Shown here piece by piece: positions 1-64,000 of a DNA stretch of 64,000 nucleotides. Source of the stretch: an uncultured Clostridia bacterium (lineage in GTDB: Bacteria; Bacillota; Clostridia; Oscillospirales; Ruminococcaceae); NCBI GenBank assembly GCA_947589185.1, contig CANQCK010000001.1, positions 1 to 64,000 on the forward strand, in the 5' to 3' direction. The translations under genes and the position numbers were made by a program. Each line of letters begins with the position of its first letter. Position 1 is the first letter of the stretch. The notes below the pieces were generated by a model, which worked only from the letters and a program-made list of their open reading frames with translations, had not been told where the DNA came from and searched no databases.

Positions 1-75
1 CCTCAATAGCTCAGTCGGTAGAGCGCGTGACTGTTAATCACGATGTCGCTGGTTCAAGTCCAGCTTGGGGAGCCA
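1..75 (+). tRNA. tRNA-Asn (GTT anticodon), first base outside window
   Basis: The sequence folds as a cloverleaf with D-arm, anticodon loop CTGTTAA (anticodon GTT, asparagine), T-arm with GGTTCAAGTCC, and an encoded 3' CCA at 73-75. The acceptor 3' strand TTGGGGA pairs with TCCTCAA, so the first base of the tRNA lies just before base 1. It is followed at once by a strong terminator. Its 3' end sits beside a foreign-looking AT-rich island, a common place for integration. Confidence 0.95.
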
Positions 76-80
76 ACTGA

Positions 81-131
81 ACAGAGGTCGTAATCTGAAC
101 CATAAGCGTTCGAATACGACCTCTGTTTTTA
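81..131 (+). terminator. strong intrinsic terminator of tRNA-Asn
   Basis: A perfect 12-bp stem (ACAGAGGTCGTA, 81-92, with 115-126) is followed by a T run. It starts six bases after the tRNA CCA end. Confidence 0.92.
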
Positions 132-147
132 TGTTTAACCTTTATTT

Positions 148-171
148 AAGCACCTTTACGGGTGCTTTTTT
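148..171 (+). terminator. second tandem terminator
   Basis: The 7-bp stem AAGCACC/GGTGCTT (148-154, 161-167) with a 6-base loop ends in a run of T. It backs up the tRNA terminator. Confidence 0.75.
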
Positions 172-567
172 CATTTTATTGATTCGTACAGTTAATCCAA
201 AACATCTCAAAGTTGAATACTAAAACGGCTAAAGTTATGTATTTGAACCATTAGTGTCCGGATCTTTTTCGCTTTTAATGGCTTGTCTACTTAGAAAATT
301 GGCTTCGGTTTTAAATTTAGAAAGTAATACTATTTATTAAATACTATTAGTAGATTTATAATATAATTTAATGGAAAAAAATATATAATATGTATATATT
401 ATAAATTTATAATTAAATTATATGTAAATATGATAATATTCGACAGCAATGTGTTATAATTTTATTATTAAAGTAATTAGATATTATTAGTATAAATAAA
501 GGGAAATGATTAAAGTTTTATCTTCTATTTATATTTTACAAGAATAACTTTGCAAGAAGGTATAATA
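172..567 (+). other. AT-rich intergenic stretch, no gene seen
   Basis: This stretch of about 400 bases is very AT-rich, especially from 320 onward, and holds no convincing open frame. The only site I can support is an extended -10 box at 452-460. The sharp fall in GC after about position 320 marks the left side of the putative island. Confidence 0.6.
452..460 (+). promoter_or_regulatory. extended -10 promoter for the island operon
   Basis: TGTTATAAT matches a TGn-TATAAT extended -10 element about 100 bases before the first island gene. No good -35 box lies 17 bases upstream, which an extended -10 can tolerate. Confidence 0.5.
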
Positions 568-1152
568 ATGAACAGTTTATTTGATTATGTAGAAAAAAAT
601 CCACAAATAGGTGCGGCAATTATCACAGCATGTTTTAGTTTTATAGGTGTGTTTTTAAACATTCTTATTAACATATATTTTAGAAATATTGACTATAAAA
701 ATAAAAACCGAATTAATTATATAAAAGTTTTAGAAAATTTTTATATACCATTGAAAACAAATTTGAATAAAATATATATAATTCTTTTAAAAATAAATAA
801 AGATGATTGTTGTAATATTTTTAAAGAAGCACAATATTTAAGTGATATAAAAAGCCTGAGAGAAAATACAGAGAATATAATAAATATAAATTCAATTAAT
901 ACAGAAAAATATATTAATGATTTTAAATTATTTATTTATCAAGAAAAGTGTTTAAAAGATATAAGGTTAATGCAAATAATTATAAATAAAAAAGATGCAA
1001 ATCAATTTGCAGAAAATTTGAATGGATTTATTCAAAATATTGAAATATTATTTAATCAAATTAAAATTCAAAGTTATAAAGTATTTTCAAACCATTATCT
1101 AATTTTTTTATTTAAAAGGTTTATTATTAGGAATAAAAAAGATAATATTTGA
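568..1152 (+). CDS. small one-helix membrane protein, unknown family
   Basis: This 194-residue protein starts at ATG 568 behind GAAGG (the in-frame TTG at 550 has no ribosome site). Residues about 15-37 form one hydrophobic helix (rich in I, A, F, V, L), followed by a basic, Asn/Ile/Lys-rich predicted helical cytoplasmic region. I do not recognise the family. It sits 32 bases upstream of a large P-loop NTPase gene in the same direction, so the two are probably co-transcribed. Base composition is far more AT-rich than the core genes of the window, consistent with transfer. A membrane effector or anchor partner of the NTPase is a guess from context. Confidence 0.72.
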   Translation: MNSLFDYVEKNPQIGAAIITACFSFIGVFLNILINIYFRNIDYKNKNRINYIKVLENFYIPLKTNLNKIYIILLKINKDDCCNIFKEAQYLSDIKSLRENTENIININSINTEKYINDFKLFIYQEKCLKDIRLMQIIINKKDANQFAENLNGFIQNIEILFNQIKIQSYKVFSNHYLIFLFKRFIIRNKKDNI

Positions 1153-1184
1153 ATTAAAAAACTCATAAAATAAGGAGAAAGCAT

Positions 1185-3425
1185 ATGTTACAAAATAATA
1201 TTCTAATTAAAACGGAAGAAATTGATAGTATGATGTTAGAGATAATTAAAGAAATCAAATCCGATGTTGAGACTGGTATTTTAAGATACTTACAAGCTAA
1301 TCCATATTCAAGTTTTCCTTTTTATAATTTTAATAAAATAATTAGCGAAAAAGGATTTAAAAAAGCATTTTTGTCTGAGAGTGAGACGGCAAAATTATAT
1401 AAAAAGAAATTTCTAGATATGTTACACACACCAAATGGCAAAAATACTTTTTTTATTGTGGGATATCAAGGTTGTGGGAAAACAACTTTCATACAATCGG
1501 TGGTTAGCGAATATAAAAATAATACAGAAGCCAATGTTTTGCTTATAGACTGTGATAAAAATCCTAAGAAAGTAAAAGAACAGGTTAAAAGTATATTTTG
1601 CAGTGAATTAATTACTTCAATCGATAATATTGATGACTATTGTGGGTTTATTAACTTTTTTAATAATAATTTACCAGTAATTAAAACATTTAATAACAAT
1701 ATAAAATTATTAGAGTTTTTTGAAATAATTAATAATTTACAAGTGAATATAGAATTGGATGAAACTAAAAAATTTATAGAATTGCATAATTTCATTTCTT
1801 CATTAGATTTCGTTGATGTATTGTATTTATTGTTTTTTTGGCACTTATCATTGCAGTATGAATCCGAAAAAAGAAGTAAATTACTATTTGTTATTGACAA
1901 TTTAGATTATATTGATGATTACAATGAATTAGTAACATTTATTGAAGGTATTGATGCGTTTACGATAGAGTTTTCAGATAAATTTTCACAACTAAAAGTA
2001 TATAAAAATACAAATAAAAGAATAGGATATATTGATAAAATAAAAATATTTATTTCAATGAGAGAGACAACAAGAGCTAATCTGCCATCCTCACATTTTT
2101 CTAACGCATTTAATAGTATTTATATTAGTGAAGATATGTCTGAATGGTACGATAAAAGTGCTATTATTGAAAAAAGACTTAAAACTTTAAAAGATTTTGA
2201 TAAGTATAATGAATTGGATACTATTATATATGATCAAATAGAATTAATATTAAGTATTATTAAAGATGACTATACAAAGCGTGTTATTTTTCCTTTGTTT
2301 AATAATAATTATCGCTCATGCATTACTATGTTAGTACGTGTTGTTATAAATAATCCGATACAGGTCAAGTCGTATAAATATCTAATGAGTTTAAACGAAC
2401 CAATGTTTAGACACGGAGCTAGAGGAATATTATTTAAACTTATTTTTGATAGATTTAGTTTGAATGATGGAAACGAAGAAAATTGTTTGAAAAAAATAGG
2501 TGTTTTAGACCTGTTAAATAGAGCAAATAAAGAAGTTAGTATATGTAGATTGCTATTATCTTATTTAAGTAACTATACTGAGACTAAATGTTCTTCTGCT
2601 CGTAATAGTGTTAGTATTAAAGATATTTTAGAAACATTCCAACATGTATTTAAAAAAGACGAAGTAGTTAAAATTCTATGGGAAATGTTTAACTTAAGAG
2701 ATACAGAATGGACACATTTAATATCCTTTAATCAAATAGAGTATTATGATAAAATTAAGAATAATGTAATTGAGATTAATAAATTAGATCCTGAAACTAC
2801 GTTATTACATTATAGCTGTGCAGGTAAAATTTATATAGAATATGTAACAACGCATTTTGAATTCTATTCAGTGCGAATCTTTAAAAATCTTGAAGCTGCT
2901 TTATTTAGTGATAAAAGTTTTATTTTTGATAAAGAAACGAATACCTATAAATTTTTTACGATTATCAATAAAGTATATTTACAAGTTAAAAGTTGTTGCG
3001 ATGAATTAATAAAATTTAACAAGAAATTGTGTAATCAGAGTAAATATGGAAACCCATATAAAAATTCAGAATTATATAAGGATTCACATTATGTTTGTCA
3101 ATTTAAAAGAAAAAACATTTATGGTGAAGAGAGAAGGTTTAAGCAATTTCATGAAGACCGAATAATTAATAGTCATATTGTATATATTGACGCATTCAGA
3201 ATTTATGTTCTAAACTATTGCAAATTAATTGATAAAAACCAGAAAGCCAAAATAAACGAAAGACTTACAGGTTATATAAAGAAATATGTTGATTTATTAG
3301 AAGACAAAAATATTTTAATAAATGAAAAGACTTCTAAAATATTATTATCACATTATAAAAAGCAAATAGAAAAACTTCAGAATAATTGGGATGATTTCAC
3401 AACAGAAATAAGTTATAATGAGTAA
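1185..3425 (+). CDS. large P-loop NTPase of unknown family, possible defence protein
   Basis: This 746-residue protein starts at ATG 1185 behind AAGGAG. It has a Walker A motif GYQGCGKTT at 93-101 and a Walker B-like strand LLFVIDNLDYID at about 233-244, whose DNLD pattern recalls STAND/ORC-type ATPases. A later strand KIFISMRETTR (about 286-296) could hold the sensor residue. Residues 1-85 precede the NTPase core, and some 440 residues follow it with no motif I know. There is no signal peptide. It lies in an AT-rich island next to tRNA-Asn, after a small membrane protein. Large ATPases with a short partner are common in anti-phage systems, but that function is inference. It could instead be a DNA-partitioning or regulatory ATPase. 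Confidence 0.85.
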   Translation: MLQNNILIKTEEIDSMMLEIIKEIKSDVETGILRYLQANPYSSFPFYNFNKIISEKGFKKAFLSESETAKLYKKKFLDMLHTPNGKNTFFIVGYQGCGKTTFIQSVVSEYKNNTEANVLLIDCDKNPKKVKEQVKSIFCSELITSIDNIDDYCGFINFFNNNLPVIKTFNNNIKLLEFFEIINNLQVNIELDETKKFIELHNFISSLDFVDVLYLLFFWHLSLQYESEKRSKLLFVIDNLDYIDDYNELVTFIEGIDAFTIEFSDKFSQLKVYKNTNKRIGYIDKIKIFISMRETTRANLPSSHFSNAFNSIYISEDMSEWYDKSAIIEKRLKTLKDFDKYNELDTIIYDQIELILSIIKDDYTKRVIFPLFNNNYRSCITMLVRVVINNPIQVKSYKYLMSLNEPMFRHGARGILFKLIFDRFSLNDGNEENCLKKIGVLDLLNRANKEVSICRLLLSYLSNYTETKCSSARNSVSIKDILETFQHVFKKDEVVKILWEMFNLRDTEWTHLISFNQIEYYDKIKNNVIEINKLDPETTLLHYSCAGKIYIEYVTTHFEFYSVRIFKNLEAALFSDKSFIFDKETNTYKFFTIINKVYLQVKSCCDELIKFNKKLCNQSKYGNPYKNSELYKDSHYVCQFKRKNIYGEERRFKQFHEDRIINSHIVYIDAFRIYVLNYCKLIDKNQKAKINERLTGYIKKYVDLLEDKNILINEKTSKILLSHYKKQIEKLQNNWDDFTTEISYNE

Positions 3426-3523
3426 GATAAAATACATATGTATTTGCAATGTCATTTAGAAATAATTATGCGTTAGTTCAAGTCCATATCGAAAAAATCT
3501 TTTTTGCTAAGTATTTACAATCG

Positions 3524-3558
3524 ACAAGCTAGGCAAACTATTTGTCTGGCTTGTTTTT
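3524..3558 (+). terminator. terminator after the island operon
   Basis: A 13-bp stem with two G-T pairs (3524-3536 with 3542-3554) is followed by TTTTT. It ends transcription of the two-gene island operon about 100 bases after the NTPase stop. Confidence 0.82.
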
Positions 3559-3717
3559 GTATCTATTGGCAGTCCGCTGTTAAAGTTGCTGAAGGCGGTT
3601 ATTTTTTTGCAACGGCGGGCTAATAAAATTGATAATTGATAATTATTGTAATAAGTAGGAAAGGAGACTTCTAGTTTCTTGCCTCTTATTTCTAGTAACT
3701 GATAGGGCGTTGCATCC
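3559..3717 (+). other. hairpin-rich intergenic DNA, possible mobile-element remnant
   Basis: No coding frame here is convincing. The stretch holds GC-rich short inverted pairs around T runs (CCGC/GCGG near 3572-3596, GTTGC/GCAAC near 3582-3617), a TTGATAATTGATAATTAT tract and an AAAGGAG box near 3660 with no start codon at the right distance. The texture differs from both the AT-rich island and the core genes. It may be a leftover leader of a lost element. Confidence 0.35.
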
Positions 3718-3750
3718 AATCCGCGTACTTAATAGTGCGTGGATTTTTTT
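3718..3750 (+). terminator. intrinsic terminator
   Basis: An 11-bp stem with G-T pairs (AATCCGCGTAC, 3718-3728, with 3735-3745), loop TTAATA, runs into TTTTTTT. No gene directly upstream explains it, so it may belong to a lost or untranslated transcript. From 3751 to 3944 I see only the leader of the next gene. Confidence 0.75.
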
Positions 3751-3944
3751 ATATCTCGCGTTAGCAATTACATCCTATTACACTATACATAAACTGTGGT
3801 CGGATTTGAAAAATAAATTTATTGAAATACATCTTACGACAAAAAAGTGCAGGTTGTGTCGAAATTCTTGATTATTCTAGATTAATAATATATCCTAAAT
3901 TTATGTGAATACAAAAATCACAGGGAGTTTAGGAGGATAAAAAA

Positions 3945-5837
3945 ATGAAACTTAAAAAACTTTTATCATTTACCGCAGCAGCGGTAGTGGCATTAACTGC
4001 ACTGACAGGTGCAATGACAGTATCAGCTGATACTGTTGATTCAGGTACATGCGGAGACTTAAGCTGGACGCTTGATTCAGAGGGTGTGCTGACTTTTACA
4101 GGTAAGGGAAAAATGGGTTCTCCATCAAATATTGAGGATACCATTCCTGAATCAAAAAAAGATGACTATCTTAAAACATACTCCTATAAGGCACACAAAG
4201 ATGCTATAAAAGAAGTTAAAATTGAAGAGGGAGCAACATCAATTGGATATTGTGCATTTAATGCATTTCCAAATCTTGAGACTGTTGTCATACCTTCAAC
4301 TGTAACAGAATTCACTTTTGAAAATGAAGATCATGGTTATAACTATGCATTTGCAGAATGTACTTCATTAAAGAATCTTACTTTAACTGAGGGAATGACA
4401 GCACTGGGCGGCTACGCATTTCAGGGTTGTACCTCGCTTGAGAGTGTTACTATACCATCAAGCATAACGGATTGGTATATATATACATTCTATGGTTGTT
4501 CTTCATTGAAAAATATAACACTTAGTGAAGGTTTAAAGGTAATCGGAGCAGCAGCATTTGCAGAAACTGCTGTTCAAAGTTTAGTAATTCCATCAACAAT
4601 TGAGAGTTGGAATTGGATAAAGGGGAATAACAAGGATCTTAATCTATCTGGTGCCTATACCGGTTTAGCGTTTGCAAACTGTGAAAAGCTATCATCTGTA
4701 GTGTTTAAAGACGGAATAAAACGTATTGCATACAAACCTTTTCAAGGTTGTAAATCATTAAAGAAAGTAGTTATACCTTCATCAGTAATTAGTGTTTGTT
4801 ACGCTTTTTATGGATGTACGGGACTTCAAGAAGCGTATATTGAAGAAGGTGCTCAGATGGAAGGTGTACCAGATGTTAGTGGATATGGGTTTCAAAGTGT
4901 TTTTGAGGGATGCACAAATCTGAAAAAATTAGAGATACCTGCAGGTATTGTTATTTCTTATACTAATGCACGATGGTCTTATGGATGCAGTTCATTAACT
5001 GACCTTTATGTGCATGAAAAGGAATCAGGATGGTTTTCTGCAGGAAATGATACATCAAAAATTCACTGTTATTTTGACTCAACAACATACAATAAATTAT
5101 TAAAAGATTATGATAGTGAAAGACTTGTTAATATTAAAGACGAAATATCAGCATATAAAGATACAATTCAATCAAGGCTTAACGATGCTAAATCTTATGA
5201 TGAGACAAAATACACACCGGAAAGTTACGGGGTATTAAAAGCACTTATTGAAAAGGCAGAAAAATACGGAGATGACTCAAATATAATGTCAATGGAGCAG
5301 ACAGCGTCAGATATAAGAGCGGCTATTAAGGCTCTTGAGAAAAAGCCGGACGAGCCTGTAACTGACCCAACATCAGAAGATAAGTCAGACTCGACAGATA
5401 GTTCAAACAATACATCAGATTCATCTAACAATAAGCCAACACCGCCGGCAAAAACCGAGCCAACAACGGCAAAGGCTCCGGTACAGAATAATAATAATTC
5501 TATAACAAAAAAGCCTGCAAATAAAGTGCCAAGCACACCTAAAGTAACCGTAACAAAACCAGCCAAAGTAAAAGCAGTTAAACTTATTGCAAAGAAAAAG
5601 AAGCTGAATGTAAAGTGGAAAAAGGTAAGCGGAGCAACAGGCTATGAGGTAACATATGCGACAAACAATAAGTTTACGAAGAATAAAAAGACAGTTAAAG
5701 TCAAGAAAAACAAAGTAACGTTAAAGAGACTGAAATCCAAGAAAAAATATTATGTAAAGGTAAGAGCATATAAAAAAGCAAATGGCAGTACAAATTACGG
5801 AAAGTGGAGTAAAGTCATTAAGAAAAAGGCTAAGTGA
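3945..5837 (+). CDS. secreted BspA-like leucine-rich-repeat protein with FIVAR and FN3 domains
   Basis: This 630-residue protein starts at ATG 3945 behind TTAGGAGGA. Residues 1-28 are a signal peptide with likely cleavage after VSA. Repeats of the LRR_5/BspA type (for example CTSLKNLTL and CSSLKNITL, each followed by EG) run from about 50 to 370. A FIVAR-like helical segment (about 404-470) and a Ser/Thr/Pro linker follow, then a lysine-rich fibronectin type III domain (about 548-630). There is no LPXTG anchor or transmembrane tail, so it is probably released or held by charge. Such proteins bind host or plant glycans and proteins; the ligand is unknown. Confidence 0.85.
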   Translation: MKLKKLLSFTAAAVVALTALTGAMTVSADTVDSGTCGDLSWTLDSEGVLTFTGKGKMGSPSNIEDTIPESKKDDYLKTYSYKAHKDAIKEVKIEEGATSIGYCAFNAFPNLETVVIPSTVTEFTFENEDHGYNYAFAECTSLKNLTLTEGMTALGGYAFQGCTSLESVTIPSSITDWYIYTFYGCSSLKNITLSEGLKVIGAAAFAETAVQSLVIPSTIESWNWIKGNNKDLNLSGAYTGLAFANCEKLSSVVFKDGIKRIAYKPFQGCKSLKKVVIPSSVISVCYAFYGCTGLQEAYIEEGAQMEGVPDVSGYGFQSVFEGCTNLKKLEIPAGIVISYTNARWSYGCSSLTDLYVHEKESGWFSAGNDTSKIHCYFDSTTYNKLLKDYDSERLVNIKDEISAYKDTIQSRLNDAKSYDETKYTPESYGVLKALIEKAEKYGDDSNIMSMEQTASDIRAAIKALEKKPDEPVTDPTSEDKSDSTDSSNNTSDSSNNKPTPPAKTEPTTAKAPVQNNNNSITKKPANKVPSTPKVTVTKPAKVKAVKLIAKKKKLNVKWKKVSGATGYEVTYATNNKFTKNKKTVKVKKNKVTLKRLKSKKKYYVKVRAYKKANGSTNYGKWSKVIKKKAK

Positions 5838-5843
5838 TAACAG

Positions 5844-5875
5844 AAGCGTTCAGGATTTATCCTGAACGCTTTCGT
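5844..5875. terminator. bidirectional terminator between convergent genes
   Basis: A perfect 13-bp stem AAGCGTTCAGGAT (5844-5856 with 5859-5871) lies between the LRR gene and the convergent GH31 gene. The T tail is short and broken on the plus side. Confidence 0.65.
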
Positions 5876-5906
5876 TGTACATTTTCTATTTAACTAATTT
5901 GTAGTT

Positions 5907-8252
5907 TTAGAGCTCAATAATTACCTTTCCGCCGAAGTTTGGAGTGATTTCTATTGACTTGTCAGTGCCTGCAACAGTAATTGTGAATGTAGAATCGATA
6001 TCAGTGTATTCACATTCAATTTTGCTGCCCTTTCTCTCAGCAGTAAGTTCAAATACCTTATTTGCTTCCTTATCATAAACAGGGCAAACAGCTGATTTGC
6101 CGTCTTCAAGGTTGTAGATTGTAAAGTTTGTTCCGTCAACATAATCGTATTCAAAATCACGCTCAAAGTTACCGAATGGAATAATTGAATTAGGTTTAGC
6201 AAGTGCAGGGATTTCAAAGTAATTACATTTATGTCTGTACCATTTACCGCCCTCAAGAGTTTTACCTGTGATTATGTCGGTCCATTTTCCTTCAGGAACA
6301 TAGTATTCAGCCATACCCTCGTCGTTAAGGATAGGAGCAACAAGAATATTGTCACCGAACATATACTGTCTGTCGAGAGTCAGGCAGGTTGGGTCATCAG
6401 CATAGTCGATAACCATAGCCCTCATCATAGGAACTCCTACATTGTGGGTTTTAATAGCCTGTGCAAAGATGTAAGGCATCAGCTTGCCTTTTAATTCGGT
6501 AAAGAATTTAAGAACATCACACGATTCCTCGTCGAACAGCCAAGGCACTCTGTAGCTTTGGTTTCCGTGAAGTCTTGAGTGAGTAGAGAACAGACCGAAT
6601 GCAGCCCATCTTTTGTAAATGTCAGGAGTAGCCGTAGCCTCAAAGCCGGACATATCGTGACTGAAGAAACCAAATCCCGATAATGAGAGTGAAAGTCCGC
6701 CTCTGATTGTCTCAGCCATAGAAGAATACTCAGCAGAGCAGTCGCCGCCCCAGTGAACAGGGAACTGCTGTCCTCCGGCTGTAGCAGAACGAGCAAACAA
6801 ACAAGCCTTATTCTCGCCGTAATAATCTTTAAGAACGTTGAACACAGTCTTGTTGTAAAGATGAGTGTAGAAGTTGTGCATCTTTATCGGGTCAGAACCG
6901 TCATAATAAACAATATCTTTTGTAGGTATTCTCTCACCGAAGTCGGTCTTAAAGCAGTCGACGCCCATATCGCAGAGAGCTTTCAGCTTTGAAGCATACC
7001 ACTCGCAGGCTGCCGGATTTGTGAAGTCGACAAGTGCCATACCCGGCTGCCATTCATCAGCCTGGAAAATGTCACCGTTTTTCTTTTTGACAAAGTAACC
7101 GTTTTCCATACCCTCGTCAAACAACTTAGAACGCTGTGCAATATACGGGTTGATCCAAACGCAGGTATGAAGTCCTTTCTCCTTGTGAAGACGCTCAAGC
7201 ATAGCAGGCGGGTCAGGGAACTGAGACTTATCCCATTCAAAGTTACACCATTCAAACTCTTTCATCCAAAAGCAGTCGAAATGGAATACCTGAAGCGGTA
7301 TATTTCTTTCAGCCATACCGTCAATGAAAGATGTTATTGTTTCTTCGTCATAGGTTGTTGTGAAAGAAGTCGTAAGCCACAGACCGAATGTATATGCAGG
7401 CGGAAGTGCAGGCTTTCCTGTAAGATTTGTATAACCTTCCAAAACATCTGTAAGATTTTCTCCGCCGAAAATAAAGTATTCAAGTTCTTCACCGGGAACG
7501 GTAAATGAAACCTTTGAAACTGTATCAGACGCAACCTCGTATGAAACCTTATCAGAACTGTTTACGAACACACCGTAGTTTCTCGAAGAAGTATAGAAAG
7601 GAATACTTTTATAGCTTTGGTCTGAACAGGTACCGCCGTCGGCGTTCCAAATCTCAACATTCTGACCGTTCTTAGTAAAAGTAGTGAATTTCTCACCAAA
7701 GCCGTAAATATATTCGCCTACTGAAAGCTGCAGCTGTTCACGGAGATATGTTGTGTGAGGATCCTGAGGATAGCTCCAGAATGTATCGTCCTCCTGTTTA
7801 GCAAGTCTTGCGTTAGCCTTAAACTGACTTTCTTTCACAAATGTTGTAGCTCTCCAAGCACCGCCGGTTAACAGCTTGTCGCCGTAGTAGTACTGAACGC
7901 TCCAGTTATCTTTGCTGATAACGACCTTTGTCTTACCTGTAATAAGCTCAACGCTGTTTTCATTTTCATTAATTACAGGCTTGTAGTCGTAATCCTCTTT
8001 AAGCTCAAAATGCGGTCCGTGGTCAACAGTACCTTTGTAGTGCGTGATGTGTACCTTAATGCAGTTCTCCATAGTTGAAGAGTATGTTATCTCAAGGTTT
8101 GGTCCGCCAAGTGTCATAGCTCTGTTGTAAATTTTTGAAGGCGTTGCTACGACCTTAATGGCATTTTCAGTTGTTTCGATAACATATGCCTCGTTGACAT
8201 AATTGACTTCGTATCCACGTTCAGTGAGCCAGAATCCATCTGAAAATTTCAT
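5907..8252 (-). CDS. yicI: GH31 alpha-xylosidase (YicI type)
   Basis: This 781-residue glycoside hydrolase family 31 enzyme removes alpha-xylose from xyloglucan oligosaccharides. The start lies behind AAAGGAGG. The N-terminal beta domain begins with a stretch typical of YicI (FSDGFWLTERGYEVNYV), and the barrel carries FHFDCFWMKEFEW. The expected nucleophile is Asp437 in KTDFGE and the acid/base Asp504 in HWGGDC. There is no signal peptide, so it acts in the cytoplasm on imported oligosaccharides. A GH3 beta-glucosidase is divergently transcribed next door, a logical partner for xyloglucan fragments. A strict alpha-glucosidase role is less likely given the YicI-like motifs. Confidence 0.92.
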   Translation of the reverse strand: MKFSDGFWLTERGYEVNYVNEAYVIETTENAIKVVATPSKIYNRAMTLGGPNLEITYSSTMENCIKVHITHYKGTVDHGPHFELKEDYDYKPVINENENSVELITGKTKVVISKDNWSVQYYYGDKLLTGGAWRATTFVKESQFKANARLAKQEDDTFWSYPQDPHTTYLREQLQLSVGEYIYGFGEKFTTFTKNGQNVEIWNADGGTCSDQSYKSIPFYTSSRNYGVFVNSSDKVSYEVASDTVSKVSFTVPGEELEYFIFGGENLTDVLEGYTNLTGKPALPPAYTFGLWLTTSFTTTYDEETITSFIDGMAERNIPLQVFHFDCFWMKEFEWCNFEWDKSQFPDPPAMLERLHKEKGLHTCVWINPYIAQRSKLFDEGMENGYFVKKKNGDIFQADEWQPGMALVDFTNPAACEWYASKLKALCDMGVDCFKTDFGERIPTKDIVYYDGSDPIKMHNFYTHLYNKTVFNVLKDYYGENKACLFARSATAGGQQFPVHWGGDCSAEYSSMAETIRGGLSLSLSGFGFFSHDMSGFEATATPDIYKRWAAFGLFSTHSRLHGNQSYRVPWLFDEESCDVLKFFTELKGKLMPYIFAQAIKTHNVGVPMMRAMVIDYADDPTCLTLDRQYMFGDNILVAPILNDEGMAEYYVPEGKWTDIITGKTLEGGKWYRHKCNYFEIPALAKPNSIIPFGNFERDFEYDYVDGTNFTIYNLEDGKSAVCPVYDKEANKVFELTAERKGSKIECEYTDIDSTFTITVAGTDKSIEITPNFGGKVIIEL

Positions 8253-8320
8253 AATTTTTCCTCCTTTAATATTTTATAAAGAAAATACTAACTAACCGTT
8301 CAGTATCTTCTGAATATCTT

Positions 8321-8353
8321 ATCAATGACAAAAATAATACTTTTGTCATTGAT
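8321..8353. promoter_or_regulatory. perfect palindrome in GH31 leader, candidate operator
   Basis: ATCAATGACAAAA (8321-8333) is repeated exactly inverted at 8341-8353 around a 7-base spacer. It overlaps the predicted start of the GH31 transcript and has no T run on either strand, so a repressor site is more likely than a terminator. Confidence 0.5.
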
Positions 8354-8356
8354 TAC

Positions 8357-8365
8357 ATTGTAGCA
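8357..8365 (-). promoter_or_regulatory. extended -10 promoter of GH31 gene
   Basis: On the minus strand TGCTACAAT is a TGn-extended -10 box about 105 bases upstream of the GH31 start. No clear -35 box is present. The predicted transcript start falls within the palindrome. Confidence 0.5.
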
Positions 8366-8484
8366 CAAATACTTATCGAATAATAGTCTATTTTTAACTT
8401 ATTTTTGTCAATTATTATCCAAAACAAAAGATGTATATTTTAATATTAAAGCAAAAAAATCATAGGCATAATGTTAAATACTTA

Positions 8485-8513
8485 TTGATTAAACTTCACT
8501 ATTGTGTTATAAT
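8485..8513 (+). promoter_or_regulatory. promoter of GH3 gene
   Basis: TTGATT (8485-8490), a 17-base spacer and TATAAT (8508-8513) preceded by TG at 8505 make a good extended promoter. The open frame could begin with TTG at 8513, but that lies on the -10 box, so translation must start downstream at ATG 8555. Confidence 0.75.
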
Positions 8514-8554
8514 TGACATCAAGAAAATTTATCCTTGCAGGGGGATCTAAAATA

Positions 8555-10828
8555 ATGAATATCGATAAAATACTCGAGGAAATGACTTTAGAAGAAAAGG
8601 CATCACTGTGTTCCGGAGAGGGATTTTGGCATACAAAACCGATTGAAAGACTTGATATACAAAAAATTATGATGTCAGACGGACCTCACGGGCTGAGAAA
8701 GGTAAACGAGGAAAGAGACTGTGTCACTGATGAAAGCATAGAAGCTGTTTGTTTTCCCACTGCATCGGCACTTGCGTGTTCGTTTGACAGAGACTTAATT
8801 GAAAAGCTGGGCAAAGCTCTGGGCGACGAGTGTCAGGCTGAGGGTGTAGCGGTGATATTAGGTCCCGGTGCAAATATAAAGCGGTCACCGCTGTGCGGCA
8901 GAAACTTTGAATACTTTTCTGAGGATCCTTATCTTTCAACTGAGATAGCGTCAGCGTATATCAAGGGAGTACAGTCAAGAGGCGTTGGAACGTCGCTCAA
9001 GCATTTTGCACTCAATAATCAGGAGAATAGAAGAATGAGTATTTCTGCTGAGGTTGATGAAAGAACTCTTCGCGAGATATATCTGGCATCTTTTGAAGGT
9101 GCGGTAAAGAATGCAAAGCCGTGGGCGGTTATGTGTTCATACAATAGGGTAAACGGCGTATATGCTTCTGAAAATCCGAAGCTTCTTTCAGATATTCTGC
9201 GTAACGAGTGGGGGTATAAAGGCCTTACGGTAAGCGACTGGGGAGCAGTAGATAACCGTGTAAACGGAATTAAGGCAGGTCTTGATTTAGAAATGCCTTC
9301 GTCGCAGGGCAAAAACGATAAATTTATTGTTGAGGCAGTAAGGCTTGGAAAACTGTATATAAAAGACGTTGACAAGTGCGTAAGACGAATTTTGGAACTT
9401 ATTGATAAATATGAAGACGGTAAAAAATCCAATGTTATTTGGGATAAGGAAAAACATCATAAGCTGGCGGCAAAAATCGAAAGCGAATGTATGGTACTGC
9501 TAAAAAATGAAGATAACATTCTTCCGCTTGATAGGAGCAAGAAAATCGCATTTATAGGTAAGTTTGCCGAATCTCCGCGTTATCAGGGCGGAGGAAGTTC
9601 ACATATTAATTCTTATAAGGTAACTTCGGCACTTAAAGCAGTAAAAGATATATGCAAAGTAACTTATGCTGAGGGTTATAAAATTGATGAGGATAAAACA
9701 GATGATAAACTATTGAGTGAAGCTGTTCAAGCGGCAAAGAACTGCGAAATTGCCGTTTTGTTTGTAGGTCTGCCTGATTTATTTGAATCGGAGGGATATG
9801 ACAGAAGTCATTTAAGGCTTCCCGAATGTCAGCTTGAGCTTATCAAAAAGGTGAGAGAAGTTAATGAAAACACTGTAGTTGTACTTCATAACGGTTCGGC
9901 AGTAGAGATGCCGTTTGCTGAAGATGTTAAGGGTATTCTTGAGGCGTATCTGGGAGGACAGGCGGTCGGTCAGGCAGAGGTTGACATTCTCTTTGGAAAG
10001 AAAAATCCATGCGGAAAGCTGGCTGAAACATTTCCTAGGAAATTAAGCGATAACCCGTCTTATCTGAATTTTCCCGGCGAGAGCGACAGGGTACGCTATC
10101 AGGAGGGAATATTCGTAGGCTACAGATATTATGACAAAAAGGAAATTGAACCGCTTTATCCGTTCGGATACGGTCTTAGCTATACTTCTTTTGAATATAA
10201 GAATATTGATATTTCAAAGAATGAGATGAACGACGATGAGGAGGTTACAGTTACTGTTACTGTAAAGAATACGGGAAAAGTCAAGGGCAAAGAAATAGTT
10301 CAGCTTTATGTAAGCAACGAACAGTCGAGTGTTATACGTCCGATAAAGGAGCTTAAAGGATTTGAAAAGGTAACGCTCAATCCGGGGGAAGAAAAGAAAA
10401 TAGTTTTTGTTCTTGACAAGCGTTCATTTGCATACTATAACACCGACATATCCGATTGGTATACCGAATACGGAAAATATAACATTCTTGTCGGAGCAAG
10501 CTCAAGAGATATAAGACTGAAAACGTATATATATGTTGCTCCAACGAACAAGATAAGAGTAGAGTATACGCTCAATAGTACAGGGGGCGACGTTATGTCT
10601 ACCGAGACTGGAAAAGAATTATTTAAAGAGTTTTTGAAAGATGTCAATGCAGGAATAAACAGCGGCTCGGATACAAGTGAAAGTGATGAACAAATGACAC
10701 TGGCTATGTATAATGAGCTTCCGCTCAGAGCTATGGTCAGCTTTTCCGACAATGAAAACTTGACAAGAGAAAAACTGAGTCAGCTGGTGAGAAGGCTGAA
10801 TATTGTAATTAACAGCGATTTATTTTAA
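8555..10828 (+). CDS. GH3 beta-glucosidase
   Basis: This 757-residue family 3 glycoside hydrolase starts at ATG 8555 behind CAGGGGG. The N-terminal barrel holds the nucleophile Asp228 in TVSDWGAV. The second alpha/beta domain contains QGGGSSHIN, and a fibronectin-like domain follows (GKEIVQLYVSNE to about residue 650). About 80 extra C-terminal residues have no clear match. There is no signal peptide, so it hydrolyses imported beta-glucosides in the cytoplasm. It is divergent from the GH31 alpha-xylosidase, and the two could together strip xyloglucan oligosaccharides. Substrate choice (glucose, xylose) cannot be set from motifs. Confidence 0.92.
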   Translation: MNIDKILEEMTLEEKASLCSGEGFWHTKPIERLDIQKIMMSDGPHGLRKVNEERDCVTDESIEAVCFPTASALACSFDRDLIEKLGKALGDECQAEGVAVILGPGANIKRSPLCGRNFEYFSEDPYLSTEIASAYIKGVQSRGVGTSLKHFALNNQENRRMSISAEVDERTLREIYLASFEGAVKNAKPWAVMCSYNRVNGVYASENPKLLSDILRNEWGYKGLTVSDWGAVDNRVNGIKAGLDLEMPSSQGKNDKFIVEAVRLGKLYIKDVDKCVRRILELIDKYEDGKKSNVIWDKEKHHKLAAKIESECMVLLKNEDNILPLDRSKKIAFIGKFAESPRYQGGGSSHINSYKVTSALKAVKDICKVTYAEGYKIDEDKTDDKLLSEAVQAAKNCEIAVLFVGLPDLFESEGYDRSHLRLPECQLELIKKVREVNENTVVVLHNGSAVEMPFAEDVKGILEAYLGGQAVGQAEVDILFGKKNPCGKLAETFPRKLSDNPSYLNFPGESDRVRYQEGIFVGYRYYDKKEIEPLYPFGYGLSYTSFEYKNIDISKNEMNDDEEVTVTVTVKNTGKVKGKEIVQLYVSNEQSSVIRPIKELKGFEKVTLNPGEEKKIVFVLDKRSFAYYNTDISDWYTEYGKYNILVGASSRDIRLKTYIYVAPTNKIRVEYTLNSTGGDVMSTETGKELFKEFLKDVNAGINSGSDTSESDEQMTLAMYNELPLRAMVSFSDNENLTREKLSQLVRRLNIVINSDLF

Positions 10829-10850
10829 GGGTAGATAGTAGGTGATTTGA

Positions 10851-11318
10851 ATGAGAATAGGTCACGGTTATGATGTACATAGACTTACAGAGGACAGAAA
10901 GCTGATTTTAGGCGGAGTTGAAATTCCGTTTGAAAAAGGCTTGCTCGGACACAGCGACGCTGATGTTTTAACTCACGCTGTTATGGATTCTCTGCTTGGT
11001 GCCTGTGCTTTGGGGGATATAGGAAAGCTTTTCCCCGATACTGATGAAAATTACAAGGGTGCAGACAGCATTATGCTTTTAAAAGAGGTTTACAAGGTTA
11101 TAAAAAATAAGGGATATTCAGTTTTAAATGTCGATTCAACTATTTGTTGTCAGTCACCTAAGCTGAGCACTTATATTGATAAGATGAGAGCAAATATAGC
11201 CGAAGCTTTAGAATGTGATATTGAATGTATATCAATAAAGGCAACTACTGAGGAAGGTCTGGGATTTACCGGAGCAGGCGAGGGAATTTCTGCAACGGCG
11301 GTCTGCCTGATAGATTAA
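10851..11318 (+). CDS. ispF: 2-C-methyl-D-erythritol 2,4-cyclodiphosphate synthase IspF
   Basis: The 155-residue protein is full length for IspF, which cyclises CDP-methylerythritol 2-phosphate in the non-mevalonate isoprenoid pathway. Zinc ligands Asp8 and His10 lie in GYDVHRL and His42 in HSDADVL-type sequence; the C-terminal [10 protein letters not shown] motif is intact. It follows the GH3 gene by 22 bases and is probably read from the same transcript although the functions are unrelated. Pathway partners ispA and dxs lie at 42394-45206. Confidence 0.95.
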
Positions 11319-11379
11319 AAGATGAAAATTTAAAGGCGGTAAGATTTCTTACTGCCTTTAAAAAATGATGTGAAATTGA

Positions 11380-11410
11380 AACAGGCAAGAATTTTCTTGC
11401 CTGTTTGTTT
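11380..11410 (+). terminator. terminator after ispF
   Basis: AACAGGCAAGAA (11380-11391) pairs with 11394-11405 and runs into TGTTTG with T-rich sequence. A second long hairpin at 11331-11360 lies just upstream without a T tail. The site also separates ispF from the convergent small membrane gene. Confidence 0.65.
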
Positions 11411-11594
11411 AATCTTTTTTATTTTTATTATTTATTGATATATTGGCAACTAATACAGTAATATTGGATACAAGCAGTGCAAGAAATGCTAAATACTCAT
11501 TATCTTTACTGAAAAATTGATAAATTAGCCCTGCGAGACTGACCAATACTGCAATAATAGAAAGGCAAATGGGTACATTTAAAAATTTTTTCAA
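11409..11594 (-). CDS. small two-helix membrane protein, unknown
   Basis: A 61-residue protein with two hydrophobic helices (about 8-29 and 36-54) and a charged Asn/Lys tail. The frame is open from GTG 11603, but that codon overlaps the GGAGGTG ribosome site. TTG at 11594 sits eight bases after GGAGG and is the better start. It lies downstream of dapB in the same direction. I do not recognise the family. Confidence 0.6.
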   Translation of the reverse strand: MKKFLNVPICLSIIAVLVSLAGLIYQFFSKDNEYLAFLALLVSNITVLVANISINNKNKKD

Positions 11595-11620
11595 AGCTTT
11601 CACCTCCGTTTTTTAATGAA

Positions 11621-12379
11621 TCATCTGTTAGAAATCATTTTACTCATATCATAGAGTCCGGCAGGCTTATTACTGATAAATATTGCCGCATTGACAGCAC
11701 CTACTGCAAAAACTTCTTTAGAGTGTGCCTCATGTTTAAGAGAAATTACCTCGTCACGCCCTGCGAAAATAATCTCATGCTCGCCGACTATTGTTCCGCC
11801 TCTGATTGCGTGCATACCGATTTCGGTTTTAGAACGCTTTTTTCTAATTGAATGACGGTCGTAAGTCAGAGAATAGTTGTTGCCAAGCTCCTCGTTAATT
11901 GCTTCAGAAAGCATAATTGCTGTTCCAGACGGAGCGTCGATTTTCTGATTGTGGTGCTTTTCTACAATTTCAATATCAAATTGACCGCCTAGTATTTGAG
12001 TTGCTTTTTTAGCAAGCTGTGCTAAAAGGTTTATCCCCAGCGACATATTGAACGTGAAAAATACAGGTATCTGTGATGATGCCTTTTTTATTTTTGCAAT
12101 TTGATCGTCTGTATAGCCTGTTGTGGCAATAACTAAAGGAGTACCGTTTGTCTGACAATAATCCAAAAGCTCATCTAAAACGCTCGGGTGAGAAAAATCA
12201 ATAATCACATCAGGCTTTACTCTCATATCAGAGACCCTTGATACTATTGGAAAATCGGAATATGTATCTGTTATCTTATCTATACCTGCAGTAATTACGC
12301 AATCATCCCTTGAAGAAACGACATCAAAGATAACTTTTCCCATTTTACCGTTAGCACCGCATACAGCAATATTTGTCAT
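11621..12379 (-). CDS. dapB: 4-hydroxy-tetrahydrodipicolinate reductase DapB
   Basis: The 252-residue enzyme reduces the DapA product with NAD(P)H on the way to diaminopimelate and lysine. The nucleotide-binding motif GANGKMG is at 8-14 and the family signature EKHHNQKIDAPSGTA at 140-154, with the catalytic histidines and lysine present. ATG 12379 is chosen because AAAGGA lies nine bases upstream; the in-frame TTG at 12397 overlaps that site. It is the third gene of asd-dapA-dapB, under the lysine riboswitch. A small hairpin with a short T tail at 12399-12419 may reduce its expression. Confidence 0.96.
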   Translation of the reverse strand: MTNIAVCGANGKMGKVIFDVVSSRDDCVITAGIDKITDTYSDFPIVSRVSDMRVKPDVIIDFSHPSVLDELLDYCQTNGTPLVIATTGYTDDQIAKIKKASSQIPVFFTFNMSLGINLLAQLAKKATQILGGQFDIEIVEKHHNQKIDAPSGTAIMLSEAINEELGNNYSLTYDRHSIRKKRSKTEIGMHAIRGGTIVGEHEIIFAGRDEVISLKHEAHSKEVFAVGAVNAAIFISNKPAGLYDMSKMISNR

Positions 12380-12398
12380 AAATATTAGTCCTTTCAAG

Positions 12399-12419
12399 AA
12401 AAGGCAGATAATTTCCGCC
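12399..12419 (-). terminator. weak hairpin between dapA and dapB
   Basis: On the minus strand GGCGGA/TCTGCC (6 bp) is followed by TTTT. This could be a leaky terminator or an RNA processing hairpin. Confidence 0.35.
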
Positions 12420-12439
12420 CTCTTTAATTTTCAAATCAC

Positions 12440-13330
12440 TTATTTTACAAGTCCGATTTTTTGCATTTGTGCTCTCAGCTTATCAATTTTAGTTTGAGGC
12501 ATTTTGCAAAGAGGCAGTCTGCATTCACCAACTTCAAATCCCATAATATTAAGAGCCTCCTTAACAGGAATTGGATTTACGTCCATAAACAATCCGTTTG
12601 TAAATTCCAAAAGCTTAAGGGCAAGCTGAGACGCTTCTTCGTATTTATTCTCAAAGCAGAGCTCGCAAATATCGTGAGTTTCCTTTGGCATACAGTTCGA
12701 CAATACAGAGATAACGCCCTTTCCTCCGAGTGAGAGAATAGGAATAATCTGATCGTCGTTACCGCTGTAAACGTCCAAATCGTCACCGCAGGCAGCACGA
12801 ATCTGAGCAACTCTTGAAATGTCTCCGCTGGCTTCTTTAATGGCGGCTATGTTTTTGTGTTTTGAAAGTTCAACACAGGTTGAAACAGCAATATTTGTTC
12901 CTGTTCTTGAAGGAACATTATATGCAATGATTGGAATATTAACAGCGTTTGCAATAGCGTAGTAGTGCTTGATCAAACCCTCCTGCGAGCATTTATTGTA
13001 ATAAGGAGTAACCACAAGCAAAGCGTCAGCACCTTGTTCTTCTGCGTGTTTTGAAAGGGCAACTGCATATTTTGTGTCATTAGAGCCTGTTCCTGCAATA
13101 ACGGGAATTCTGCCCGCAGCTTTTTTTATAGCGTAAGTTATGCAGTCCTGATGCTCTTTATCTGTCATAGTAGCACTTTCACCTGTTGTTCCGCAGATGA
13201 TAATAGCGTCAGTGTGATTTTCAATATTAAATTCAATAAGCTCGCCCAGCTTGTCAAAATTAATAGAGCCGTCTTCGTTCATAGGTGTGATAATGGCAAC
13301 TCCTGCACCTGTGAAAATTGTCTTTTTCAT
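12440..13330 (-). CDS. dapA: 4-hydroxy-tetrahydrodipicolinate synthase DapA
   Basis: This 296-residue aldolase-fold enzyme condenses pyruvate with aspartate semialdehyde. The Schiff-base lysine is Lys165 in AAIKEASGD, Tyr137 lies in IIAYNVPSRTG, and the CGTTGE loop is at 46-51. AAAGGAG precedes the start. It is the middle gene of the operon that follows the lysine riboswitch; Asd upstream makes its substrate and DapB downstream takes its product. Confidence 0.97.
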   Translation of the reverse strand: MKKTIFTGAGVAIITPMNEDGSINFDKLGELIEFNIENHTDAIIICGTTGESATMTDKEHQDCITYAIKKAAGRIPVIAGTGSNDTKYAVALSKHAEEQGADALLVVTPYYNKCSQEGLIKHYYAIANAVNIPIIAYNVPSRTGTNIAVSTCVELSKHKNIAAIKEASGDISRVAQIRAACGDDLDVYSGNDDQIIPILSLGGKGVISVLSNCMPKETHDICELCFENKYEEASQLALKLLEFTNGLFMDVNPIPVKEALNIMGFEVGECRLPLCKMPQTKIDKLRAQMQKIGLVK

Positions 13331-13375
13331 AAATGATTACTCCTTTCACGAGTAAAATTTTATTAATAATTAACA

Positions 13376-14455
13376 TTAATCAAAATAACCCTTTGCAGCA
13401 AGTAACTCCGCTAAAAGAACCCCGCCTCCTGCTGCACCTCTTAACGTGTTGTGAGACAGGCAAACGAACTTATAGTCAAACAGCTTATCCTCTCTTAGTC
13501 TTCCGAGAGTGACTGCCATTCCGCCCTCTAAATCTCTGTCCAATTTAGGCTGAGGTCTGTTATCCTCTTCAAAATAATTCAAAAACTGCTTAGGAGCAGA
13601 CGGAAGTTCAAGCTCCTGAGGAACACCACTGAACTCTTTCCAAGCTTTAAGTATTTCCTCCTTAGAGGGCTTTTTTTCAAATGATACGAACACTGCCGCC
13701 GTGTGACCGTCTTGAACAGGCACTCTCAAGCATTGTGTAGTAATGCAAGGAGTTTTAGCGTCAACGATTCTGTCGCCGTCGATTTTTCCCCATACCTTTA
13801 AAGGCTCAATTTCAGACTTTTCCTCCTCACCGCCGATATAGGGTATTACATTATCAACAATATCAGGAAAAGTCTCAAAGGTTTTTCCTGCACCGCTTAT
13901 AGCTTGATATGTGCAGGCAAGAACATTTTTAACTCCGTACTTCATAAGCGGATGCAAAGCAGGTACATAGCTTTGAATAGAGCAGTTAGATTTAACTGCA
14001 ATAAAGCCACGCTTTGTACCTAGTCTTTTCCTCTGAGCGTTTATTATCTCAATGTGCTCAGGATTTATCTCAGGAACGACCATCGGAACGTCAGGGGTAT
14101 GCCTGTTTGCCGAGTTGTTTGAAACTACCGGACATTCTGCCTTTGCGTATGCTTCTTCTAATGCTCTTATTTCGTCCTTTTTCATATCTACGGCACAGAA
14201 CACAAAGTCTACCATACCTGCGATTTTTTCAATGTCTTCAGCTGCATCGAGAATAATCATATTCTGCATTTTCTTAGGCATTGGAGTAGGCATTGCCCAC
14301 CTTTCACCTACAGCGTCTTTATAGCCTTTTCCCGCTGAGCGAGGCGAAGCGGCAAGACATTCAACCTCAAACCAGGGATGATTTTCAAGTAAAGTTGCAA
14401 ATCTTTGTCCCACCATACCTGTTGCACCGATTATTCCCACTTTGAATTTTCTCAT
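13376..14455 (-). CDS. asd: aspartate-semialdehyde dehydrogenase
   Basis: The 359-residue enzyme makes aspartate semialdehyde from aspartyl phosphate. It belongs to the longer archaeal/fungal-like Asd branch, with NADP-binding GATGMVGQR at 10-18 and catalytic Cys158 in SNCSIQS. A GGAGG box precedes the start. It is the first gene after the lysine riboswitch and terminator at 14577-14822, so supply of aspartate semialdehyde is switched by lysine; no aspartokinase gene is visible in the window. Confidence 0.96.
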   Translation of the reverse strand: MRKFKVGIIGATGMVGQRFATLLENHPWFEVECLAASPRSAGKGYKDAVGERWAMPTPMPKKMQNMIILDAAEDIEKIAGMVDFVFCAVDMKKDEIRALEEAYAKAECPVVSNNSANRHTPDVPMVVPEINPEHIEIINAQRKRLGTKRGFIAVKSNCSIQSYVPALHPLMKYGVKNVLACTYQAISGAGKTFETFPDIVDNVIPYIGGEEEKSEIEPLKVWGKIDGDRIVDAKTPCITTQCLRVPVQDGHTAAVFVSFEKKPSKEEILKAWKEFSGVPQELELPSAPKQFLNYFEEDNRPQPKLDRDLEGGMAVTLGRLREDKLFDYKFVCLSHNTLRGAAGGGVLLAELLAAKGYFD

Positions 14456-14576
14456 AAAAACCTCCGTAAAAGTACTTCTTAAAGAATATATTTATGAAAG
14501 CATAATGCTTACTTTTAAAAATTATATCACATATTTGAATAAGTAATTGTAAATTTTCAAACAACTTCATACAAAT

Positions 14577-14602
14577 ATTAAAAAAACTGGTTGAAAACCA
14601 GC
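14577..14602 (-). terminator. riboswitch-controlled terminator before asd
   Basis: On the minus strand CTGGTT-TTC-AACCAG (6 bp; 14587-14601) is followed by a run of seven or more T. It lies between the lysine aptamer and asd and is the likely expression platform. Confidence 0.85.
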
Positions 14603-14653
14603 TCATCATACAATATAATAGAAATGTTGACATATATAATGACAAATATATGC

Positions 14654-14822
14654 CGATAGCACTCCATCATACTTTATGATGACAATTACATGCCTTTTAA
14701 GCGTGCAATCAGAAATAAGCTTTCCCAACACTTAATTCTTCGGCAGCATCACCTTTCACACTTTCTGACCGGGAAGCCTTTTAATTATGAAAATGCTAAT
14801 AATTTCAGCCGCACCTCTATCG
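14654..14822 (-). ncRNA. lysine riboswitch (L-box)
   Basis: Read on the minus strand the leader has AGAGGTGCG, then GTGAAAGGTGATGCTGCCGAAG, split here as GTGAAAGGTGATG and CTGCCGAAG, and finally GATGGAGTGCTATCG. These match the order of conserved blocks in L-box leaders such as Bacillus lysC. CGATAG (14817-14822) pairs with CTATCG (14654-14659) to close helix P1. Lysine binding should favour the terminator at 14577-14602 and shut down asd-dapA-dapB. Confidence 0.93.
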
Positions 14823-14833
14823 TTTCTACAATT

Positions 14834-14862
14834 ATAATACCAAAAATAAGTCTGTGTGTCAA
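14834..14862 (-). promoter_or_regulatory. promoter of lysine riboswitch-asd-dapA-dapB
   Basis: The minus strand has TTGACA (14857-14862), a 17-base spacer and TATTAT (14834-14839). Transcription would begin near 14826, right at the riboswitch. The site overlaps the upstream part of the queA frame, which supports a queA start downstream of it. Confidence 0.8.
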
Positions 14863-14940
14863 CACCGCAGAAGAAAAATGCAGAAAAATTTTATTCGGGT
14901 TTACGTTTATTTGAACAGTAGAAAGGAATATGTAACATAT

Positions 14941-15993
14941 ATGATAGATATAAATGATATGAAAAAGTCCGATTTTTATTATGAGCTCCCAAGCGAGCTT
15001 ATTGCTCAAACGCCTCTTGAGCCGAGAAACTCCTCACGGCTTTTGAAAATGGACAGAGTTACAGGGAAATGTGAGCATAGTCATTTCTATAATCTATGCG
15101 ATTATCTAAAAAAAGGTGATTTGCTTGTTCTTAATGATTCAAGAGTGCTTCCTGCCAGAATATACGGTGTGAAAGCAGACAATAATACGCCGATTGAATT
15201 TTTGCTTTTAGAACAAAAAGAGAATATGGTCTGGGAGATTTTATGCAGACCTGGTAAAAAAGCAAAGGTCGGTACGAAGTTTCATTTTGAGCACGGCAGT
15301 TCAAGTCTTGATGCTGAGATTATAGATGTTCTTGACGACGGCAACAGAATAGCAAAATTTACTTGCAATAAGAACTTTTTTGAGGCTTTAGATGAAATCG
15401 GACAAATGCCGCTTCCGCCATATATAACTGAAAAGCTTAAAGATAAAGAGCGTTACCAAACGGTGTATTCAAACGAGCTTGGCTCTGCCGCTGCTCCGAC
15501 AGCAGGACTTCACTTTACAAAGGAACAGCTTAGCGAGCTTGAAGGTAAGGGTATTAAGCTTGCGTATGTAACTTTGCACGTTGGTTTGGGTACATTCCGT
15601 CCTGTTAAAGAGGACAAGGTTTTTGACCATAAAATGCACAGCGAGTATTATGAAGTTCCAAAAGAAACTGCAAAGCTGATTAGTGAAACAAGAAAATCAG
15701 GCGGTCGAATTATAGCAGTAGGCACGACCTCATGCAGAACGCTTGAGAGCGTTGCGTCTGAAAACAACGGAGAGATTGTCCCCTGCAGTGGAAAGACTGA
15801 TATTTTCATCTATCCGGGATATAAGTTCAAGGTGCTTGACGGACTTATAACAAACTTTCATCTGCCCGAGAGTACGCTTATAATGCTGGTATCAGCCTTT
15901 GCAGGGTATGAAAACACAATGAATGCTTATAAGACAGCTGTTGAGGAAAAATACAGATTTTTCAGTTTTGGGGATAGTATGGTGATATTGTAA
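14941..15993 (+). CDS. queA: tRNA ribosyltransferase-isomerase QueA
   Basis: QueA moves the ribosyl part of S-adenosylmethionine onto preQ1-tRNA to make epoxyqueuosine. The sequence shows [38 protein letters not shown] and VGLGTFRPV, all family hallmarks. ATG 14941 lies 13 bases after AAAGGA; ATG 14959 would match the usual family length better but has no ribosome site. The frame continues upstream to 14854 across the minus-strand promoter and is not likely translated there. tgt, the previous pathway step, is at 17586. Confidence 0.95.
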
Positions 15994-16640
15994 TGAAAGA
16001 ATTTATGGGAAAAAGCACTGTGTTCAAAGATATCAAATGGATATTTTTTGATATAGGTTCAACGCTTATTGATGAAAGTGAATGCTATAAACTAAGATAC
16101 CGTGAAGCTGTTGCAGGTACAACAATCAGTGTCGATGATTTTGAGAAAAAGGTCATTGAATTTTCTAAGCAAAATATGAAAGGCGACCATGAGGCTGTCA
16201 AGTATTATGGTATAGAATTGCCGCCGTGGCATAAAGAAGCGGAAAAGCCATACGGTAACACTGAATCCGTCTTAAAGGAGTTGACTGTCAAAGGATACCA
16301 TCTTGGTGTTATCGCAAATCAAAGTCCGGGAACGAAAGATTGCCTTTCAAGCTGGGGGATTTTAAAGTATTTTGACGTCGTTTTAGCCTCTGCGGAAGAA
16401 GGTATTTCAAAACCGGATAGTGAGATATTTCATCGTGCGATGACTGCGGCAAAGTGTTTGCCTGTCAATGCTGTTATGATTGGTGACAGATTGGACAACG
16501 ATATCGTACCTGCCAAAAATGTTGGTATGAAAACGGTATGGATAAAACAAGGTCTTGGTGGAATGGCAAGTGCTATTCATAAAAATGAGCAGGCAGATTA
16601 CGAAATAGAGGATCTTTCTGAGCTATTGAATATATTTTAA
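15993..16640 (+). CDS. HAD-family hydrolase
   Basis: A 215-residue haloacid dehalogenase-superfamily protein. Motif I is FFDIGSTLID, keeping the nucleophilic Asp but with Gly where the second Asp usually stands; motif III/IV is MIGDRLDNDI. The cap and core lengths fit a small-molecule phosphatase. It overlaps the queA stop by one base (TAATG), so translation is coupled. The substrate cannot be told; loss of the second Asp could slow phosphatase activity. Confidence 0.85.
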   Translation: MKEFMGKSTVFKDIKWIFFDIGSTLIDESECYKLRYREAVAGTTISVDDFEKKVIEFSKQNMKGDHEAVKYYGIELPPWHKEAEKPYGNTESVLKELTVKGYHLGVIANQSPGTKDCLSSWGILKYFDVVLASAEEGISKPDSEIFHRAMTAAKCLPVNAVMIGDRLDNDIVPAKNVGMKTVWIKQGLGGMASAIHKNEQADYEIEDLSELLNIF

Positions 16641-16697
16641 AAAATGATGATGCTATTATGGAAAAATGGTAAGTGAATGAATTTAGAGGAGAATAAA

Positions 16698-17138
16698 ATG
16701 AATATTAGAAAAATGAAAATTGATGACTATGATGAGATTTATAACTTATGGATGTCATGTGCAGGAATGGGCTTAAACAATTTTGATGACTCCAGAGATG
16801 GTATTGATAAATTCATAAATAGGAATCCTGATACCTGTTTTGTTGCATTAATTGAGAATAAAATTGTCGGAGTGATCTTGGCAGGTAATGATGGTAGGCG
16901 TGGGTTTATCTATCATACCGCAGTAAGTCCACGATTTAGAAAGCAAGGTATAGGTCGTAAATTAGTGGATACCGCAATGTTGGCATTAAAGCAATGCGGT
17001 ATCAATAAGGTCGCACTGGTCGTATTTGATAAAAATATAGATGGAAACGCATTTTGGGAAAGTCTCGGTTTTACAGTCAGGAACGACCTAACATATCGTA
17101 ATAAGGTTCTTACCGAAATGATTAGGATTGATACATAA
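16698..17138 (+). CDS. GNAT-family N-acetyltransferase
   Basis: This 146-residue protein has the GNAT acetyl-CoA loop RKQGIGRKL and the upstream strand HTAVSPRFR. ATG 16698 is preceded by TAGAGGAGA. The C-terminal half has FWESLGF, also typical. The frame opens at 16677, but that ATG lacks a ribosome site. It stands 57 bases after the HAD gene. The acceptor (amine, antibiotic or protein) cannot be deduced. Confidence 0.88.
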   Translation: MNIRKMKIDDYDEIYNLWMSCAGMGLNNFDDSRDGIDKFINRNPDTCFVALIENKIVGVILAGNDGRRGFIYHTAVSPRFRKQGIGRKLVDTAMLALKQCGINKVALVVFDKNIDGNAFWESLGFTVRNDLTYRNKVLTEMIRIDT

Positions 17139-17183
17139 ATTATCATTCATAAAGAAAAACTTTTGTAAAAGGAGATAAAACTT

Positions 17184-17546
17184 ATGGACATTAATATGTT
17201 TTTAAAAGGAATAATTGACGGTGATGAAAAGCAGATAGTTGTATGCGATTTAAGTCACACTATAATTTATATGAATCCTGCCGCAGTTAAAAATTATGAA
17301 AAGCGGGGCGGGGCGTCTCTTATCGGGAAATCAGTTCTTGATTGCCATAACAGTCACTCGCAGGAGATAATAAAAAATAATGTTGAAAGAATGCAGAAGG
17401 ATAAGTCGGTAAACAAGATTTTCGAGTTTCATAAAGCCCGTAACGGTGCTAATGATGATGTTTACTGCGTAGCTATAAGAGATGAAAGCGGTAATCTTAT
17501 CGGATACTATGAAAAGTTTGAGGATAAGAATTTACACAATGCTTAA
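17184..17546 (+). CDS. stand-alone PAS-domain protein
   Basis: A 120-residue protein that is almost entirely one PAS fold: VVCDLSHTIIYMNPAA, then SLIGKSVLDCHN and a final strand VYCVAIRDESGNLIGYYE, each part typical of PAS sensors. AAAGGAG precedes ATG 17184. No output domain (kinase, HTH or GGDEF) is fused, so it would have to signal through a partner or bind a small ligand. It stands just before tgt. Confidence 0.8.
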   Translation: MDINMFLKGIIDGDEKQIVVCDLSHTIIYMNPAAVKNYEKRGGASLIGKSVLDCHNSHSQEIIKNNVERMQKDKSVNKIFEFHKARNGANDDVYCVAIRDESGNLIGYYEKFEDKNLHNA

Positions 17547-18722
<1,176 letters not shown>

Positions 18723-18723
18723 T

Positions 18724-19296
18724 ATGGGTTTGACAGAGCTATTATTAATAGCTGTAGGACTTTCTATGGACGCATTTGCAGTGTCTGTAACAAACGGGCT
18801 TTGCTATAAAAATGTAAAGTTCGGCTGGACGCTTGGTATGGGGCTTTGCTTCGGTCTGTTTCAGGGAGCAATGCCGACAATAGGCTATTTTCTTGGAAGC
18901 ACTTTTGCTGATTATATTTCTGCATTTGATCATTATATTGCGTTGATACTACTTTGTTTTATCGGAGGTAAAATGCTTATTGACGGAGTAAAAAGCAAAG
19001 ATGATGATATTAAAGCTACAGGAGCGTCGATAGGCTTGGGTATTCTCTTAGTTCAGGGAGTTGCAACAAGTATTGATGCACTGGCTGTTGGAGTTTCTTT
19101 TGCTGTGCTGCCCGACGTAAATATAGTTATGGCAGCAGGATTTATAGCGTTTGTTACCTTTGTACTTTCGGTCATTGCAGTGTTAGTAGGTAAGAAATTC
19201 GGAAATCTTCTTAATAATAAGGCTCAGATTATCGGCGGGCTTATTCTTGTTGCAATAGGAATTAAAATTTTTATTGAGCATACTTTTTTCAGTTAA
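18724..19296 (+). CDS. mntP: manganese efflux pump MntP
   Basis: A 190-residue protein with six predicted membrane helices in two three-helix halves, each with a conserved acidic motif (LSMDAFAVS, Asp16; TSIDALAVG, Asp118). This is the MntP/DUF204 family that exports Mn2+. ATG 18724 follows CTGGAGGATT and begins one base after the tgt stop codon, so the two genes are co-transcribed. No manganese (yybP-ykoY) riboswitch is seen upstream. Confidence 0.92.
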   Translation: MGLTELLLIAVGLSMDAFAVSVTNGLCYKNVKFGWTLGMGLCFGLFQGAMPTIGYFLGSTFADYISAFDHYIALILLCFIGGKMLIDGVKSKDDDIKATGASIGLGILLVQGVATSIDALAVGVSFAVLPDVNIVMAAGFIAFVTFVLSVIAVLVGKKFGNLLNNKAQIIGGLILVAIGIKIFIEHTFFS

Positions 19297-19352
19297 TGAT
19301 TAAAAGCTAGTAAATAACATATAGAATTAACATATTTTTAACATATTTCCTT

Positions 19353-19358
19353 TATAAT
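19353..19358 (+). promoter_or_regulatory. -10 box directly before phosphatase gene
   Basis: TATAAT at 19353-19358 lies nine bases before ATG 19368. Transcription from it would begin two or three bases before the start codon. The -35 region is weak (TTAACA with a 20-base spacer). Confidence 0.5.
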
Positions 19359-19367
19359 TAATTTATT

Positions 19368-20027
19368 ATGATTAAGTATATAATTTTTGATTTAGACGGA
19401 ACCCTGGTAAATTCAATATATGACCTTGCAGATTCAGTCAATTATGTGTTGAAACAAAACGGATATAAAGAGCATCCTCTTGACAGTTTTTATTATTTTG
19501 TCGGTAACGGAACATTAAAACTTATTGAACGGGCATTGCCGGAGGATAAGCGGACGGCTAATGAAATTGAACGTGTACATTCACAGTTTGCAGAGTATTA
19601 CTCTAAAAATTATCTCAATAAGACTGTTCCGTATAAGGGTATTAAAGAACTTCTTAATAAACTTGATGATCGTAAAATAAAATATGCGGTTGCCTCAAAT
19701 AAAACCGATGCTTTTACACAAGAGATTATTAATGGTTTGTTTAAAAGCAATCAATTTGACGTAATTATGGGTAAAAGGGAAGAAAATCCGACAAAACCGA
19801 ATCCTAAGATAATCTATGATATATTGGAGGGTAAGAATTTAACTTTAGATGAAATTTTGGTTGTCGGGGATTCAAGCGTTGACATTGAAACCGGACATAA
19901 TGCTAAACTCAGAGCAGTTGGCTGTTTGTGGGGTTTCAGAGATAGAAAGGAACTTAAAGAATCAGGTGCAGATTTTATAATATCGCACCCAATGGAACTT
20001 ATTGAAATAATAGATAATATTAAATAA
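19368..20027 (+). CDS. HAD phosphatase, phosphoglycolate phosphatase-like
   Basis: A 219-residue HAD hydrolase with intact motif I DLDGT (Asp8, Asp10), a helical cap, motif III Lys in NPTKPNP and motif IV VVGDSSVDIE. Length and cap type match Gph/PpaX phosphatases acting on phosphoglycolate or pyrophosphate. There is no ribosome site before ATG 19368 and the -10 box is only nine bases away, which suggests a leaderless message. The exact substrate is not certain. Confidence 0.88.
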   Translation: MIKYIIFDLDGTLVNSIYDLADSVNYVLKQNGYKEHPLDSFYYFVGNGTLKLIERALPEDKRTANEIERVHSQFAEYYSKNYLNKTVPYKGIKELLNKLDDRKIKYAVASNKTDAFTQEIINGLFKSNQFDVIMGKREENPTKPNPKIIYDILEGKNLTLDEILVVGDSSVDIETGHNAKLRAVGCLWGFRDRKELKESGADFIISHPMELIEIIDNIK

Positions 20028-20053
20028 TTTATAAATGGAAAGGGCGAGAATTT

Positions 20054-20620
20054 ATGACTTATAACATTAAGGAAGTTGCTGAAAGACTAAAAGGTCTGCG
20101 TGAATCCTGTGAATTATCTATTCACTCTTTTTGTGAAAAGACAGGTATATCTGTTGAAGATTACAAGAAAATCGAGTCGGGCGAAAAGGATTTTTCAGTT
20201 ACTTTTTTATACAAATGTTCTGAGTTGTTTGACGTTGATTTAGTTGAACTGCTGACAGGTGCCGCTCCTCGTTTAAGCAACTATTCAATAGTACGCAGGG
20301 GAGAGGGTCTTCCAATTGAGAGAAGAGAACGCTTTGCATATCAGCATTTGGCATACAGGTTCAAGGATAAAAAGATTGAACCACTTATGGTTTTGGCTCC
20401 ATATGATGAAAAAGAACAGGACAAGCCGATAAAGCTATCCGTTCACGAGGGTCAGGAATGGGATTTCATAATCAAAGGCAGCTTGAAGTTTGTAATCGGT
20501 GGTCATACTGAGATATTAAATGAGGGCGATTCGCTTTATTATAATTCAAATCAGCCTCATGGAATGATAGCAGCAGGCGGAGAAGACTGCGAATTCTTAG
20601 CCGTGCTGATTAAAGGGTAA
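20054..20620 (+). CDS. XRE-family regulator with cupin sensor domain
   Basis: This 188-residue protein joins an N-terminal helix-turn-helix of the XRE type (about 8-62, with SVEDYKKIESGEKDFS) to a C-terminal cupin barrel (about 115-185, with GDSLYYNSNQPHGM). Such regulators sense a small metabolite. It is 44 bases upstream of an acyl-CoA synthetase gene in the same direction; the two commonly pair in Clostridia, and it probably controls that operon. Confidence 0.9.
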   Translation: MTYNIKEVAERLKGLRESCELSIHSFCEKTGISVEDYKKIESGEKDFSVTFLYKCSELFDVDLVELLTGAAPRLSNYSIVRRGEGLPIERRERFAYQHLAYRFKDKKIEPLMVLAPYDEKEQDKPIKLSVHEGQEWDFIIKGSLKFVIGGHTEILNEGDSLYYNSNQPHGMIAAGGEDCEFLAVLIKG

Positions 20621-20664
20621 TAAATTTGTTATAAGAAGAGATTTAACTGAAAGGAAACAGAAAT

Positions 20665-22335
20665 ATGAGTGTTAATTTGAATGATTTTTACAAACGATTC
20701 GTAATAGAGGAATTTGATGAAAAGACGGGAGTAGTTTCAAAGTTCGAGGCAAATCCTGAGCCTAATTACAACTTTGCATATGATGTTATTGATGAAATCG
20801 CAAGGATTGACCCTGAGCGTATATGCCTTTACTGGGTACACGAAGAGGGTGAAGAGAGAAAGTTTACTTATAAAGACGTTTCAGAGCTGAGTAATCAGTT
20901 TGCAAATATGTTTATAGATCACGGCATAAAAAAAGGCGACAAGGTTATGCTTGTTCTGAAAAGACATTATGAGTTCTGGCTTGCAGCATATGCGCTTATG
21001 AAAATAGGGGCTATCTTTATCCCTGCAACCTGCCAGCTCAAGGAAAAAGATTATGTTTATCGTTTTGAAGCCGCAAGTGTTGAATACATATGTGCCACGG
21101 TTGATGATAATGTTCCTGAAATTGTTGAGAATTCCATAAAGAAGTATAATGGCATCAAAGAGAAGTTTATTGCAAGAGGCAGCAGAGAGGGCTGGACCAA
21201 CCTTATGGAGGAGTCGGCTAAATATCCAAAAACTCTTGATAGAATTGAAAACAATGTTGAGGACGCAATGCTGTTATATTTCTCATCGGGAACAACAGGA
21301 TACCCTAAGATGGTTTTGCACAATCACTATTATACAATTGGTCACATAATAACAGCCAAGCACTGGCATAATATTTCTGACGGCACTCTGCATCTTACTA
21401 TTTCAGAGAGCGGTTGGGGAAAATGTGCATGGGGAAAGATGTTTGGTCAGCTTACCTGCGGTGCAACTGAATTTATTTACGACTTTGACAGATTCCACCC
21501 TGATGAGATGCTGAAGGTTATTCAGGACTATAAAATAACTTCTTTCTGTGCACCTCCTACTATGTATCGTTTCTTTATAAAAGAGGGAATTGAAAATTAT
21601 GACCTTTCAAATCTTAAATATGCTGCTACTGCCGGAGAGGCGTTAAACGCAGAGGTATTCAACAAGTTCTATGAGTATACGGGACTTAAAATAATGGAAG
21701 GCTTCGGACAAACAGAAACCGTTGTATGTGCTGCTACAATGGTAGGAATGGAGCCAAAACCCGGCTCTATGGGCAAGCCTACACCTATTTACAATATGGA
21801 TATAGTAGACGAAAACGGAAACTCATGTCCTGTAGGTGAGACGGGCGAAATGGTAATTAGAACAAACGGCAGAAAGCAGAAGTGCCTGTTCGTTGAATAT
21901 TACCGAAATGAAGAGGCTACAAAAGAGGCTTGGCACGACAATATTTATCACACAGGTGATACCGCTTGGAAAGACGAGGACGGATACTACTGGTATGTTG
22001 GAAGAACTGATGACGTTATTAAAGCGTCTGGTTATCGTATAGGACCGTTTGAGATTGAGTCGGTACTTATGGAGCATCCGAGCGTTTTAGAGTGTGCTGT
22101 TACTGCTGCTAAAGACCCGATAAGAGGTAATGTAGTAAAGGCAACTATTGTACTAGCAAAGGGATACACCGGCAGTGATGAGCTTGCAAAGGAGCTGCAG
22201 ACATATGTTAAGAACGCTACAGCTCCGTACAAATATCCGAGAATAGTTGAGTTCGTTGACGAGCTTCCTAAAACTATAAGCGGAAAAATCAGAAGAGTGC
22301 AGATCCGTGAGGAGGACGCTCAGAAGAATAAATAA
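20665..22335 (+). CDS. AMP-dependent acyl-CoA synthetase (acetyl/medium-chain type)
   Basis: This 556-residue ligase activates a carboxylic acid as acyl-AMP and then acyl-CoA. The P-loop YFSSGTTGYPK is at 205-215, the hinge motif YHTGDTAWKDEDGYYWYVGR is about 430-449, and the catalytic Lys541 lies in PKTISGKIRR. The arrangement is closest to ACSM/medium-chain acyl-CoA synthetases, with acetate or short fatty acids possible. It lies behind an XRE-cupin regulator that likely senses its substrate or product. Confidence 0.93.
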   Translation: MSVNLNDFYKRFVIEEFDEKTGVVSKFEANPEPNYNFAYDVIDEIARIDPERICLYWVHEEGEERKFTYKDVSELSNQFANMFIDHGIKKGDKVMLVLKRHYEFWLAAYALMKIGAIFIPATCQLKEKDYVYRFEAASVEYICATVDDNVPEIVENSIKKYNGIKEKFIARGSREGWTNLMEESAKYPKTLDRIENNVEDAMLLYFSSGTTGYPKMVLHNHYYTIGHIITAKHWHNISDGTLHLTISESGWGKCAWGKMFGQLTCGATEFIYDFDRFHPDEMLKVIQDYKITSFCAPPTMYRFFIKEGIENYDLSNLKYAATAGEALNAEVFNKFYEYTGLKIMEGFGQTETVVCAATMVGMEPKPGSMGKPTPIYNMDIVDENGNSCPVGETGEMVIRTNGRKQKCLFVEYYRNEEATKEAWHDNIYHTGDTAWKDEDGYYWYVGRTDDVIKASGYRIGPFEIESVLMEHPSVLECAVTAAKDPIRGNVVKATIVLAKGYTGSDELAKELQTYVKNATAPYKYPRIVEFVDELPKTISGKIRRVQIREEDAQKNK

Positions 22336-22393
22336 ATTATAAAAGTGAACAGAATATATAAAAAGGCTTAGCGTTGATTCAAAAGTTTTCGCT

Positions 22394-22554
22394 CAAGCCT
22401 TTTTCAAAAGGCTTGCGGGTCAAGGGCAGAGCCCTGTCGCTGACGAACCGTCAGCGAAATCTCTTACGGAGTGCGCTCCGAAAAAGGTGAATTTTAAAAT
22501 AGTCCGGTGGACTATTTTAAAAGAGGGAAAGCCCTGCAAGAGAGGGCTTTCCCT
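22394..22554. repeat. chain of six hairpins, putative dispersed palindromic element
   Basis: Six clean inverted pairs follow one another with no coding frame: CAAGCCTTTT (22394-22415), AGGGC (22423-22435), CGCTGACG (22438-22456), CGGAG (22467-22480), a 14-bp TTTTAAAATAGTCC pair (22492-22522) and a 12-bp AGGGAAAGCCCT pair (22524-22554). Composition is much more GC-rich than the intergenic DNA around it. The last hairpin may also end the acyl-CoA synthetase transcript. Such compact multi-hairpin units are typical of dispersed non-coding repeats, but only one copy is in the window. Confidence 0.7.
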
Positions 22555-22617
22555 AAAAATTAATTAACTGCGATATTAAATGTAAAAGAACATTTACTCC
22601 ATTTTCTAGGTGATAAA

Positions 22618-23196
22618 ATGCTGTTATATAAATTTCCTAAAAAGCTGTCTGCCTCTGAACAAATCGAACAGGCAGGCGAGCGAATAAAAGTGAATAAAAA
22701 GATAAGAAGGTTAAAAATTCAGAATGTAATCCTGCTTGCTGTGATTTGCATTTTAATCTGGCGAGTTCCATTGATCTGGCTGAAATTTTTAACTGCTTTT
22801 ATACTTTTACTGTGCATAGTGTTTAATTGTCTGATTTTAATGGTTGTTAAGCGTCAGGAGGACAGCGGTTCTTACACCAAAATTTATGATGACCATATTG
22901 AACACAAACAGGCAAGTCTTTTTAATTTAAAAAAGACAAACTACAAAGAAGTTACAGTTTTTTATAGTGATATTCTATCTTCATCACAGGACGCTTTTGG
23001 TAATTTGCAGCTTAAGCTGAAAAACGGTGAGATTATTTCTCTGTATTTCTGTGATACAGACGCTAAACTTTATCTTATAAACAATTTGTATAAAGAAATT
23101 AAATATCCAAAGAAGGAATACAGGGATTTGAGTGCTGATGAGATTTTTGACAAAGATGATCCTGATTATAAGTGGAAAAACTGGAAGGACTTTTAG
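22618..23196 (+). CDS. membrane protein with two helices, unknown function
   Basis: A 192-residue protein starting at ATG 22618 after TAGGTGA. A basic N-terminus precedes two adjacent hydrophobic helices (about 37-55 and 58-77). The soluble C-terminal part alternates beta strands (KQASLFNLKKTNYKEVTVFY, NLQLKLKNGEIISLYF) in the manner of YcxB or bacterial PH-like domains. I cannot name the family. It stands alone between the hairpin chain and a convergent anti-sigma gene. Confidence 0.75.
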   Translation: MLLYKFPKKLSASEQIEQAGERIKVNKKIRRLKIQNVILLAVICILIWRVPLIWLKFLTAFILLLCIVFNCLILMVVKRQEDSGSYTKIYDDHIEHKQASLFNLKKTNYKEVTVFYSDILSSSQDAFGNLQLKLKNGEIISLYFCDTDAKLYLINNLYKEIKYPKKEYRDLSADEIFDKDDPDYKWKNWKDF

Positions 23197-23206
23197 CGGT
23201 TAAATA

Positions 23207-24079
23207 TTATTCTACATCACTTTTATCAGTAATAAGTATTCCGTCTAAACTCCATACTTTTCTAGTACCGTCATTGTATTCGGCGGTTACGCGGTTTTTG
23301 TCATAGTCAAACATCAATCTTATAGCTCCATTATCAATATCTAATTGAAATGATGATTCATTATTGTTGCCTTTAATATTATTACCAAACCGTAAAAGTT
23401 CTTCATCAGATTCTTCACTTTTTTCAAATGTTACCGGATAGTAAACAAAGTCTTTTATATAATCTGGAACTTCATCATCGCCGTTTTCCTTTTCAGTCCA
23501 TATTGTTTTTCCGTTAAGAGTGAGTTTGTTGACATCTTTATAGCAGTTATTGGTAATCCAATCCATTTTATAAACTTTACCTTTTTCTTTATCTGTCTTG
23601 AAATAAGACTCAAGGTCAAAAACAGGGGTTTTAATACTTATATCTAGTTCTTTTCCGTCTTTACTCAACACTTCTTTTGCCGAATTTTGGGCGGGCTTTT
23701 GATTATAGAATACAAAAAACACACCGTCGCATTTATAAACTCTGGTAGCGTACACCTTATCTTCCGACAGATTTTTTAAAGGTACTTGTGTGAGTACATA
23801 AAATGAACTTATTAATACAGCAATACAGAGAACAGCTATAATTATACCCTTTATAAGTCCTTTATGCTTAATGCTTTTTAAAAGCGTTTTAACACCTTTT
23901 TCTTCGTTGCTGAGAGTTGCTGTAAGCTCAGTACAGAGGTTGTCATATTCCTTTGAACATTCCTCGCAGTTATTCAGATGCTCCTCAACTGCAATTGCAG
24001 TAGTATCGCTTACTACATTGTCATGATATAACGGAAGCAAATCTCTTACTATTTCGCAATTAATATTATTTTCATTCAT
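23207..24079 (-). CDS. anti-sigma factor with zinc-finger domain
   Basis: A 290-residue membrane protein. The N-terminal part has the zf-HC2 zinc motif HLNNCEECSKEYDNL (His-x3-Cys-x2-Cys) that binds ECF sigma factors, then one transmembrane helix (about 75-95) and an outside domain of about 190 residues with no known match. It overlaps the upstream sigma gene by four bases (ATGA), the usual coupling of sigma and anti-sigma. The outer domain presumably senses an envelope signal. Confidence 0.9.
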   Translation of the reverse strand: MNENNINCEIVRDLLPLYHDNVVSDTTAIAVEEHLNNCEECSKEYDNLCTELTATLSNEEKGVKTLLKSIKHKGLIKGIIIAVLCIAVLISSFYVLTQVPLKNLSEDKVYATRVYKCDGVFFVFYNQKPAQNSAKEVLSKDGKELDISIKTPVFDLESYFKTDKEKGKVYKMDWITNNCYKDVNKLTLNGKTIWTEKENGDDEVPDYIKDFVYYPVTFEKSEESDEELLRFGNNIKGNNNESSFQLDIDNGAIRLMFDYDKNRVTAEYNDGTRKVWSLDGILITDKSDVE

Positions 24080-24597
24080 GTTAATCCATCCTTTCTTAGT
24101 TTTTCTGTAATAATTTTTTTAGCACGGTGATATGTAACGCGTGCCCAGCTTTCGGTTTTTTGAAAAATCTCTGCAATGCTTTTAAATGATAGCTGACCGA
24201 AAACCCTCAGCGAGAAAACCTCCTTATACGGTTCGTCCAGAGTATGAAGTACCATATGTATACGCATTGCGGTATCAGCATCTGCAATGCTTTCTTCAAT
24301 TGAAAAAGGGTTTCCATTGAGTTGGCTCTCATCTAATTCGCATAGCCTGCCTTGCTTTTTTAAATAATCAAGCCATATATTTTTGGCGATTGCACAAAGC
24401 CAGGTGCTTTCTTTAGAATTACCGGAAAACTTCTCTTTTGATTTTAAAGCCTTAAAAAAGGTTTCCTGAGTAATATCCTGTGCCAGATTTTCGTCCTTGC
24501 AAAGGGAAAGCGTATATCTGTACACAAGTGTGTAATCTGCCTCAAGAAGACCTCTTTCAAGAGATTTATTATTTCCTTTATTTCTTATTGAAACCAC
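24076..24597 (-). CDS. ECF RNA polymerase sigma factor
   Basis: A 173-residue group IV sigma factor. Region 2 shows AQDITQETFFKALKS and STWLCAIAKNIWLDYL; region 4 shows EVFSLRVFGQLSFKSIAEI and WARVTYHRAK. The start is uncertain: GTG 24597 overlaps the ribosome site AAGGAGGTG, and no other ATG/GTG/TTG follows soon; an ATA four codons in would have better spacing. It is followed by its anti-sigma factor and preceded by a promoter that looks like its own target. Confidence 0.9.
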   Translation of the reverse strand: MVSIRNKGNNKSLERGLLEADYTLVYRYTLSLCKDENLAQDITQETFFKALKSKEKFSGNSKESTWLCAIAKNIWLDYLKKQGRLCELDESQLNGNPFSIEESIADADTAMRIHMVLHTLDEPYKEVFSLRVFGQLSFKSIAEIFQKTESWARVTYHRAKKIITEKLRKDGLT

Positions 24598-24639
24598 CTC
24601 CTTGACTTTGCAGTGTACAAAAGATCTTTTGCTGTCTAT

Positions 24640-24667
24640 TAGACGTTTAGAAACGAAAAACGTTACA
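24640..24667 (-). promoter_or_regulatory. ECF-type promoter of the sigma/anti-sigma operon
   Basis: On the minus strand TGTAAC (24662-24667), a 16-base spacer and CGTCTA (24640-24645) resemble the TGAAAC-16-CGTC promoters read by Bacillus ECF sigmas. It lies about 45 bases before the sigma gene and suggests autoregulation. Confidence 0.7.
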
Positions 24668-24757
24668 AAATAATTTATAAATTTATTTTATCACACAAAT
24701 ATCGGGAGTTAAAGCCTTTTGCCAAATGCAAAAATTGAAAATTTTTTTGCTTATTGC

Positions 24758-24786
24758 TTGACAAAGGAAATATATTGTGATATATT
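24758..24786 (+). promoter_or_regulatory. promoter of pheST
   Basis: TTGACA (24758-24763), 17 bases and TATATT (24781-24786), with TG at 24778 as an extended -10. Transcription begins just before the T-box leader. Confidence 0.85.
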
Positions 24787-24799
24787 AACTTTAAACATT

Positions 24800-25030
24800 A
24801 TGACTGAGAGAGTAGGTTTGTGGTACAGCTTTCAGAGAGGGAATGTCTGCTGAAAAATTCCTAAGCGAGATCAGACTGAAGTTCACTCACGAGTGGTTCT
24901 GCCGAAGTTTTTATTGTAAGCAGAAACGGATTTTGAAACCGTTAAAATTCAAAGGAGTGTTGGCTCTTTTAACCTTTAGGTGGTATAGCAAGATACAGTC
25001 TTGTCCTGATAGGGATAAGGCTTTTTTATT
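24800..25030 (+). ncRNA. phenylalanine T-box leader with terminator
   Basis: The leader has GAGAGAGTAGG, distal stem I with AGAGAGGGAATG and GCTGAAAAATTCC, and the specifier codon TTC (24882-24884) followed by purine, so it reads uncharged tRNA-Phe. The T-box AGGTGGTATAGC (24978-24989) carries TGGT to pair with the tRNA 3' ACCA end. The terminator stem 24997-25006 with 25013-25022 ends in TTTTTT. Uncharged tRNA-Phe would favour the antiterminator and expression of pheST. Confidence 0.93.
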
Positions 25031-25048
25031 TAATTAAGGGGGATTTCA

Positions 25049-26068
25049 ATGAAAGACGCACTTTTAAAAATCAAATCACTTGCAAAGGATGAGCTTTCGA
25101 AGGTAAACGACACTAAGGCCCTTGAAGAATTAAGGGTAAAGTTCTTAGGAAAAAAAGGCGAGCTCACATCAATATTAAAGCAAATGGGTAAGCTGTCGGC
25201 TGAGGAGAGACCTGTTATCGGACAGCTTGCAAATCAAGTTAGAGCTGAAATTGAAGAGTCTATAACAAACCGTGTTAAAGAAATAAAGGCTTTGATGCTT
25301 GAGAAAAAATTAAAAGATGAGGAACTTGACGTAACCTTGCCTGGCAATAAGGCGACTATCGGAAAGCTGCACCCTCTGAATATCGTACTTAATGAGATTG
25401 AAGAAATCTTTATGGGTATGGGCTTTGATATTGCTGACGGTCCCGAAGTTGAGTATGATTACTACAACTTTGAGGCTCTTAATCTTCCGCCCGACCACCC
25501 TGCAAGGGATACTCAGGATACATTTTATATTACTGACAATATTCTACTCAGAACGCAGACATCTTCCGTTCAGGTTCATGTTATGGAGGAGAAAAAGCCT
25601 CCTATTAGAATAATATCTCCGGGAAGAGTATATCGTTCGGACGCAGTTGACGCAACCCACTCACCGCTGTTCCATCAGATTGAGGGACTTGTTGTGGATA
25701 AGGGTATCACAATGTCTGACCTTGTGGGGACTCTGGAACTGCTTATGAAGCGATTGTATGGTGATGACTGTAAGATAAGACTTCGTCCGCATCATTTCCC
25801 ATTTACAGAACCCAGTGCCGAAGTTGACGTAATGTGCTTTAACTGCGGAGGAAAGGGTTGTTCAATGTGCAAGGACGAGGGTTACATTGAGCTTTTGGGA
25901 GCAGGTATGGTTCACCCTAAGGTTCTTGCAAACTGCGGAATAGACCCTGAGGTTTACTCAGGCTTTGCGTTCGGGCTTGGTCTTGAGAGAATAGTTATGA
26001 GAAGATACGGTATAAACGATATGAGACTGCTGTTCGAGAACGATTTGCGTTTCCTGAATCAGTTTTAA
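25049..26068 (+). CDS. pheS: phenylalanyl-tRNA synthetase alpha subunit
   Basis: The 339-residue alpha subunit holds the class II catalytic core that charges tRNA-Phe as an alpha2-beta2 enzyme. It has the N-terminal coiled-coil (about 1-80), motif 2 around [10 protein letters not shown], and motif 3 [33 protein letters not shown] insert with four cysteines is present before motif 3. AGGGGGATT precedes ATG 25049. It lies directly behind the phenylalanine T-box and before pheT. Confidence 0.97.
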
Positions 26069-26092
26069 TGAATGAGGGGAGGATTACTGTAA

Positions 26093-28507
26093 ATGGATTT
26101 ATCAATGAAATGGCTGAGCGACTTTGTAGACGTCAGCGATAAGAGTATAAAGGATTTTTGCTATGATATGACAATGTCGGGCTCGAAGGTTGAAGGATAT
26201 ACTCCTGAGGGCAAGGACATTACAAACGTAGTTGTGGGAAAGATTTTATCGGTTGTTCCTCACGAAAATTCTGATCATCTTGTAGTATGTCAGGTTGACG
26301 TGGGAGCAGAACAGCTTCAGATAGTTACAGGAGCTCAAAATGTAAACGCAGGAGACTATGTTCCTGTTGCTTTGAATAATTCAACGGTTTTGCATGATGG
26401 TAAGCCTGTCAAGATAAAAAATGGAAAGCTAAGAGGCGTTGAGAGCAACGGTATGTTATGCTCTCTTGATGAGTTAGGTCTGACAACTCATGATTTTCCT
26501 TATGCAATTGAAGACGGTATTTTTATTTTGGGTGACGACTGCGATAAAACTCTGGGGAAAGATATAAAAGAAGCAATTGGCTTTAACGACACAACGGTTG
26601 AGTTTGAAATAACTTCAAACAGACCTGATTGTCTGTCTGTACTCGGTCTTGCAAGAGAAGCAGCCGCTACTTATGGAATAAAAAGAACGCTCAAAGAGCC
26701 TTCTTATAAGGGTATAGAAGGCAATATTGAGGACGAGCTTTCAGTTGAGATTAAAAATCCTAAGCTGTGCTCAAGATATATTGCAGGTATTGTCAAGAAT
26801 GTTAAAATAGAGCCGTCGCCGAGATGGATGAGAGAAAGGCTTCGGGCAAGCGGAGTGCGGCCTATAAACAATTTTGTCGATATTACAAACTATGTAATGC
26901 TAGAATACGGTCAGCCTATGCACGCATTTGATTTAAGGTATGTAAGCGGAAACAGTATAATAGTCCGCAATGCAAAGCAAGGGGAAAAGATTATAACTCT
27001 CGACGGTGAAGAGCGAACTTTAAGCGAAGAAATGCTTGTTATTGCCGATAAGGATAAGCCTATTGCAGTTGCGGGAGTTATGGGAGGAGAATACAGCGGT
27101 ATAATGAGTGATACAACAACCGTTGTTTTTGAGGCTGCCTGCTTTGACGGTGCGAGCGTTAGAAAAACAGCTAAGAAGCTTGGTATGAGAAGCGATGCAT
27201 CGTCAAGATTTGAAAAGGGGCTTAGTCCGCAGAATTGTTATCCGGCAATTATGAGAGCCTTTGAATTGGTTGAGGAGCTTGGAGCGGGTGAAGTTTATAA
27301 TACAATTATCGACAGCGACTGTTCTGATGTTAGCGATAATCCTGTTGACTTTGACCCCGAATGGATCAACAATTTTTTGGGTACAGATATTCCTGAAAGC
27401 GATATGATTGAATATCTGGAAAGACTTGATTTTGAGATCCGTGACGGAAAATGTTATGCTCCATTTGTGAGAATTGACATTGAATGTATGGCTGACATTG
27501 CAGAAGAGGTTGCGAGAATATACGGATATAATAACATTCCGTCTACAATTTTAAGAGGTGTTGCCGAAGCAAGGAGAACGCCAGAGCAGATATTTATTAA
27601 GAATGTTCAGTCGTCAATGGTATCGTTGGGTCTTAATGAGATCGAAACATACTCGTTTATCTCACCTAAATACTTTGATAAAATCTCTCTTGATAAAAAC
27701 AGCGGTCTGCGTGACGCAGTTACTATAACCAATCCTCTCGGTGAGGACACGTCTGTAATGAGAACTACAATTATACCTTCAATGTGCGAAACTTTGGCAA
27801 GAAACTATAATTACAGAAATATGAAGGCTATGCTGTTTGAGTTAGGTAATGAGTATATAAAAACCGAAAATGGAAAACTGCCGAACGAGCCTGTACGTCT
27901 TTGCATTGGTGCGTATGATTCAAACGGAGGAATAGATTTCTATTCATTAAAGGGAATAATTGAAGAGCTTTTAAATAACTTATCTATAAATGATTATGAA
28001 GTTGAGTCTGCTGATTCAAAATGTGCTTTTGGTGAATATTCAGCATTCCATCCGGGAAGAGTTGCGGTTTTAAAAAAGAACGATGTTCAGTTTGGAATTT
28101 TCGGTGAGCTTCATCCATTGGTACAGGAAAACTACGATATTGGAACAAGAACATATATTGCAAAGTTGAACATTCCCGAAATGATGGCTTTGGCTGATTT
28201 TGAGAAGACTTATAAACCTCTGCCTAAGTATCCTGCGACAACAAGAGATCTATCACTTGTATGTGATGATAAAACGCCTGTGGCGTCACTGGAGAAGACT
28301 ATTAAGTCAGCAGTTGGCAAGACGCTTGAAAAGGTTACTTTATTTGACGTCTATAAAGGCGAGCAAATTGAAAAAGGAAAGAAATCGGTCTCATATTCAA
28401 TTACAATGCGTTCTCACGACGGAACTCTTACAGATGAGCAGGCTGACGCTGCGATGAAGAGGGTATTAAAAGCACTTAAGGAAATTGGTGCTGAGCTTAG
28501 AGTTTAG
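26093..28507 (+). CDS. pheT: phenylalanyl-tRNA synthetase beta subunit
   Basis: The 804-residue beta subunit carries the N-terminal tRNA-binding (EMAP-II-like) domain (about 40-150), the B3/B4 editing domain (with RPINNFVDITNYVMLE and GQPMHAFD), the B5 domain and a C-terminal anticodon-binding domain (GTLTDEQADAAMKRVL). GGGGAGGAT precedes the start 25 bases after pheS. Both genes are under the T-box leader. Confidence 0.97.
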   Translation: MDLSMKWLSDFVDVSDKSIKDFCYDMTMSGSKVEGYTPEGKDITNVVVGKILSVVPHENSDHLVVCQVDVGAEQLQIVTGAQNVNAGDYVPVALNNSTVLHDGKPVKIKNGKLRGVESNGMLCSLDELGLTTHDFPYAIEDGIFILGDDCDKTLGKDIKEAIGFNDTTVEFEITSNRPDCLSVLGLAREAAATYGIKRTLKEPSYKGIEGNIEDELSVEIKNPKLCSRYIAGIVKNVKIEPSPRWMRERLRASGVRPINNFVDITNYVMLEYGQPMHAFDLRYVSGNSIIVRNAKQGEKIITLDGEERTLSEEMLVIADKDKPIAVAGVMGGEYSGIMSDTTTVVFEAACFDGASVRKTAKKLGMRSDASSRFEKGLSPQNCYPAIMRAFELVEELGAGEVYNTIIDSDCSDVSDNPVDFDPEWINNFLGTDIPESDMIEYLERLDFEIRDGKCYAPFVRIDIECMADIAEEVARIYGYNNIPSTILRGVAEARRTPEQIFIKNVQSSMVSLGLNEIETYSFISPKYFDKISLDKNSGLRDAVTITNPLGEDTSVMRTTIIPSMCETLARNYNYRNMKAMLFELGNEYIKTENGKLPNEPVRLCIGAYDSNGGIDFYSLKGIIEELLNNLSINDYEVESADSKCAFGEYSAFHPGRVAVLKKNDVQFGIFGELHPLVQENYDIGTRTYIAKLNIPEMMALADFEKTYKPLPKYPATTRDLSLVCDDKTPVASLEKTIKSAVGKTLEKVTLFDVYKGEQIEKGKKSVSYSITMRSHDGTLTDEQADAAMKRVLKALKEIGAELRV

Positions 28508-28634
28508 TGTAAAAAAATTCGACCCATATATTACAATTTATAACTGATTTATGTATTATAAGTTGAATTTTGACCATCCTTTGTAAATTATAAGGATTAC
28601 AAACTATTAATTTTGCTATTTTTTTCAAAAGCAC

Positions 28635-28663
28635 TTGTTATTTTGAAATTTTTAGGTTATAAT
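28635..28663 (+). promoter_or_regulatory. promoter of ireB
   Basis: TTGTTA (28635-28640), exactly 17 bases, then TATAAT (28658-28663). A leader of about 100 bases follows before the gene. Confidence 0.75.
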
Positions 28664-28769
28664 AATAATAGCAAGATTTTTATAAGTTAAAGATTTGTTT
28701 TGAAGTGGTGGTTTAGAAAAAAGTTTTTAACTTTCCGTGTAAGAATGTTAATAAAGGAGGATAAAGCTT

Positions 28770-29015
28770 ATGTACGATCAAACAATGACCTTTTCTGTTA
28801 AGGAAGATAAGGAACTTGAGATGAAAAAAAATCTTACAGTTATTTATCAGGCACTTAAGGAAAAGGGCTACAATCCAATCAATCAGATAGTAGGTTATAT
28901 TCTTTCAGAGGATCCGACCTACATAACGACTTATAATAATGCAAGAAGCTTGATCCGTCATATTGATAGAGATGAATTACTTCAGGCACTGGTTAAGTCT
29001 TATTTGGGTGATTAG
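28770..29015 (+). CDS. ireB: IreB-family regulatory protein (UPF0297/DUF965)
   Basis: This 81-residue protein matches the IreB/YrzL family along its whole length ([45 protein letters not shown]). In Enterococcus, IreB is phosphorylated by the PASTA kinase IreK and affects cephalosporin resistance. AAAGGAGGA precedes ATG 28770. In Bacilli it precedes ruvX; here it stands alone between a promoter and a terminator. Confidence 0.93.
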
Positions 29016-29030
29016 TGATAAATATTTTCT

Positions 29031-29055
29031 GAGACAGCTTTTGCTGTCTCTTTTT
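29031..29055 (+). terminator. terminator of ireB
   Basis: GAGACAGC-TTTT-GCTGTCTC (29031-29050) runs into TTTTT. Confidence 0.93.
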
Positions 29056-29149
29056 ATTAAATTATTTAGTTCTTATTTCGATTTCAATTTATTAACAGCA
29101 TTGTATTTTTTATTTCTGGTTATCCTAATTTCAGAAAGGATGATCAATA

Positions 29150-30103
29150 ATGAAATATATTATAAGTCTTGTTTTGTCTTTAGGATTTATATTAACAGGC
29201 TGTTCTGATGACATAGAACCAAATACTAAAAATTTTGACGAAAGCATAATGGATTCATCTGTAACAGCTGAAAGCCAAACAACTGAAAGTGGGACAGAGA
29301 ATCGCACTGAAACTAATATTACAACTGAACCTTCAACATCAGGCTCGGCAAGATCAAGTTCTGCAAGTGCAGAGCCTTTGGCAGCCAGTAATTCTGTAGA
29401 TTTGTCAACGCTTGACAACACGCTTATCGGATACGGTCAGGGAGTTATAGTTGACAAAGAAAACATACCGCAGGGAGCAGTTGATTTTAATGAAAGATAT
29501 TCAAAGTATAATGCAATTGCTATGGCAAAAACTGATACAGACAAAAAGAATAAGAAAGCAATATATCTTACCTTTGATCAGGGATATGAAAACGGTTACA
29601 CTTCAAAAATTCTTGACATACTCAAGAAAAAGAAAGTTAAAGCAACCTTCTTCATACTTCAGGACTACGCCGAGAGAAATCCAGAGCTTGTTAAAAGAAT
29701 GATAAAAGAGGGTCACACTGTAGGAAATCATTCAGTTTCACATCCGTCAATGCCAAAGATTTCAATTGAAGAGGCAAAACAGGAGATTATGGGGCTTCAT
29801 AACTATATTAAGGAAAAATTCGGCTATGAGATGAAAGAATTCAGACCGCCAAGAGGAGAATTTTCCGAAAGAATTTTGCAGCTCATAAATGAATGCGGAT
29901 ATAAAACTGTTATGTGGAGTTTTGCATATGAAGACTGGGATGTTGACAATCAGCCTGATGAGACAAAGGCTCTTGAAAAGGTGACAAATGCAAAACATAA
30001 CGGTGCAATTTATTTACTTCACTCAGTTTCAGAAACAAACACAAAAATTTTGGGTAGAGTTATAGATAATTTAAAGAAGGACGGATATTCTTTTAAAGCA
30101 TAG
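29150..30103 (+). CDS. pdaA: PdaA-like polysaccharide deacetylase lipoprotein
   Basis: A 317-residue protein. The signal MKYIISLVLSLGFILTGC has a lipobox with Cys18, so it is a lipoprotein; a Ser/Thr-rich linker follows. The NodB domain has TFDQGYENG, HTVGNHSVSHPSM, RPPRGEFSE and the C-terminal IYLLHSVS. The layout and the GYENG motif match PdaA, which makes the muramic delta-lactam of spore cortex. The usual Asp/Asn in TFD(D/N)G is Gln here. ATG 29150 follows GAAAGGA. A sporulation role fits the spoIIIA operon nearby, but other cell-wall deacetylases are possible. Confidence 0.88.
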   Translation: MKYIISLVLSLGFILTGCSDDIEPNTKNFDESIMDSSVTAESQTTESGTENRTETNITTEPSTSGSARSSSASAEPLAASNSVDLSTLDNTLIGYGQGVIVDKENIPQGAVDFNERYSKYNAIAMAKTDTDKKNKKAIYLTFDQGYENGYTSKILDILKKKKVKATFFILQDYAERNPELVKRMIKEGHTVGNHSVSHPSMPKISIEEAKQEIMGLHNYIKEKFGYEMKEFRPPRGEFSERILQLINECGYKTVMWSFAYEDWDVDNQPDETKALEKVTNAKHNGAIYLLHSVSETNTKILGRVIDNLKKDGYSFKA

Positions 30104-30117
30104 ATACAATACTATTT

Positions 30118-30150
30118 AATCACGCTCTGCGTTGCAGGACGTGATTTTTA
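30118..30150 (+). terminator. terminator of pdaA
   Basis: AATCACG pairs with CGTGATT (30118-30124, 30140-30146), with an inner CTGC/GCAG pair, followed by TTTTA. Confidence 0.75.
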
Positions 30151-30234
30151 TATGGATTTAAACATACATAATAATTATCATAATTGTCCTGTTTTTTAAT
30201 ATACTTTAATTAAGTATAAAAAGGAGGACAAACA

Positions 30235-31512
30235 TTGACTATTAAAAGAAAAATAAAAATTATGCCGCTTGTTATTATTCTTATCTTGTTTTTGACTTCA
30301 TGTCAAAAAAATATACATACAGAATTGTTTGAAGTCAGAAACGAGGGAATTGCACTAAACAGCGATATTAAAGAACAAATAAGCGGAGAAAAAGAAAAAT
30401 CAGAAAATTCTGCTCAAAAGGAAAAAATAGAATATGAGCCTTTAAATTATGATGAGCAAAAGGCGATTTGGTTTTCTTATATTGATTTAGCGGAGTTCAT
30501 ATCGGGAAAATCCAAATCTGAATTCAAAGAGTCGATAGGCACTGCACTTGAAAATGTCTGCAATGCAGGCTTTAATACGGTGTACGTTCATGTCAGGGCA
30601 TTTGAAGATGCTTATTACAAATCAGAATTATTTCCGAAAACAGCGTATTTGGGAGAAAAAACATACGACCCGTTAAAGATAATATTATCAAAAGCACACA
30701 AGCTTAATTTATCAGTACACGCATGGATAAACCCTTTCAGATGCGGAACAGAAGAAACAATAGAATCATTATCTGACGGATATATAATTAAAAAATGGTA
30801 TGATGACTCAGAAAAAAACGGAACATATTTAGTAAGCGTAAAAGACGACGAGCATATGTGGTTAAATCCTGCTTATGACGACGTAAGAAAGCTGGTTGCA
30901 GACGGCGTGACTGAAATAGTTGAGAACTATAAAGTTGACGGAATTCATTTTGACGATTATTTCTATCCCACAACTGACAAAAGCTTTGACAGGTCGGCTT
31001 TTGAGCAATCGGGGAAAAATAATTTATCTGACTGGCGTATTGAAAACGTCAATGAAATGGTAAAACTGGTATACGATTCAATAAAAGAGGTAAATAAAGA
31101 AGTTATGTTTGGTATTTCACCGCAGGGAAATATAGAAAATGATTATGAACTTCAGTTTGCAGATATTAAGACATGGTGCAGCAAGGACGGGTATGTAGAT
31201 TATATAACTCCGCAGGTATATTACGGATATTCCAGCACAAGCCCTTATCTGAAAACGATAAAAAGGTGGGATTCATTAAAAACAAATAAAAACGTAAAAT
31301 TAGTTATAGGCTTGGCAGAATATAAAGTAATATCCGAAGATGAATATATACACAATGAAGGAATTATAGCAAGACAGATAAAGGATGCAAAGAAGCTTTC
31401 AAACTATGAGGGAATCGCAATATACAATTATAAAAATCTTTTTTCTGCAGAGAGTGAATATTCCAATAGGGTAGAGTCTGAGTATGCTTATATAACTGAG
31501 GAATTGTCCTAA
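30235..31512 (+). CDS. GHL10-type glycoside hydrolase-like lipoprotein
   Basis: A 425-residue lipoprotein starting at TTG 30235, seven bases after GGAGGA. The N-terminus MPLVIILILFLTSCQ gives a lipobox. From about residue 80 it is a GHL10/DUF187-type barrel: AIWFSYIDL, GFNTVYVHVRAF, LSVHAWINPFR, VDGIHFDDYFYP and YVDYITPQVYYG. This family resembles glycoside hydrolases and probably acts on peptidoglycan or surface glycans outside the membrane. The acidic residues in HFDDYFYP are candidates for catalysis. It follows the PdaA-like gene but has its own gap of about 130 bases. Confidence 0.87.
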   Translation: MTIKRKIKIMPLVIILILFLTSCQKNIHTELFEVRNEGIALNSDIKEQISGEKEKSENSAQKEKIEYEPLNYDEQKAIWFSYIDLAEFISGKSKSEFKESIGTALENVCNAGFNTVYVHVRAFEDAYYKSELFPKTAYLGEKTYDPLKIILSKAHKLNLSVHAWINPFRCGTEETIESLSDGYIIKKWYDDSEKNGTYLVSVKDDEHMWLNPAYDDVRKLVADGVTEIVENYKVDGIHFDDYFYPTTDKSFDRSAFEQSGKNNLSDWRIENVNEMVKLVYDSIKEVNKEVMFGISPQGNIENDYELQFADIKTWCSKDGYVDYITPQVYYGYSSTSPYLKTIKRWDSLKTNKNVKLVIGLAEYKVISEDEYIHNEGIIARQIKDAKKLSNYEGIAIYNYKNLFSAESEYSNRVESEYAYITEELS

Positions 31513-31559
31513 TAATCATAATAAACTTGAAATAAGGTAACAAAATTTAAGAAAAGTAC

Positions 31560-31588
31560 TTGTCTTTATTAGAAAATACTGATATAAT
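31560..31588 (+). promoter_or_regulatory. promoter of yajC
   Basis: TTGTCT (31560-31565), 17 bases, TATAAT (31583-31588), with TG at 31580 as extended -10. Confidence 0.8.
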
Positions 31589-31618
31589 AAATAGGAAAAT
31601 TCTTTAGGAGGATAAAAA

Positions 31619-31945
31619 ATGAATGTATTAATTAATATTTTTGCAAATAATAATGCAAATTCAGCGATGTCACTGGTGAGTCTTGTTCCTTTGATTCTGA
31701 TTATTGTTGTATTTTACTTCCTACTTATCAGACCTCAGAGAAAAAAGGATAAGCAGGATGCGATTATGAGAAAAAATCTTCAGGTCGGCGATGAAGTCGT
31801 AACAGCCGGCGGAGTTGTCGGTATTGTATTCTCAATTAAGGACGATACTGTTGTTGTTGAAACAGGCGGAGACAGAAGCAAGATTCGTGTTAAGAAATGG
31901 GCAATTGCTCAGAATTTAACAGTTCACGATGATGAATCAAAATAA
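31619..31945 (+). CDS. yajC: preprotein translocase subunit YajC
   Basis: The 108-residue protein has one N-terminal membrane helix (about 17-38) ending in YFLLIRPQRKKDK, followed by the YajC soluble part with LQVGDEVVTAGGVVGIV. YajC is an accessory of the Sec-SecDF translocon. TTTAGGAGGA precedes ATG 31619. It begins a cluster that runs into the SCIFF genes, an order often seen in Clostridia. Confidence 0.94.
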   Translation: MNVLINIFANNNANSAMSLVSLVPLILIIVVFYFLLIRPQRKKDKQDAIMRKNLQVGDEVVTAGGVVGIVFSIKDDTVVVETGGDRSKIRVKKWAIAQNLTVHDDESK

Positions 31946-32027
31946 GTAATAATTATTTATAATCCTGAATAAAGTTTATTATAAAGCTGTTTTATCGCTT
32001 TTCTCATAGACTTTAGGAGGGATTTTT

Positions 32028-32444
32028 TTGTCGCCTAGTTCCAGAAGACGCTCCTCTTCGACTGTAAAAAAGGATATATTTTTTGTTTTTGTCGCAATAC
32101 TTGTCGGCTTTTTAATAACAATGCTGGTTCTTTTGTTCTTTTCGTTTATTCTTACAAAAATTGATGCTCCTGATAAAATTGTTAAGCTGTTGTCAACAGT
32201 TGCTTTGGGGGTAGGAACCTACTTCGGAGGATATATTTGCTCAAGACGCAAGCATAAGAGAGGAATATACAGAGGTGCATTATGCGGTTTTATAATGTTT
32301 TGTACGATAGTAGTTGCAGGAGCTGTATTTGCAAATACTGTTTTGTCATTCAATGTCACTTCAAAGTTTGTTCTTACGCTTGTATGCGGAGCAATCGGTG
32401 GGATTGTAGGAGCTAATTCAAACTCGAGATTCAAGAGATATTGA
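32028..32444 (+). CDS. TIGR04086-type membrane protein
   Basis: This 138-residue protein has a basic Ser-rich N-terminus and four predicted helices (about 17-42, 48-68, 80-102, 110-130), with the pattern of TIGR04086 proteins that sit beside yajC and SCIFF in Clostridia. TTG 32028 is the start, seven bases after GGAGGG. Function is unknown. The promoter of the SCIFF gene begins on its stop codon. Confidence 0.8.
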   Translation: MSPSSRRRSSSTVKKDIFFVFVAILVGFLITMLVLLFFSFILTKIDAPDKIVKLLSTVALGVGTYFGGYICSRRKHKRGIYRGALCGFIMFCTIVVAGAVFANTVLSFNVTSKFVLTLVCGAIGGIVGANSNSRFKRY

Positions 32445-32469
32445 CATATTATTTAAAGTGTGTTATACT
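32441..32469 (+). promoter_or_regulatory. promoter of SCIFF peptide gene
   Basis: TTGACA (32441-32446), 17 bases, TATACT (32464-32469), with TG at 32461. The -35 box overlaps the stop codon of the preceding gene, so the peptide gene has its own strong promoter. Confidence 0.85.
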
Positions 32470-32497
32470 AAAAAAAACTAAATTCGGAGGAAATAAA

Positions 32498-32641
32498 ATG
32501 AAACATATCAAGACTATCAATAAAACAAATTTAAAGAAAACTGCAGCAAAAGGCGGATGCGGTAACTGTCAGGCTTCCTGTCAGTCTGCTTGTAAGACAT
32601 CATGTACTGTTGCAAATCAAAAATGTGAAAAAGACGCTTAG
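32498..32641 (+). CDS. scfA: SCIFF ribosomal peptide precursor
   Basis: A 47-residue peptide with six cysteines (21, 24, 28, 32, 36, 43) in a tail of under 30 residues, the defining feature of SCIFF (six cysteines in forty-five). The leader MKHIKTINKTNLKKTAAKGG is followed by CGNCQASCQSACKTSC. ATG 32498 is set by TTCGGAGGA; the longer frame from 32441 is the promoter region. The next gene is its radical-SAM maturase, which forms Cys-to-Thr thioether links. The role of mature SCIFF in the cell is unknown. Confidence 0.95.
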   Translation: MKHIKTINKTNLKKTAAKGGCGNCQASCQSACKTSCTVANQKCEKDA

Positions 32642-32670
32642 TTTTATCTTTTAAATCTATGATATGTTAG

Positions 32671-32698
32671 AGGGACATAGCCTGTCCCTTTAATTTTT
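32671..32698 (+). terminator. terminator between SCIFF peptide and maturase
   Basis: AGGGACA-TAGCC-TGTCCCT (32671-32689) is followed by TTTAATTTTT. The short stem may be leaky, which would make peptide mRNA exceed maturase mRNA. Confidence 0.65.
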
Positions 32699-32713
32699 GT
32701 ATGCTGAAATTTC

Positions 32714-32742
32714 AAAAGGAGGTATGCTCTTCAAGGAGCATA
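32714..32742 (+). promoter_or_regulatory. ribosome site with hairpin before scfB
   Basis: AAAAGGAGG (32714-32722) is followed at once by a perfect 7-bp hairpin TATGCTC/GAGCATA (32723-32729 with 32736-32742), then AATT and ATG 32747. Folded, the hairpin places GGAGG near the normal distance to ATG; its 3' arm also contains AAGGAG. Confidence 0.55.
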
Positions 32743-32746
32743 AATT

Positions 32747-34120
32747 ATGATTCATTGTTTTAAACTAAAGGGTTTTAATATTGTTCTTGACGTTCATACA
32801 GGCGGAGTGCATATAGTTGACGATATTACATATGAAATACTTGATAATATATCATTGCCACTTGATGAAAAGTGCAAAGATGAAGTTTCAAAAAAGCTAG
32901 CAGGAAAATATTCATTAAGCGAGATCGAAGAATGTTTTGATGAAATCATTGAACTGTATAATGATGGAATTCTTTTCAGTGCTGATGATTATGAGCAGTT
33001 TGCAGATTATGCGGTTGCTTCGCCTATAAAGGCGATGTGTCTTCATATTTCTCACGACTGTAATTTGAGGTGTAAATATTGCTTTGCGTCAACTGGTGAT
33101 TTCGGAGAGGGACGGAAACTGATGGATTTTGAAACTGGAAAGGCTGCAATTGACTTTCTTCTTGAAAAATCGGGAAACAGAAAGAATCTTGAGCTTGACT
33201 TTTTCGGCGGCGAACCGCTTATGAATTTTGATGTTGTAAAAGAAATAGTTAAATATGCAAGAGAAAAAGAAAAGCAATTCGGAAAGACGTTCAGATTTAC
33301 AATTACTACAAACGGATTGCTGCTTTCTGATGATAAGATAGATTTTATCAACAAGGAAATGTCAAATGTAGTTTTGTCAATTGACGGAAGAAAAGAAGTC
33401 AATGACAGGATGAGGGTTCGTGTTGACGGAAGCGGAAGCTATGATACAATTATTGACAAGTATAAAACACTTGTCTCAAAGCGTGATAAGAATAAAGATT
33501 ACTATGTAAGAGGAACATATACAAAATACAATCTAGATTTTTCAAATGACGTTATGCACCTTTATGAGTGCGGATTTGATCAGGTTTCAGTTGAGCCGGT
33601 CATGGGCAGTGAAACGGAGCCGTACGCTATTACCGAAGATGATCTTGATAAAATAAGCGAGGAATACGATATTCTTGTCGACAAGCTAACGGAGATCAGG
33701 GAAAAGGGAGAATTTTGCAACTTCTTTCACTTTATGCTTGATTTGAATCAGGGCCCCTGTGCAATAAAGCGTTTGAGGGGCTGCGGAAGCGGAAACGAAT
33801 ATGTTGCGGTTACCCCCGATGGAGATATTTATCCATGTCATCAGTTTGTAGGAATTGAAAAGTTCAAAATGGGTAATCTGCATGATAAAACATTTAATAT
33901 GGAAATCAAAAATATGTTTGCTAAGACACATATTTACGCTAAGGACGATTGTAAAGACTGCTGGGCTAAATTTTATTGCAGCGGCGGCTGTAATGCGAAT
34001 AACTATCTTTATGAAGGAGATATATTAAAGGCACATAAATTGTCCTGCAAAATTCAAAGAAAGCGGCTTGAATGTGCTATTTTGATGAGTATAAAAAAAG
34101 AAATGGAAAAGCAAGTTTGA
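32747..34120 (+). CDS. scfB: SCIFF maturase, radical-SAM SPASM enzyme
   Basis: A 457-residue radical-SAM enzyme that installs thioether bonds in the SCIFF peptide. The N-terminal RiPP-recognition region (about 1-80) precedes the iron-sulfur motif CNLRCKYCFA (about 104-113), then FFGGEPLMNF, and a C-terminal SPASM region with auxiliary cluster cysteines in GPCAIKRLRGCGSGNEY, CHQF, and CKDCWAKFYCSGGCNANN. All expected cysteines seem present. ATG 32747 is set by the ribosome-site hairpin. The substrate gene is 105 bases upstream. Confidence 0.96.
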   Translation: MIHCFKLKGFNIVLDVHTGGVHIVDDITYEILDNISLPLDEKCKDEVSKKLAGKYSLSEIEECFDEIIELYNDGILFSADDYEQFADYAVASPIKAMCLHISHDCNLRCKYCFASTGDFGEGRKLMDFETGKAAIDFLLEKSGNRKNLELDFFGGEPLMNFDVVKEIVKYAREKEKQFGKTFRFTITTNGLLLSDDKIDFINKEMSNVVLSIDGRKEVNDRMRVRVDGSGSYDTIIDKYKTLVSKRDKNKDYYVRGTYTKYNLDFSNDVMHLYECGFDQVSVEPVMGSETEPYAITEDDLDKISEEYDILVDKLTEIREKGEFCNFFHFMLDLNQGPCAIKRLRGCGSGNEYVAVTPDGDIYPCHQFVGIEKFKMGNLHDKTFNMEIKNMFAKTHIYAKDDCKDCWAKFYCSGGCNANNYLYEGDILKAHKLSCKIQRKRLECAILMSIKKEMEKQV

Positions 34121-34146
34121 GACTTAAATATATTCTTATGTAAATA

Positions 34147-34183
34147 AGACAGATATGGAGAAATCTTTATCTGTCTTTTTTTT
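34147..34183 (+). terminator. terminator after scfB
   Basis: AGACAGATA (34147-34155) pairs with TATCTGTCT (34168-34176) and runs into eight T. Confidence 0.88.
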
Positions 34184-34251
34184 GTAATAAAATAATAGCT
34201 TGTTTCATAGGATTAAATACAAGCACTTTTAAATATAAAGGAAAGATTTTA

Positions 34252-35181
34252 ATGTTTGTACAAAAAAACAAATCGGACAAGGCTATAAAACTACTGACAC
34301 CGTCACTTGCACAGCTTTTTTATAATATGCCAAAAGCAGAGCTATTAAGCATTAATGAGATACGTCTTAGAAATCAAAAGTATCTGACTGTTGTTATCGG
34401 CGGAGATGAATTTTACATTTCATCTAACGGAAAAATTTCAAACGAATGCGATACTGCTTTGCAAATAACAGAAGAGGATATAGATTTTACTTATAAGACA
34501 GCACTTAGAAATACAATATACAGTTTTAAGCGTGAGATTTCGTTAGGTTATATAATTACTGAGGGCGGAAACAGAGTAGGATTTTGCGGAACAGCGGTTT
34601 TAGACGATAAAGGCAAAAATGATACTCTAAAAAACATTTCGGGAATAAGCATAAGAATTGCCAGAGAGATTTACGGGGCTGCGAATGACTTGATTAATGA
34701 GCTGGAGCTTTTTAAAGACGGTCTAAAAAATGTTTTGATTCTTGGGCCTCCGTCAAGCGGAAAGACGACTTTACTGAGAGATTTGTGCAGACAGCTTGGT
34801 ATGAAAAAGAGAATATCTCTCATAGATGAAAAGAATGAAATTTCTGCAACATTCAAATCTTCTGCCCAGAATGATATAGGAAATTTCACTGATGTATTTA
34901 ATTCATACACAAAATACTACGGGATTCTATCTGCTGTAAAAATAATGTCACCGCAGATTATTGTCTGCGACGAGATAGGAACGAAAGACGACTTGGAGGC
35001 ACTTGATTACGCAATAAATTCAGGAGTAAAAATTATAGCAACTATGCACTCAAGCAATATTGACGATGCTTTTAAAAAGCCGTATATGAAAGAATTATTT
35101 TCAAGAAAAGCCTTTGATTATATTGTTCTTCTTGGAACAGGGGATAACTTAGGAAAGGCAATCAGTATAAAACAAGTTTAG
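34252..35181 (+). CDS. spoIIIAA: stage III sporulation ATPase SpoIIIAA
   Basis: A 309-residue secretion-type ATPase with Walker A GPPSSGKTTL (about 164-173), Walker B IIVCDEIGT (about 238-246) and the family N-terminal domain. It powers the SpoIIIA-SpoIIQ channel that links mother cell and forespore. AAAGGA precedes ATG 34252. It is the first of eight spoIIIA genes in standard order. A sigma-E promoter is expected but I cannot point to convincing -35/-10 boxes in the 70 bases upstream. Confidence 0.96.
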   Translation: MFVQKNKSDKAIKLLTPSLAQLFYNMPKAELLSINEIRLRNQKYLTVVIGGDEFYISSNGKISNECDTALQITEEDIDFTYKTALRNTIYSFKREISLGYIITEGGNRVGFCGTAVLDDKGKNDTLKNISGISIRIAREIYGAANDLINELELFKDGLKNVLILGPPSSGKTTLLRDLCRQLGMKKRISLIDEKNEISATFKSSAQNDIGNFTDVFNSYTKYYGILSAVKIMSPQIIVCDEIGTKDDLEALDYAINSGVKIIATMHSSNIDDAFKKPYMKELFSRKAFDYIVLLGTGDNLGKAISIKQV

Positions 35182-35202
35182 GAGGAAAAGCTCAATTTGA
35201 GC
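35181..35202 (+). promoter_or_regulatory. ribosome site and hairpin before spoIIIAB
   Basis: GGAGG (35181-35185) overlaps the spoIIIAA stop, then AAAA and hairpin GCTCA-ATT-TGAGC (35190-35202), with eleven bases to ATG 35214. It resembles the layout before scfB but with poorer spacing. Confidence 0.35.
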
Positions 35203-35213
35203 AAATTGCAACA

Positions 35214-35702
35214 ATGAAAATAATAGGAATAATGCTTGTTTTCTTATCATCTGCGTTTGCAGGGTTTTATATGTCGAAGAGATTTAAAAAGCGTATTCAG
35301 ATTTTAGAGGAGATCAATGAATTAATTATCAGTATAAAAATTATTATTGAGGCAGAGAGCCCGACAGTTGACGAGCTTTTTTATTCACTTTCCAATCAAA
35401 AAAAGCTTGATAATTTTTTTATACCAAAGACTGCTTTTTTATGTCCTGACTATAAAAGGCGAATTGCTTCAGAATGTAAAAGCAGCAGCTTCTTGAAAGA
35501 AGATGACAAGCAATTGTTTATAGGCTTTATAAATGAGCTCGGCACTGCATATATGGAAGGACAGATTTCAATTATAAACGGTTACATCAAGCAGTTTGAA
35601 AATAAAATTGCAAAACTCGTAAGTGAGCAAAACTCAAAATGCAGAATGTACAAATCATTTGGCGTTTTGGCAGGAGCTTTTATTTCAATAATTCTGTCAT
35701 AG
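35214..35702 (+). CDS. spoIIIAB: stage III sporulation protein AB
   Basis: A 162-residue protein of the SpoIIIAB family, related to T2SF/T4P inner-membrane proteins. It has an N-terminal helix MKIIGIMLVFLSSAFAGFYM, a helical cytosolic centre (FKKRIQILEEINELIISIK) and a C-terminal hydrophobic helix (GVLAGAFISIILS). It is the second gene of the operon and part of the channel base. Confidence 0.93.
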   Translation: MKIIGIMLVFLSSAFAGFYMSKRFKKRIQILEEINELIISIKIIIEAESPTVDELFYSLSNQKKLDNFFIPKTAFLCPDYKRRIASECKSSSFLKEDDKQLFIGFINELGTAYMEGQISIINGYIKQFENKIAKLVSEQNSKCRMYKSFGVLAGAFISIILS

Positions 35703-35728
35703 ATAAATACAAATAAACAGGAGAAGTT

Positions 35729-35923
35729 ATGGAAATTGATTTAGTTTTTAAAATAGCGGCGGTAGGTATTATTGTTGCGGTATTAAATCAGCTTTTAAAA
35801 CGAGCGGAGAGAGACGAACAGGCAATGATGGTAACGCTTGCGGGACTTATAATAGTTCTTGTGATCATAGTAAACCAAATTGCTTCATTGTTTGACACTA
35901 TAAAAGACGTCTTTGACTTATAA
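35729..35923 (+). CDS. spoIIIAC: stage III sporulation protein AC
   Basis: A 64-residue protein with two membrane helices (about 7-21 and 35-53), matching SpoIIIAC in size and position. CAGGAGAAG precedes ATG 35729. It lies between spoIIIAB and spoIIIAD in the channel operon. Confidence 0.94.
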   Translation: MEIDLVFKIAAVGIIVAVLNQLLKRAERDEQAMMVTLAGLIIVLVIIVNQIASLFDTIKDVFDL

Positions 35924-35949
35924 ATCTGAGACACAGACGGAGAAAACAG

Positions 35950-36336
35950 ATGAATGTTATTTCAGTAGCCGCACTTTGCATAATGGCGTCGATTATTTGC
36001 AAGGTGCTTGAAAGGGACAGTAAAGAAATATCAATACTTGTCGGCATATTTGTTGCAGGATATATTTTTCTAATGGCGGTAATAAGTTTTTCGGATATAT
36101 CAGATACCATTGATACCTTGTTTTCAAAAGCCAGTATAAGTGACGAATACATAGAAATTCTTTTTAAAGCGGTGGGGATAAGCTATATTACACAGCTTGG
36201 GTGTGACTGTTGCAGGGATTCAGGCGAAAATGCAATGTGTACAGGAGTTGAGCTATTCGGTAAAATAACTATTCTCCTGATCTCGCTTCCTATATATTCG
36301 TCTGTTATTTCGTTGATTGAAGAATTGTTAAATTGA
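35950..36336 (+). CDS. spoIIIAD: stage III sporulation protein AD
   Basis: A 128-residue membrane protein with several hydrophobic helices, the family sequence AVGISYITQLGCDCCRDSGENA near residues 75-97 and a C-terminal IEELLN. CGGAGAAAA precedes the ATG. Order and size match the spoIIIA operon. Confidence 0.95.
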   Translation: MNVISVAALCIMASIICKVLERDSKEISILVGIFVAGYIFLMAVISFSDISDTIDTLFSKASISDEYIEILFKAVGISYITQLGCDCCRDSGENAMCTGVELFGKITILLISLPIYSSVISLIEELLN

Positions 36337-36342
36337 GGATAT

Positions 36343-37488
36343 ATGAAAAAAATAATAGTTTTTGTTATTTTAATATTTGTGTTTTCCTGCATTAACTGCG
36401 TTTTAGTTTTTGCCGAAAATGAAACGACCGATGCAGAACAGGTCCAAAAAGAGATCACTCAGGAAATTGAACGAGGAATAACATCCGATACTCCAAGTGA
36501 AGCTGATGATTTTTTGGATAATAACGATATATCGCTTGACGATCCTGCTTCAGTATCAAAAGTTGGGGTAGGCGACTGGCTTGATTATCTTCTTGACCTT
36601 GTGACGGAGTTTTTATCCGGTCCGCTTAAGCTTTTGGGTGCTTTGCTGTTGGTTATTGTTTTTACTTCAGTTGTAGCAGGGGTCATAAGTGAGAATTCAA
36701 GCATGCTTAATATAATCAGTATAATCAGCGTGCTTTCCTGCACTGCAATTCTCTTTGAAACAATAAATAAATGCGTTGATTCAGTAAGCAATACGATTTC
36801 TAATTTGTCTATGTTTATAGTGTCTTATGTTCCTATATTTTCAAGCGTTGCCGCTGCCTGCGGTAATGCATCAAGCGGTGCGTCATACTACATAGTGGTT
36901 CTGTTTTTGTGCGAGATAATAACTTTTATAATTGATTATATATTAGTTCCGTTTGTTAGCTTCAGTCTTGCGTCTTCTATTGTTGAATCTATAAACCCAA
37001 ATTTGTCTGTAAACGGCTTTTCAAGAGGTCTATTGAGCGTTGCTCGTTGGATATTAGGTCTTACTGCAACAATTTTCATAGGAGTAATCTCAATTCAAGG
37101 CATTATTGGTACTTCGGTAGATACTATAGGAGTAAAAGCGGCAAAGTATGCGGCATCGAGTATGATACCTGTTGTGGGCGGAGCAATGTCAGATGCTTAT
37201 TCAACAATTATGGGAAGCCTGTCTCTGATAAAAAACAGCGTTGGTGTGCTGGGGATTATAATTATACTTGTTACGGCGTTAAAGCCTGTAGTTATGGTTT
37301 TGTGTCTTAAATTTTCGGTATGGCTGTCATCGGTTATTGCTGCTTTTTTTGAGCATAATAGAATTTGCTCGCTTCTTAGAGGAATTAACAACGTTTTATC
37401 TATACTTCTTGGAGTTGTAGCCTGTTTTACTTTAATTTTTATTATATCTACGGCAGTGGTAATGCTTCTTAGCTTTAATATGGTCTGA
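36343..37488 (+). CDS. spoIIIAE: stage III sporulation protein AE
   Basis: A 381-residue polytopic membrane protein with an N-terminal signal-like helix, a short acidic region and about seven helices, matching SpoIIIAE. It begins six bases after the spoIIIAD stop behind GAGGA. Conserved parts include LLVIVFTSVVAGVI and MIPVVGGAMSDAYSTIMGS. It forms the inner-membrane platform of the channel. Confidence 0.95.
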   Translation: MKKIIVFVILIFVFSCINCVLVFAENETTDAEQVQKEITQEIERGITSDTPSEADDFLDNNDISLDDPASVSKVGVGDWLDYLLDLVTEFLSGPLKLLGALLLVIVFTSVVAGVISENSSMLNIISIISVLSCTAILFETINKCVDSVSNTISNLSMFIVSYVPIFSSVAAACGNASSGASYYIVVLFLCEIITFIIDYILVPFVSFSLASSIVESINPNLSVNGFSRGLLSVARWILGLTATIFIGVISIQGIIGTSVDTIGVKAAKYAASSMIPVVGGAMSDAYSTIMGSLSLIKNSVGVLGIIIILVTALKPVVMVLCLKFSVWLSSVIAAFFEHNRICSLLRGINNVLSILLGVVACFTLIFIISTAVVMLLSFNMV

Positions 37489-37519
37489 CAGTAAACCTTC
37501 AACAAGGAAGTGATAAATA

Positions 37520-38008
37520 ATGGAACTTATAAAAAGTGTAACTGCAGCATTTTGCTTTGTCGGATTGGCGGCAACTATATGTGATTATATTTCACCAAGC
37601 GAGAGTTTCAGGCTGAATATCAAGCAGATTTTAGCACTGATACTAATTATTGCTATGCTTACTCCTTTTTTAGGGTCTGATCTAGAGCTGAGAATACCCG
37701 AATTAAATGAGATAACCGACTTAAAAGAGTACAATGAACTTAATGAAAGCGTAAGCAAATCTTATGAAAAAATTTTGATAAAGAATCTTGAAAAAAGGGT
37801 TCTGGAAAGACTTCAGACCGTAGATGAAAATATAAAAAAAGTTGTCATACAAGCTGATGCATATGAATATAATTCAATAGAAGTTAAAAAAACAGAGATT
37901 TATATAAAAGCAAAAGAAATTTCAGAGGAGAAAAAAGAAAAAATTGAAGAAGAACTGAAAAATAACATTGGAGAATCAAAAGTTGAATTCTATGAATATC
38001 AAGAATAA
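37520..38008 (+). CDS. spoIIIAF: stage III sporulation protein AF
   Basis: A 162-residue protein with two N-terminal membrane helices (about 8-22 and 34-52) and a soluble C-terminal ring-building domain with charged alternating sequence. AAGGAAGTG precedes ATG 37520. Its end overlaps the start of spoIIIAG. Confidence 0.92.
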   Translation: MELIKSVTAAFCFVGLAATICDYISPSESFRLNIKQILALILIIAMLTPFLGSDLELRIPELNEITDLKEYNELNESVSKSYEKILIKNLEKRVLERLQTVDENIKKVVIQADAYEYNSIEVKKTEIYIKAKEISEEKKEKIEEELKNNIGESKVEFYEYQE

Positions 38009-38558
38009 ATTATCATTTAAAAAAATTACAGATATATTTGCAAAAAAAACCGGACTTTCAGGTAAAGTATTGATCATAGTAATTATAGGGATACTGGGGC
38101 TTTTACTGATAGTTTTATCTGAAATTTTCCCAAGCGGTAAGGTTGAAAAAGGTAAAGATATTGCAAACACAATGGATAATACTTCATATTCTGAGGGCTT
38201 TAAACAGCGAACAGAAAAGGAGCTAAGGGAAATAATCGGTAAAATCGACGGAGTGGGCGAGGTATCTTTAATGATAACATTAGACGGAACAACTGAATAT
38301 GTATATGCCGAAGATGTTGATACTGAAACTGATGAAGAGAACGATAGTAAAAGCAACAAGTATAAAAATGAAGTTATTATTGTAGATTCTGACGGCGGGG
38401 AAAAGGCTCTTATTAAAAAGATAGTCGAGCCTAAGGTAAAGGGAGTAGTTATCGTCTGCTCGGGAGGGGGGAAAACAGAAATAAAAGAACGGGTCACTAA
38501 AGCTGTTTCATCGGCTTTAAATATATCAACAAACAATATCTGTGTTGAAAAAGGTTAA
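37992..38558 (+). CDS. spoIIIAG: stage III sporulation protein AG
   Basis: A protein of 188 residues from ATG 37992, with one membrane helix (about 24-46) and a RBM-type domain (LREIIGKIDGVGEVSLMITL) that builds the large ring of the channel. It overlaps spoIIIAF by 17 bases. A TTG at 37983 nine bases after GGAG is an alternative start, and the frame opens at TTG 37968. Confidence 0.93.
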   Translation: MNIKNKLSFKKITDIFAKKTGLSGKVLIIVIIGILGLLLIVLSEIFPSGKVEKGKDIANTMDNTSYSEGFKQRTEKELREIIGKIDGVGEVSLMITLDGTTEYVYAEDVDTETDEENDSKSNKYKNEVIIVDSDGGEKALIKKIVEPKVKGVVIVCSGGGKTEIKERVTKAVSSALNISTNNICVEKG

Positions 38559-38574
38559 ATGTGGAGGAGATATT

Positions 38575-39114
38575 ATGAAAATTCCAAATTTTATTGTGGG
38601 AAAGAAACAAATTATTCTTGCCAGCTTGACATTGTTTCTGGGACTGGCTATCTATGTTAATTATGCTATGAATACCGGTGATAACGGAATTAAAACTACA
38701 AAAGTCGTAAATGCAAAGTCATCGAATTACGGTGTAGCTGATTTTGTTAACGAAACAAATGATGAAGACGATTACTTTGCACAGGCAAGGTTAGACAGAA
38801 TGACCTCACGAGATGAAGCGGCTCAGACGCTGGAGACGATTATGAGCGGCGGCGACTCGACCGATGAGGAAAAAGAGGTTGCCTCTGAGAAAGCAGTGTC
38901 TTTATCTCAGCTTATAGAATCGGAAAGTAAGGTTGAAAACCTTATAAAAGCAGCAGGATATGAGGACTGCGTGGTTTATCTTGACGGAACAAGTGCTAAT
39001 ATAGTTGTTAAATCTGACGGCTTAAAAACTGCACAAGCTGCACAGATAAAGGATATATTACTCGGTGAAGTTGACGTTTTAAATGAAAACATAAAAATTT
39101 TTGATGTAAAATAG
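38575..39114 (+). CDS. spoIIIAH: stage III sporulation protein AH
   Basis: A 179-residue protein with a single membrane helix (about 11-32) and a YscJ/FliF-like C-terminal domain (ENLIKAAGYEDCVVYLDG) that contacts SpoIIQ in the forespore. ATG 38575 is set by GGAGGAG; the longer frame from 38542 overlaps spoIIIAG. It ends the eight-gene operon. Confidence 0.95.
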   Translation: MKIPNFIVGKKQIILASLTLFLGLAIYVNYAMNTGDNGIKTTKVVNAKSSNYGVADFVNETNDEDDYFAQARLDRMTSRDEAAQTLETIMSGGDSTDEEKEVASEKAVSLSQLIESESKVENLIKAAGYEDCVVYLDGTSANIVVKSDGLKTAQAAQIKDILLGEVDVLNENIKIFDVK

Positions 39115-39143
39115 TTGTGTTAATTCCTTTTTAATGGTATAAT
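39115..39143 (+). promoter_or_regulatory. promoter of Asp23/nusB operon
   Basis: TTGTGT (39115-39120), starting right after the spoIIIAH stop, 17 bases, TATAAT (39138-39143), with TG at 39135 as extended -10. Confidence 0.8.
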
Positions 39144-39184
39144 AGCTTTAGCTATATGTTCACCGTTAAAGGGAGGGACAATTT

Positions 39185-39535
39185 ATGATGTTCAAAAATG
39201 AAAAAGTTGACGGTCAGCTTAAAGTAAGCAAGGATGTTATATTCACCATAACTAAGAATGCCGTACTTGATATTGACGGTGTTTGTTCTATAGCGAACGC
39301 TAAGAAGAAGATGTTAAAAGGTATGTTTGTATCTAATACGGATTTTGATTCAATAAATATAGATTTTGTAAACGATACAGCTGTAATTTCAGTTTTTCTC
39401 CTTGTAGATCCCGGTGCAAAGGTAAAATCAGTTGCCGAACAGGTACAGAATAGGGTTAAAAATGAAGTTCAGTCTATGACTGGTATAACTGTTTCAAAAG
39501 TCAATGTAACTATCTCAGATGTAAAATACAATTAA
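39185..39535 (+). CDS. Asp23/Gls24 envelope-stress protein
   Basis: This 116-residue protein matches the Asp23/Gls24 family: VSKDVIFTITKNAVLDIDGV, VSVFLLVDPGAKV-like sequence ISVFLLVDPGAK, and VAEQVQNRVKNEVQSMTG. These proteins sit at the membrane and take part in wall stress responses. GGGAGGGAC precedes ATG 39185. It stands between the promoter and nusB, a usual neighbour. Confidence 0.92.
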   Translation: MMFKNEKVDGQLKVSKDVIFTITKNAVLDIDGVCSIANAKKKMLKGMFVSNTDFDSINIDFVNDTAVISVFLLVDPGAKVKSVAEQVQNRVKNEVQSMTGITVSKVNVTISDVKYN

Positions 39536-39599
39536 TTCATTTTGCCTCATTATCTAAATGATATTGGGGCTGATGCTGTTTAATAAGGGAAGTGTTTAA

Positions 39600-40016
39600 G
39601 TGAAGCTGTCGAGAAGAAAAATAAGAGAATCGGCGTTTTTGATTATTTATGAGAGATCCTTTGGCAATTATGAGCTGGACGAGTTATTTGAATTGGCAAG
39701 GGAGTCTGAAAATATACAGATAAATGACGATGTTATAAAAACGGTTAGAGGTGTTTTTGAACATTTAGAGGAGTTAGACAATATAATTTCGCAGTTCAGC
39801 GAAAAAAGAAGTCTGGAGCGTATCCCAAAGATTAATTTGTCGATACTCAGGCTCGCAATTTATGAAGCTAAATATTCAGAAAATGTACCTGTAAACGTTG
39901 CGATTTCAGAGGCTGTTGCAATTGCAGAAAAGTATGCTTTTGAAACAGATGCAAAATTCATAAACGGTGCTTTGGGGGCTTTTTCAAGAAGCGAAAGGAA
40001 TTCATCAGATGCTTAA
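39600..40016 (+). CDS. nusB: transcription antitermination factor NusB
   Basis: A 138-residue all-helical NusB, with RRKIRESAFLIIYE at the N-terminus, LERIPKINLSILRLAIYE and VPVNVAISEAVAIAEKYA. It binds boxA RNA with NusE in rRNA antitermination. The start is GTG 39600 after AGGGAAG. It overlaps the start of the TsaD-like gene by eight bases. Confidence 0.96.
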   Translation: MKLSRRKIRESAFLIIYERSFGNYELDELFELARESENIQINDDVIKTVRGVFEHLEELDNIISQFSEKRSLERIPKINLSILRLAIYEAKYSENVPVNVAISEAVAIAEKYAFETDAKFINGALGAFSRSERNSSDA

Positions 40017-40965
40017 TGTACTAGGCATTGATACAAGTAACTACACTACCTCTGTATCTTTGATTGACACTGAAAATATGGAAGTATATCAATCAAAGAT
40101 AATGCTTCCCGTAAAAAGCGGCGAGGTGGGTATAAGACAATCTGACGCTGTGTTTCATCATACTAAACAGTTACCTATTGTTATTTCCGAATTATTAAAA
40201 AAAGTAAACGATAATGGTTATGATATAAAGGCAGTCGGCGTATCAAAAAGTCCCAGACTTGTCAAAGGCTCTTATATGCCGTGCTTTTTGGTCGGAGAGG
40301 GCTTTGCTGAAAGCTATAGTAAGCTTTGCGGTATTGATTTATATAAAACCTCGCATCAGGTAGGGCATATACTTGCTGCTCTATTTTCGGCAGATAGATT
40401 GGATTTAATTAAAAATAAGGAATACTTTATAGCTTTTCATATAAGCGGAGGTACAACCGACTGTCTGCTCTGTAAGCCATCTAAGCAAGATGTGTTTAGC
40501 ATAACTCAGATTGGAACATCACTCGATTTAAAGGCTGGGCAGGCAATTGACAGAATTGGTGTTAAGCTGGGATTTGATTTTCCCTGCGGTGCCGAACTTG
40601 AAAAAGCAGCTTTGCTGAGTGAAAAATCTTATAGTCCAAAGCCCGCACTTAAAGACAATAATTGCTGTCTGTCAGGATTACAAAACATATGCGAAAAAAT
40701 GATTGAAGACGGCGAACAGCCCTGCGATATTGCAAATTTTTGTCTTACTTACATAAGCAACACGATTATTGCTATGTCAAAAAGGGCAAGGGAAACATAT
40801 ACGAACGTTCCAATAGTATTTGCAGGCGGAGTGATGTCTGATAAAATTATTAAGGAAAAAATTTCGTCAGAACTTGGCAATGTATATTTTTCACAGCCTG
40901 AGTTTTCCTGCGATAACGCGGTCGGTACCGCATTATTTGCGGCAATAAAGAAGGAATTGATTTAA
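40009..40965 (+). CDS. TsaD-like (peptidase M22 family) paralogue
   Basis: A 318-residue protein of the TsaD/Kae1 family. It has NVLGIDTSNYTTSVSLID at the N-terminus, His116 and His120 in TSHQVGHILA (the HxxxH metal site), FHISGGTTD and near the C-terminus SCDNAVGTA with the third metal ligand. It differs from true TsaD in the PGL/GSL loop and AGGVMSD in place of the usual GGVAAN. It is common next to nusB and xseA in Clostridia, so a true tsaD is likely elsewhere. ATG 40009 follows GAAAGGA and overlaps nusB. The function is not known. Confidence 0.85.
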   Translation: MLNVLGIDTSNYTTSVSLIDTENMEVYQSKIMLPVKSGEVGIRQSDAVFHHTKQLPIVISELLKKVNDNGYDIKAVGVSKSPRLVKGSYMPCFLVGEGFAESYSKLCGIDLYKTSHQVGHILAALFSADRLDLIKNKEYFIAFHISGGTTDCLLCKPSKQDVFSITQIGTSLDLKAGQAIDRIGVKLGFDFPCGAELEKAALLSEKSYSPKPALKDNNCCLSGLQNICEKMIEDGEQPCDIANFCLTYISNTIIAMSKRARETYTNVPIVFAGGVMSDKIIKEKISSELGNVYFSQPEFSCDNAVGTALFAAIKKELI

Positions 40966-42161
40966 TGAGTGCTATTTTGACTGTTTCACAAATTAACAGA
41001 TATTTAGCTAGCAAGATACGAGGCGATATTAAGCTGAAGGGTATTGCAATAAAGGGAGAAATATCAAATCTGAATACGAGTTACTCGTCGGGGCATTTTT
41101 ACTTTACTTTAAGAGACGAAAGCAGTGCTATCAAGGCAATTATGTTTTCAAATGCGGCAAAAAATCTAAAAATTGAATTAAAAAACGGGCTCAATGTTAT
41201 GGCACTGGGAAATATAGATTGCTATGAACGAGACGGAATATACCAGATAATTGTTACAGATATACAGCCAATCGGCGTCGGAGCCGTTAAGGAATCGCTA
41301 GACAAGCTGAAAATGAGACTTAAAGATAAAGGTTACTTTAACACTGAATTAAAAAAAGAAATTCCTTATGCACCTAAGACTATCGGTGTTGTAACTTCAA
41401 TAACGGGAGCGGCGTTGCAGGATATACTTAATATTCTCAAAAGACGTTACCCCATATGCAGAGTTTTGGTTTTTCCGACGTTAGTTCAGGGAACTGACGC
41501 TAAGGGTAATATAGCAAATGCACTTATGACGGCAGATTCTATGAAAGTTGATACGATAATTCTTGCAAGGGGCGGAGGCTCTGCGGAGGATCTATCGGTA
41601 TTTAATGAAGAAAAGGTCGCAGATGCGATTTTCAGTGTTAAAACGCCCGTTATTTCTGCTGTAGGGCATGAAACGGATATAACTATTGCAGACTTAGTTG
41701 CCGATTTGCGTGCACCTACGCCGTCTGCCGCTGCGGAACTGGCGTCGCCTGATATATCTGTTTTTTACTCGCTTGTTGACAGCTTAAAAGTTAAAATGAA
41801 AGAGACTATTGAGAATAGAATTTCCGACTTTAAAGTTAAGCTGAAATTTGCATCTGACAGGCTTCATTCAGCCTCGCCCGAGAACAGATTGGAAATAGGC
41901 GAAGTGAAGTTTAAAAATGCTGAACAGCGTTTGAGAAATTCGATCAATAATATAATAAAAAAGAATACTGCCAGTTTAAGTAATTCTGCATCGCTGCTTG
42001 ACTCTTACAGTCCGCTTAAGGTGTTAGGCAGAGGTTATTCGCTTACGCTAAAGGGGAAAAGAGTAATTTCAAGGGCTGATGATGTATCAATAGGTGATAT
42101 GGTTGAGGTCAAGTTCTCGGATTCTTCAATCAATGCTGAAGTTAAGGTTATTAATCATTGA
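40965..42161 (+). CDS. xseA: exodeoxyribonuclease VII large subunit
   Basis: A 398-residue protein with the N-terminal OB fold (LTVSQINRYLASKI, GEISNLNTSYSSGHFYFTL), the catalytic core with RGGGSAEDLSVFNEE and AVGHETDITIADLVADLRAP, and a coiled-coil C-terminal part. With XseB it degrades single-stranded DNA in repair. It overlaps the TsaD-like gene by one base (TAATG). Confidence 0.97.
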   Translation: MSAILTVSQINRYLASKIRGDIKLKGIAIKGEISNLNTSYSSGHFYFTLRDESSAIKAIMFSNAAKNLKIELKNGLNVMALGNIDCYERDGIYQIIVTDIQPIGVGAVKESLDKLKMRLKDKGYFNTELKKEIPYAPKTIGVVTSITGAALQDILNILKRRYPICRVLVFPTLVQGTDAKGNIANALMTADSMKVDTIILARGGGSAEDLSVFNEEKVADAIFSVKTPVISAVGHETDITIADLVADLRAPTPSAAAELASPDISVFYSLVDSLKVKMKETIENRISDFKVKLKFASDRLHSASPENRLEIGEVKFKNAEQRLRNSINNIIKKNTASLSNSASLLDSYSPLKVLGRGYSLTLKGKRVISRADDVSIGDMVEVKFSDSSINAEVKVINH

Positions 42162-42174
42162 GGAGTTGTTGTAA

Positions 42175-42360
42175 ATGACATTTGAAGAGACATTGGATAA
42201 GCTTAATGTAATTGTTTCAGAGCTTGAATCGGGTAATTTATCATTGGAGGAGTCTCTTGACAAGTTTAAAGAAGGCATTGCACTTTCAGGAGAGTGCAAA
42301 AAAAAGCTTGAAGAAGCAAAGCTTGCAGTTGAGACTGTTGACGAGAATTTTACAGATTAG
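42175..42360 (+). CDS. xseB: exodeoxyribonuclease VII small subunit
   Basis: A 61-residue helical protein with the XseB signature FEETLDKLNVIVSELESGNL, split as FEETLDKLNVIV and SELESGNLSLEESLDKF. It follows xseA by 13 bases. A GAGGAG-like site and hairpin that may act on ispA overlap its stop. Confidence 0.96.
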   Translation: MTFEETLDKLNVIVSELESGNLSLEESLDKFKEGIALSGECKKKLEEAKLAVETVDENFTD

Positions 42361-42390
42361 GAGGACTGCTCGCAATAGAGCAAGGTGATA
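42359..42390 (+). promoter_or_regulatory. ribosome site with hairpin before ispA
   Basis: AGGAGG overlapping the xseB stop is followed by hairpin TGCTC-GCAATA-GAGCA (42367-42382), then GTG at 42385 and ATG at 42394. Folding would bring the upstream GGAGG close to the GTG; a second ribosome site AAGGTGA serves ATG 42394. Confidence 0.4.
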
Positions 42391-42393
42391 AAA

Positions 42394-43290
42394 ATGCAGG
42401 AGATTTATGCCGCACAAATTCAGAAATATCAGGAAAAGATAAAAAGCACTCTTCATAGCTTTACAAAGCAAAAGGAATTTTACAAAAAAGAAGTTATGCA
42501 GGCTATGGAGTATTCAATTCTTAGTCCCGGCAAGAGGATAAGACCTATCTTAGCAATTGAGTTTTGCAAGATGTGCGGAGGGGATTATGAGAACTTTTAT
42601 AAAATTGTCTGTTGTATAGAACTTATACACTGTTTTTCGCTTATTCACGATGATTTACCATGTATGGATAATGATGATTTTCGGCGGGGAATGTTGTCTT
42701 GCCATAAAAAATTCGGCGAAGCTGAAGCCCTTCTGGCAGGTGACGCTTTAAATACACTTCCTTTTGAGATAATTGCAAATGAATATTATAATGGAAAAAT
42801 TTCCGCAGAAATTGCCGTTAAGTTAGTTGGTGAAATTTCTAACGCAGCTGGAATAAACGGAATGATAGGCGGACAGGCATTCGATATGTATTCACTCAAG
42901 ATGAAGCATTTTGATGTTCAAAATCTTAATCTTTTGCATGAGCTTAAAACGTGCAGACTTTTAGAGTCTGCCTGTGCAATGGGATGTATTTTGGCGAATG
43001 CTGATGATAAAACCATTGAAGAAGCAAAAGCTTTCGGTAAGAGACTTGGTTATGCTTTTCAGATTGTTGATGATATTCTTGACGTAGAGGGCAGCTTTGA
43101 TGAATTAGGCAAGCCTATAGGCAGCGATAAAGAAAACGGAAAGATAACTTACGTTTCTATGGTAGGTCTAGATAAAGCAAAAGAAGCGGCACGTCATCAG
43201 ACTTTAGAGGCTCTGGATATTCTTGAAGGATTTGATAATAACGAGCTTATGGTTGATTTGACTATGGACCTATTGAATAGAAAAAAATAG
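42394..43290 (+). CDS. ispA: polyprenyl diphosphate synthase (farnesyl-type)
   Basis: A 298-residue isoprenyl synthase from ATG 42394 (GTG 42385 would add three residues). The first Asp-rich motif HDDLPCMDNDD has Asp86, Asp87 and Asp92; the second is FQIVDDILDVEG. Bulky residues before the first motif and total length match geranyl/farnesyl diphosphate synthases next to xseB and dxs. It elongates IPP and DMAPP for undecaprenyl and quinone precursors. ispF at 10851 and dxs downstream supply its substrates. Confidence 0.95.
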   Translation: MQEIYAAQIQKYQEKIKSTLHSFTKQKEFYKKEVMQAMEYSILSPGKRIRPILAIEFCKMCGGDYENFYKIVCCIELIHCFSLIHDDLPCMDNDDFRRGMLSCHKKFGEAEALLAGDALNTLPFEIIANEYYNGKISAEIAVKLVGEISNAAGINGMIGGQAFDMYSLKMKHFDVQNLNLLHELKTCRLLESACAMGCILANADDKTIEEAKAFGKRLGYAFQIVDDILDVEGSFDELGKPIGSDKENGKITYVSMVGLDKAKEAARHQTLEALDILEGFDNNELMVDLTMDLLNRKK

Positions 43291-43293
43291 AAC

Positions 43294-43327
43294 ACAGTTT
43301 ATATTTGATAAAACTGTATTACTTTTT
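43294..43327 (+). terminator. possible weak hairpin between ispA and dxs
   Basis: ACAGTTT (43294-43300) pairs with AAACTGT (43311-43317) around a 10-base loop, and six T follow after a short gap. It could be a leaky terminator. Confidence 0.3.
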
Positions 43328-43352
43328 TGGAATAAATTTAGAAGTGTGAGAA

Positions 43353-45206
43353 TTGGATAAAATGACAAAGGAATATGAGAAAAAATTTAATAGATTAAAC
43401 CTTCCCGGTGATCTTAAAAAACTGAGTTATGAGCAGTGCAGAATATTGTGTAAAGAAATCCGGGATACATTAATCAGAACAGTATCAGAAAATGGCGGAC
43501 ATCTGTCGTCCAATTTAGGAACGGTTGAGTTGTCATTGGCATTGCACAGGGTTTTTAATTCACCAAAGGACAAGCTCGTTTGGGATGTAGGACATCAATC
43601 GTATACTCATAAGATATTAACAGGCCGTCTAAAGGATTTTTCTACATTGAGACAGGAAAACGGCTTGTCAGGCTTTTGCAAACCGAGCGAGTCGGAACAC
43701 GACGCATTTGTGAGCGGACACAGTTCTAATTCAGTTTCTGCCGCTTTAGGAATTGCGACTGCAATGAAGCTGAACGGCGATGAACATCATACTGTTGCTG
43801 TAATCGGAGACGGTGCCGCAACCGGCGGTCTTTCATTTGAAGGACTTAACAACGCAGGTAAAAGTAATACTAATTTGATTGTTGTTTTAAATTATAATGA
43901 AATGTCAATTTCCAAAAATGTAGGTGCAATAGCAAAATACCTGTCAAATTTCAGAACAAAGGAATCTTATAAAAAGACCAAAACTATTGTTGAGCGTGCA
44001 CTTGACAGAATTCCGATTATAGGTCAGCCTGTAAAGAATACTCTTAAGTTTTCAAAGGATACCATTAAAAACTCAATATTCAGAACGACTTTATTTGAGG
44101 ATCTGGGATTTGAGTTTGTCGGACCTGTTGACGGACATAATCTTGCGGAGTTAGAGGACTCACTAAAAAAAGCAAAAAAAATGAGAAAGCCTGTTGTGGT
44201 TCAGGTTAATACCATAAAAGGCAAAGGATATGCACCTGCTGAAAAAAATCCCGGTGAATATCACGGCGTAAGTTCATTTGAACTTAAAACAGGAAATCCT
44301 GACGTGAGTAAATGCGACAGTTATTCAACTATATTTGGCTGTGAGCTATCGCGATTGGCAGATAAAGATAAACGAATATGTGCAATAACAGCGGCTATGA
44401 AATATGGTACCGGGCTTGATAAGTTTGCAAAATCGCACAATGATAGGTTCTTTGACGTTGGTATAGCTGAGGAACACGCCCTTACATTTGCAGGCGGTCT
44501 GGCTTCTATGGGAAAGCTTCCTGTATTTGCAGTGTATTCGTCATTTCTGCAAAGAGGATACGATCAGCTTATACACGACCTTTCAATTTCCAACCTGCAC
44601 GCTTTGATCGGCATTGACAGGGCAGGAATTGTCGGTGAGGACGGTGTAACACATCAGGGCATATTTGATGTTTCATTTTTGTCAACGATACCTAATGTCA
44701 CAATATATTCGCCGAGTAATTATGATGAACTGAGAGCCTGTATAACAAAGGGTCTTTATGATGATTCGGGGATCGTGGCTGTACGTTATCCAAGAGGCTC
44801 TGAAAAAGAATGTGCATTAAAAAAAGATTGCGTATCAACTGATTATGAGTTTTATGAAAACAAATCTGATGTTCTTGTTATAACCTACGGCAGACTTTTC
44901 AGAGAGGCATCAATAGCGTTTGAGAAACTTAAAAAAGACAATAAATCTATTGATATACTGAAATTAATTAATTTAAACTGTATAGATGAAAAGATGATTG
45001 AAAAAATTAATTCATATAAGAAAGTTTACTTCTTTGAGGAATGTTATTATAACGGTTCTGTTTCTCAGCGGCTTAAAAACTATGTACATAAATTAAACGT
45101 AGCGGCAATTTATGATTTTGTACCTCAGGCGTCGGTTGAATCATCTCTTGAGCAACTGGGCTTGTCAGGTGATGAAATTTATAAAAAGCTGAGTTCGGAG
45201 ATTTAG
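43353..45206 (+). CDS. dxs: 1-deoxy-D-xylulose-5-phosphate synthase
   Basis: The 617-residue ThDP enzyme makes DXP from pyruvate and glyceraldehyde phosphate, the first step of the MEP pathway. It shows SENGGHLSSNLGTVEL, WDVGHQSYTHKILTGR, GDGAATGGLSFEGL and DRAGIVGEDGVTHQG. The Mg/ThDP motif that normally ends in NDN reads NYN in VVLNYNEMSIS. The frame starts at TTG 43353; ATG 43362 is the alternative and neither has a strong ribosome site. It lies four bases before tlyA. Confidence 0.94.
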   Translation: MDKMTKEYEKKFNRLNLPGDLKKLSYEQCRILCKEIRDTLIRTVSENGGHLSSNLGTVELSLALHRVFNSPKDKLVWDVGHQSYTHKILTGRLKDFSTLRQENGLSGFCKPSESEHDAFVSGHSSNSVSAALGIATAMKLNGDEHHTVAVIGDGAATGGLSFEGLNNAGKSNTNLIVVLNYNEMSISKNVGAIAKYLSNFRTKESYKKTKTIVERALDRIPIIGQPVKNTLKFSKDTIKNSIFRTTLFEDLGFEFVGPVDGHNLAELEDSLKKAKKMRKPVVVQVNTIKGKGYAPAEKNPGEYHGVSSFELKTGNPDVSKCDSYSTIFGCELSRLADKDKRICAITAAMKYGTGLDKFAKSHNDRFFDVGIAEEHALTFAGGLASMGKLPVFAVYSSFLQRGYDQLIHDLSISNLHALIGIDRAGIVGEDGVTHQGIFDVSFLSTIPNVTIYSPSNYDELRACITKGLYDDSGIVAVRYPRGSEKECALKKDCVSTDYEFYENKSDVLVITYGRLFREASIAFEKLKKDNKSIDILKLINLNCIDEKMIEKINSYKKVYFFEECYYNGSVSQRLKNYVHKLNVAAIYDFVPQASVESSLEQLGLSGDEIYKKLSSEI

Positions 45207-45209
45207 ATA

Positions 45210-46007
45210 ATGGGTCAAAGACTTGATGTTGAATTGGTCAGCAGGGGACTCGCTGATTCACGTTCTAAAGCACAAATTATGATAAAGGATTCTGTTGTAA
45301 GTGTAAATGGAAAAATGGTGTTAAAGCCTGCTTTTTCAGTTGAAAAGACTGATAAAATAATCATTGTCGGTGAAACGCTGAAATACGTCGGCAAGGGAGG
45401 TCTTAAGCTGGAAAAAGCAATCTTAGATTTTGATATAGATTTAAAGAATAAGATTTGCGTTGATTTTGGTGCGTCAACAGGTGGTTTTACCGATTGTATG
45501 ATTCAAAACGGTGCCGGATTTGTCTATGCAGTTGATGTTGGCAGTAATCAGCTTGACAGCAGTTTAATTAATAATCCTAATGTAGAGAATATTGAAAATA
45601 CAAATATTAAAGATGTTACAAAGCAAATGTTTGAAAAAGATATTGATTTTTGCACAGTTGATCTTTCATTTATATCACTGTCCTTTGCTGTTCCTGCGGT
45701 TTATAATGTACTGTCTGACAACGGAGAAGCTGTTTTGCTTATAAAGCCTCAGTTTGAAGCCGGCAGTAAAAGTCTTTTAAAAAAGGGTATAGTAAAAGAT
45801 AGAAAAGTTCATATTAGTGTCCTTGAGAATGTACTTAATATTATTGAGAGTGCAGGTTTCAGTATATTACATCTCACTTTTTCACCTATAAAAGGCGGTA
45901 ATGGCAACATTGAATATCTTGTTTATATTAAAAAAAGTGAGATCCAAAGTTCATTTAATAAAGATATTAAAGCTATAGTTGATAGGGGATTTGAATGTCT
46001 GAAATAA
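45210..46007 (+). CDS. tlyA: TlyA-family rRNA 2'-O-methyltransferase
   Basis: A 265-residue protein with an N-terminal S4 RNA-binding domain (RLDVELVSRGLADSRSKAQ) and an FtsJ/RrmJ methyltransferase domain, with SAM motif VDFGASTGGFTDCM and FCTVDLSFISL. TlyA proteins methylate ribosomal RNA. It starts four bases after dxs and runs into nadK, the usual order in Clostridia. Confidence 0.94.
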   Translation: MGQRLDVELVSRGLADSRSKAQIMIKDSVVSVNGKMVLKPAFSVEKTDKIIIVGETLKYVGKGGLKLEKAILDFDIDLKNKICVDFGASTGGFTDCMIQNGAGFVYAVDVGSNQLDSSLINNPNVENIENTNIKDVTKQMFEKDIDFCTVDLSFISLSFAVPAVYNVLSDNGEAVLLIKPQFEAGSKSLLKKGIVKDRKVHISVLENVLNIIESAGFSILHLTFSPIKGGNGNIEYLVYIKKSEIQSSFNKDIKAIVDRGFECLK

Positions 46008-46024
46008 ATAAGGAGGGAAATCTG

Positions 46025-46912
46025 TTGAATATTTATATATTGCCTAATTTAAAAAAAGATAACAGCGAACTGTATGTAAGAGAAGCTGTAAAAATACTTA
46101 AACAAAACGATGCAGAACTATCTATGTCGGAAAAATATAAGACAGATTTTTCTGATATTACCTTTATTGAATTTTCAGATGAAGACAAATTGGTGTCCAA
46201 ATGCGACGTTATTTTAGCAGTCGGAGGCGACGGAACTATATTAAAAGCGTCATTATCTGCTTCAAAGTACGATAAGCCGATACTTGGACTTAACTGCGGA
46301 CGGCTCGGTTTTATGTGTACCCTTGAACATAATGAGCTTGAGTTGCTGAATAATTTTTGCAATGGTGATTATGTTGTACAAAAGAGGATAATGCTCGACG
46401 GTGAAATCACAAAGCAAGATAATAACAAAAAGACTTTCACAGCACTTAACGATATTGTAGTATCTAAGCCACCCCACAGCAAGATTTCTGATTTTGAAGT
46501 GTCAAAGTCAGGGAAAATTGTTTCATCTATAAGGGCTGACGGCTTGATATTTTCTACACCGACGGGAGCAACTGCATATTCTCTTTCGGCTGGAGGTCCC
46601 ATTATTGAACCTGATATGGAGTGTATTGAATTTACTCCGATCTGTCCCCATTCTTTACTATCAAGAACGATGATATTCTCAAAGACGTCAAAACTGACGG
46701 TAAAGTTTTTTACAAATTCTAATGAATTCTTCGGCTTATCGGTAGACGGAGTTACTGAGGATGATATATCACAAAAGGATATTTTAACTATCTCTATGTC
46801 AGACAGATATATCAAGCTGATAGATATTAAAGGGGGAAGCTTTTTCGATTCTGTAAATTCAAAGCTGATGCGGCCTTTAAAGGTTGTAATGGAGGATAAT
46901 GACAATGTCTAA
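46025..46912 (+). CDS. nadK: NAD kinase
   Basis: A 295-residue NAD+ kinase. The catalytic GGDGT motif is at 67-71 and LGLNCGRLGFMCTLE follows; the NAD-binding loop is ADGLIFSTPTGATAYSLSAGGP, here split as FSTPTGATAYS and LSAGGPI. TTG 46025 is chosen because AGGAGGG lies seven bases upstream; the frame opens at 45995 inside tlyA. Its end overlaps argR. Confidence 0.95.
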   Translation: MNIYILPNLKKDNSELYVREAVKILKQNDAELSMSEKYKTDFSDITFIEFSDEDKLVSKCDVILAVGGDGTILKASLSASKYDKPILGLNCGRLGFMCTLEHNELELLNNFCNGDYVVQKRIMLDGEITKQDNNKKTFTALNDIVVSKPPHSKISDFEVSKSGKIVSSIRADGLIFSTPTGATAYSLSAGGPIIEPDMECIEFTPICPHSLLSRTMIFSKTSKLTVKFFTNSNEFFGLSVDGVTEDDISQKDILTISMSDRYIKLIDIKGGSFFDSVNSKLMRPLKVVMEDNDNV

Positions 46913-47366
46913 GGAAAAGCGGCAAAAGGAAATTTTAAATATAATAACAAGCAGCAGTATATCAACACAGCAGGAACTTCAGGAGAGACTCAAGGAAAAG
47001 GGCTTTGAAACCACTCAGGCAACGATTTCACGAGATATAAAAGAGCTTTCGCTAATCAAAGCTGTATCTGAAAGCGGAGCATATAAATACGATATACCAA
47101 GCAGTATCAAAGACAGAGGAAAAAGTCCTGAGGAGATCCTGAAAAATATTTTTCAAGAAGCTGTTGTGTCAGTAAATTCTGCAATGAACATCGTTGTTAT
47201 CAAATGCAATACAGGAATGGCACAGGCTGTCTGTGCAAAGCTGGACAACGCTTATTTTGAGTCAATTGTCGGAACCATTGCAGGTGATGATACTGTGTTT
47301 GCGGTTTTGAAAAGCGAGGAATTTGCAATTGAATTTGCAGGTATGTTAAACAGCTTGCTTATGTGA
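46905..47366 (+). CDS. argR: arginine repressor ArgR/AhrC
   Basis: A 153-residue ArgR with the winged-helix DNA-binding domain (about 1-70, with TQATISRDIKELSLIKA) and C-terminal arginine-binding hexamer domain with ESIVGTIAGDDTVFAVL. ATG 46905 follows GGAGG by nine bases; ATG 46899 would be too close. It overlaps nadK by eight bases. It controls arginine synthesis and breakdown genes, none of which are in the window. Confidence 0.96.
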   Translation: MSKEKRQKEILNIITSSSISTQQELQERLKEKGFETTQATISRDIKELSLIKAVSESGAYKYDIPSSIKDRGKSPEEILKNIFQEAVVSVNSAMNIVVIKCNTGMAQAVCAKLDNAYFESIVGTIAGDDTVFAVLKSEEFAIEFAGMLNSLLM

Positions 47367-47413
47367 ATAAAAATATCTGTTTTTTCAAATCAATGAAAGG
47401 AAGAATAACCTAA

Positions 47414-49075
47414 ATGCTCACGGAATTATATATTGAGAATCTTGCCGTTATTGAAAAAGCTGTGATAACATTCGGCGATAAGCTGAATGTTTTTACAGGT
47501 GAAACAGGTGCAGGAAAGTCAATTTTAATAAACGGAATAAACGCAGTGCTTGGTCAGCGTGTTACAAAAGACATTGTAAGGACCGGGGAAAAGAAAGCGG
47601 TTATTTCTGCCGTATTTAGCAGTATATCTGATGAAGTATCTAAGGTGCTTTCAGAAAATGGTATTGACAGTGACGGTGAGCTTATAATTTCCAGGGAAAT
47701 TTCAGCTGATGGAGGAAGTATTGCACGCATAAACTCACGTCCCCTTAATCTTTCCATACTTAGAGAAATAGGAGAGCTTTTGGTTAATATTCACGGTCAG
47801 CATGACAGTCAGATTCTTTTATCTCCTAACAAGCATATAGAAATACTTGATTCTTACGGGAATCTTGAAAATGTTCTTGCGGATTATCAAACATCGTTCA
47901 GAAGTCTTCAGACTGTTGCTAAGCAGATAAAGCAGGCAACTCTCAGTCGGCAAAACAAAATAGACCGAATTGAAAGTTTGAGAGAAATTGTTGATGAGAT
48001 TTCTTCACTTGATTTAAAGGAAAATGAGGATGAGGAAATAGAATCGGAATTTGAACTTTCAAACAACGCTGTTGAGGTAAGATCAGCCGTAAATGAGGTT
48101 ATAAACATTATTGAAAATGATGACGGTATAAGCGGAGGTCTGCAAAGCTCGTCTGATATTTTAGATAATTATTCTGATGTTTTTTCTGATCTAGAGCCTT
48201 TGATCGAAAGAATTAAATCGGCTAAAATAGAAATAGACGATATTTCCGGTGAACTAAATCATCTTACTTCATTACTTGATGTTGACCCTGAAAGATTTGC
48301 ATATATTTCTGCAAGAAACGACAGCATTATCAGAATAAAGAAAAAATACGGTCCTGAACTTTCCGATGTACTTAAAAGACTTGATGAGTCGGTAAAGGAG
48401 CTTGAAGTCTTAACGGGTGATGAAAATAATATAGAAGCACTCAAAGCAAAGAGGGAAGAACTGTTAGAGGAAACTTCTAAAAAAGCAATAATTCTGTCTA
48501 ATAAGCGTGAGCAGGCCGGCAAAAGGTTTATAAAAGAAGTTACAGAACAGCTTGAATTTCTCAATATGCCTAATGTCAAGCTGGAGGTTTCTAATAATAA
48601 AGGCAAGCTGACTATTCACGGAATGGATAACATAGAGTTTCTGATTTCTGCAAATTTAGGTGAAGAAGCAAAGCCGATAGCTAAAATAGCTTCCGGCGGA
48701 GAGCTTTCACGCATTATGCTTGCTTTAAAAAGTGTAATTGCTGAAAAAGATAACACACCTACTATGATTTTTGATGAAATAGACACAGGTGTCAGCGGGC
48801 GTGCAGCAATGAAAATTGGAATAAAGCTACATGAAATTTCAAGGAATAGACAAGTCATTTGCGTAACGCATCTTGCACAGATTGCTGTTACGGGAGATAC
48901 TCATATGCTTATTGAAAAGATAGTCAAAAACGGAAAGACCAAGACTACAGTTAGTGAGTTGACGTCTCTTGATGAGAGAAAAAGCGAAATTGCAAGAATT
49001 ATAAGCGGCGATAACACATCAGAAATTACTCTTGCGAGTGCTGAGGAAATGCTAAATAGCATTAATCATACATAA
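47414..49075 (+). CDS. recN: DNA repair protein RecN
   Basis: A 553-residue SMC-like ATPase. Walker A GETGAGKS is at 29-36, the coiled-coil middle spans about 150-350, the ABC signature is ASGGELSRIMLALK and Walker B is MIFDEIDTGVSG. RecN acts early at double-strand breaks. It closes the nusB-to-recN gene string and is followed by a terminator. Confidence 0.97.
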   Translation: MLTELYIENLAVIEKAVITFGDKLNVFTGETGAGKSILINGINAVLGQRVTKDIVRTGEKKAVISAVFSSISDEVSKVLSENGIDSDGELIISREISADGGSIARINSRPLNLSILREIGELLVNIHGQHDSQILLSPNKHIEILDSYGNLENVLADYQTSFRSLQTVAKQIKQATLSRQNKIDRIESLREIVDEISSLDLKENEDEEIESEFELSNNAVEVRSAVNEVINIIENDDGISGGLQSSSDILDNYSDVFSDLEPLIERIKSAKIEIDDISGELNHLTSLLDVDPERFAYISARNDSIIRIKKKYGPELSDVLKRLDESVKELEVLTGDENNIEALKAKREELLEETSKKAIILSNKREQAGKRFIKEVTEQLEFLNMPNVKLEVSNNKGKLTIHGMDNIEFLISANLGEEAKPIAKIASGGELSRIMLALKSVIAEKDNTPTMIFDEIDTGVSGRAAMKIGIKLHEISRNRQVICVTHLAQIAVTGDTHMLIEKIVKNGKTKTTVSELTSLDERKSEIARIISGDNTSEITLASAEEMLNSINHT

Positions 49076-49079
49076 TTAT

Positions 49080-49110
49080 AATCGGTGGGCGTATGCTTGC
49101 CGATTTTTTT
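49080..49110 (+). terminator. terminator after recN
   Basis: An 11-bp stem with G-T pairs (AATCGGTGGGC, 49080-49090, with 49095-49105) runs into seven T. Confidence 0.85.
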
Positions 49111-49116
49111 CTGAAT

Positions 49117-49145
49117 TTGACTTTTATCTAATAAAATGGTATAAT
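49117..49145 (+). promoter_or_regulatory. promoter of thyX operon
   Basis: TTGACT (49117-49122), 17 bases, TATAAT (49140-49145), with TG at 49137 as extended -10. Confidence 0.85.
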
Positions 49146-49176
49146 TAATTAACTTTGTATAAGGACTGAGGTATTA

Positions 49177-49947
49177 ATGAAAGTTACATTATTGACACAC
49201 ACTCCAGAGCCTGAAAAAATAATTGCGGCTGCTGCGAAATTGTGTTATGCAAGTTCAGATATAGATACGCTTCTTGATGGTTTGACCGAAGAAAAAACTG
49301 TTAATTTCCTGAATATGCTTTCCGGATTGGGTCATCTCAGTCCCATTGAGCATATAACGTTCACATTTGGAATTGAGGGGGTATCCCGTGCTCTTTTGGC
49401 ACAGATAACCAGACATAGAATTGCCTCGTTCTCGGTTCAAAGTCAAAGATATGTAGAGGAAAAGGATTATAAGTTTGTAACTCCGCCGGAAATCGCTGAT
49501 GTTCCGGAAGCTTTAGAGGAGTTTAACAATCAGATGGATTCTGCTATTTCAAGCTATAATAAACTTGCGGATATACTCAAGGATAAGCATTACAAGACCT
49601 TTATAAAAGAGGGCTTTGATGAAAAGGAAGCCGCAAAAAAAGCACAGAAAAAGGCAATTGAGGACGCACGGTTCGTACTTCCAAATGCCTGTGATACTAA
49701 AATGATTATGACTATGAACGCCAGAAGTCTGTTAAACTTTTTTAGCTTGAGATGCTGTTCAAGAGCACAATGGGAAATCAAGGCTCTTGCTGATGAAATG
49801 CTGAGACTGTGCTGTAAAGTCGCACCTACTATTTTTAAGAATGCAGGTCCCGGCTGTGTAAGAGGAAAATGTGCGGAAGGTAATATGACCTGCGGTAAAA
49901 TGAAAGAGGTTCAAAACTTTTATAGGGAGCTTAAAAATGAAAAATAA
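49177..49947 (+). CDS. thyX: flavin-dependent thymidylate synthase ThyX
   Basis: A 256-residue ThyX with the RHRx7S signature at 79-89 (RHRIASFSVQS). It makes dTMP from dUMP using methylene-tetrahydrofolate and FAD. It is 11 bases overlapped with tmk, which uses its product. C-terminal SRAQWEIKALADEM and a cysteine-rich tail (GCVRGKCAEGNMTCGK) are typical of clostridial ThyX. No thyA is seen in the window. Confidence 0.95.
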   Translation: MKVTLLTHTPEPEKIIAAAAKLCYASSDIDTLLDGLTEEKTVNFLNMLSGLGHLSPIEHITFTFGIEGVSRALLAQITRHRIASFSVQSQRYVEEKDYKFVTPPEIADVPEALEEFNNQMDSAISSYNKLADILKDKHYKTFIKEGFDEKEAAKKAQKKAIEDARFVLPNACDTKMIMTMNARSLLNFFSLRCCSRAQWEIKALADEMLRLCCKVAPTIFKNAGPGCVRGKCAEGNMTCGKMKEVQNFYRELKNEK

Positions 49948-50602
49948 GCTTGTTGTTATTGAGGGTCTGGACGGAAGCGGTAAATCTACTCAGTTTGAAA
50001 TAATTGATAGGTATTTTGCAGAAAATAATATTCCCCATAAGTCGATTAGTTTTCCTGATTATAATAACCCGTCGTCGGCATTAGTTAAGATGTATCTCGG
50101 CGGTGAATTTTCAAAAAATGCTAAAGATATAAACGCATATGCGGCTTCCAGCTTTTATGCTGTTGACAGATATGCCAGCTATAAGCTTTACTGGGAGGAC
50201 GCTTACAAAAATGGAGATTTGATATTAGCCAGCAGATATGTAACGTCAAACGCCATATATCAAATGGTTAAATGCGATAAGAGCGAGTGGAACGAATATC
50301 TTGACTGGCTGTATGATTACGAATACAGCAAATTGGGACTTCCCGTACCGGATTTAGTAATATTTCTTGATATGCCGATAGAGGTTTCTCAAAAGCTTTT
50401 GGCTAAGAGATATGAGGGAGACGAGAGTAAAAAGGATATACACGAGGTGGATATTGAATTTTTAAAATCCTGCCGTGAATCGGCTCTTTACACGGCAAAA
50501 AAGCAAAATTGGAAAATAATCAATTGCAGTGACGGAAAATCACCGCTGCCCGTTAATGTTATAACAGAAAGAATTTTAAACGAAATTAATAGACTGAAAT
50601 AA
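49937..50602 (+). CDS. tmk: thymidylate kinase
   Basis: A 221-residue kinase with P-loop GLDGSGKST at 10-18, the DRY/DR motif region DRYASYKLYWED and a LID region AKRYEGDES. It phosphorylates dTMP to dTDP, directly after ThyX makes dTMP. The overlap with thyX suggests translational coupling. Confidence 0.93.
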   Translation: MKNKLVVIEGLDGSGKSTQFEIIDRYFAENNIPHKSISFPDYNNPSSALVKMYLGGEFSKNAKDINAYAASSFYAVDRYASYKLYWEDAYKNGDLILASRYVTSNAIYQMVKCDKSEWNEYLDWLYDYEYSKLGLPVPDLVIFLDMPIEVSQKLLAKRYEGDESKKDIHEVDIEFLKSCRESALYTAKKQNWKIINCSDGKSPLPVNVITERILNEINRLK

Positions 50603-50619
50603 CAGAAAAGAAGGATACA

Positions 50620-51513
50620 ATGTTCGACTTTAGAGAGATTGAATTAGGCGACAAACAATGGATCGACGGTCTTTTGGCAAAATCAGACTTTATGGGATGT
50701 GAATATTCCTTTGCCAATAATGTGGCTTGGAGAAGGCTCAGCGATTCAGTTATTTCAAGATATAATAATTTTTATTTAATTTCCACTCGTGACGACGATA
50801 ATATATATCTTACCTACCCGGCAGGGGAAGGGGACATTTTTGAACTTATTAATACTTTCAATAGGTACTGCAATAATTTAGGCAAAGGCTTTATTTTATC
50901 TTCTGTAACGTCGCAGAATTTGGAATTTCTTAAAGAAAATCTTGGAGATAGAATTGCAACTATAAAGTCTAATCCTGATTACTATGATTATATTTACAAT
51001 TCTGATGACCTGATAAATCTCAGAGGAAAAAAATATCATTCAAAGAGAAATCATATAAGTAATTTTAAAAAACAGACTTGGGAATATAAAAATCTTACGT
51101 CAGATTTGTTCGACGATTGCATAGAATTTATAACTGAGTCTTATAATAAAAAAATTGGTGAAAATAATTTTTCTGCGATTGTTGAACAGTTTGCTGTAAA
51201 TACTTTTTTTAACAACTTTGATTATATGGATCTCGTTGGCGGAGTACTTTTTCAAAATGATAAATTGGTTGGGGTTACAATTGGAGAAAAGCTGAATTCC
51301 AATACGTTAGTTGTTCACATTGAAAAGGCACTCAGTGATATAAACGGTGCATATCCGACCTTGTGCAACGAATTTGTTAAAGCAAATGCGTCTGATTTAC
51401 AGTATGTAAACAGGGAAGAGGATATGGGTCTTGAGGGATTGAGAAAATCAAAACGCTCATATCACCCTTGTTTTCAATTGGAAAAACATTCTGTGGTGTT
51501 TAAAAGAGATTAA
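50620..51513 (+). CDS. DUF2156-type acyltransferase-like protein
   Basis: A 297-residue protein with the DUF2156 pattern, related to the C-terminal domain of lysyl-phosphatidylglycerol synthases: WRRLSDSVISRYNNFYLIS, RGKKYHSKRNHISNFKKQ and GVTIGEKLNSNTLVVHIEKA. It has two GNAT-like halves and no membrane helix. The natural substrate of the free form is not known; aminoacyl transfer is inferred from the family. It lies between tmk and a DJ-1 gene. Confidence 0.85.
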   Translation: MFDFREIELGDKQWIDGLLAKSDFMGCEYSFANNVAWRRLSDSVISRYNNFYLISTRDDDNIYLTYPAGEGDIFELINTFNRYCNNLGKGFILSSVTSQNLEFLKENLGDRIATIKSNPDYYDYIYNSDDLINLRGKKYHSKRNHISNFKKQTWEYKNLTSDLFDDCIEFITESYNKKIGENNFSAIVEQFAVNTFFNNFDYMDLVGGVLFQNDKLVGVTIGEKLNSNTLVVHIEKALSDINGAYPTLCNEFVKANASDLQYVNREEDMGLEGLRKSKRSYHPCFQLEKHSVVFKRD

Positions 51514-51546
51514 TTATTGCATTTTTGTGAAAGGACTGTAAGATTT

Positions 51547-52089
51547 ATGGTATACATTTTTTTAGCTGAAGGTTTTGAAGAAGTTGAAGCTCTTGCACCT
51601 GTAGATATTTTAAGACGTGCCGAGGTTGAGGTCAAAACAGTAGGAATAGGTTCAAATATAATCAGAGGTTCACACGGGATACCTGTGATTGCAGATCTGG
51701 ATTCAAATGAAATAATACTTGATGATAACATTGAGATGATAGTCCTTCCGGGAGGAATGCCGGGAACGGTCAATCTTGAAAAAAATGAAAATGTAAGCCG
51801 TGCTATAGATTTTTGTCTGAAAAATGATAAATTTATTTCTGCAATATGTGCAGCACCTTCAATTTTAGGACACAAAGGTATTTTAGACGGCAAGAAAGCT
51901 ACTTGTTTTCCAGGCTTTGAAAACGAATTAGGCAAGGCTGTTTATTGTAGCGATCTTGTTGTTAACGACGGCAAAATTACTACTGCTAAAGGGGCAGGAG
52001 CTGCTGTTAAATTTGGGCTGAAGCTGGTAGAGCTTTTGGTATCTGCAGCAAAAGCTGAGGCACTTGAGGCGTCACTTCAATGCAAGTAG
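51547..52089 (+). CDS. DJ-1/PfpI family protein
   Basis: A 180-residue protein with the DJ-1 cysteine Cys101 in ISAICAAPS, the conserved Glu14 in FEEVEA, and LPGGMPGT. The length and GFEEVEALAPVDILRRA start match the YajL/DJ-1 branch that handles oxidative or carbonyl stress. ATG 51547 follows AAAGGA; the frame opens at 51517 without a ribosome site. It overlaps the next gene by ten bases. Confidence 0.9.
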   Translation: MVYIFLAEGFEEVEALAPVDILRRAEVEVKTVGIGSNIIRGSHGIPVIADLDSNEIILDDNIEMIVLPGGMPGTVNLEKNENVSRAIDFCLKNDKFISAICAAPSILGHKGILDGKKATCFPGFENELGKAVYCSDLVVNDGKITTAKGAGAAVKFGLKLVELLVSAAKAEALEASLQCK

Positions 52090-52670
52090 ATACTTATAAT
52101 CAAAAAAAAATTCTGAGGAAGGATTTTTTAAAAAGACGCAGTCAGTTAAGTGATACAGAAAGGGAAGTAATAAACCGAAAAATATTTAACAGACTTATCA
52201 GGCTGAGTGAAATAAATAATGCCAAGAATATTTGTATATATGTATCAAAATCAGACGAGGCTGATACGATTTGCTTTATTGAACATCTTATAAGGTTAGG
52301 TAAGGCTGTATATGCACCTAAAAGCGACAAAAACAGCAATGAAATGACGTTTTATAAAATAAATTCTCTGACGGAGCTTAATGTAGGAGCATTTTCAGTT
52401 TTAGAGCCTAGTGAGAAAAATGAAAAATATATTTACTCTGATAAAAATGACATATGTATTGTTCCGGCACTTTGTTTTGATAGGCAGGGTTACAGATTAG
52501 GGTATGGAAAAGGGTATTACGACAGATTTTTAAATGATTTTAATGGCATAAAAATCGGTATTTGCTTTGATGAATTTATTAAAGAAGTTCTTCCGAGATA
52601 TAATACAGATATTGCTGTTGATATGATTATATCTGATGTTAAAGAATATTGTTGTAAAGGCGGAAAGTAA
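52080..52670 (+). CDS. 5-formyltetrahydrofolate cyclo-ligase
   Basis: A 196-residue protein with N-terminal KKILRKDFLKRRSQLS and the ATP/Mg motif GYRLGYGKGYYDRFL. It converts 5-formyltetrahydrofolate to methenyl-tetrahydrofolate, which supports the folate cofactor used by ThyX a few genes upstream. It overlaps the DJ-1 gene. Confidence 0.92.
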   Translation: MQVDTYNQKKILRKDFLKRRSQLSDTEREVINRKIFNRLIRLSEINNAKNICIYVSKSDEADTICFIEHLIRLGKAVYAPKSDKNSNEMTFYKINSLTELNVGAFSVLEPSEKNEKYIYSDKNDICIVPALCFDRQGYRLGYGKGYYDRFLNDFNGIKIGICFDEFIKEVLPRYNTDIAVDMIISDVKEYCCKGGK

Positions 52671-52671
52671 A

Positions 52672-54333
52672 ATGGATGAAATGAAAAAAAAATCTAATGA
52701 CACCGTAAATAATGATGATTTAGATATTGATTCAAAATTAAGTGATTTTCTGGATGAGAGTTTTAAGGCATCAAAGGCTCTTGATTCAATAGTTGGAGAT
52801 GAAAAAAAAGAGAATGTTGTTGCTTCTACTGATGTAACCTTGACCAATATCGAAACAAGAAAACCTTTGGAAAAACAGAATCTTTTAAATGATAAAAATA
52901 CAGATAATAAGGTACATAACGTAGAGGATGAATCTATAAGTAATGTATCTGTCAATATTTCTAAAGATAGTATTATATCTTCAACTGATGAGGAACTAAC
53001 GCTTGACACAGATAAAATAACCACCAATAAAATGGAATTAAGTGATAAACCGGACGTAAAAAATGAAATAAAAGAAAAAGAGCCGTTATCTGGTGCAGAT
53101 TCTAATATTAAGTATGAAAACAGTAAAGATACATTTAGCATAAACGATCAAAAGGAAAAGTTCAATTTGAATATTGATTACTCTAAGAGTAATATCAATG
53201 AGCAAAGAAATATTAACAGAAAACCTAAAGGAAAGAACAGTAAAAAGAAAAAGGTTGAAGTGAATTATTCGATTTTCACTGGACTTATCGTTACCGTTGT
53301 TGTTTTAGTTGTTTCTGCTTCTCTTGCTTTTTTTGGTATTTCACTAGGGCTTGAATATTTGGGTATTAACAAAAGTGATGAAGTGATAAAGCTCAACATT
53401 AAAGAGGGTTCAAACACTAATGAAATTGCCCAGCAGCTTTATGATGAGAATATTATAGACAATATGTTTCTTTTTAAAGTTATTGTTAATTTGAAAGACG
53501 CAGGTGCCTTGATGAAGCCCGGTGATATAGAGCTTAAACCTAACTCGTCATATGCTGATAAAATAGACGCTTTGATGGAACAAAGACAGTCATTTGAAAA
53601 TGTTTCTGTAGTTTTTCCTGAAGGTATAACTCTTCTTGACGCTGCAAAACTACTTGAAACTAAAGGTGTAATATCAGATTACCACGAGCTTATACGAACT
53701 TTCAATAGTGAAAAGTTCGGTTATGACTATGAGAGCCAGATTGATAGTAATAGCAATAAATTTTATGATATGGAGGGATATTTCTATCCGGATACTTATA
53801 ATTTCTATATAGATGATTCTTCTTACAATATTGTAAAAACTGTGAGAGAGCATTTTAATTCAAAGTTCACTGATGAAATGAAAGCTAAAATGAGCGAAAA
53901 TGGTATGAATATGAATGAAGTCATAACTCTTGCATCTATTGTTCAGACTGAGGCAGGTTCAGTTAAGGACATGCCTAAGGTGGCTTCTGTATTTTTGAAC
54001 AGACTAAAAGACCCCGCAAATTTTCCAAGACTTGAGTCAGACGCAACTAAAAGCTATTATAAGGAAGTTATAAAGGTAGAAGCAGAAATTTCTAAGACAT
54101 ATACGGATAGTGAAATTGCAGAATTTAAGGATTCATATGACACTTATGTTGCTAACGGTCTTCCCTCAGGACCTGTCTGCAATCCTGGACTTGAGGCAAT
54201 AAACGCAGTATTATATCCTGCAAAAACTGATTATTTGTATTTCTGTTCAAATATAAAGACCAAAAAGACTTATTTTGCAAAAACACTGTCTAAACATAAA
54301 GAAAATCTTAAAAAGGCAGGTTTAAGCGATTAG
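52672..54333 (+). CDS. mltG: endolytic murein transglycosylase MltG with long acidic N-terminal extension
   Basis: A 553-residue protein. Residues 1-200 are acidic, low in hydrophobics and rich in Asp, Ser, Asn and Lys, likely disordered in the cytoplasm. A basic patch KGKNSKKKK precedes a membrane helix (about 201-224). The outer part is a YceG/MltG domain: FPEGITLLDAAKLLE, YFYPDTYNF, LASIVQTEAG and LPSGPVCNPGLEA. MltG cuts new glycan strands. The ASIV motif reads QTE, so the conserved glutamate is taken to be that before AG. ATG 52672 follows GGAAAG two bases after the preceding stop. Confidence 0.93.
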   Translation: MDEMKKKSNDTVNNDDLDIDSKLSDFLDESFKASKALDSIVGDEKKENVVASTDVTLTNIETRKPLEKQNLLNDKNTDNKVHNVEDESISNVSVNISKDSIISSTDEELTLDTDKITTNKMELSDKPDVKNEIKEKEPLSGADSNIKYENSKDTFSINDQKEKFNLNIDYSKSNINEQRNINRKPKGKNSKKKKVEVNYSIFTGLIVTVVVLVVSASLAFFGISLGLEYLGINKSDEVIKLNIKEGSNTNEIAQQLYDENIIDNMFLFKVIVNLKDAGALMKPGDIELKPNSSYADKIDALMEQRQSFENVSVVFPEGITLLDAAKLLETKGVISDYHELIRTFNSEKFGYDYESQIDSNSNKFYDMEGYFYPDTYNFYIDDSSYNIVKTVREHFNSKFTDEMKAKMSENGMNMNEVITLASIVQTEAGSVKDMPKVASVFLNRLKDPANFPRLESDATKSYYKEVIKVEAEISKTYTDSEIAEFKDSYDTYVANGLPSGPVCNPGLEAINAVLYPAKTDYLYFCSNIKTKKTYFAKTLSKHKENLKKAGLSD

Positions 54334-54354
54334 GCAAAAAGTTATGGAGGCATA

Positions 54355-55587
54355 ATGGATTTTAGTAATTTAGAGGTTTTATCGCCGGCAGGCGATATGG
54401 AAAGGCTTGAGTCGGCTCTGGATTACGGTGCTGACGCCGTATATCTTGGCGGAAAATCATTTGGTATGAGAGCAGGACCGTTAAACTTTGATAATTCAGA
54501 ACTTAAAACTGCTGTTGATAATGCACATAAACGAGGTGTGCTGGTGTATCTTACCTGTAACACTCTGCCTCATAACGATGAAATTCCATATTTTGAGGAG
54601 TTTATAGATAATGCAGTTGACGCTAAAGTTGACGCAGTGATAGTCAACGATATAGGACTTCTGTCTTTGGTGAAAAAGTATGCTCCGAATATGGAGATTC
54701 ACATTTCCACGCAGGCGGGAATTGTGAACTATGTATCTGCTAACGAATTTTACAATATGGGGGCAAAGCGAGTTGTTCTGACAAGAGAGCTATCATTAGA
54801 TGAAATAGCAGAAATCAGAGCAAAAACTCCAAAAGACTTGGATATTGAGTGCTTTGTACACGGAGCAATGTGCGTCAGCTTTTCGGGAAGATGTCTTTTG
54901 TCAAGCTATTTAGTAAATCGTGACGCAAACAGGGGAGAGTGTGCACAGCCTTGCAGATGGGGTTATCATCTTATGGAGGAAAAACGTGACGGGCAGTATT
55001 TTCCTGTGTTTGAAGATGAAAAAGGAACATATATTCTTAATGCGAAAGATATGTGTTTGATAGAGCATTTAGACAAGCTTGCAAAGGCAGGAATTAAGAG
55101 CTTTAAAATTGAAGGCAGGGCTAAATCTGCTTATTATGTTTCGGTAGTAACAAACGCTTACAGGCTGGCAGTTGATTTTTTAAAAAATAATCCTGATGAT
55201 TACGATAAATTGCCTTCGTGGATCAAAGAGGAAGTCTACAAAGTAAGCCATAGAGCCTACTGCACAGGTTTCTTTTTCGGTCACCCTAATGAACAATTAG
55301 ATACCCAGTATTATGAAAACAGCGGATATATCAGAGAATATGATGTTGTTGCAATAGTAGATGAGTGCTGTGACGGCAGGATTTTTGCAACACAAAGAAA
55401 TAAATTCAATAGGGGAGACGAGCTTGAAATTTTAGCTCCCGGTAAAGAGCCGGTTAAGATTACTGCCGATAGACTATATAACGATAAAAATGAAGAGATA
55501 GACACTGCTAATCACGCAATGATGAAGATGTCACTGGAATGTGATAAAGTTTTTGCAAAAAATTCAATCATCAGAATTAAAAAGTAG
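54355..55587 (+). CDS. U32-family peptidase/collagenase-like protein
   Basis: A 410-residue U32-family protein with LEVLSPAGDMERLESAL, ADAVYLGGKSFGMRA, ISTQAGIVNY, and the U32 signature ECFVHGAMCVSFSGRC, followed by cysteines in RGECAQPCRW. Related proteins act in RNA hydroxylation (RlhA/TrhP) rather than proteolysis. It follows MltG by 21 bases, a common clostridial pairing. Confidence 0.9.
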   Translation: MDFSNLEVLSPAGDMERLESALDYGADAVYLGGKSFGMRAGPLNFDNSELKTAVDNAHKRGVLVYLTCNTLPHNDEIPYFEEFIDNAVDAKVDAVIVNDIGLLSLVKKYAPNMEIHISTQAGIVNYVSANEFYNMGAKRVVLTRELSLDEIAEIRAKTPKDLDIECFVHGAMCVSFSGRCLLSSYLVNRDANRGECAQPCRWGYHLMEEKRDGQYFPVFEDEKGTYILNAKDMCLIEHLDKLAKAGIKSFKIEGRAKSAYYVSVVTNAYRLAVDFLKNNPDDYDKLPSWIKEEVYKVSHRAYCTGFFFGHPNEQLDTQYYENSGYIREYDVVAIVDECCDGRIFATQRNKFNRGDELEILAPGKEPVKITADRLYNDKNEEIDTANHAMMKMSLECDKVFAKNSIIRIKK

Positions 55588-55654
55588 ATTTTTGCCTCCT
55601 TTACCGATTTTGTTTGTGTAATAGGGGGCTAATTTTGTGAAAGGAGAAATTTCA

Positions 55655-56545
55655 GTGGTAAGTGTTGAAAACAGTATTAAAGTTGCACTTTTGCAGCTTC
55701 TTCCTGAAAACAGCCTTGAAGGTAACTTGAACAAAGGAATGGATTATTGCAGACGTGCAAAGAAAATGGGTGCAGACATCGCTCTTTTCCCTGAAATGTG
55801 GTCGTGCGGTTATAATATTCCCGAAAGTATAGAAGAACTTAACAAATTGGCAATAACTTCGAACAGTAGTTTTGTATTATGTTTTCAAAGTCTTGCTAAA
55901 GAACTGAATATGGCTATTGGAATAACATTTCTTGAAAAACACAAAAGTAGTTTCAGAAACACAATATGCTTAATTGACAGGTTGGGTGAAGCTGTTTTAA
56001 CATATGCAAAGGTTCATACCTGTGATTTCGGTGATGAAAAAGTTCTTATGGCAGGAGATGACTTTTTTGTTGCCAATCTAAACACTAATGCAGGCATTGT
56101 AAAGATTGGAGCAATGATTTGTTACGATAGAGAATTCCCCGAAAGTGCAAGGATTTTAATGCTAAAAGGTGCGGAGATAATATTAGTTCCTAACGCTTGC
56201 CCGATGGAGATAAATAGGCTGTCACAGTTAAGAGCGAGAGCATATGAAAATATGGTAGGTATTGCCACAACAAATTATCCAAAGGGAAAGCCAGACTGTA
56301 ATGGACATTCTTCTGCATTTGACGGCATAGCGTATCGTCCTGGCGAAGCAGATTCCAGAGATACTTTGATTGTAGAAGCAGGGGAGGCAGAGGGGATTTT
56401 TATTGCCAATTTTCCTTTAGATGAAATCCGTGAATACAGAAAGCGCGAAGTACACGGTAATGCCTACAGACATCCAAAAAAGTACGGTTTGCTTATCAAT
56501 GAAGCAATTGACGAGCCTTTTATAAGAAATGATTATAGAAAATAA
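55655..56545 (+). CDS. nitrilase-superfamily carbon-nitrogen hydrolase
   Basis: A 296-residue hydrolase with the catalytic triad Glu47 (FPEMWSCGY), Lys119 (YAKVHTCDF) and Cys156 (MICYDREFPE). It hydrolyses an amide or carbamoyl group; the substrate may be a carbamoyl polyamine or omega-amide. GTG 55655 is chosen because AAAGGAG lies eight bases upstream; the frame opens at GTG 55637, on that site. The gene is alone before a bidirectional terminator. Confidence 0.9.
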   Translation: MVSVENSIKVALLQLLPENSLEGNLNKGMDYCRRAKKMGADIALFPEMWSCGYNIPESIEELNKLAITSNSSFVLCFQSLAKELNMAIGITFLEKHKSSFRNTICLIDRLGEAVLTYAKVHTCDFGDEKVLMAGDDFFVANLNTNAGIVKIGAMICYDREFPESARILMLKGAEIILVPNACPMEINRLSQLRARAYENMVGIATTNYPKGKPDCNGHSSAFDGIAYRPGEADSRDTLIVEAGEAEGIFIANFPLDEIREYRKREVHGNAYRHPKKYGLLINEAIDEPFIRNDYRK

Positions 56546-56552
56546 TAAAATG

Positions 56553-56590
56553 CCTCTTGTGAGAAATTTTCACAAGAGGTTAATTTTTAT
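56553..56590. terminator. bidirectional terminator
   Basis: CCTCTTGTGA (56553-56562) pairs with TCACAAGAGG (56570-56579), with T-rich tails on both strands. It ends the nitrilase gene and the convergent recombinase gene. Confidence 0.85.
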
Positions 56591-57579
56591 TCGATATTTT
56601 TTTGACTTTTTGGCGCTTTATTATTTGCAAGCGGTGAGGCATCAGCTGCTTTCTTTAAGTTCTCACTTGAAAGATGTGTGTAAATTTCAGTAGTGGCGAT
56701 ACTTTTATGTCCTAAAACTTCTTTAAGGATAAGCGGATCAACTCCGCCGTGCTGATACATCAGTGTAGCTGCCGTGTGTCGCAGCTTGTGAGTTGTGATT
56801 CCAAGATTGTTAAGACCTGCACGTTTCAGCATTTCTTCAACTATCTGCTGAACTCTGCGTTTGTCAATACGCTTTTTAGCCTGAGAAAGGAATATTGCTT
56901 CCGGATCTCTGGAATTGGTAGGACGCACTGACAAATAACTGTTTAAAGCGTCTATGCAGGCGTCATTAAGATATACTATACGTTCCTTGCTGCCTTTTCC
57001 AAATAATCTCAGTGTTCGATTTTCTTTACTATAATCGTTAAGATTAAGTCCGACAAGCTCACTCAGACGCATTCCGCAGTTTAAAAACAAAGTTATCATA
57101 CAGAAGTCTCGTTCTTTATTTTTAGAATTAATGTTTTTTAATAGCTGCAAAGACTCGTCTAACGATAGATATTTAGGAAGCTTGTTTTTGATTTTTGGAA
57201 GTTCCAGGTCGTCTAATGGATTATTTTCCAATAGTTTAGCCTTAGTGTGTAAATAATGAAAAAACTGTTTAAGTGCTGAAGTTTTTCGAGATCGAGTAGC
57301 TGTATCATTTTCTCTAACATCTTTCAAATAATTCAGATATTCGTAAGCGTCGTATAGTGAAACATTTTCAATATACTTAAATGGAACGTCAGCAATGGTA
57401 ATCTTAGAAAAATCCTCGTCAGATACATCTTTATGCTTAATTTTTAAATATCTCAGAAATGTTCTAATATCAATATAGTATGCTTCTTCAGTTCGTTCAG
57501 CACGGTTGCGAATCAATTTAAGATTCATTAGAAAATCTTTTAAATATTCAGGACAATCCGCAGAATATTCGGGTTTCAT
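56587..57579 (-). CDS. tyrosine recombinase of XerC/XerD type
   Basis: A 330-residue recombinase with an N-terminal SAM-like domain and a catalytic domain carrying NCGMRLSELVGL (first Arg), a Lys in the beta hairpin near LFGKGSKERIV, THKLRHTAAT (His-x2-Arg), LGHKSIATTEIYTH (second His and the Tyr nucleophile). All six catalytic positions look present. It has its own promoter with a perfect palindrome in the leader. Chromosome dimer resolution is the default guess; an integron/phage-type role is less likely from its neighbours. Confidence 0.92.
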   Translation of the reverse strand: MKPEYSADCPEYLKDFLMNLKLIRNRAERTEEAYYIDIRTFLRYLKIKHKDVSDEDFSKITIADVPFKYIENVSLYDAYEYLNYLKDVRENDTATRSRKTSALKQFFHYLHTKAKLLENNPLDDLELPKIKNKLPKYLSLDESLQLLKNINSKNKERDFCMITLFLNCGMRLSELVGLNLNDYSKENRTLRLFGKGSKERIVYLNDACIDALNSYLSVRPTNSRDPEAIFLSQAKKRIDKRRVQQIVEEMLKRAGLNNLGITTHKLRHTAATLMYQHGGVDPLILKEVLGHKSIATTEIYTHLSSENLKKAADASPLANNKAPKSQKNIE

Positions 57580-57609
57580 ATATACAACTCCTTAGTTTAT
57601 TACTTCCCT

Positions 57610-57641
57610 AAGTTTCACTAAATTTTTATTTAGTGAAACTT
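57610..57641. promoter_or_regulatory. perfect 14-bp palindrome in recombinase leader
   Basis: AAGTTTCACTAAAT (57610-57623) and ATTTAGTGAAACTT (57628-57641) are exact inverted repeats around TTTT. It lies between the promoter and the xer start. The outer AGTTT and inner TAA of each arm recall the AGTTTACATAA arm of Bacillus dif, so a recombinase-binding site or operator is possible; a leader hairpin is the alternative. Confidence 0.5.
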
Positions 57642-57650
57642 TCTATATTG

Positions 57651-57679
57651 ATTATACACTATTCCCTTGCGTTTGTCAA
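57651..57679 (-). promoter_or_regulatory. promoter of recombinase gene
   Basis: On the minus strand TTGACA (57674-57679), 17 bases, TATAAT (57651-57656). A near-consensus promoter. Confidence 0.88.
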
Positions 57680-57690
57680 CACCTAAAAAC

Positions 57691-57726
57691 GAAAAAACAG
57701 CCTATAAATTAATATTTATAAGCTGT
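57691..57726 (-). terminator. terminator of mutS2
   Basis: On the minus strand ACAGCTTATAAAT pairs across a short loop with its inverse ATTTATAGGCTGT and runs into six T, just after the mutS2 stop. Confidence 0.85.
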
Positions 57727-60116
57727 TATTTCAGTTCTGCAACAGTGACTCCGTCCTCACCTTCGCCATAAACACCTCGTCGACAGGATTTTACTTGCTT
57801 ATGATGTCTTAAATGCTCTCTTACAGCACTTTTCAGAACTCCTGTTCCTTTACCGTGAATTATAGTTATAACATTTATGTGAGACATAATTGCATTATCA
57901 ATAAATCTGTCAACTTCGTAAATGCCCTCATCAACTGAATACCCTCTGATATTCAGTTCCATTGAGGCACTTCTTTCTGCAACTGACTGAACATTTTTTG
58001 TGGAAACCTTGCTTGAAATTTTCTTATTATTCAGAGTAATGTTTTCCTCGTTTAAACGAAGTTTAGATATGTGAATTTTAGTTTTCATAATCCCTGCCTG
58101 AATATAGCAGAAACCGTTGCTGTCTGGAAGTGATACCACAATTCCCTTTCCGTTTGTATCTGTAATAATTACGCTGTCACCTTTTTTAAGAGGTCTTGGA
58201 AGTTTATAATTATCAAGTTTACCATTAACTGGATTTGCTTTGTCATATAATTTGTTTATAGTTCTTTTCGCACGATGTTTAGCTTCAATTGCCTTTTTTT
58301 CAAAATCGTCTTTATTTTTTTGTTTTCTGATTTTATCAAGCTCATCGATAAGTGCGTCAGATTGCTTTGTAACTCTGGTAACTATAGCATTTGCTTCTCT
58401 ATTTGCTCTTTCTAGTATTTTCTGCTTGTTCTCCTCCAGTTCAGTGCGTTCTTTCTCCAGTTCTATTTTTAAATTGCTGACTTCTTTTTTTAGATTTTCA
58501 GCAGAGATCCTATTTTTTTCATATCTCTGTCTTTCACTTTCCAGCTTTTCTAAAATGCTTTCTAACTGCTTGTTCTCACTGTTTATAAGACTTTTGGAAC
58601 TTTCTATTATATCTTTGTCCATTCCCAGTTTTAATGCAATTTCAAAGGCGTTGGATTTTCCTGGTGTACCAAATATCAGCTTATATGTCGGCTGAAGAGT
58701 TTTTGTATCAAATTCACAGGACGCGTTTATAATTCCATCTGTTTCCAATGCGTACATTTTAAGCTCCTGATAGTGGGTCGTTGTAACAATTTCTGCACCA
58801 TTCTCTTTTAGTTTATTTATTATGGAAACCGCCAATGCGGCACCTTCAACAGGATCGGTTCCAGAGCCAAGTTCATCAAGCAGAACAAGAGATTTACTGT
58901 CGGCAATATTAATAATCTCAATAACCTTATTCATATGCGAAGAAAATGTTGAAAGACTTTGCTCTATTGATTGACTGTCCCCTATATCGACCAATATTTT
59001 GTTAAAGATAGATATAACGCTTCCGTCAGCAACAGGGATCAGAAAACCGCACATTGCCATAAGCGTAAGTAAGCCTACTGTTTTTAAAATTACAGTTTTT
59101 CCTCCGGTATTTGGACCGGTTATAACAACTGCCTGATTTTCATTTCCCAAGCAGAAATCTATAGGAACTACTTTATTTTTATCTATTAGCGGATGTCTTG
59201 CTTTCTTTAGAATAATTTCTCCGCTGTCAGTAATTTTGGGAGCTATAGCATACATCTTTGCACCCAGATTTGCTTTTGAAAAGTATAAATCCAGTTGCTT
59301 TATTGCATTAAGATTTGATTCAAACTGCTCTTTAAATTCAGCACAGAGAGATGAAAGCTGTGAAATAATTCTGTTAATCTCGTCTTTTTCTTCGCCTAAA
59401 AGAATCTGAATATCATTATTTGCTTCAACGACGCTTATAGGTTCGACAAATATTGTAGAACCGCTTCCTGAGGTCGCATGAATAAGTCCCGGTACATCGC
59501 TTTTGTTTTCAGTTTTAACAGGTAAAACAAAACGTCCGTCACGAACGGTAATTATAGCTTCCTGAAGGAATTTTTGCGTGGATTTAGAGTGTATCATTTT
59601 CTCTAAATTTTCTCTGATTTTTATGCTTGACTGATTTATTTTTTTTCTTATTCTGACTAATTCAGGACTTGCGTCGTCTGCTATCTCTTCCTCATTAACA
59701 ATAGTTGACTGTAGCTTTCTCTCAAGGAATTCATTGGGAAAAATACTGTCAAACAGATAATCAAGTGAGGTTTCTTCATCTGTGAATTGTTTTCTGTAAG
59801 AAATAAGCTCATGAGATTGAATAAGTACGTCTTTTACTTTTAATAATTCTTTTAGCGATAAAGATGAACCGGAATCTGCTAATTTTATACTGTCAGTTAT
59901 ATCTGAAATATTGTGAAATATCGGTGTTCCGAATCTTACTGAAAGATTGAATGCGGTATCTGTTTTATCAACTTCTCTTTTTACAGTTTCAAGATCAAAA
60001 TCAGGTCTTGTGTTAATTGCAAGACTTTTTGACATACTGCTGGAACACTCGTTTGACAAAAGCTCCAATATTTTATGTAATTCAAGAGTTATAAAGTCGT
60101 TATTTAATTCTTTCAA
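57726..60116 (-). CDS. mutS2: endonuclease MutS2
   Basis: A 796-residue protein with the MutS core and ATPase (ITGPNTGGKTVILKT, LLDELGSGTDPVEGAAL, TTHYQELKMYALE), a coiled coil (about 500-620), and a C-terminal Smr nuclease domain (ELNIRGYSVDEGIYEV, ITIIHGKGTGVLKSAV). MutS2 lacks the mismatch-binding domain and acts in recombination control or ribosome rescue. It is the last gene of the phoH-to-mutS2 string and ends in a strong terminator. Confidence 0.97.
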   Translation of the reverse strand: MKELNNDFITLELHKILELLSNECSSSMSKSLAINTRPDFDLETVKREVDKTDTAFNLSVRFGTPIFHNISDITDSIKLADSGSSLSLKELLKVKDVLIQSHELISYRKQFTDEETSLDYLFDSIFPNEFLERKLQSTIVNEEEIADDASPELVRIRKKINQSSIKIRENLEKMIHSKSTQKFLQEAIITVRDGRFVLPVKTENKSDVPGLIHATSGSGSTIFVEPISVVEANNDIQILLGEEKDEINRIISQLSSLCAEFKEQFESNLNAIKQLDLYFSKANLGAKMYAIAPKITDSGEIILKKARHPLIDKNKVVPIDFCLGNENQAVVITGPNTGGKTVILKTVGLLTLMAMCGFLIPVADGSVISIFNKILVDIGDSQSIEQSLSTFSSHMNKVIEIINIADSKSLVLLDELGSGTDPVEGAALAVSIINKLKENGAEIVTTTHYQELKMYALETDGIINASCEFDTKTLQPTYKLIFGTPGKSNAFEIALKLGMDKDIIESSKSLINSENKQLESILEKLESERQRYEKNRISAENLKKEVSNLKIELEKERTELEENKQKILERANREANAIVTRVTKQSDALIDELDKIRKQKNKDDFEKKAIEAKHRAKRTINKLYDKANPVNGKLDNYKLPRPLKKGDSVIITDTNGKGIVVSLPDSNGFCYIQAGIMKTKIHISKLRLNEENITLNNKKISSKVSTKNVQSVAERSASMELNIRGYSVDEGIYEVDRFIDNAIMSHINVITIIHGKGTGVLKSAVREHLRHHKQVKSCRRGVYGEGEDGVTVAELK

Positions 60117-60136
60117 TGTTAATCTCCTTATGTCTT

Positions 60137-60892
60137 TTAAGAAATACTTTGAAAATAATCAAGAGTTTTGAATCTTCTGTTTATATGAACTATAACGTAT
60201 TTGTCGGTAATTTTATTAAGCTCTGCTAAGAGTCTGTCTGAGACCTTAATGTTAAAGAGAATATTCAAATCTGCTAAAGAAATATGTCTCAACGCTGATA
60301 GCGTACTCTCATTTACTGCAACAATGTTGTAACCATCATTATTCAAAAAGCAATCACCGCAATAGAGCTTTCCAGCCTGAATGTCAAAATACATTTTAGG
60401 GTGTGAATACACATTGCAAATACTGCAGCCGATAAGATTAGGGATAAGTCCTAGTTCAGATAATAATCTGAATTCAAATACCGATTTAAGCAGCATTATA
60501 TTAAGAGTGTCTTTCTCTAAATAATATAAAGTATTAAGAAATAGCTTTAAAATAATTCCATATGATTCGTCTGAATCATATGATAATACCGTATATTTTA
60601 AAAGCTCTGCAAAGTAAGACGCCAAAGCAAGCTTTTTTATATCCAGTCTGAGGTTATAAAATGAGTATTGAATTTCAGAACTGTTTAAGTAATATCTTTC
60701 TCCCCTATTACTGACACAAAATCTTGAATATGTGAAAAGTGCCGCAGACGCTGAATTTTTAGAAGTTAATTTTCTTCCGCCTTTTACAGTGATTTCTATT
60801 ATCCCGTAGTCCTTGGTAAAGACATCGATAAATTTATCATTTTCACCGTAAGCTCTCTCCCCTATCACTACTCCCATTGTTGTCAGCAGCAT
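60137..60892 (-). CDS. recO: DNA repair protein RecO
   Basis: A 251-residue RecO with an OB-fold N-terminus (GVVIGERAYGENDKFIDVFT), helical middle, and a zinc-binding CSICNVYSHPKMYFDIQAG followed by LYCGDCF (four cysteines). RecO loads RecA in gap repair. Its ribosome site GAAGGAG lies inside the coding sequence of the small yqzL upstream, which it overlaps by about 50 bases. Confidence 0.95.
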   Translation of the reverse strand: MLLTTMGVVIGERAYGENDKFIDVFTKDYGIIEITVKGGRKLTSKNSASAALFTYSRFCVSNRGERYYLNSSEIQYSFYNLRLDIKKLALASYFAELLKYTVLSYDSDESYGIILKLFLNTLYYLEKDTLNIMLLKSVFEFRLLSELGLIPNLIGCSICNVYSHPKMYFDIQAGKLYCGDCFLNNDGYNIVAVNESTLSALRHISLADLNILFNIKVSDRLLAELNKITDKYVIVHINRRFKTLDYFQSIS

Positions 60893-60989
60893 TTAATTTA
60901 TCTCCTTCACGATCCGCCTTTGATTTATTATAATTCAGATAATCTGAAATTTTTCCCGTTTTACAAAATGTATCCCATAGCTTGTCCAT
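60843..60989 (-). CDS. yqzL: YqzL-like small protein between era and recO
   Basis: A 48-residue frame reading MDKLWDTFCKTGKISDYLNY at its start, then a polar Asp/Asn/Ser tail. The N-terminal half has the W-x2-F-x2-TG-x-I-x2-YL pattern of YqzL proteins, which sit between era and recO in Bacilli and Clostridia. AAGGTAGG precedes ATG 60989. It overlaps recO in a different frame. The function of the family is unknown. Confidence 0.85.
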   Translation of the reverse strand: MDKLWDTFCKTGKISDYLNYNKSKADREGDKLNAADNNGSSDRGESLR

Positions 60990-61070
60990 AATAATACCTA
61001 CCTTGATTTTGTTTTATATTATTATAGTTATCAACTTTGAGATGATTATAAGAGGTAATTCATTCTAATG

Positions 61071-61976
61071 TTATTTATTGGTTAAACCAAAGTTTCTGAT
61101 TATTCCCTCTCTGTTTCTCCAGCCTTCTTTTACCTTTACCCAGCATTGAAGATTTACTTTTATCTGAAAGAAGCTTTCAAGATCATGTCTTGCATCTTTG
61201 CCGATTTTCTGAAGCATTGTACCTTTTTTACCTATAATAATTCCCTTGTGAGACTCCTTTTCACAATAGATTACAGCACTAATATCCAGAATAGGCTCAT
61301 TGTTACGATTATCATGTTCTGAAACATCTTCAACAGCGACCGCAATTCCATGAGGTATTTCATCGCTTAAATTACGCAATGCTTTTTCCCTAATAATTTC
61401 AGCCATTATAACCTTTTCCGGCTGATCAGTTATAGCGTCATCAGGAAAATAATGAGGTTCATTCTGAGCATTTTTATCAATTGCCTTAAAAAGCAAATCA
61501 ATTCCGTCATTTTCTAAAACGCTGATTGGTATTATCTCCTCAAAATCATACAGCTTTGAATACTTGTCCAGAATTTCAATAAGCATACTTTTGTCATTCA
61601 GTAAATCTATTTTATTTACTGCAAGAATAACCTTTCTGCCTGTGTTTTTAAATCTGTTAATAAGTCTTATTTCATTCTCACCTATCTGCTTTGTACAATC
61701 TACCATTAAAATAGCAGTTTCGACGTCTTTTACAGCTTCATTGATATTATCAACCATATGCTCTGACAGCTTGGTTTTCGCTTTGTGCATACCCGGAGTA
61801 TCAATAAAAATATATTGAGTATCCCCTTTTGTAACAATACCTGTTATCTTTGTTCTTGTAGTCTGAGGCTTACTGCTGACAGCTGCAATTTTTTCTCCCA
61901 CCATCTTATTTAACAGCGATGATTTTCCCACATTTGCTCTGCCGACAATCGAAACAAATGCTGTTCTGCTTCCCAT
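61071..61976 (-). CDS. era: GTPase Era
   Basis: A 301-residue GTPase with G1 GRANVGKSS at 12-20, G3 DTPGMHKAK and G4 NKIDLL, and a C-terminal KH domain (KGIIIGKKGTMLQKIG). Era binds 16S rRNA and aids 30S assembly. It begins three bases after dgkA in this minus-strand string. Confidence 0.97.
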   Translation of the reverse strand: MGSRTAFVSIVGRANVGKSSLLNKMVGEKIAAVSSKPQTTRTKITGIVTKGDTQYIFIDTPGMHKAKTKLSEHMVDNINEAVKDVETAILMVDCTKQIGENEIRLINRFKNTGRKVILAVNKIDLLNDKSMLIEILDKYSKLYDFEEIIPISVLENDGIDLLFKAIDKNAQNEPHYFPDDAITDQPEKVIMAEIIREKALRNLSDEIPHGIAVAVEDVSEHDNRNNEPILDISAVIYCEKESHKGIIIGKKGTMLQKIGKDARHDLESFFQIKVNLQCWVKVKEGWRNREGIIRNFGLTNK

Positions 61977-61979
61977 TAA

Positions 61980-62471
61980 TTATTTCTCCTTGTTACTGTC
62001 ATATTGTTTTTTCTTCTTTGCAGGAAATAAGAAAAATATAAAAGCTATACTAAAAATAACTGATAAAATTAGTATTATAAGTTTAAATAAGCTATGTTTG
62101 AAATAAACAAAAATTTCGTATAAAATATTCAGATCGGCAAAAAACAAAATTCCAACCGCTGCGGCACAAATTGCAGAAATCAAAACTGCTCCCGCTGCGG
62201 CGTCTTTTGAAATCTCAGCATACTTGTTATAAGATTTTGAAGTCATATCAACAGCAGACTCAACAGCCGTGTTGACTAATTCAGAAACAATGACCATAGC
62301 TATAACTAAAAATAAGATTGCATATTCAATTTTGCTGAAATCGTAAAATTTTGAAAACCAAAGTACATATGCCGAAACGACAATATGAAATCTCATATTA
62401 CGCTCGTTTAATATTGCTGAAAAGATTCCTTTAAAGGCATATATAAAGCTTTTTATAAAACTTTTGAACAT
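61980..62471 (-). CDS. dgkA: undecaprenol/diacylglycerol kinase with C-terminal extra helix
   Basis: A 163-residue membrane kinase: FIKSFIYAFKGIFSAILNERNMRFH, ELVNTAVESAVDMTS (the catalytic Glu-Asn pair) and KDAAAGAVLISAICAAAVG. In Firmicutes the enzyme phosphorylates undecaprenol. The family core is about 120 residues; here about 45 more residues add a hydrophobic helix (about 128-155) and a basic tail. It lies two bases after ybeY. Confidence 0.93.
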   Translation of the reverse strand: MFKSFIKSFIYAFKGIFSAILNERNMRFHIVVSAYVLWFSKFYDFSKIEYAILFLVIAMVIVSELVNTAVESAVDMTSKSYNKYAEISKDAAAGAVLISAICAAAVGILFFADLNILYEIFVYFKHSLFKLIILILSVIFSIAFIFFLFPAKKKKQYDSNKEK

Positions 62472-62472
62472 A

Positions 62473-62970
62473 TTATTCAGTTATATAAGAGCTTTGTCTA
62501 GAAATTCCCAGATTATCAAGTATCTGTTCTTCTGTTTCACGCATATTTCTTGCCTCTACTCCGCCATGTTCGTGATCGTAACCCAATAGATGAAGCATTG
62601 AATGTACAGTTAGAAAGCCTATTTCACGTTCAAGTGAGTGACCATACAGTTTAGCTTGTTTTAAAGCCGTCTGAATAGAAATTACAATATCGCCAAGCAT
62701 ATATGCACCCGTTTCATTATTGAAATCGTAGACACCGTTCTCACCAAGAGGAAAAGATAAAACGTCGGTTACCTTATCAATATTTCTGTATTCGTTATTC
62801 AGCCTACGTATTTCGTCATTGTTTACAAATGTAACGCTGACCTCTGCATCGTCCGTAAATTTTTCATTATCCAAAACTGCATTACAGCTTCTTCTGATAA
62901 GAAGTCTCATTCCAACGGGTATTTTTACGTCCTTTTGATTATTTGTTATTAAAACCTTTGTTTTTCCCAT
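62473..62970 (-). CDS. ybeY: endoribonuclease YbeY
   Basis: A 165-residue metalloenzyme with the zinc motif HSMLHLLGYDHEH and EVSVTFVNNDEIRRLN and DVLSFPLGE. It matures 16S rRNA and helps ribosome quality control. ATG 62970 follows GAAAGGA; the frame opens at 63009 inside phoH. It overlaps phoH by 32 bases. Confidence 0.95.
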   Translation of the reverse strand: MGKTKVLITNNQKDVKIPVGMRLLIRRSCNAVLDNEKFTDDAEVSVTFVNNDEIRRLNNEYRNIDKVTDVLSFPLGENGVYDFNNETGAYMLGDIVISIQTALKQAKLYGHSLEREIGFLTVHSMLHLLGYDHEHGGVEARNMRETEEQILDNLGISRQSSYITE

Positions 62971-63940
62971 TATTTTTATTTCCTTTCTTGTCGTTATTAA
63001 ATTTTTCATATGCCTTAATAATATCCTGTACTAATCTATGCCTTACAACGTCACTCTCGTTAAAGGTGTTAATAAAAATATCATCAACATTCTTTAAGAC
63101 TTTGGCAGCCTGAATAAGTCCTGATTTTGTAGAGTCAGGAAGGTCAATTTGGGTTATGTCACCAGTTATAACTATCTTACTATTAAATCCAAGACGTGTC
63201 AAAAACATTTTCATCTGCTCGGGAGTAGTGTTTTGTGCTTCATCAAGAATGATAAATGCGTCATCTAAGGTTCTTCCACGCATATATGCCAACGGTGCAA
63301 CCTCAATACATCCTCGCTCATGTTGCTTTGCAAAGGTGTCAGGACCAAGCATCTCAAACAGTGCGTCATAGAGAGGTCTCAAATACGGATCTACCTTATC
63401 CTGCAAATCGCCCGGAAGAAATCCTAACTTCTCCCCTGCCTCAACTGCCGGTCGTGTAAGAATTATTTTGTTTACCTCGTGGTTTCTGAATGCCTTTACC
63501 GCCATTGCAACTGCCAGATATGTTTTTCCGGTTCCCGCAGGACCTATTCCGATTACTATTGTGTTGTCATTGATAGCGTCAACGTATCTCTTTTGCCCAA
63601 GAGTTTTAGGTTTGACAATTTTACCGCTTGTTGTAACGCAAATGCCGTCGTCGTTTAATTTGGTAAGCTCTTTCTGAGCTCCCTCTTTAACAAGAGAAAA
63701 TACATATCTTATACTTTGTTCGTTTATTTGATCCCCTTTATTAGCAAGAAGTATCAAGGATTCAATTGCCTGCCCTGCTTTGCGAACATTCTCCTCATCG
63801 CCGGTTATTTTAATATCAGTACCCCTGCTTAATATCACTACATTATACTGTTTTTGAATCAAATTAACATTTTCGTCAAAGCTTCCGAAAATATTTAAAA
63901 TTGAATCAATTGAATCAACATTTACAATTTTTTCAACCAT
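62939..63940 (-). CDS. phoH: PhoH-family ATPase
   Basis: A 333-residue PhoH protein with Walker A GPAGTGKTYLAVAMAV and FIILDEAQNTTPEQMK (Walker B), and an N-terminal KH-like region (about 20-80). PhoH is an ATPase linked with YbeY and RNA handling. A weak CAGGGTGAA site precedes ATG 63940. It begins the minus-strand string phoH-ybeY-dgkA-era-yqzL-recO-mutS2. The 60 bases to the window edge hold no clear gene. Confidence 0.95.
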   Translation of the reverse strand: MVEKIVNVDSIDSILNIFGSFDENVNLIQKQYNVVILSRGTDIKITGDEENVRKAGQAIESLILLANKGDQINEQSIRYVFSLVKEGAQKELTKLNDDGICVTTSGKIVKPKTLGQKRYVDAINDNTIVIGIGPAGTGKTYLAVAMAVKAFRNHEVNKIILTRPAVEAGEKLGFLPGDLQDKVDPYLRPLYDALFEMLGPDTFAKQHERGCIEVAPLAYMRGRTLDDAFIILDEAQNTTPEQMKMFLTRLGFNSKIVITGDITQIDLPDSTKSGLIQAAKVLKNVDDIFINTFNESDVVRHRLVQDIIKAYEKFNNDKKGNKNNGKNKGFNNK

Positions 63941-64000
63941 TTATTCACCCTGCCACGTAAAAATTTTAAATTCCTGTTAATCAAAGCATAAAAACGTCAC

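Follow-up and report, generated by a model that had tools for sequence, protein, structure and literature searches.

The window analysed here is a 64,000-nucleotide stretch at the start of contig C1 in the 1.9-Mb genome of an uncultured Clostridia bacterium from the gut. Immediately behind a tRNA gene at its left end lie a gene for a small membrane protein (P0001) and a gene for a large predicted ATPase (P0002), with the following features.

1..75, plus strand: tRNA-Asn (GTT), first base lost at the contig end (Rfam RF00005, 62.7 bits)
76..3519, no strand assigned: inserted segment with the module, 3444 bp, ends +/- 1-2 bases (empty site in the congener G646; copy at locus L052)
79..128, plus strand: strong hairpin and T tail that open the segment on its left side (RNA fold -26.9 kcal/mol, z -6.7)
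568..1152, plus strand: small membrane protein gene, 194 aa (P0001), proposed effector (ORF list, translation)
1185..3425, plus strand: gene for a predicted 746-aa STAND/ORC-Cdc6-type ATPase (P0002), proposed sensor and assembly platform (ORF, alignment, predicted model)
1461..1487, plus strand: Walker A GYQGCGKTT, residues 93-101 (translation, alignment)
1551..1871, plus strand: residues 123-229, a helical insert of variable sequence that separates strand 2 from Walker B (model helices 133-223; conservation)
1884..1907, plus strand: Walker B FVIDNLD region, residues 234-241 (D238 and D241 invariant in 11/11 aligned rows)
2061..2063, plus strand: invariant Arg293 at the end of the fourth core strand, candidate sensor-1/arginine-finger residue (alignment, model strand 286-293)
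3471..3519, plus strand: right end of the segment, CGTTAG...GCTAAGTATTTACA (resembles right ends of short post-tRNA modules in this genus)
3523..3555, plus strand: terminator hairpin of the pre-insertion tRNA-Asn locus, outside the module (RNA fold; G646 empty site)

An earlier note on this DNA had singled out the two open reading frames and described them as far more AT-rich than their surroundings and adjacent to a tRNA gene, and all of this holds up. The frames lie where it had placed them, 32 bases apart, each with a purine-rich stretch upstream of its ATG, and their GC contents are 0.173 (small-protein gene) and 0.241 (ATPase gene) versus 0.366 across 3520-64000, where the minimum among 286 sliding windows of 3444 bp is 0.326. 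Rfam identifies the neighbor as tRNA-Asn, which ARAGORN misses because the window begins one base inside it; full copies are present in the congeners G646, G1380, G1385, and G1386.

In G646, the tRNA-Asn CCA is joined straight to the sequence that begins at window position 3520, and 76-3519 is therefore a discrete insertion, made immediately 3' of the CCA. Window positions 78-3519 recur at 6076-9517 of L052, a locus of the congener G1386, with 99.88% identity (4 mismatches in 3442, no gaps) and other flanks; three of the mismatches precede the first ATG, and the fourth, at 1865, falls on a third codon position. That the segment is mobile, as had been claimed for the pair, is shown by the empty site together with the copy between different flanks; the copy is most simply read as a recent transfer between species. 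The hairpin at the left end also occurs downstream of tRNA-Asn in G1380. The module had further been said to end in a clear terminator: the strong hairpin at 3523-3555 is indeed there, but it is not the module's own, because the same sequence, 93% identical, directly follows the tRNA-Asn CCA in G646, which assigns it to the tRNA locus and places it outside the insertion. An 11-base match to the tRNA T-arm near the right end was rejected as an att repeat, as it stops short of the junction.

Prediction places P0002 among the AAA+ ATPases of the STAND/ORC-Cdc6 type. The Walker A and DNLD Walker B motifs recognised in the earlier note are both borne out by an alignment of 11 rows (A4, from which the identical L052 copy and the ATPase piece of L057 were left out, and in which L060 is represented by its second frame only): GxxGxGKTT is found in 9/9 rows covering Walker A, and both Walker B aspartates are invariant. 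The model from the 11 rows (pLDDT 77.9, pTM 0.80) has N-terminal helices ahead of core strands at 88-93, 117-122, 233-238, 286-293, and 313-317, a helical insert at 133-223 between the second and third of these, and C-terminal parts that comprise helices at 324-425 and a winged-helix-like helix-strand pattern at 478-543 (by pattern, not superposed). Structure search with this model returned 25 PDB chains at E <= 0.001, namely, 21 of ORC/Cdc6 (from E 1.6e-5), two of RdrA (8hra, 5.5e-5), and two of Apaf-1/apoptosome (2.1e-4), with CED-4 at 1.8e-3; the predicted fold is thus nearest ORC/Cdc6, RdrA, and Apaf-1, in line with the STAND/ORC-like character first suggested. Foldseek whole-chain TM-scores of the top 25 are low (0.17-0.25), and the placement is therefore firm for the AAA+ part only. 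Among viral models, the same search gave nothing at E <= 0.001.

Profile searches agree in substance with the statement that P0002 belongs to no recognised family. Pfam matches are local to the P-loop, and NPHP3_N alone passes its cut-off (29.5 versus 24.8 bits), while PADLOC gives nothing below E=0.018. Sequence profiles also link P0002 to RdrA (E 4.4e-5), over about 135 residues in the P-loop region. This match is unspecific: the score of an ABC protein is slightly higher (3.3e-5), and in another search shikimate kinase likewise came out ahead. Residues 123-229 have the lowest mean pairwise identity of eight regions (0.18, versus 0.34 for 546-620), and this low conservation may fit a partner-binding surface.

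The one-helix membrane protein claimed for the first gene is also what we find: P0001 has a single hydrophobic segment at about 16-34, an N-terminal TM helix, followed by a helical part. Structure prediction, which had been suggested for both proteins, gave a good model for the ATPase and a poor one for P0001, which is all-helical (pLDDT 54.7), and pore formation is therefore without structural support. In 5/5 one-TM partners, the charge is net negative before the helix and net positive after it, making an N-out/C-in topology likely. PADLOC has no match for P0001. Next to their ATPases, L057 and L054 encode homologues of P0001 (E 8.6e-18 and 4.1e-8), and sequence homology of the membrane partners is solid only for these two lineages and that of the window, the three closest. 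The L055 partner is borderline (14.1 bits, versus 13.4 for the best decoy); for the L056 and L060 partners, homology to P0001 is not demonstrable, and what they have in common is a layout, with an N-terminal TM helix (two in L060) encoded on the same strand and next to the ATPase. One TM helix is thus seen in 5/6 partner sequences, and a homologue of the small partner is kept as far off as a Chitinispirillales genome.

The ATPase family is rare in genome samples, yet it occurs across four phyla. Long matches were found in 2/394 genomes of an order sample (own and G388), 2/297 of a family sample (own and G491), 1/391 of a class sample and 1/299 of a phylum sample (own in both), 1/71 genomes of the genus of G388 (G388 itself), and 3/15 genomes of the window's genus (own, G1386, and G1388). 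Short P-loop matches, which account for 8/10 (order), 2/4 (family), and 61/62 (class) matching genomes, were not counted as relatives, and one of the two phylum-sample matches, G1269, was rejected, its C-terminal match lying in an apparent DinG-type helicase frame that reaches 7 bits with the 11-row profile. A pattern scan of an 84,980-species collection yielded at least 12 loci, a lower bound because a locus had to carry one of two short motifs to be picked up, from Clostridia, Ruminococcaceae/Oscillospiraceae, Schaedlerella, Roseburia, Bacillales, one Coriobacteriaceae, one Treponema, and one Chitinispirillales. With the window and G491 these make 13 genomes, L053 and L057 being one genome and L052, L056, and L059 corresponding to G1386, G1388, and G388, respectively. 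No relative was found with the window ATPase in viral contigs, plasmids, or phages (viral contigs were also searched with alignments) or with two other family members in plasmids. A housekeeping ATPase can be rejected from its presence in 3/15 genomes of the genus, own included.

In 13/13 genomes, the ATPase has an adjacent or fused partner. Seven carry a small TM partner (the window, L052, the UBA7080 genome with L057 and L053, L054, L055, L056, and L060), which in L052 is the same protein as in the window and in L055 lies downstream of the ATPase. In four (L061, L062, L063, and G491), the partner is PNP-like, that is, phosphorylase-like, with a broken frame in L062; this assignment is weak, as PF01048 matches one protein at E 0.016, below cut-off, and it is accompanied by PADLOC matches to PDC-M60C (E 5.4e-13, 2.9e-8, and 3.6e-6), with no PDB match for the one PNP-like protein tested. 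The remaining two (L058 and L059/G388) have an HD-CE fusion, for which the matches are strong (E 6.6e-26 and 1.1e-26). In the branches with PNP-like and HD-CE partners, no P0001 homologue was recognised next to the ATPase. In the ATPase tree, which includes G491 although A4 leaves it out, the PNP rows form one clade (100/100), and the HD-CE rows fall together with L055, L056, and L060 of the TM type, with moderate support (88/92, below the tool's 95/80 mark). The strongly supported branches by themselves are compatible with a single TM group, and L060 is a long branch. Because the HD-CE rows branch among the TM rows, and the TM rows form a single group in 1% of 200 bootstrap trees, the partner most likely changed while the ATPase stayed. 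The co-occurrence search proposed in the earlier note thus finds small-partner homologues or other conflict-type partners beside the ATPase, with defence genes near several; neither protein matched a housekeeping family, and a partner or mobile context was kept, the two points on which that note had staked its view. Its overall proposal, of a mobile and probably co-transcribed pair in which a small membrane effector accompanies a STAND/ORC-like sensor ATPase, with defence as inference, is supported.

Building on the anatomy, mobility, and partner change documented above, we propose that the two genes form a mobile conflict system with two components, most likely one that acts against phages by abortive infection, a reading that we hold to be probable. 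We infer the role in defence from the genomic context and the change of partners, and membrane damage is likewise the action that we ascribe to P0001. The neighbors were hand-picked for scanning and are supportive, not quantitative. A complete IetAS (E 4e-139 and 1e-256) ends 252 bp upstream of the segment copy in L052; near L060 are PDC-S32 (E 2.5e-12), an AbiH match over 40 residues only, and a TIR-like PADLOC match without a Pfam match; L061 has a CyanoTRADDas-type 2TM protein, L062 a CAP12/PCTIR TIR protein (E 4e-36), L063 a GAP1-N1 protein (E 7e-28), and L058 Mrr (E 1e-16). Most likely, the ATPase would be activated by a cue from the invader, which its conserved C-terminal part may read; it would bind its partner through the fast-varying insert or the N terminus in an RdrA-RdrB-like manner, and ATP-dependent assembly of the activated ATPase would cluster the membrane protein. 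The membrane would then be permeabilised or depolarised, and this damage would stop the infected cell and end the infection. The membrane protein would be one of several interchangeable effectors.

The roles of the two proteins could also be the reverse, with the membrane protein acting as a tether or antitoxin-like regulator at the membrane and the C-terminal region of the ATPase as the toxic or nucleic-acid-handling part. ORC/Cdc6 proteins bind DNA, the predicted winged-helix-like stretch would be in keeping with such a role, and the C-terminal half, where W509, H557, E559, R564, R659, Y667, and R672 are invariant, shows roughly the conservation of the Walker B part of the core. Yet searches of the ATPase revealed no nuclease and no further catalytic family, and the replacement of the TM partner by an HD-CE fusion or a PNP-like protein suits an effector better, so that we regard this reversal as unlikely. 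Defence by nucleotide signalling, in which the membrane protein would answer a nucleotide or metabolite signal and not physical contact, draws on the PNP-like or HD-CE partners of 6/13 genomes and on a CyanoTRADDas-type 2TM protein (E 4e-10) directly after the PNP-ATPase pair of L061. It also has a parallel in GAP1-N1 systems, in which, according to passages of one survey, PNPase and other nucleotide-related effectors have 2TM SLATT genes as neighbors (PMC7159879). However, no enzyme that would make a nucleotide was recognised among the genes of the inserted segment, and the ATPase would therefore have to make the signal, which makes this route quite improbable in our view. A role outside defence, as a module for the maintenance of an integrative element or for addiction to it, or as selfish cargo that linkage retains, would account for a mobile segment and for the mobility genes beside several relatives (serine recombinases in G388, L062, and L063, the last two by eye; an integrase in L057; a T4SS coupling protein in L055; an IS200-type transposase gene downstream of the L052 copy), but the ORFs of the segment include no recombinase or replication gene, and one copy sits beside the complete IetAS, and we give such a non-defence role little credence.

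A broader and more tentative reading, which we put forward as possible but doubtful when taken as a whole, would join the exchange of effectors to the way in which the segment is inserted. The ATPases would form an undescribed ORC/Cdc6-STAND immune family that serves as a RADAR-like common assembly platform on which effectors with no relation to one another are exchanged (the one-helix membrane protein, an enzyme resembling a nucleosidase, and an HD-CE phosphohydrolase), and the segment would be an integrase-less cassette, placed behind the CCA within an integron-like array of hairpin modules that have a common right end in this genus. The exact right-end pattern has 7 matches in 4/15 genomes and none in a reversed control. 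Counted against the cassette idea are the 0 matches of that pattern in the window's own genome, the 11-base AAGTATTTACA, whose count in the window with at most one mismatch is not above chance (5 versus 3.3 expected), and the alternative that recombination between tRNA copies and module ends could have placed the segment. The exact insertion at a tRNA CCA, together with the module-like ends, may point to an unrecognised route for small defence islands.

Several known systems resemble the proposed two-component system in part. RADAR has a large ORC/Cdc6-STAND AAA+ ATPase with a helical insert in place of alpha2, an alpha-helical C terminus, and a separate effector gene, as the present pair appears to have. 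RADAR's ATPase forms a heptameric ring that docks on its partner through a crown. In E. coli RdrA, the Walker A Lys and Walker B Asp are 139 residues apart (K82-D221), and the crown, a helical bundle replacing alpha2, makes nearly all RdrB contacts, according to sections of its structural description (PMC9994260). The insert of P0002 lies at the place of this crown, and K99-D238 has the same spacing of 139 residues, a distance that varies within the present family. In contrast to RADAR, the adjacent partners are TM, PNP-like, or HD-CE proteins, and no adenosine deaminase (RdrB) was recognised, mostly by eye, beside the window ATPase or its relatives in the gene neighborhoods that were inspected. 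The PADLOC library includes RADAR and Avs models, and neither is among the matches of the 11 ATPase rows; RADAR proper is rejected on both grounds. Avs/AVAST systems and the iSTAND and vWA systems of one survey (PMC7159879) likewise combine STAND-type ATPases with changing effectors near other conflict genes, but the effector here is usually a separate gene and not a fused domain (HD-CE excepted), and no TPR-type sensor was recognised. Avs itself is rejected, given the lack of a model match and a 746-aa protein with a separate partner gene instead of a single large STAND protein.

Resemblances to other systems are more local. BrxC and BrxD belong to the ORC/Cdc6 AAA+ clade and have a helical insert after strand 2, with a wHTH following in BrxC, as stated in portions of one report (PMC12839542), and P0002 would fall into the same clade with an insert at the same point; however, the PDB profile match to a BrxC-BrxB chain reaches E 0.068 only, and inspection by eye of the genes next to the pair revealed neither PglZ nor any other BREX component. 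The MADS protein Mad8 is matched in PADLOC by 4/11 ATPase rows (best E 1.1e-5), but by the window ATPase at E 0.028 over 38 residues at the P-loop, and no other MADS gene was recognised. SLATT proteins are also small membrane proteins with a helical soluble part beside a conflict NTPase; this family is rejected for P0001, which has one TM helix and not two and no match to Pfam SLATT. KAP (PF07693), a family of NTPases with TM helices inserted in the P-loop domain, matches 1/11 ATPase rows (E 5e-5) and is rejected, as the ATPase has no TM helix (highest 19-residue hydropathy 1.53 in P0002, 1.69 over the 11 rows).

In the open-licence literature, we recognised no work describing the pair, which is apparently an undescribed variant with exchangeable partners inside the known STAND/ORC-Cdc6 kind of immune ATPase. 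If this is true, one immune ATPase family would work with three unrelated kinds of effectors, and what it senses and how it drives different effectors could be tested directly by exchanging partners. This would also extend the RADAR-like ORC/Cdc6 branch of bacterial immunity to effectors that act on the membrane.

Among the relatives of the ATPase, several genes are broken or divided. The ATPase of a Bacillales locus (L060, 8755-11036) is split into two reading frames, as is the PNP-like gene that accompanies the ATPase in S32_Bin2 (L062, 1585-2624), and these splits reflect either gene decay or assembly errors. In UBA7080, the ATPase gene is spread over two contigs (L057, 10001-11094, and L053, 1-1778), with unrelated sequence past the break in L057, suggesting either rearrangement or misassembly. 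A further locus with a PNP-ATPase pair, L061, encodes about 50 bp past the pair a 414-amino-acid protein with a CyanoTRADDas-type 2TM domain (12309-13553; E = 4e-10), which is perhaps a third component.

Elsewhere in the window, asd-dapA-dapB-like genes are preceded by a lysine riboswitch (14649-14827, minus strand), and pheS/pheT-like genes by a T-box leader (24791-25011, plus strand), all gene names being assigned by eye.

In the window's genus, the CCA of tRNA genes is the exact starting point of short hairpin modules, which fall into a few types; this holds at 14 of the 17 tRNA genes in the retrieved loci (Asn, Leu, Gln, Arg, and Pro), a biased count because these loci were picked for their match.

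Window 76-3770, and L093, L095, L099, L103, L105, L106, and L109-L116 (congener and own-genome loci): tRNA-linked hairpin modules

The right end of these modules is frequently a CGTTAG...TTTACA-like sequence, and some modules are stacked head to tail, for example in L113. In the congener G1386, a complete IetAS defence system (L052, 2414-5823; PADLOC E = 4e-139 and 1e-256) lies 252 bp from the segment shared with the window. The defence segment itself (window 76-3519) has ends of the same kind as the hairpin modules, but its right end does not match the right-end search pattern exactly. Since segment and modules share this kind of end, the array looks like a tRNA-anchored cassette system.
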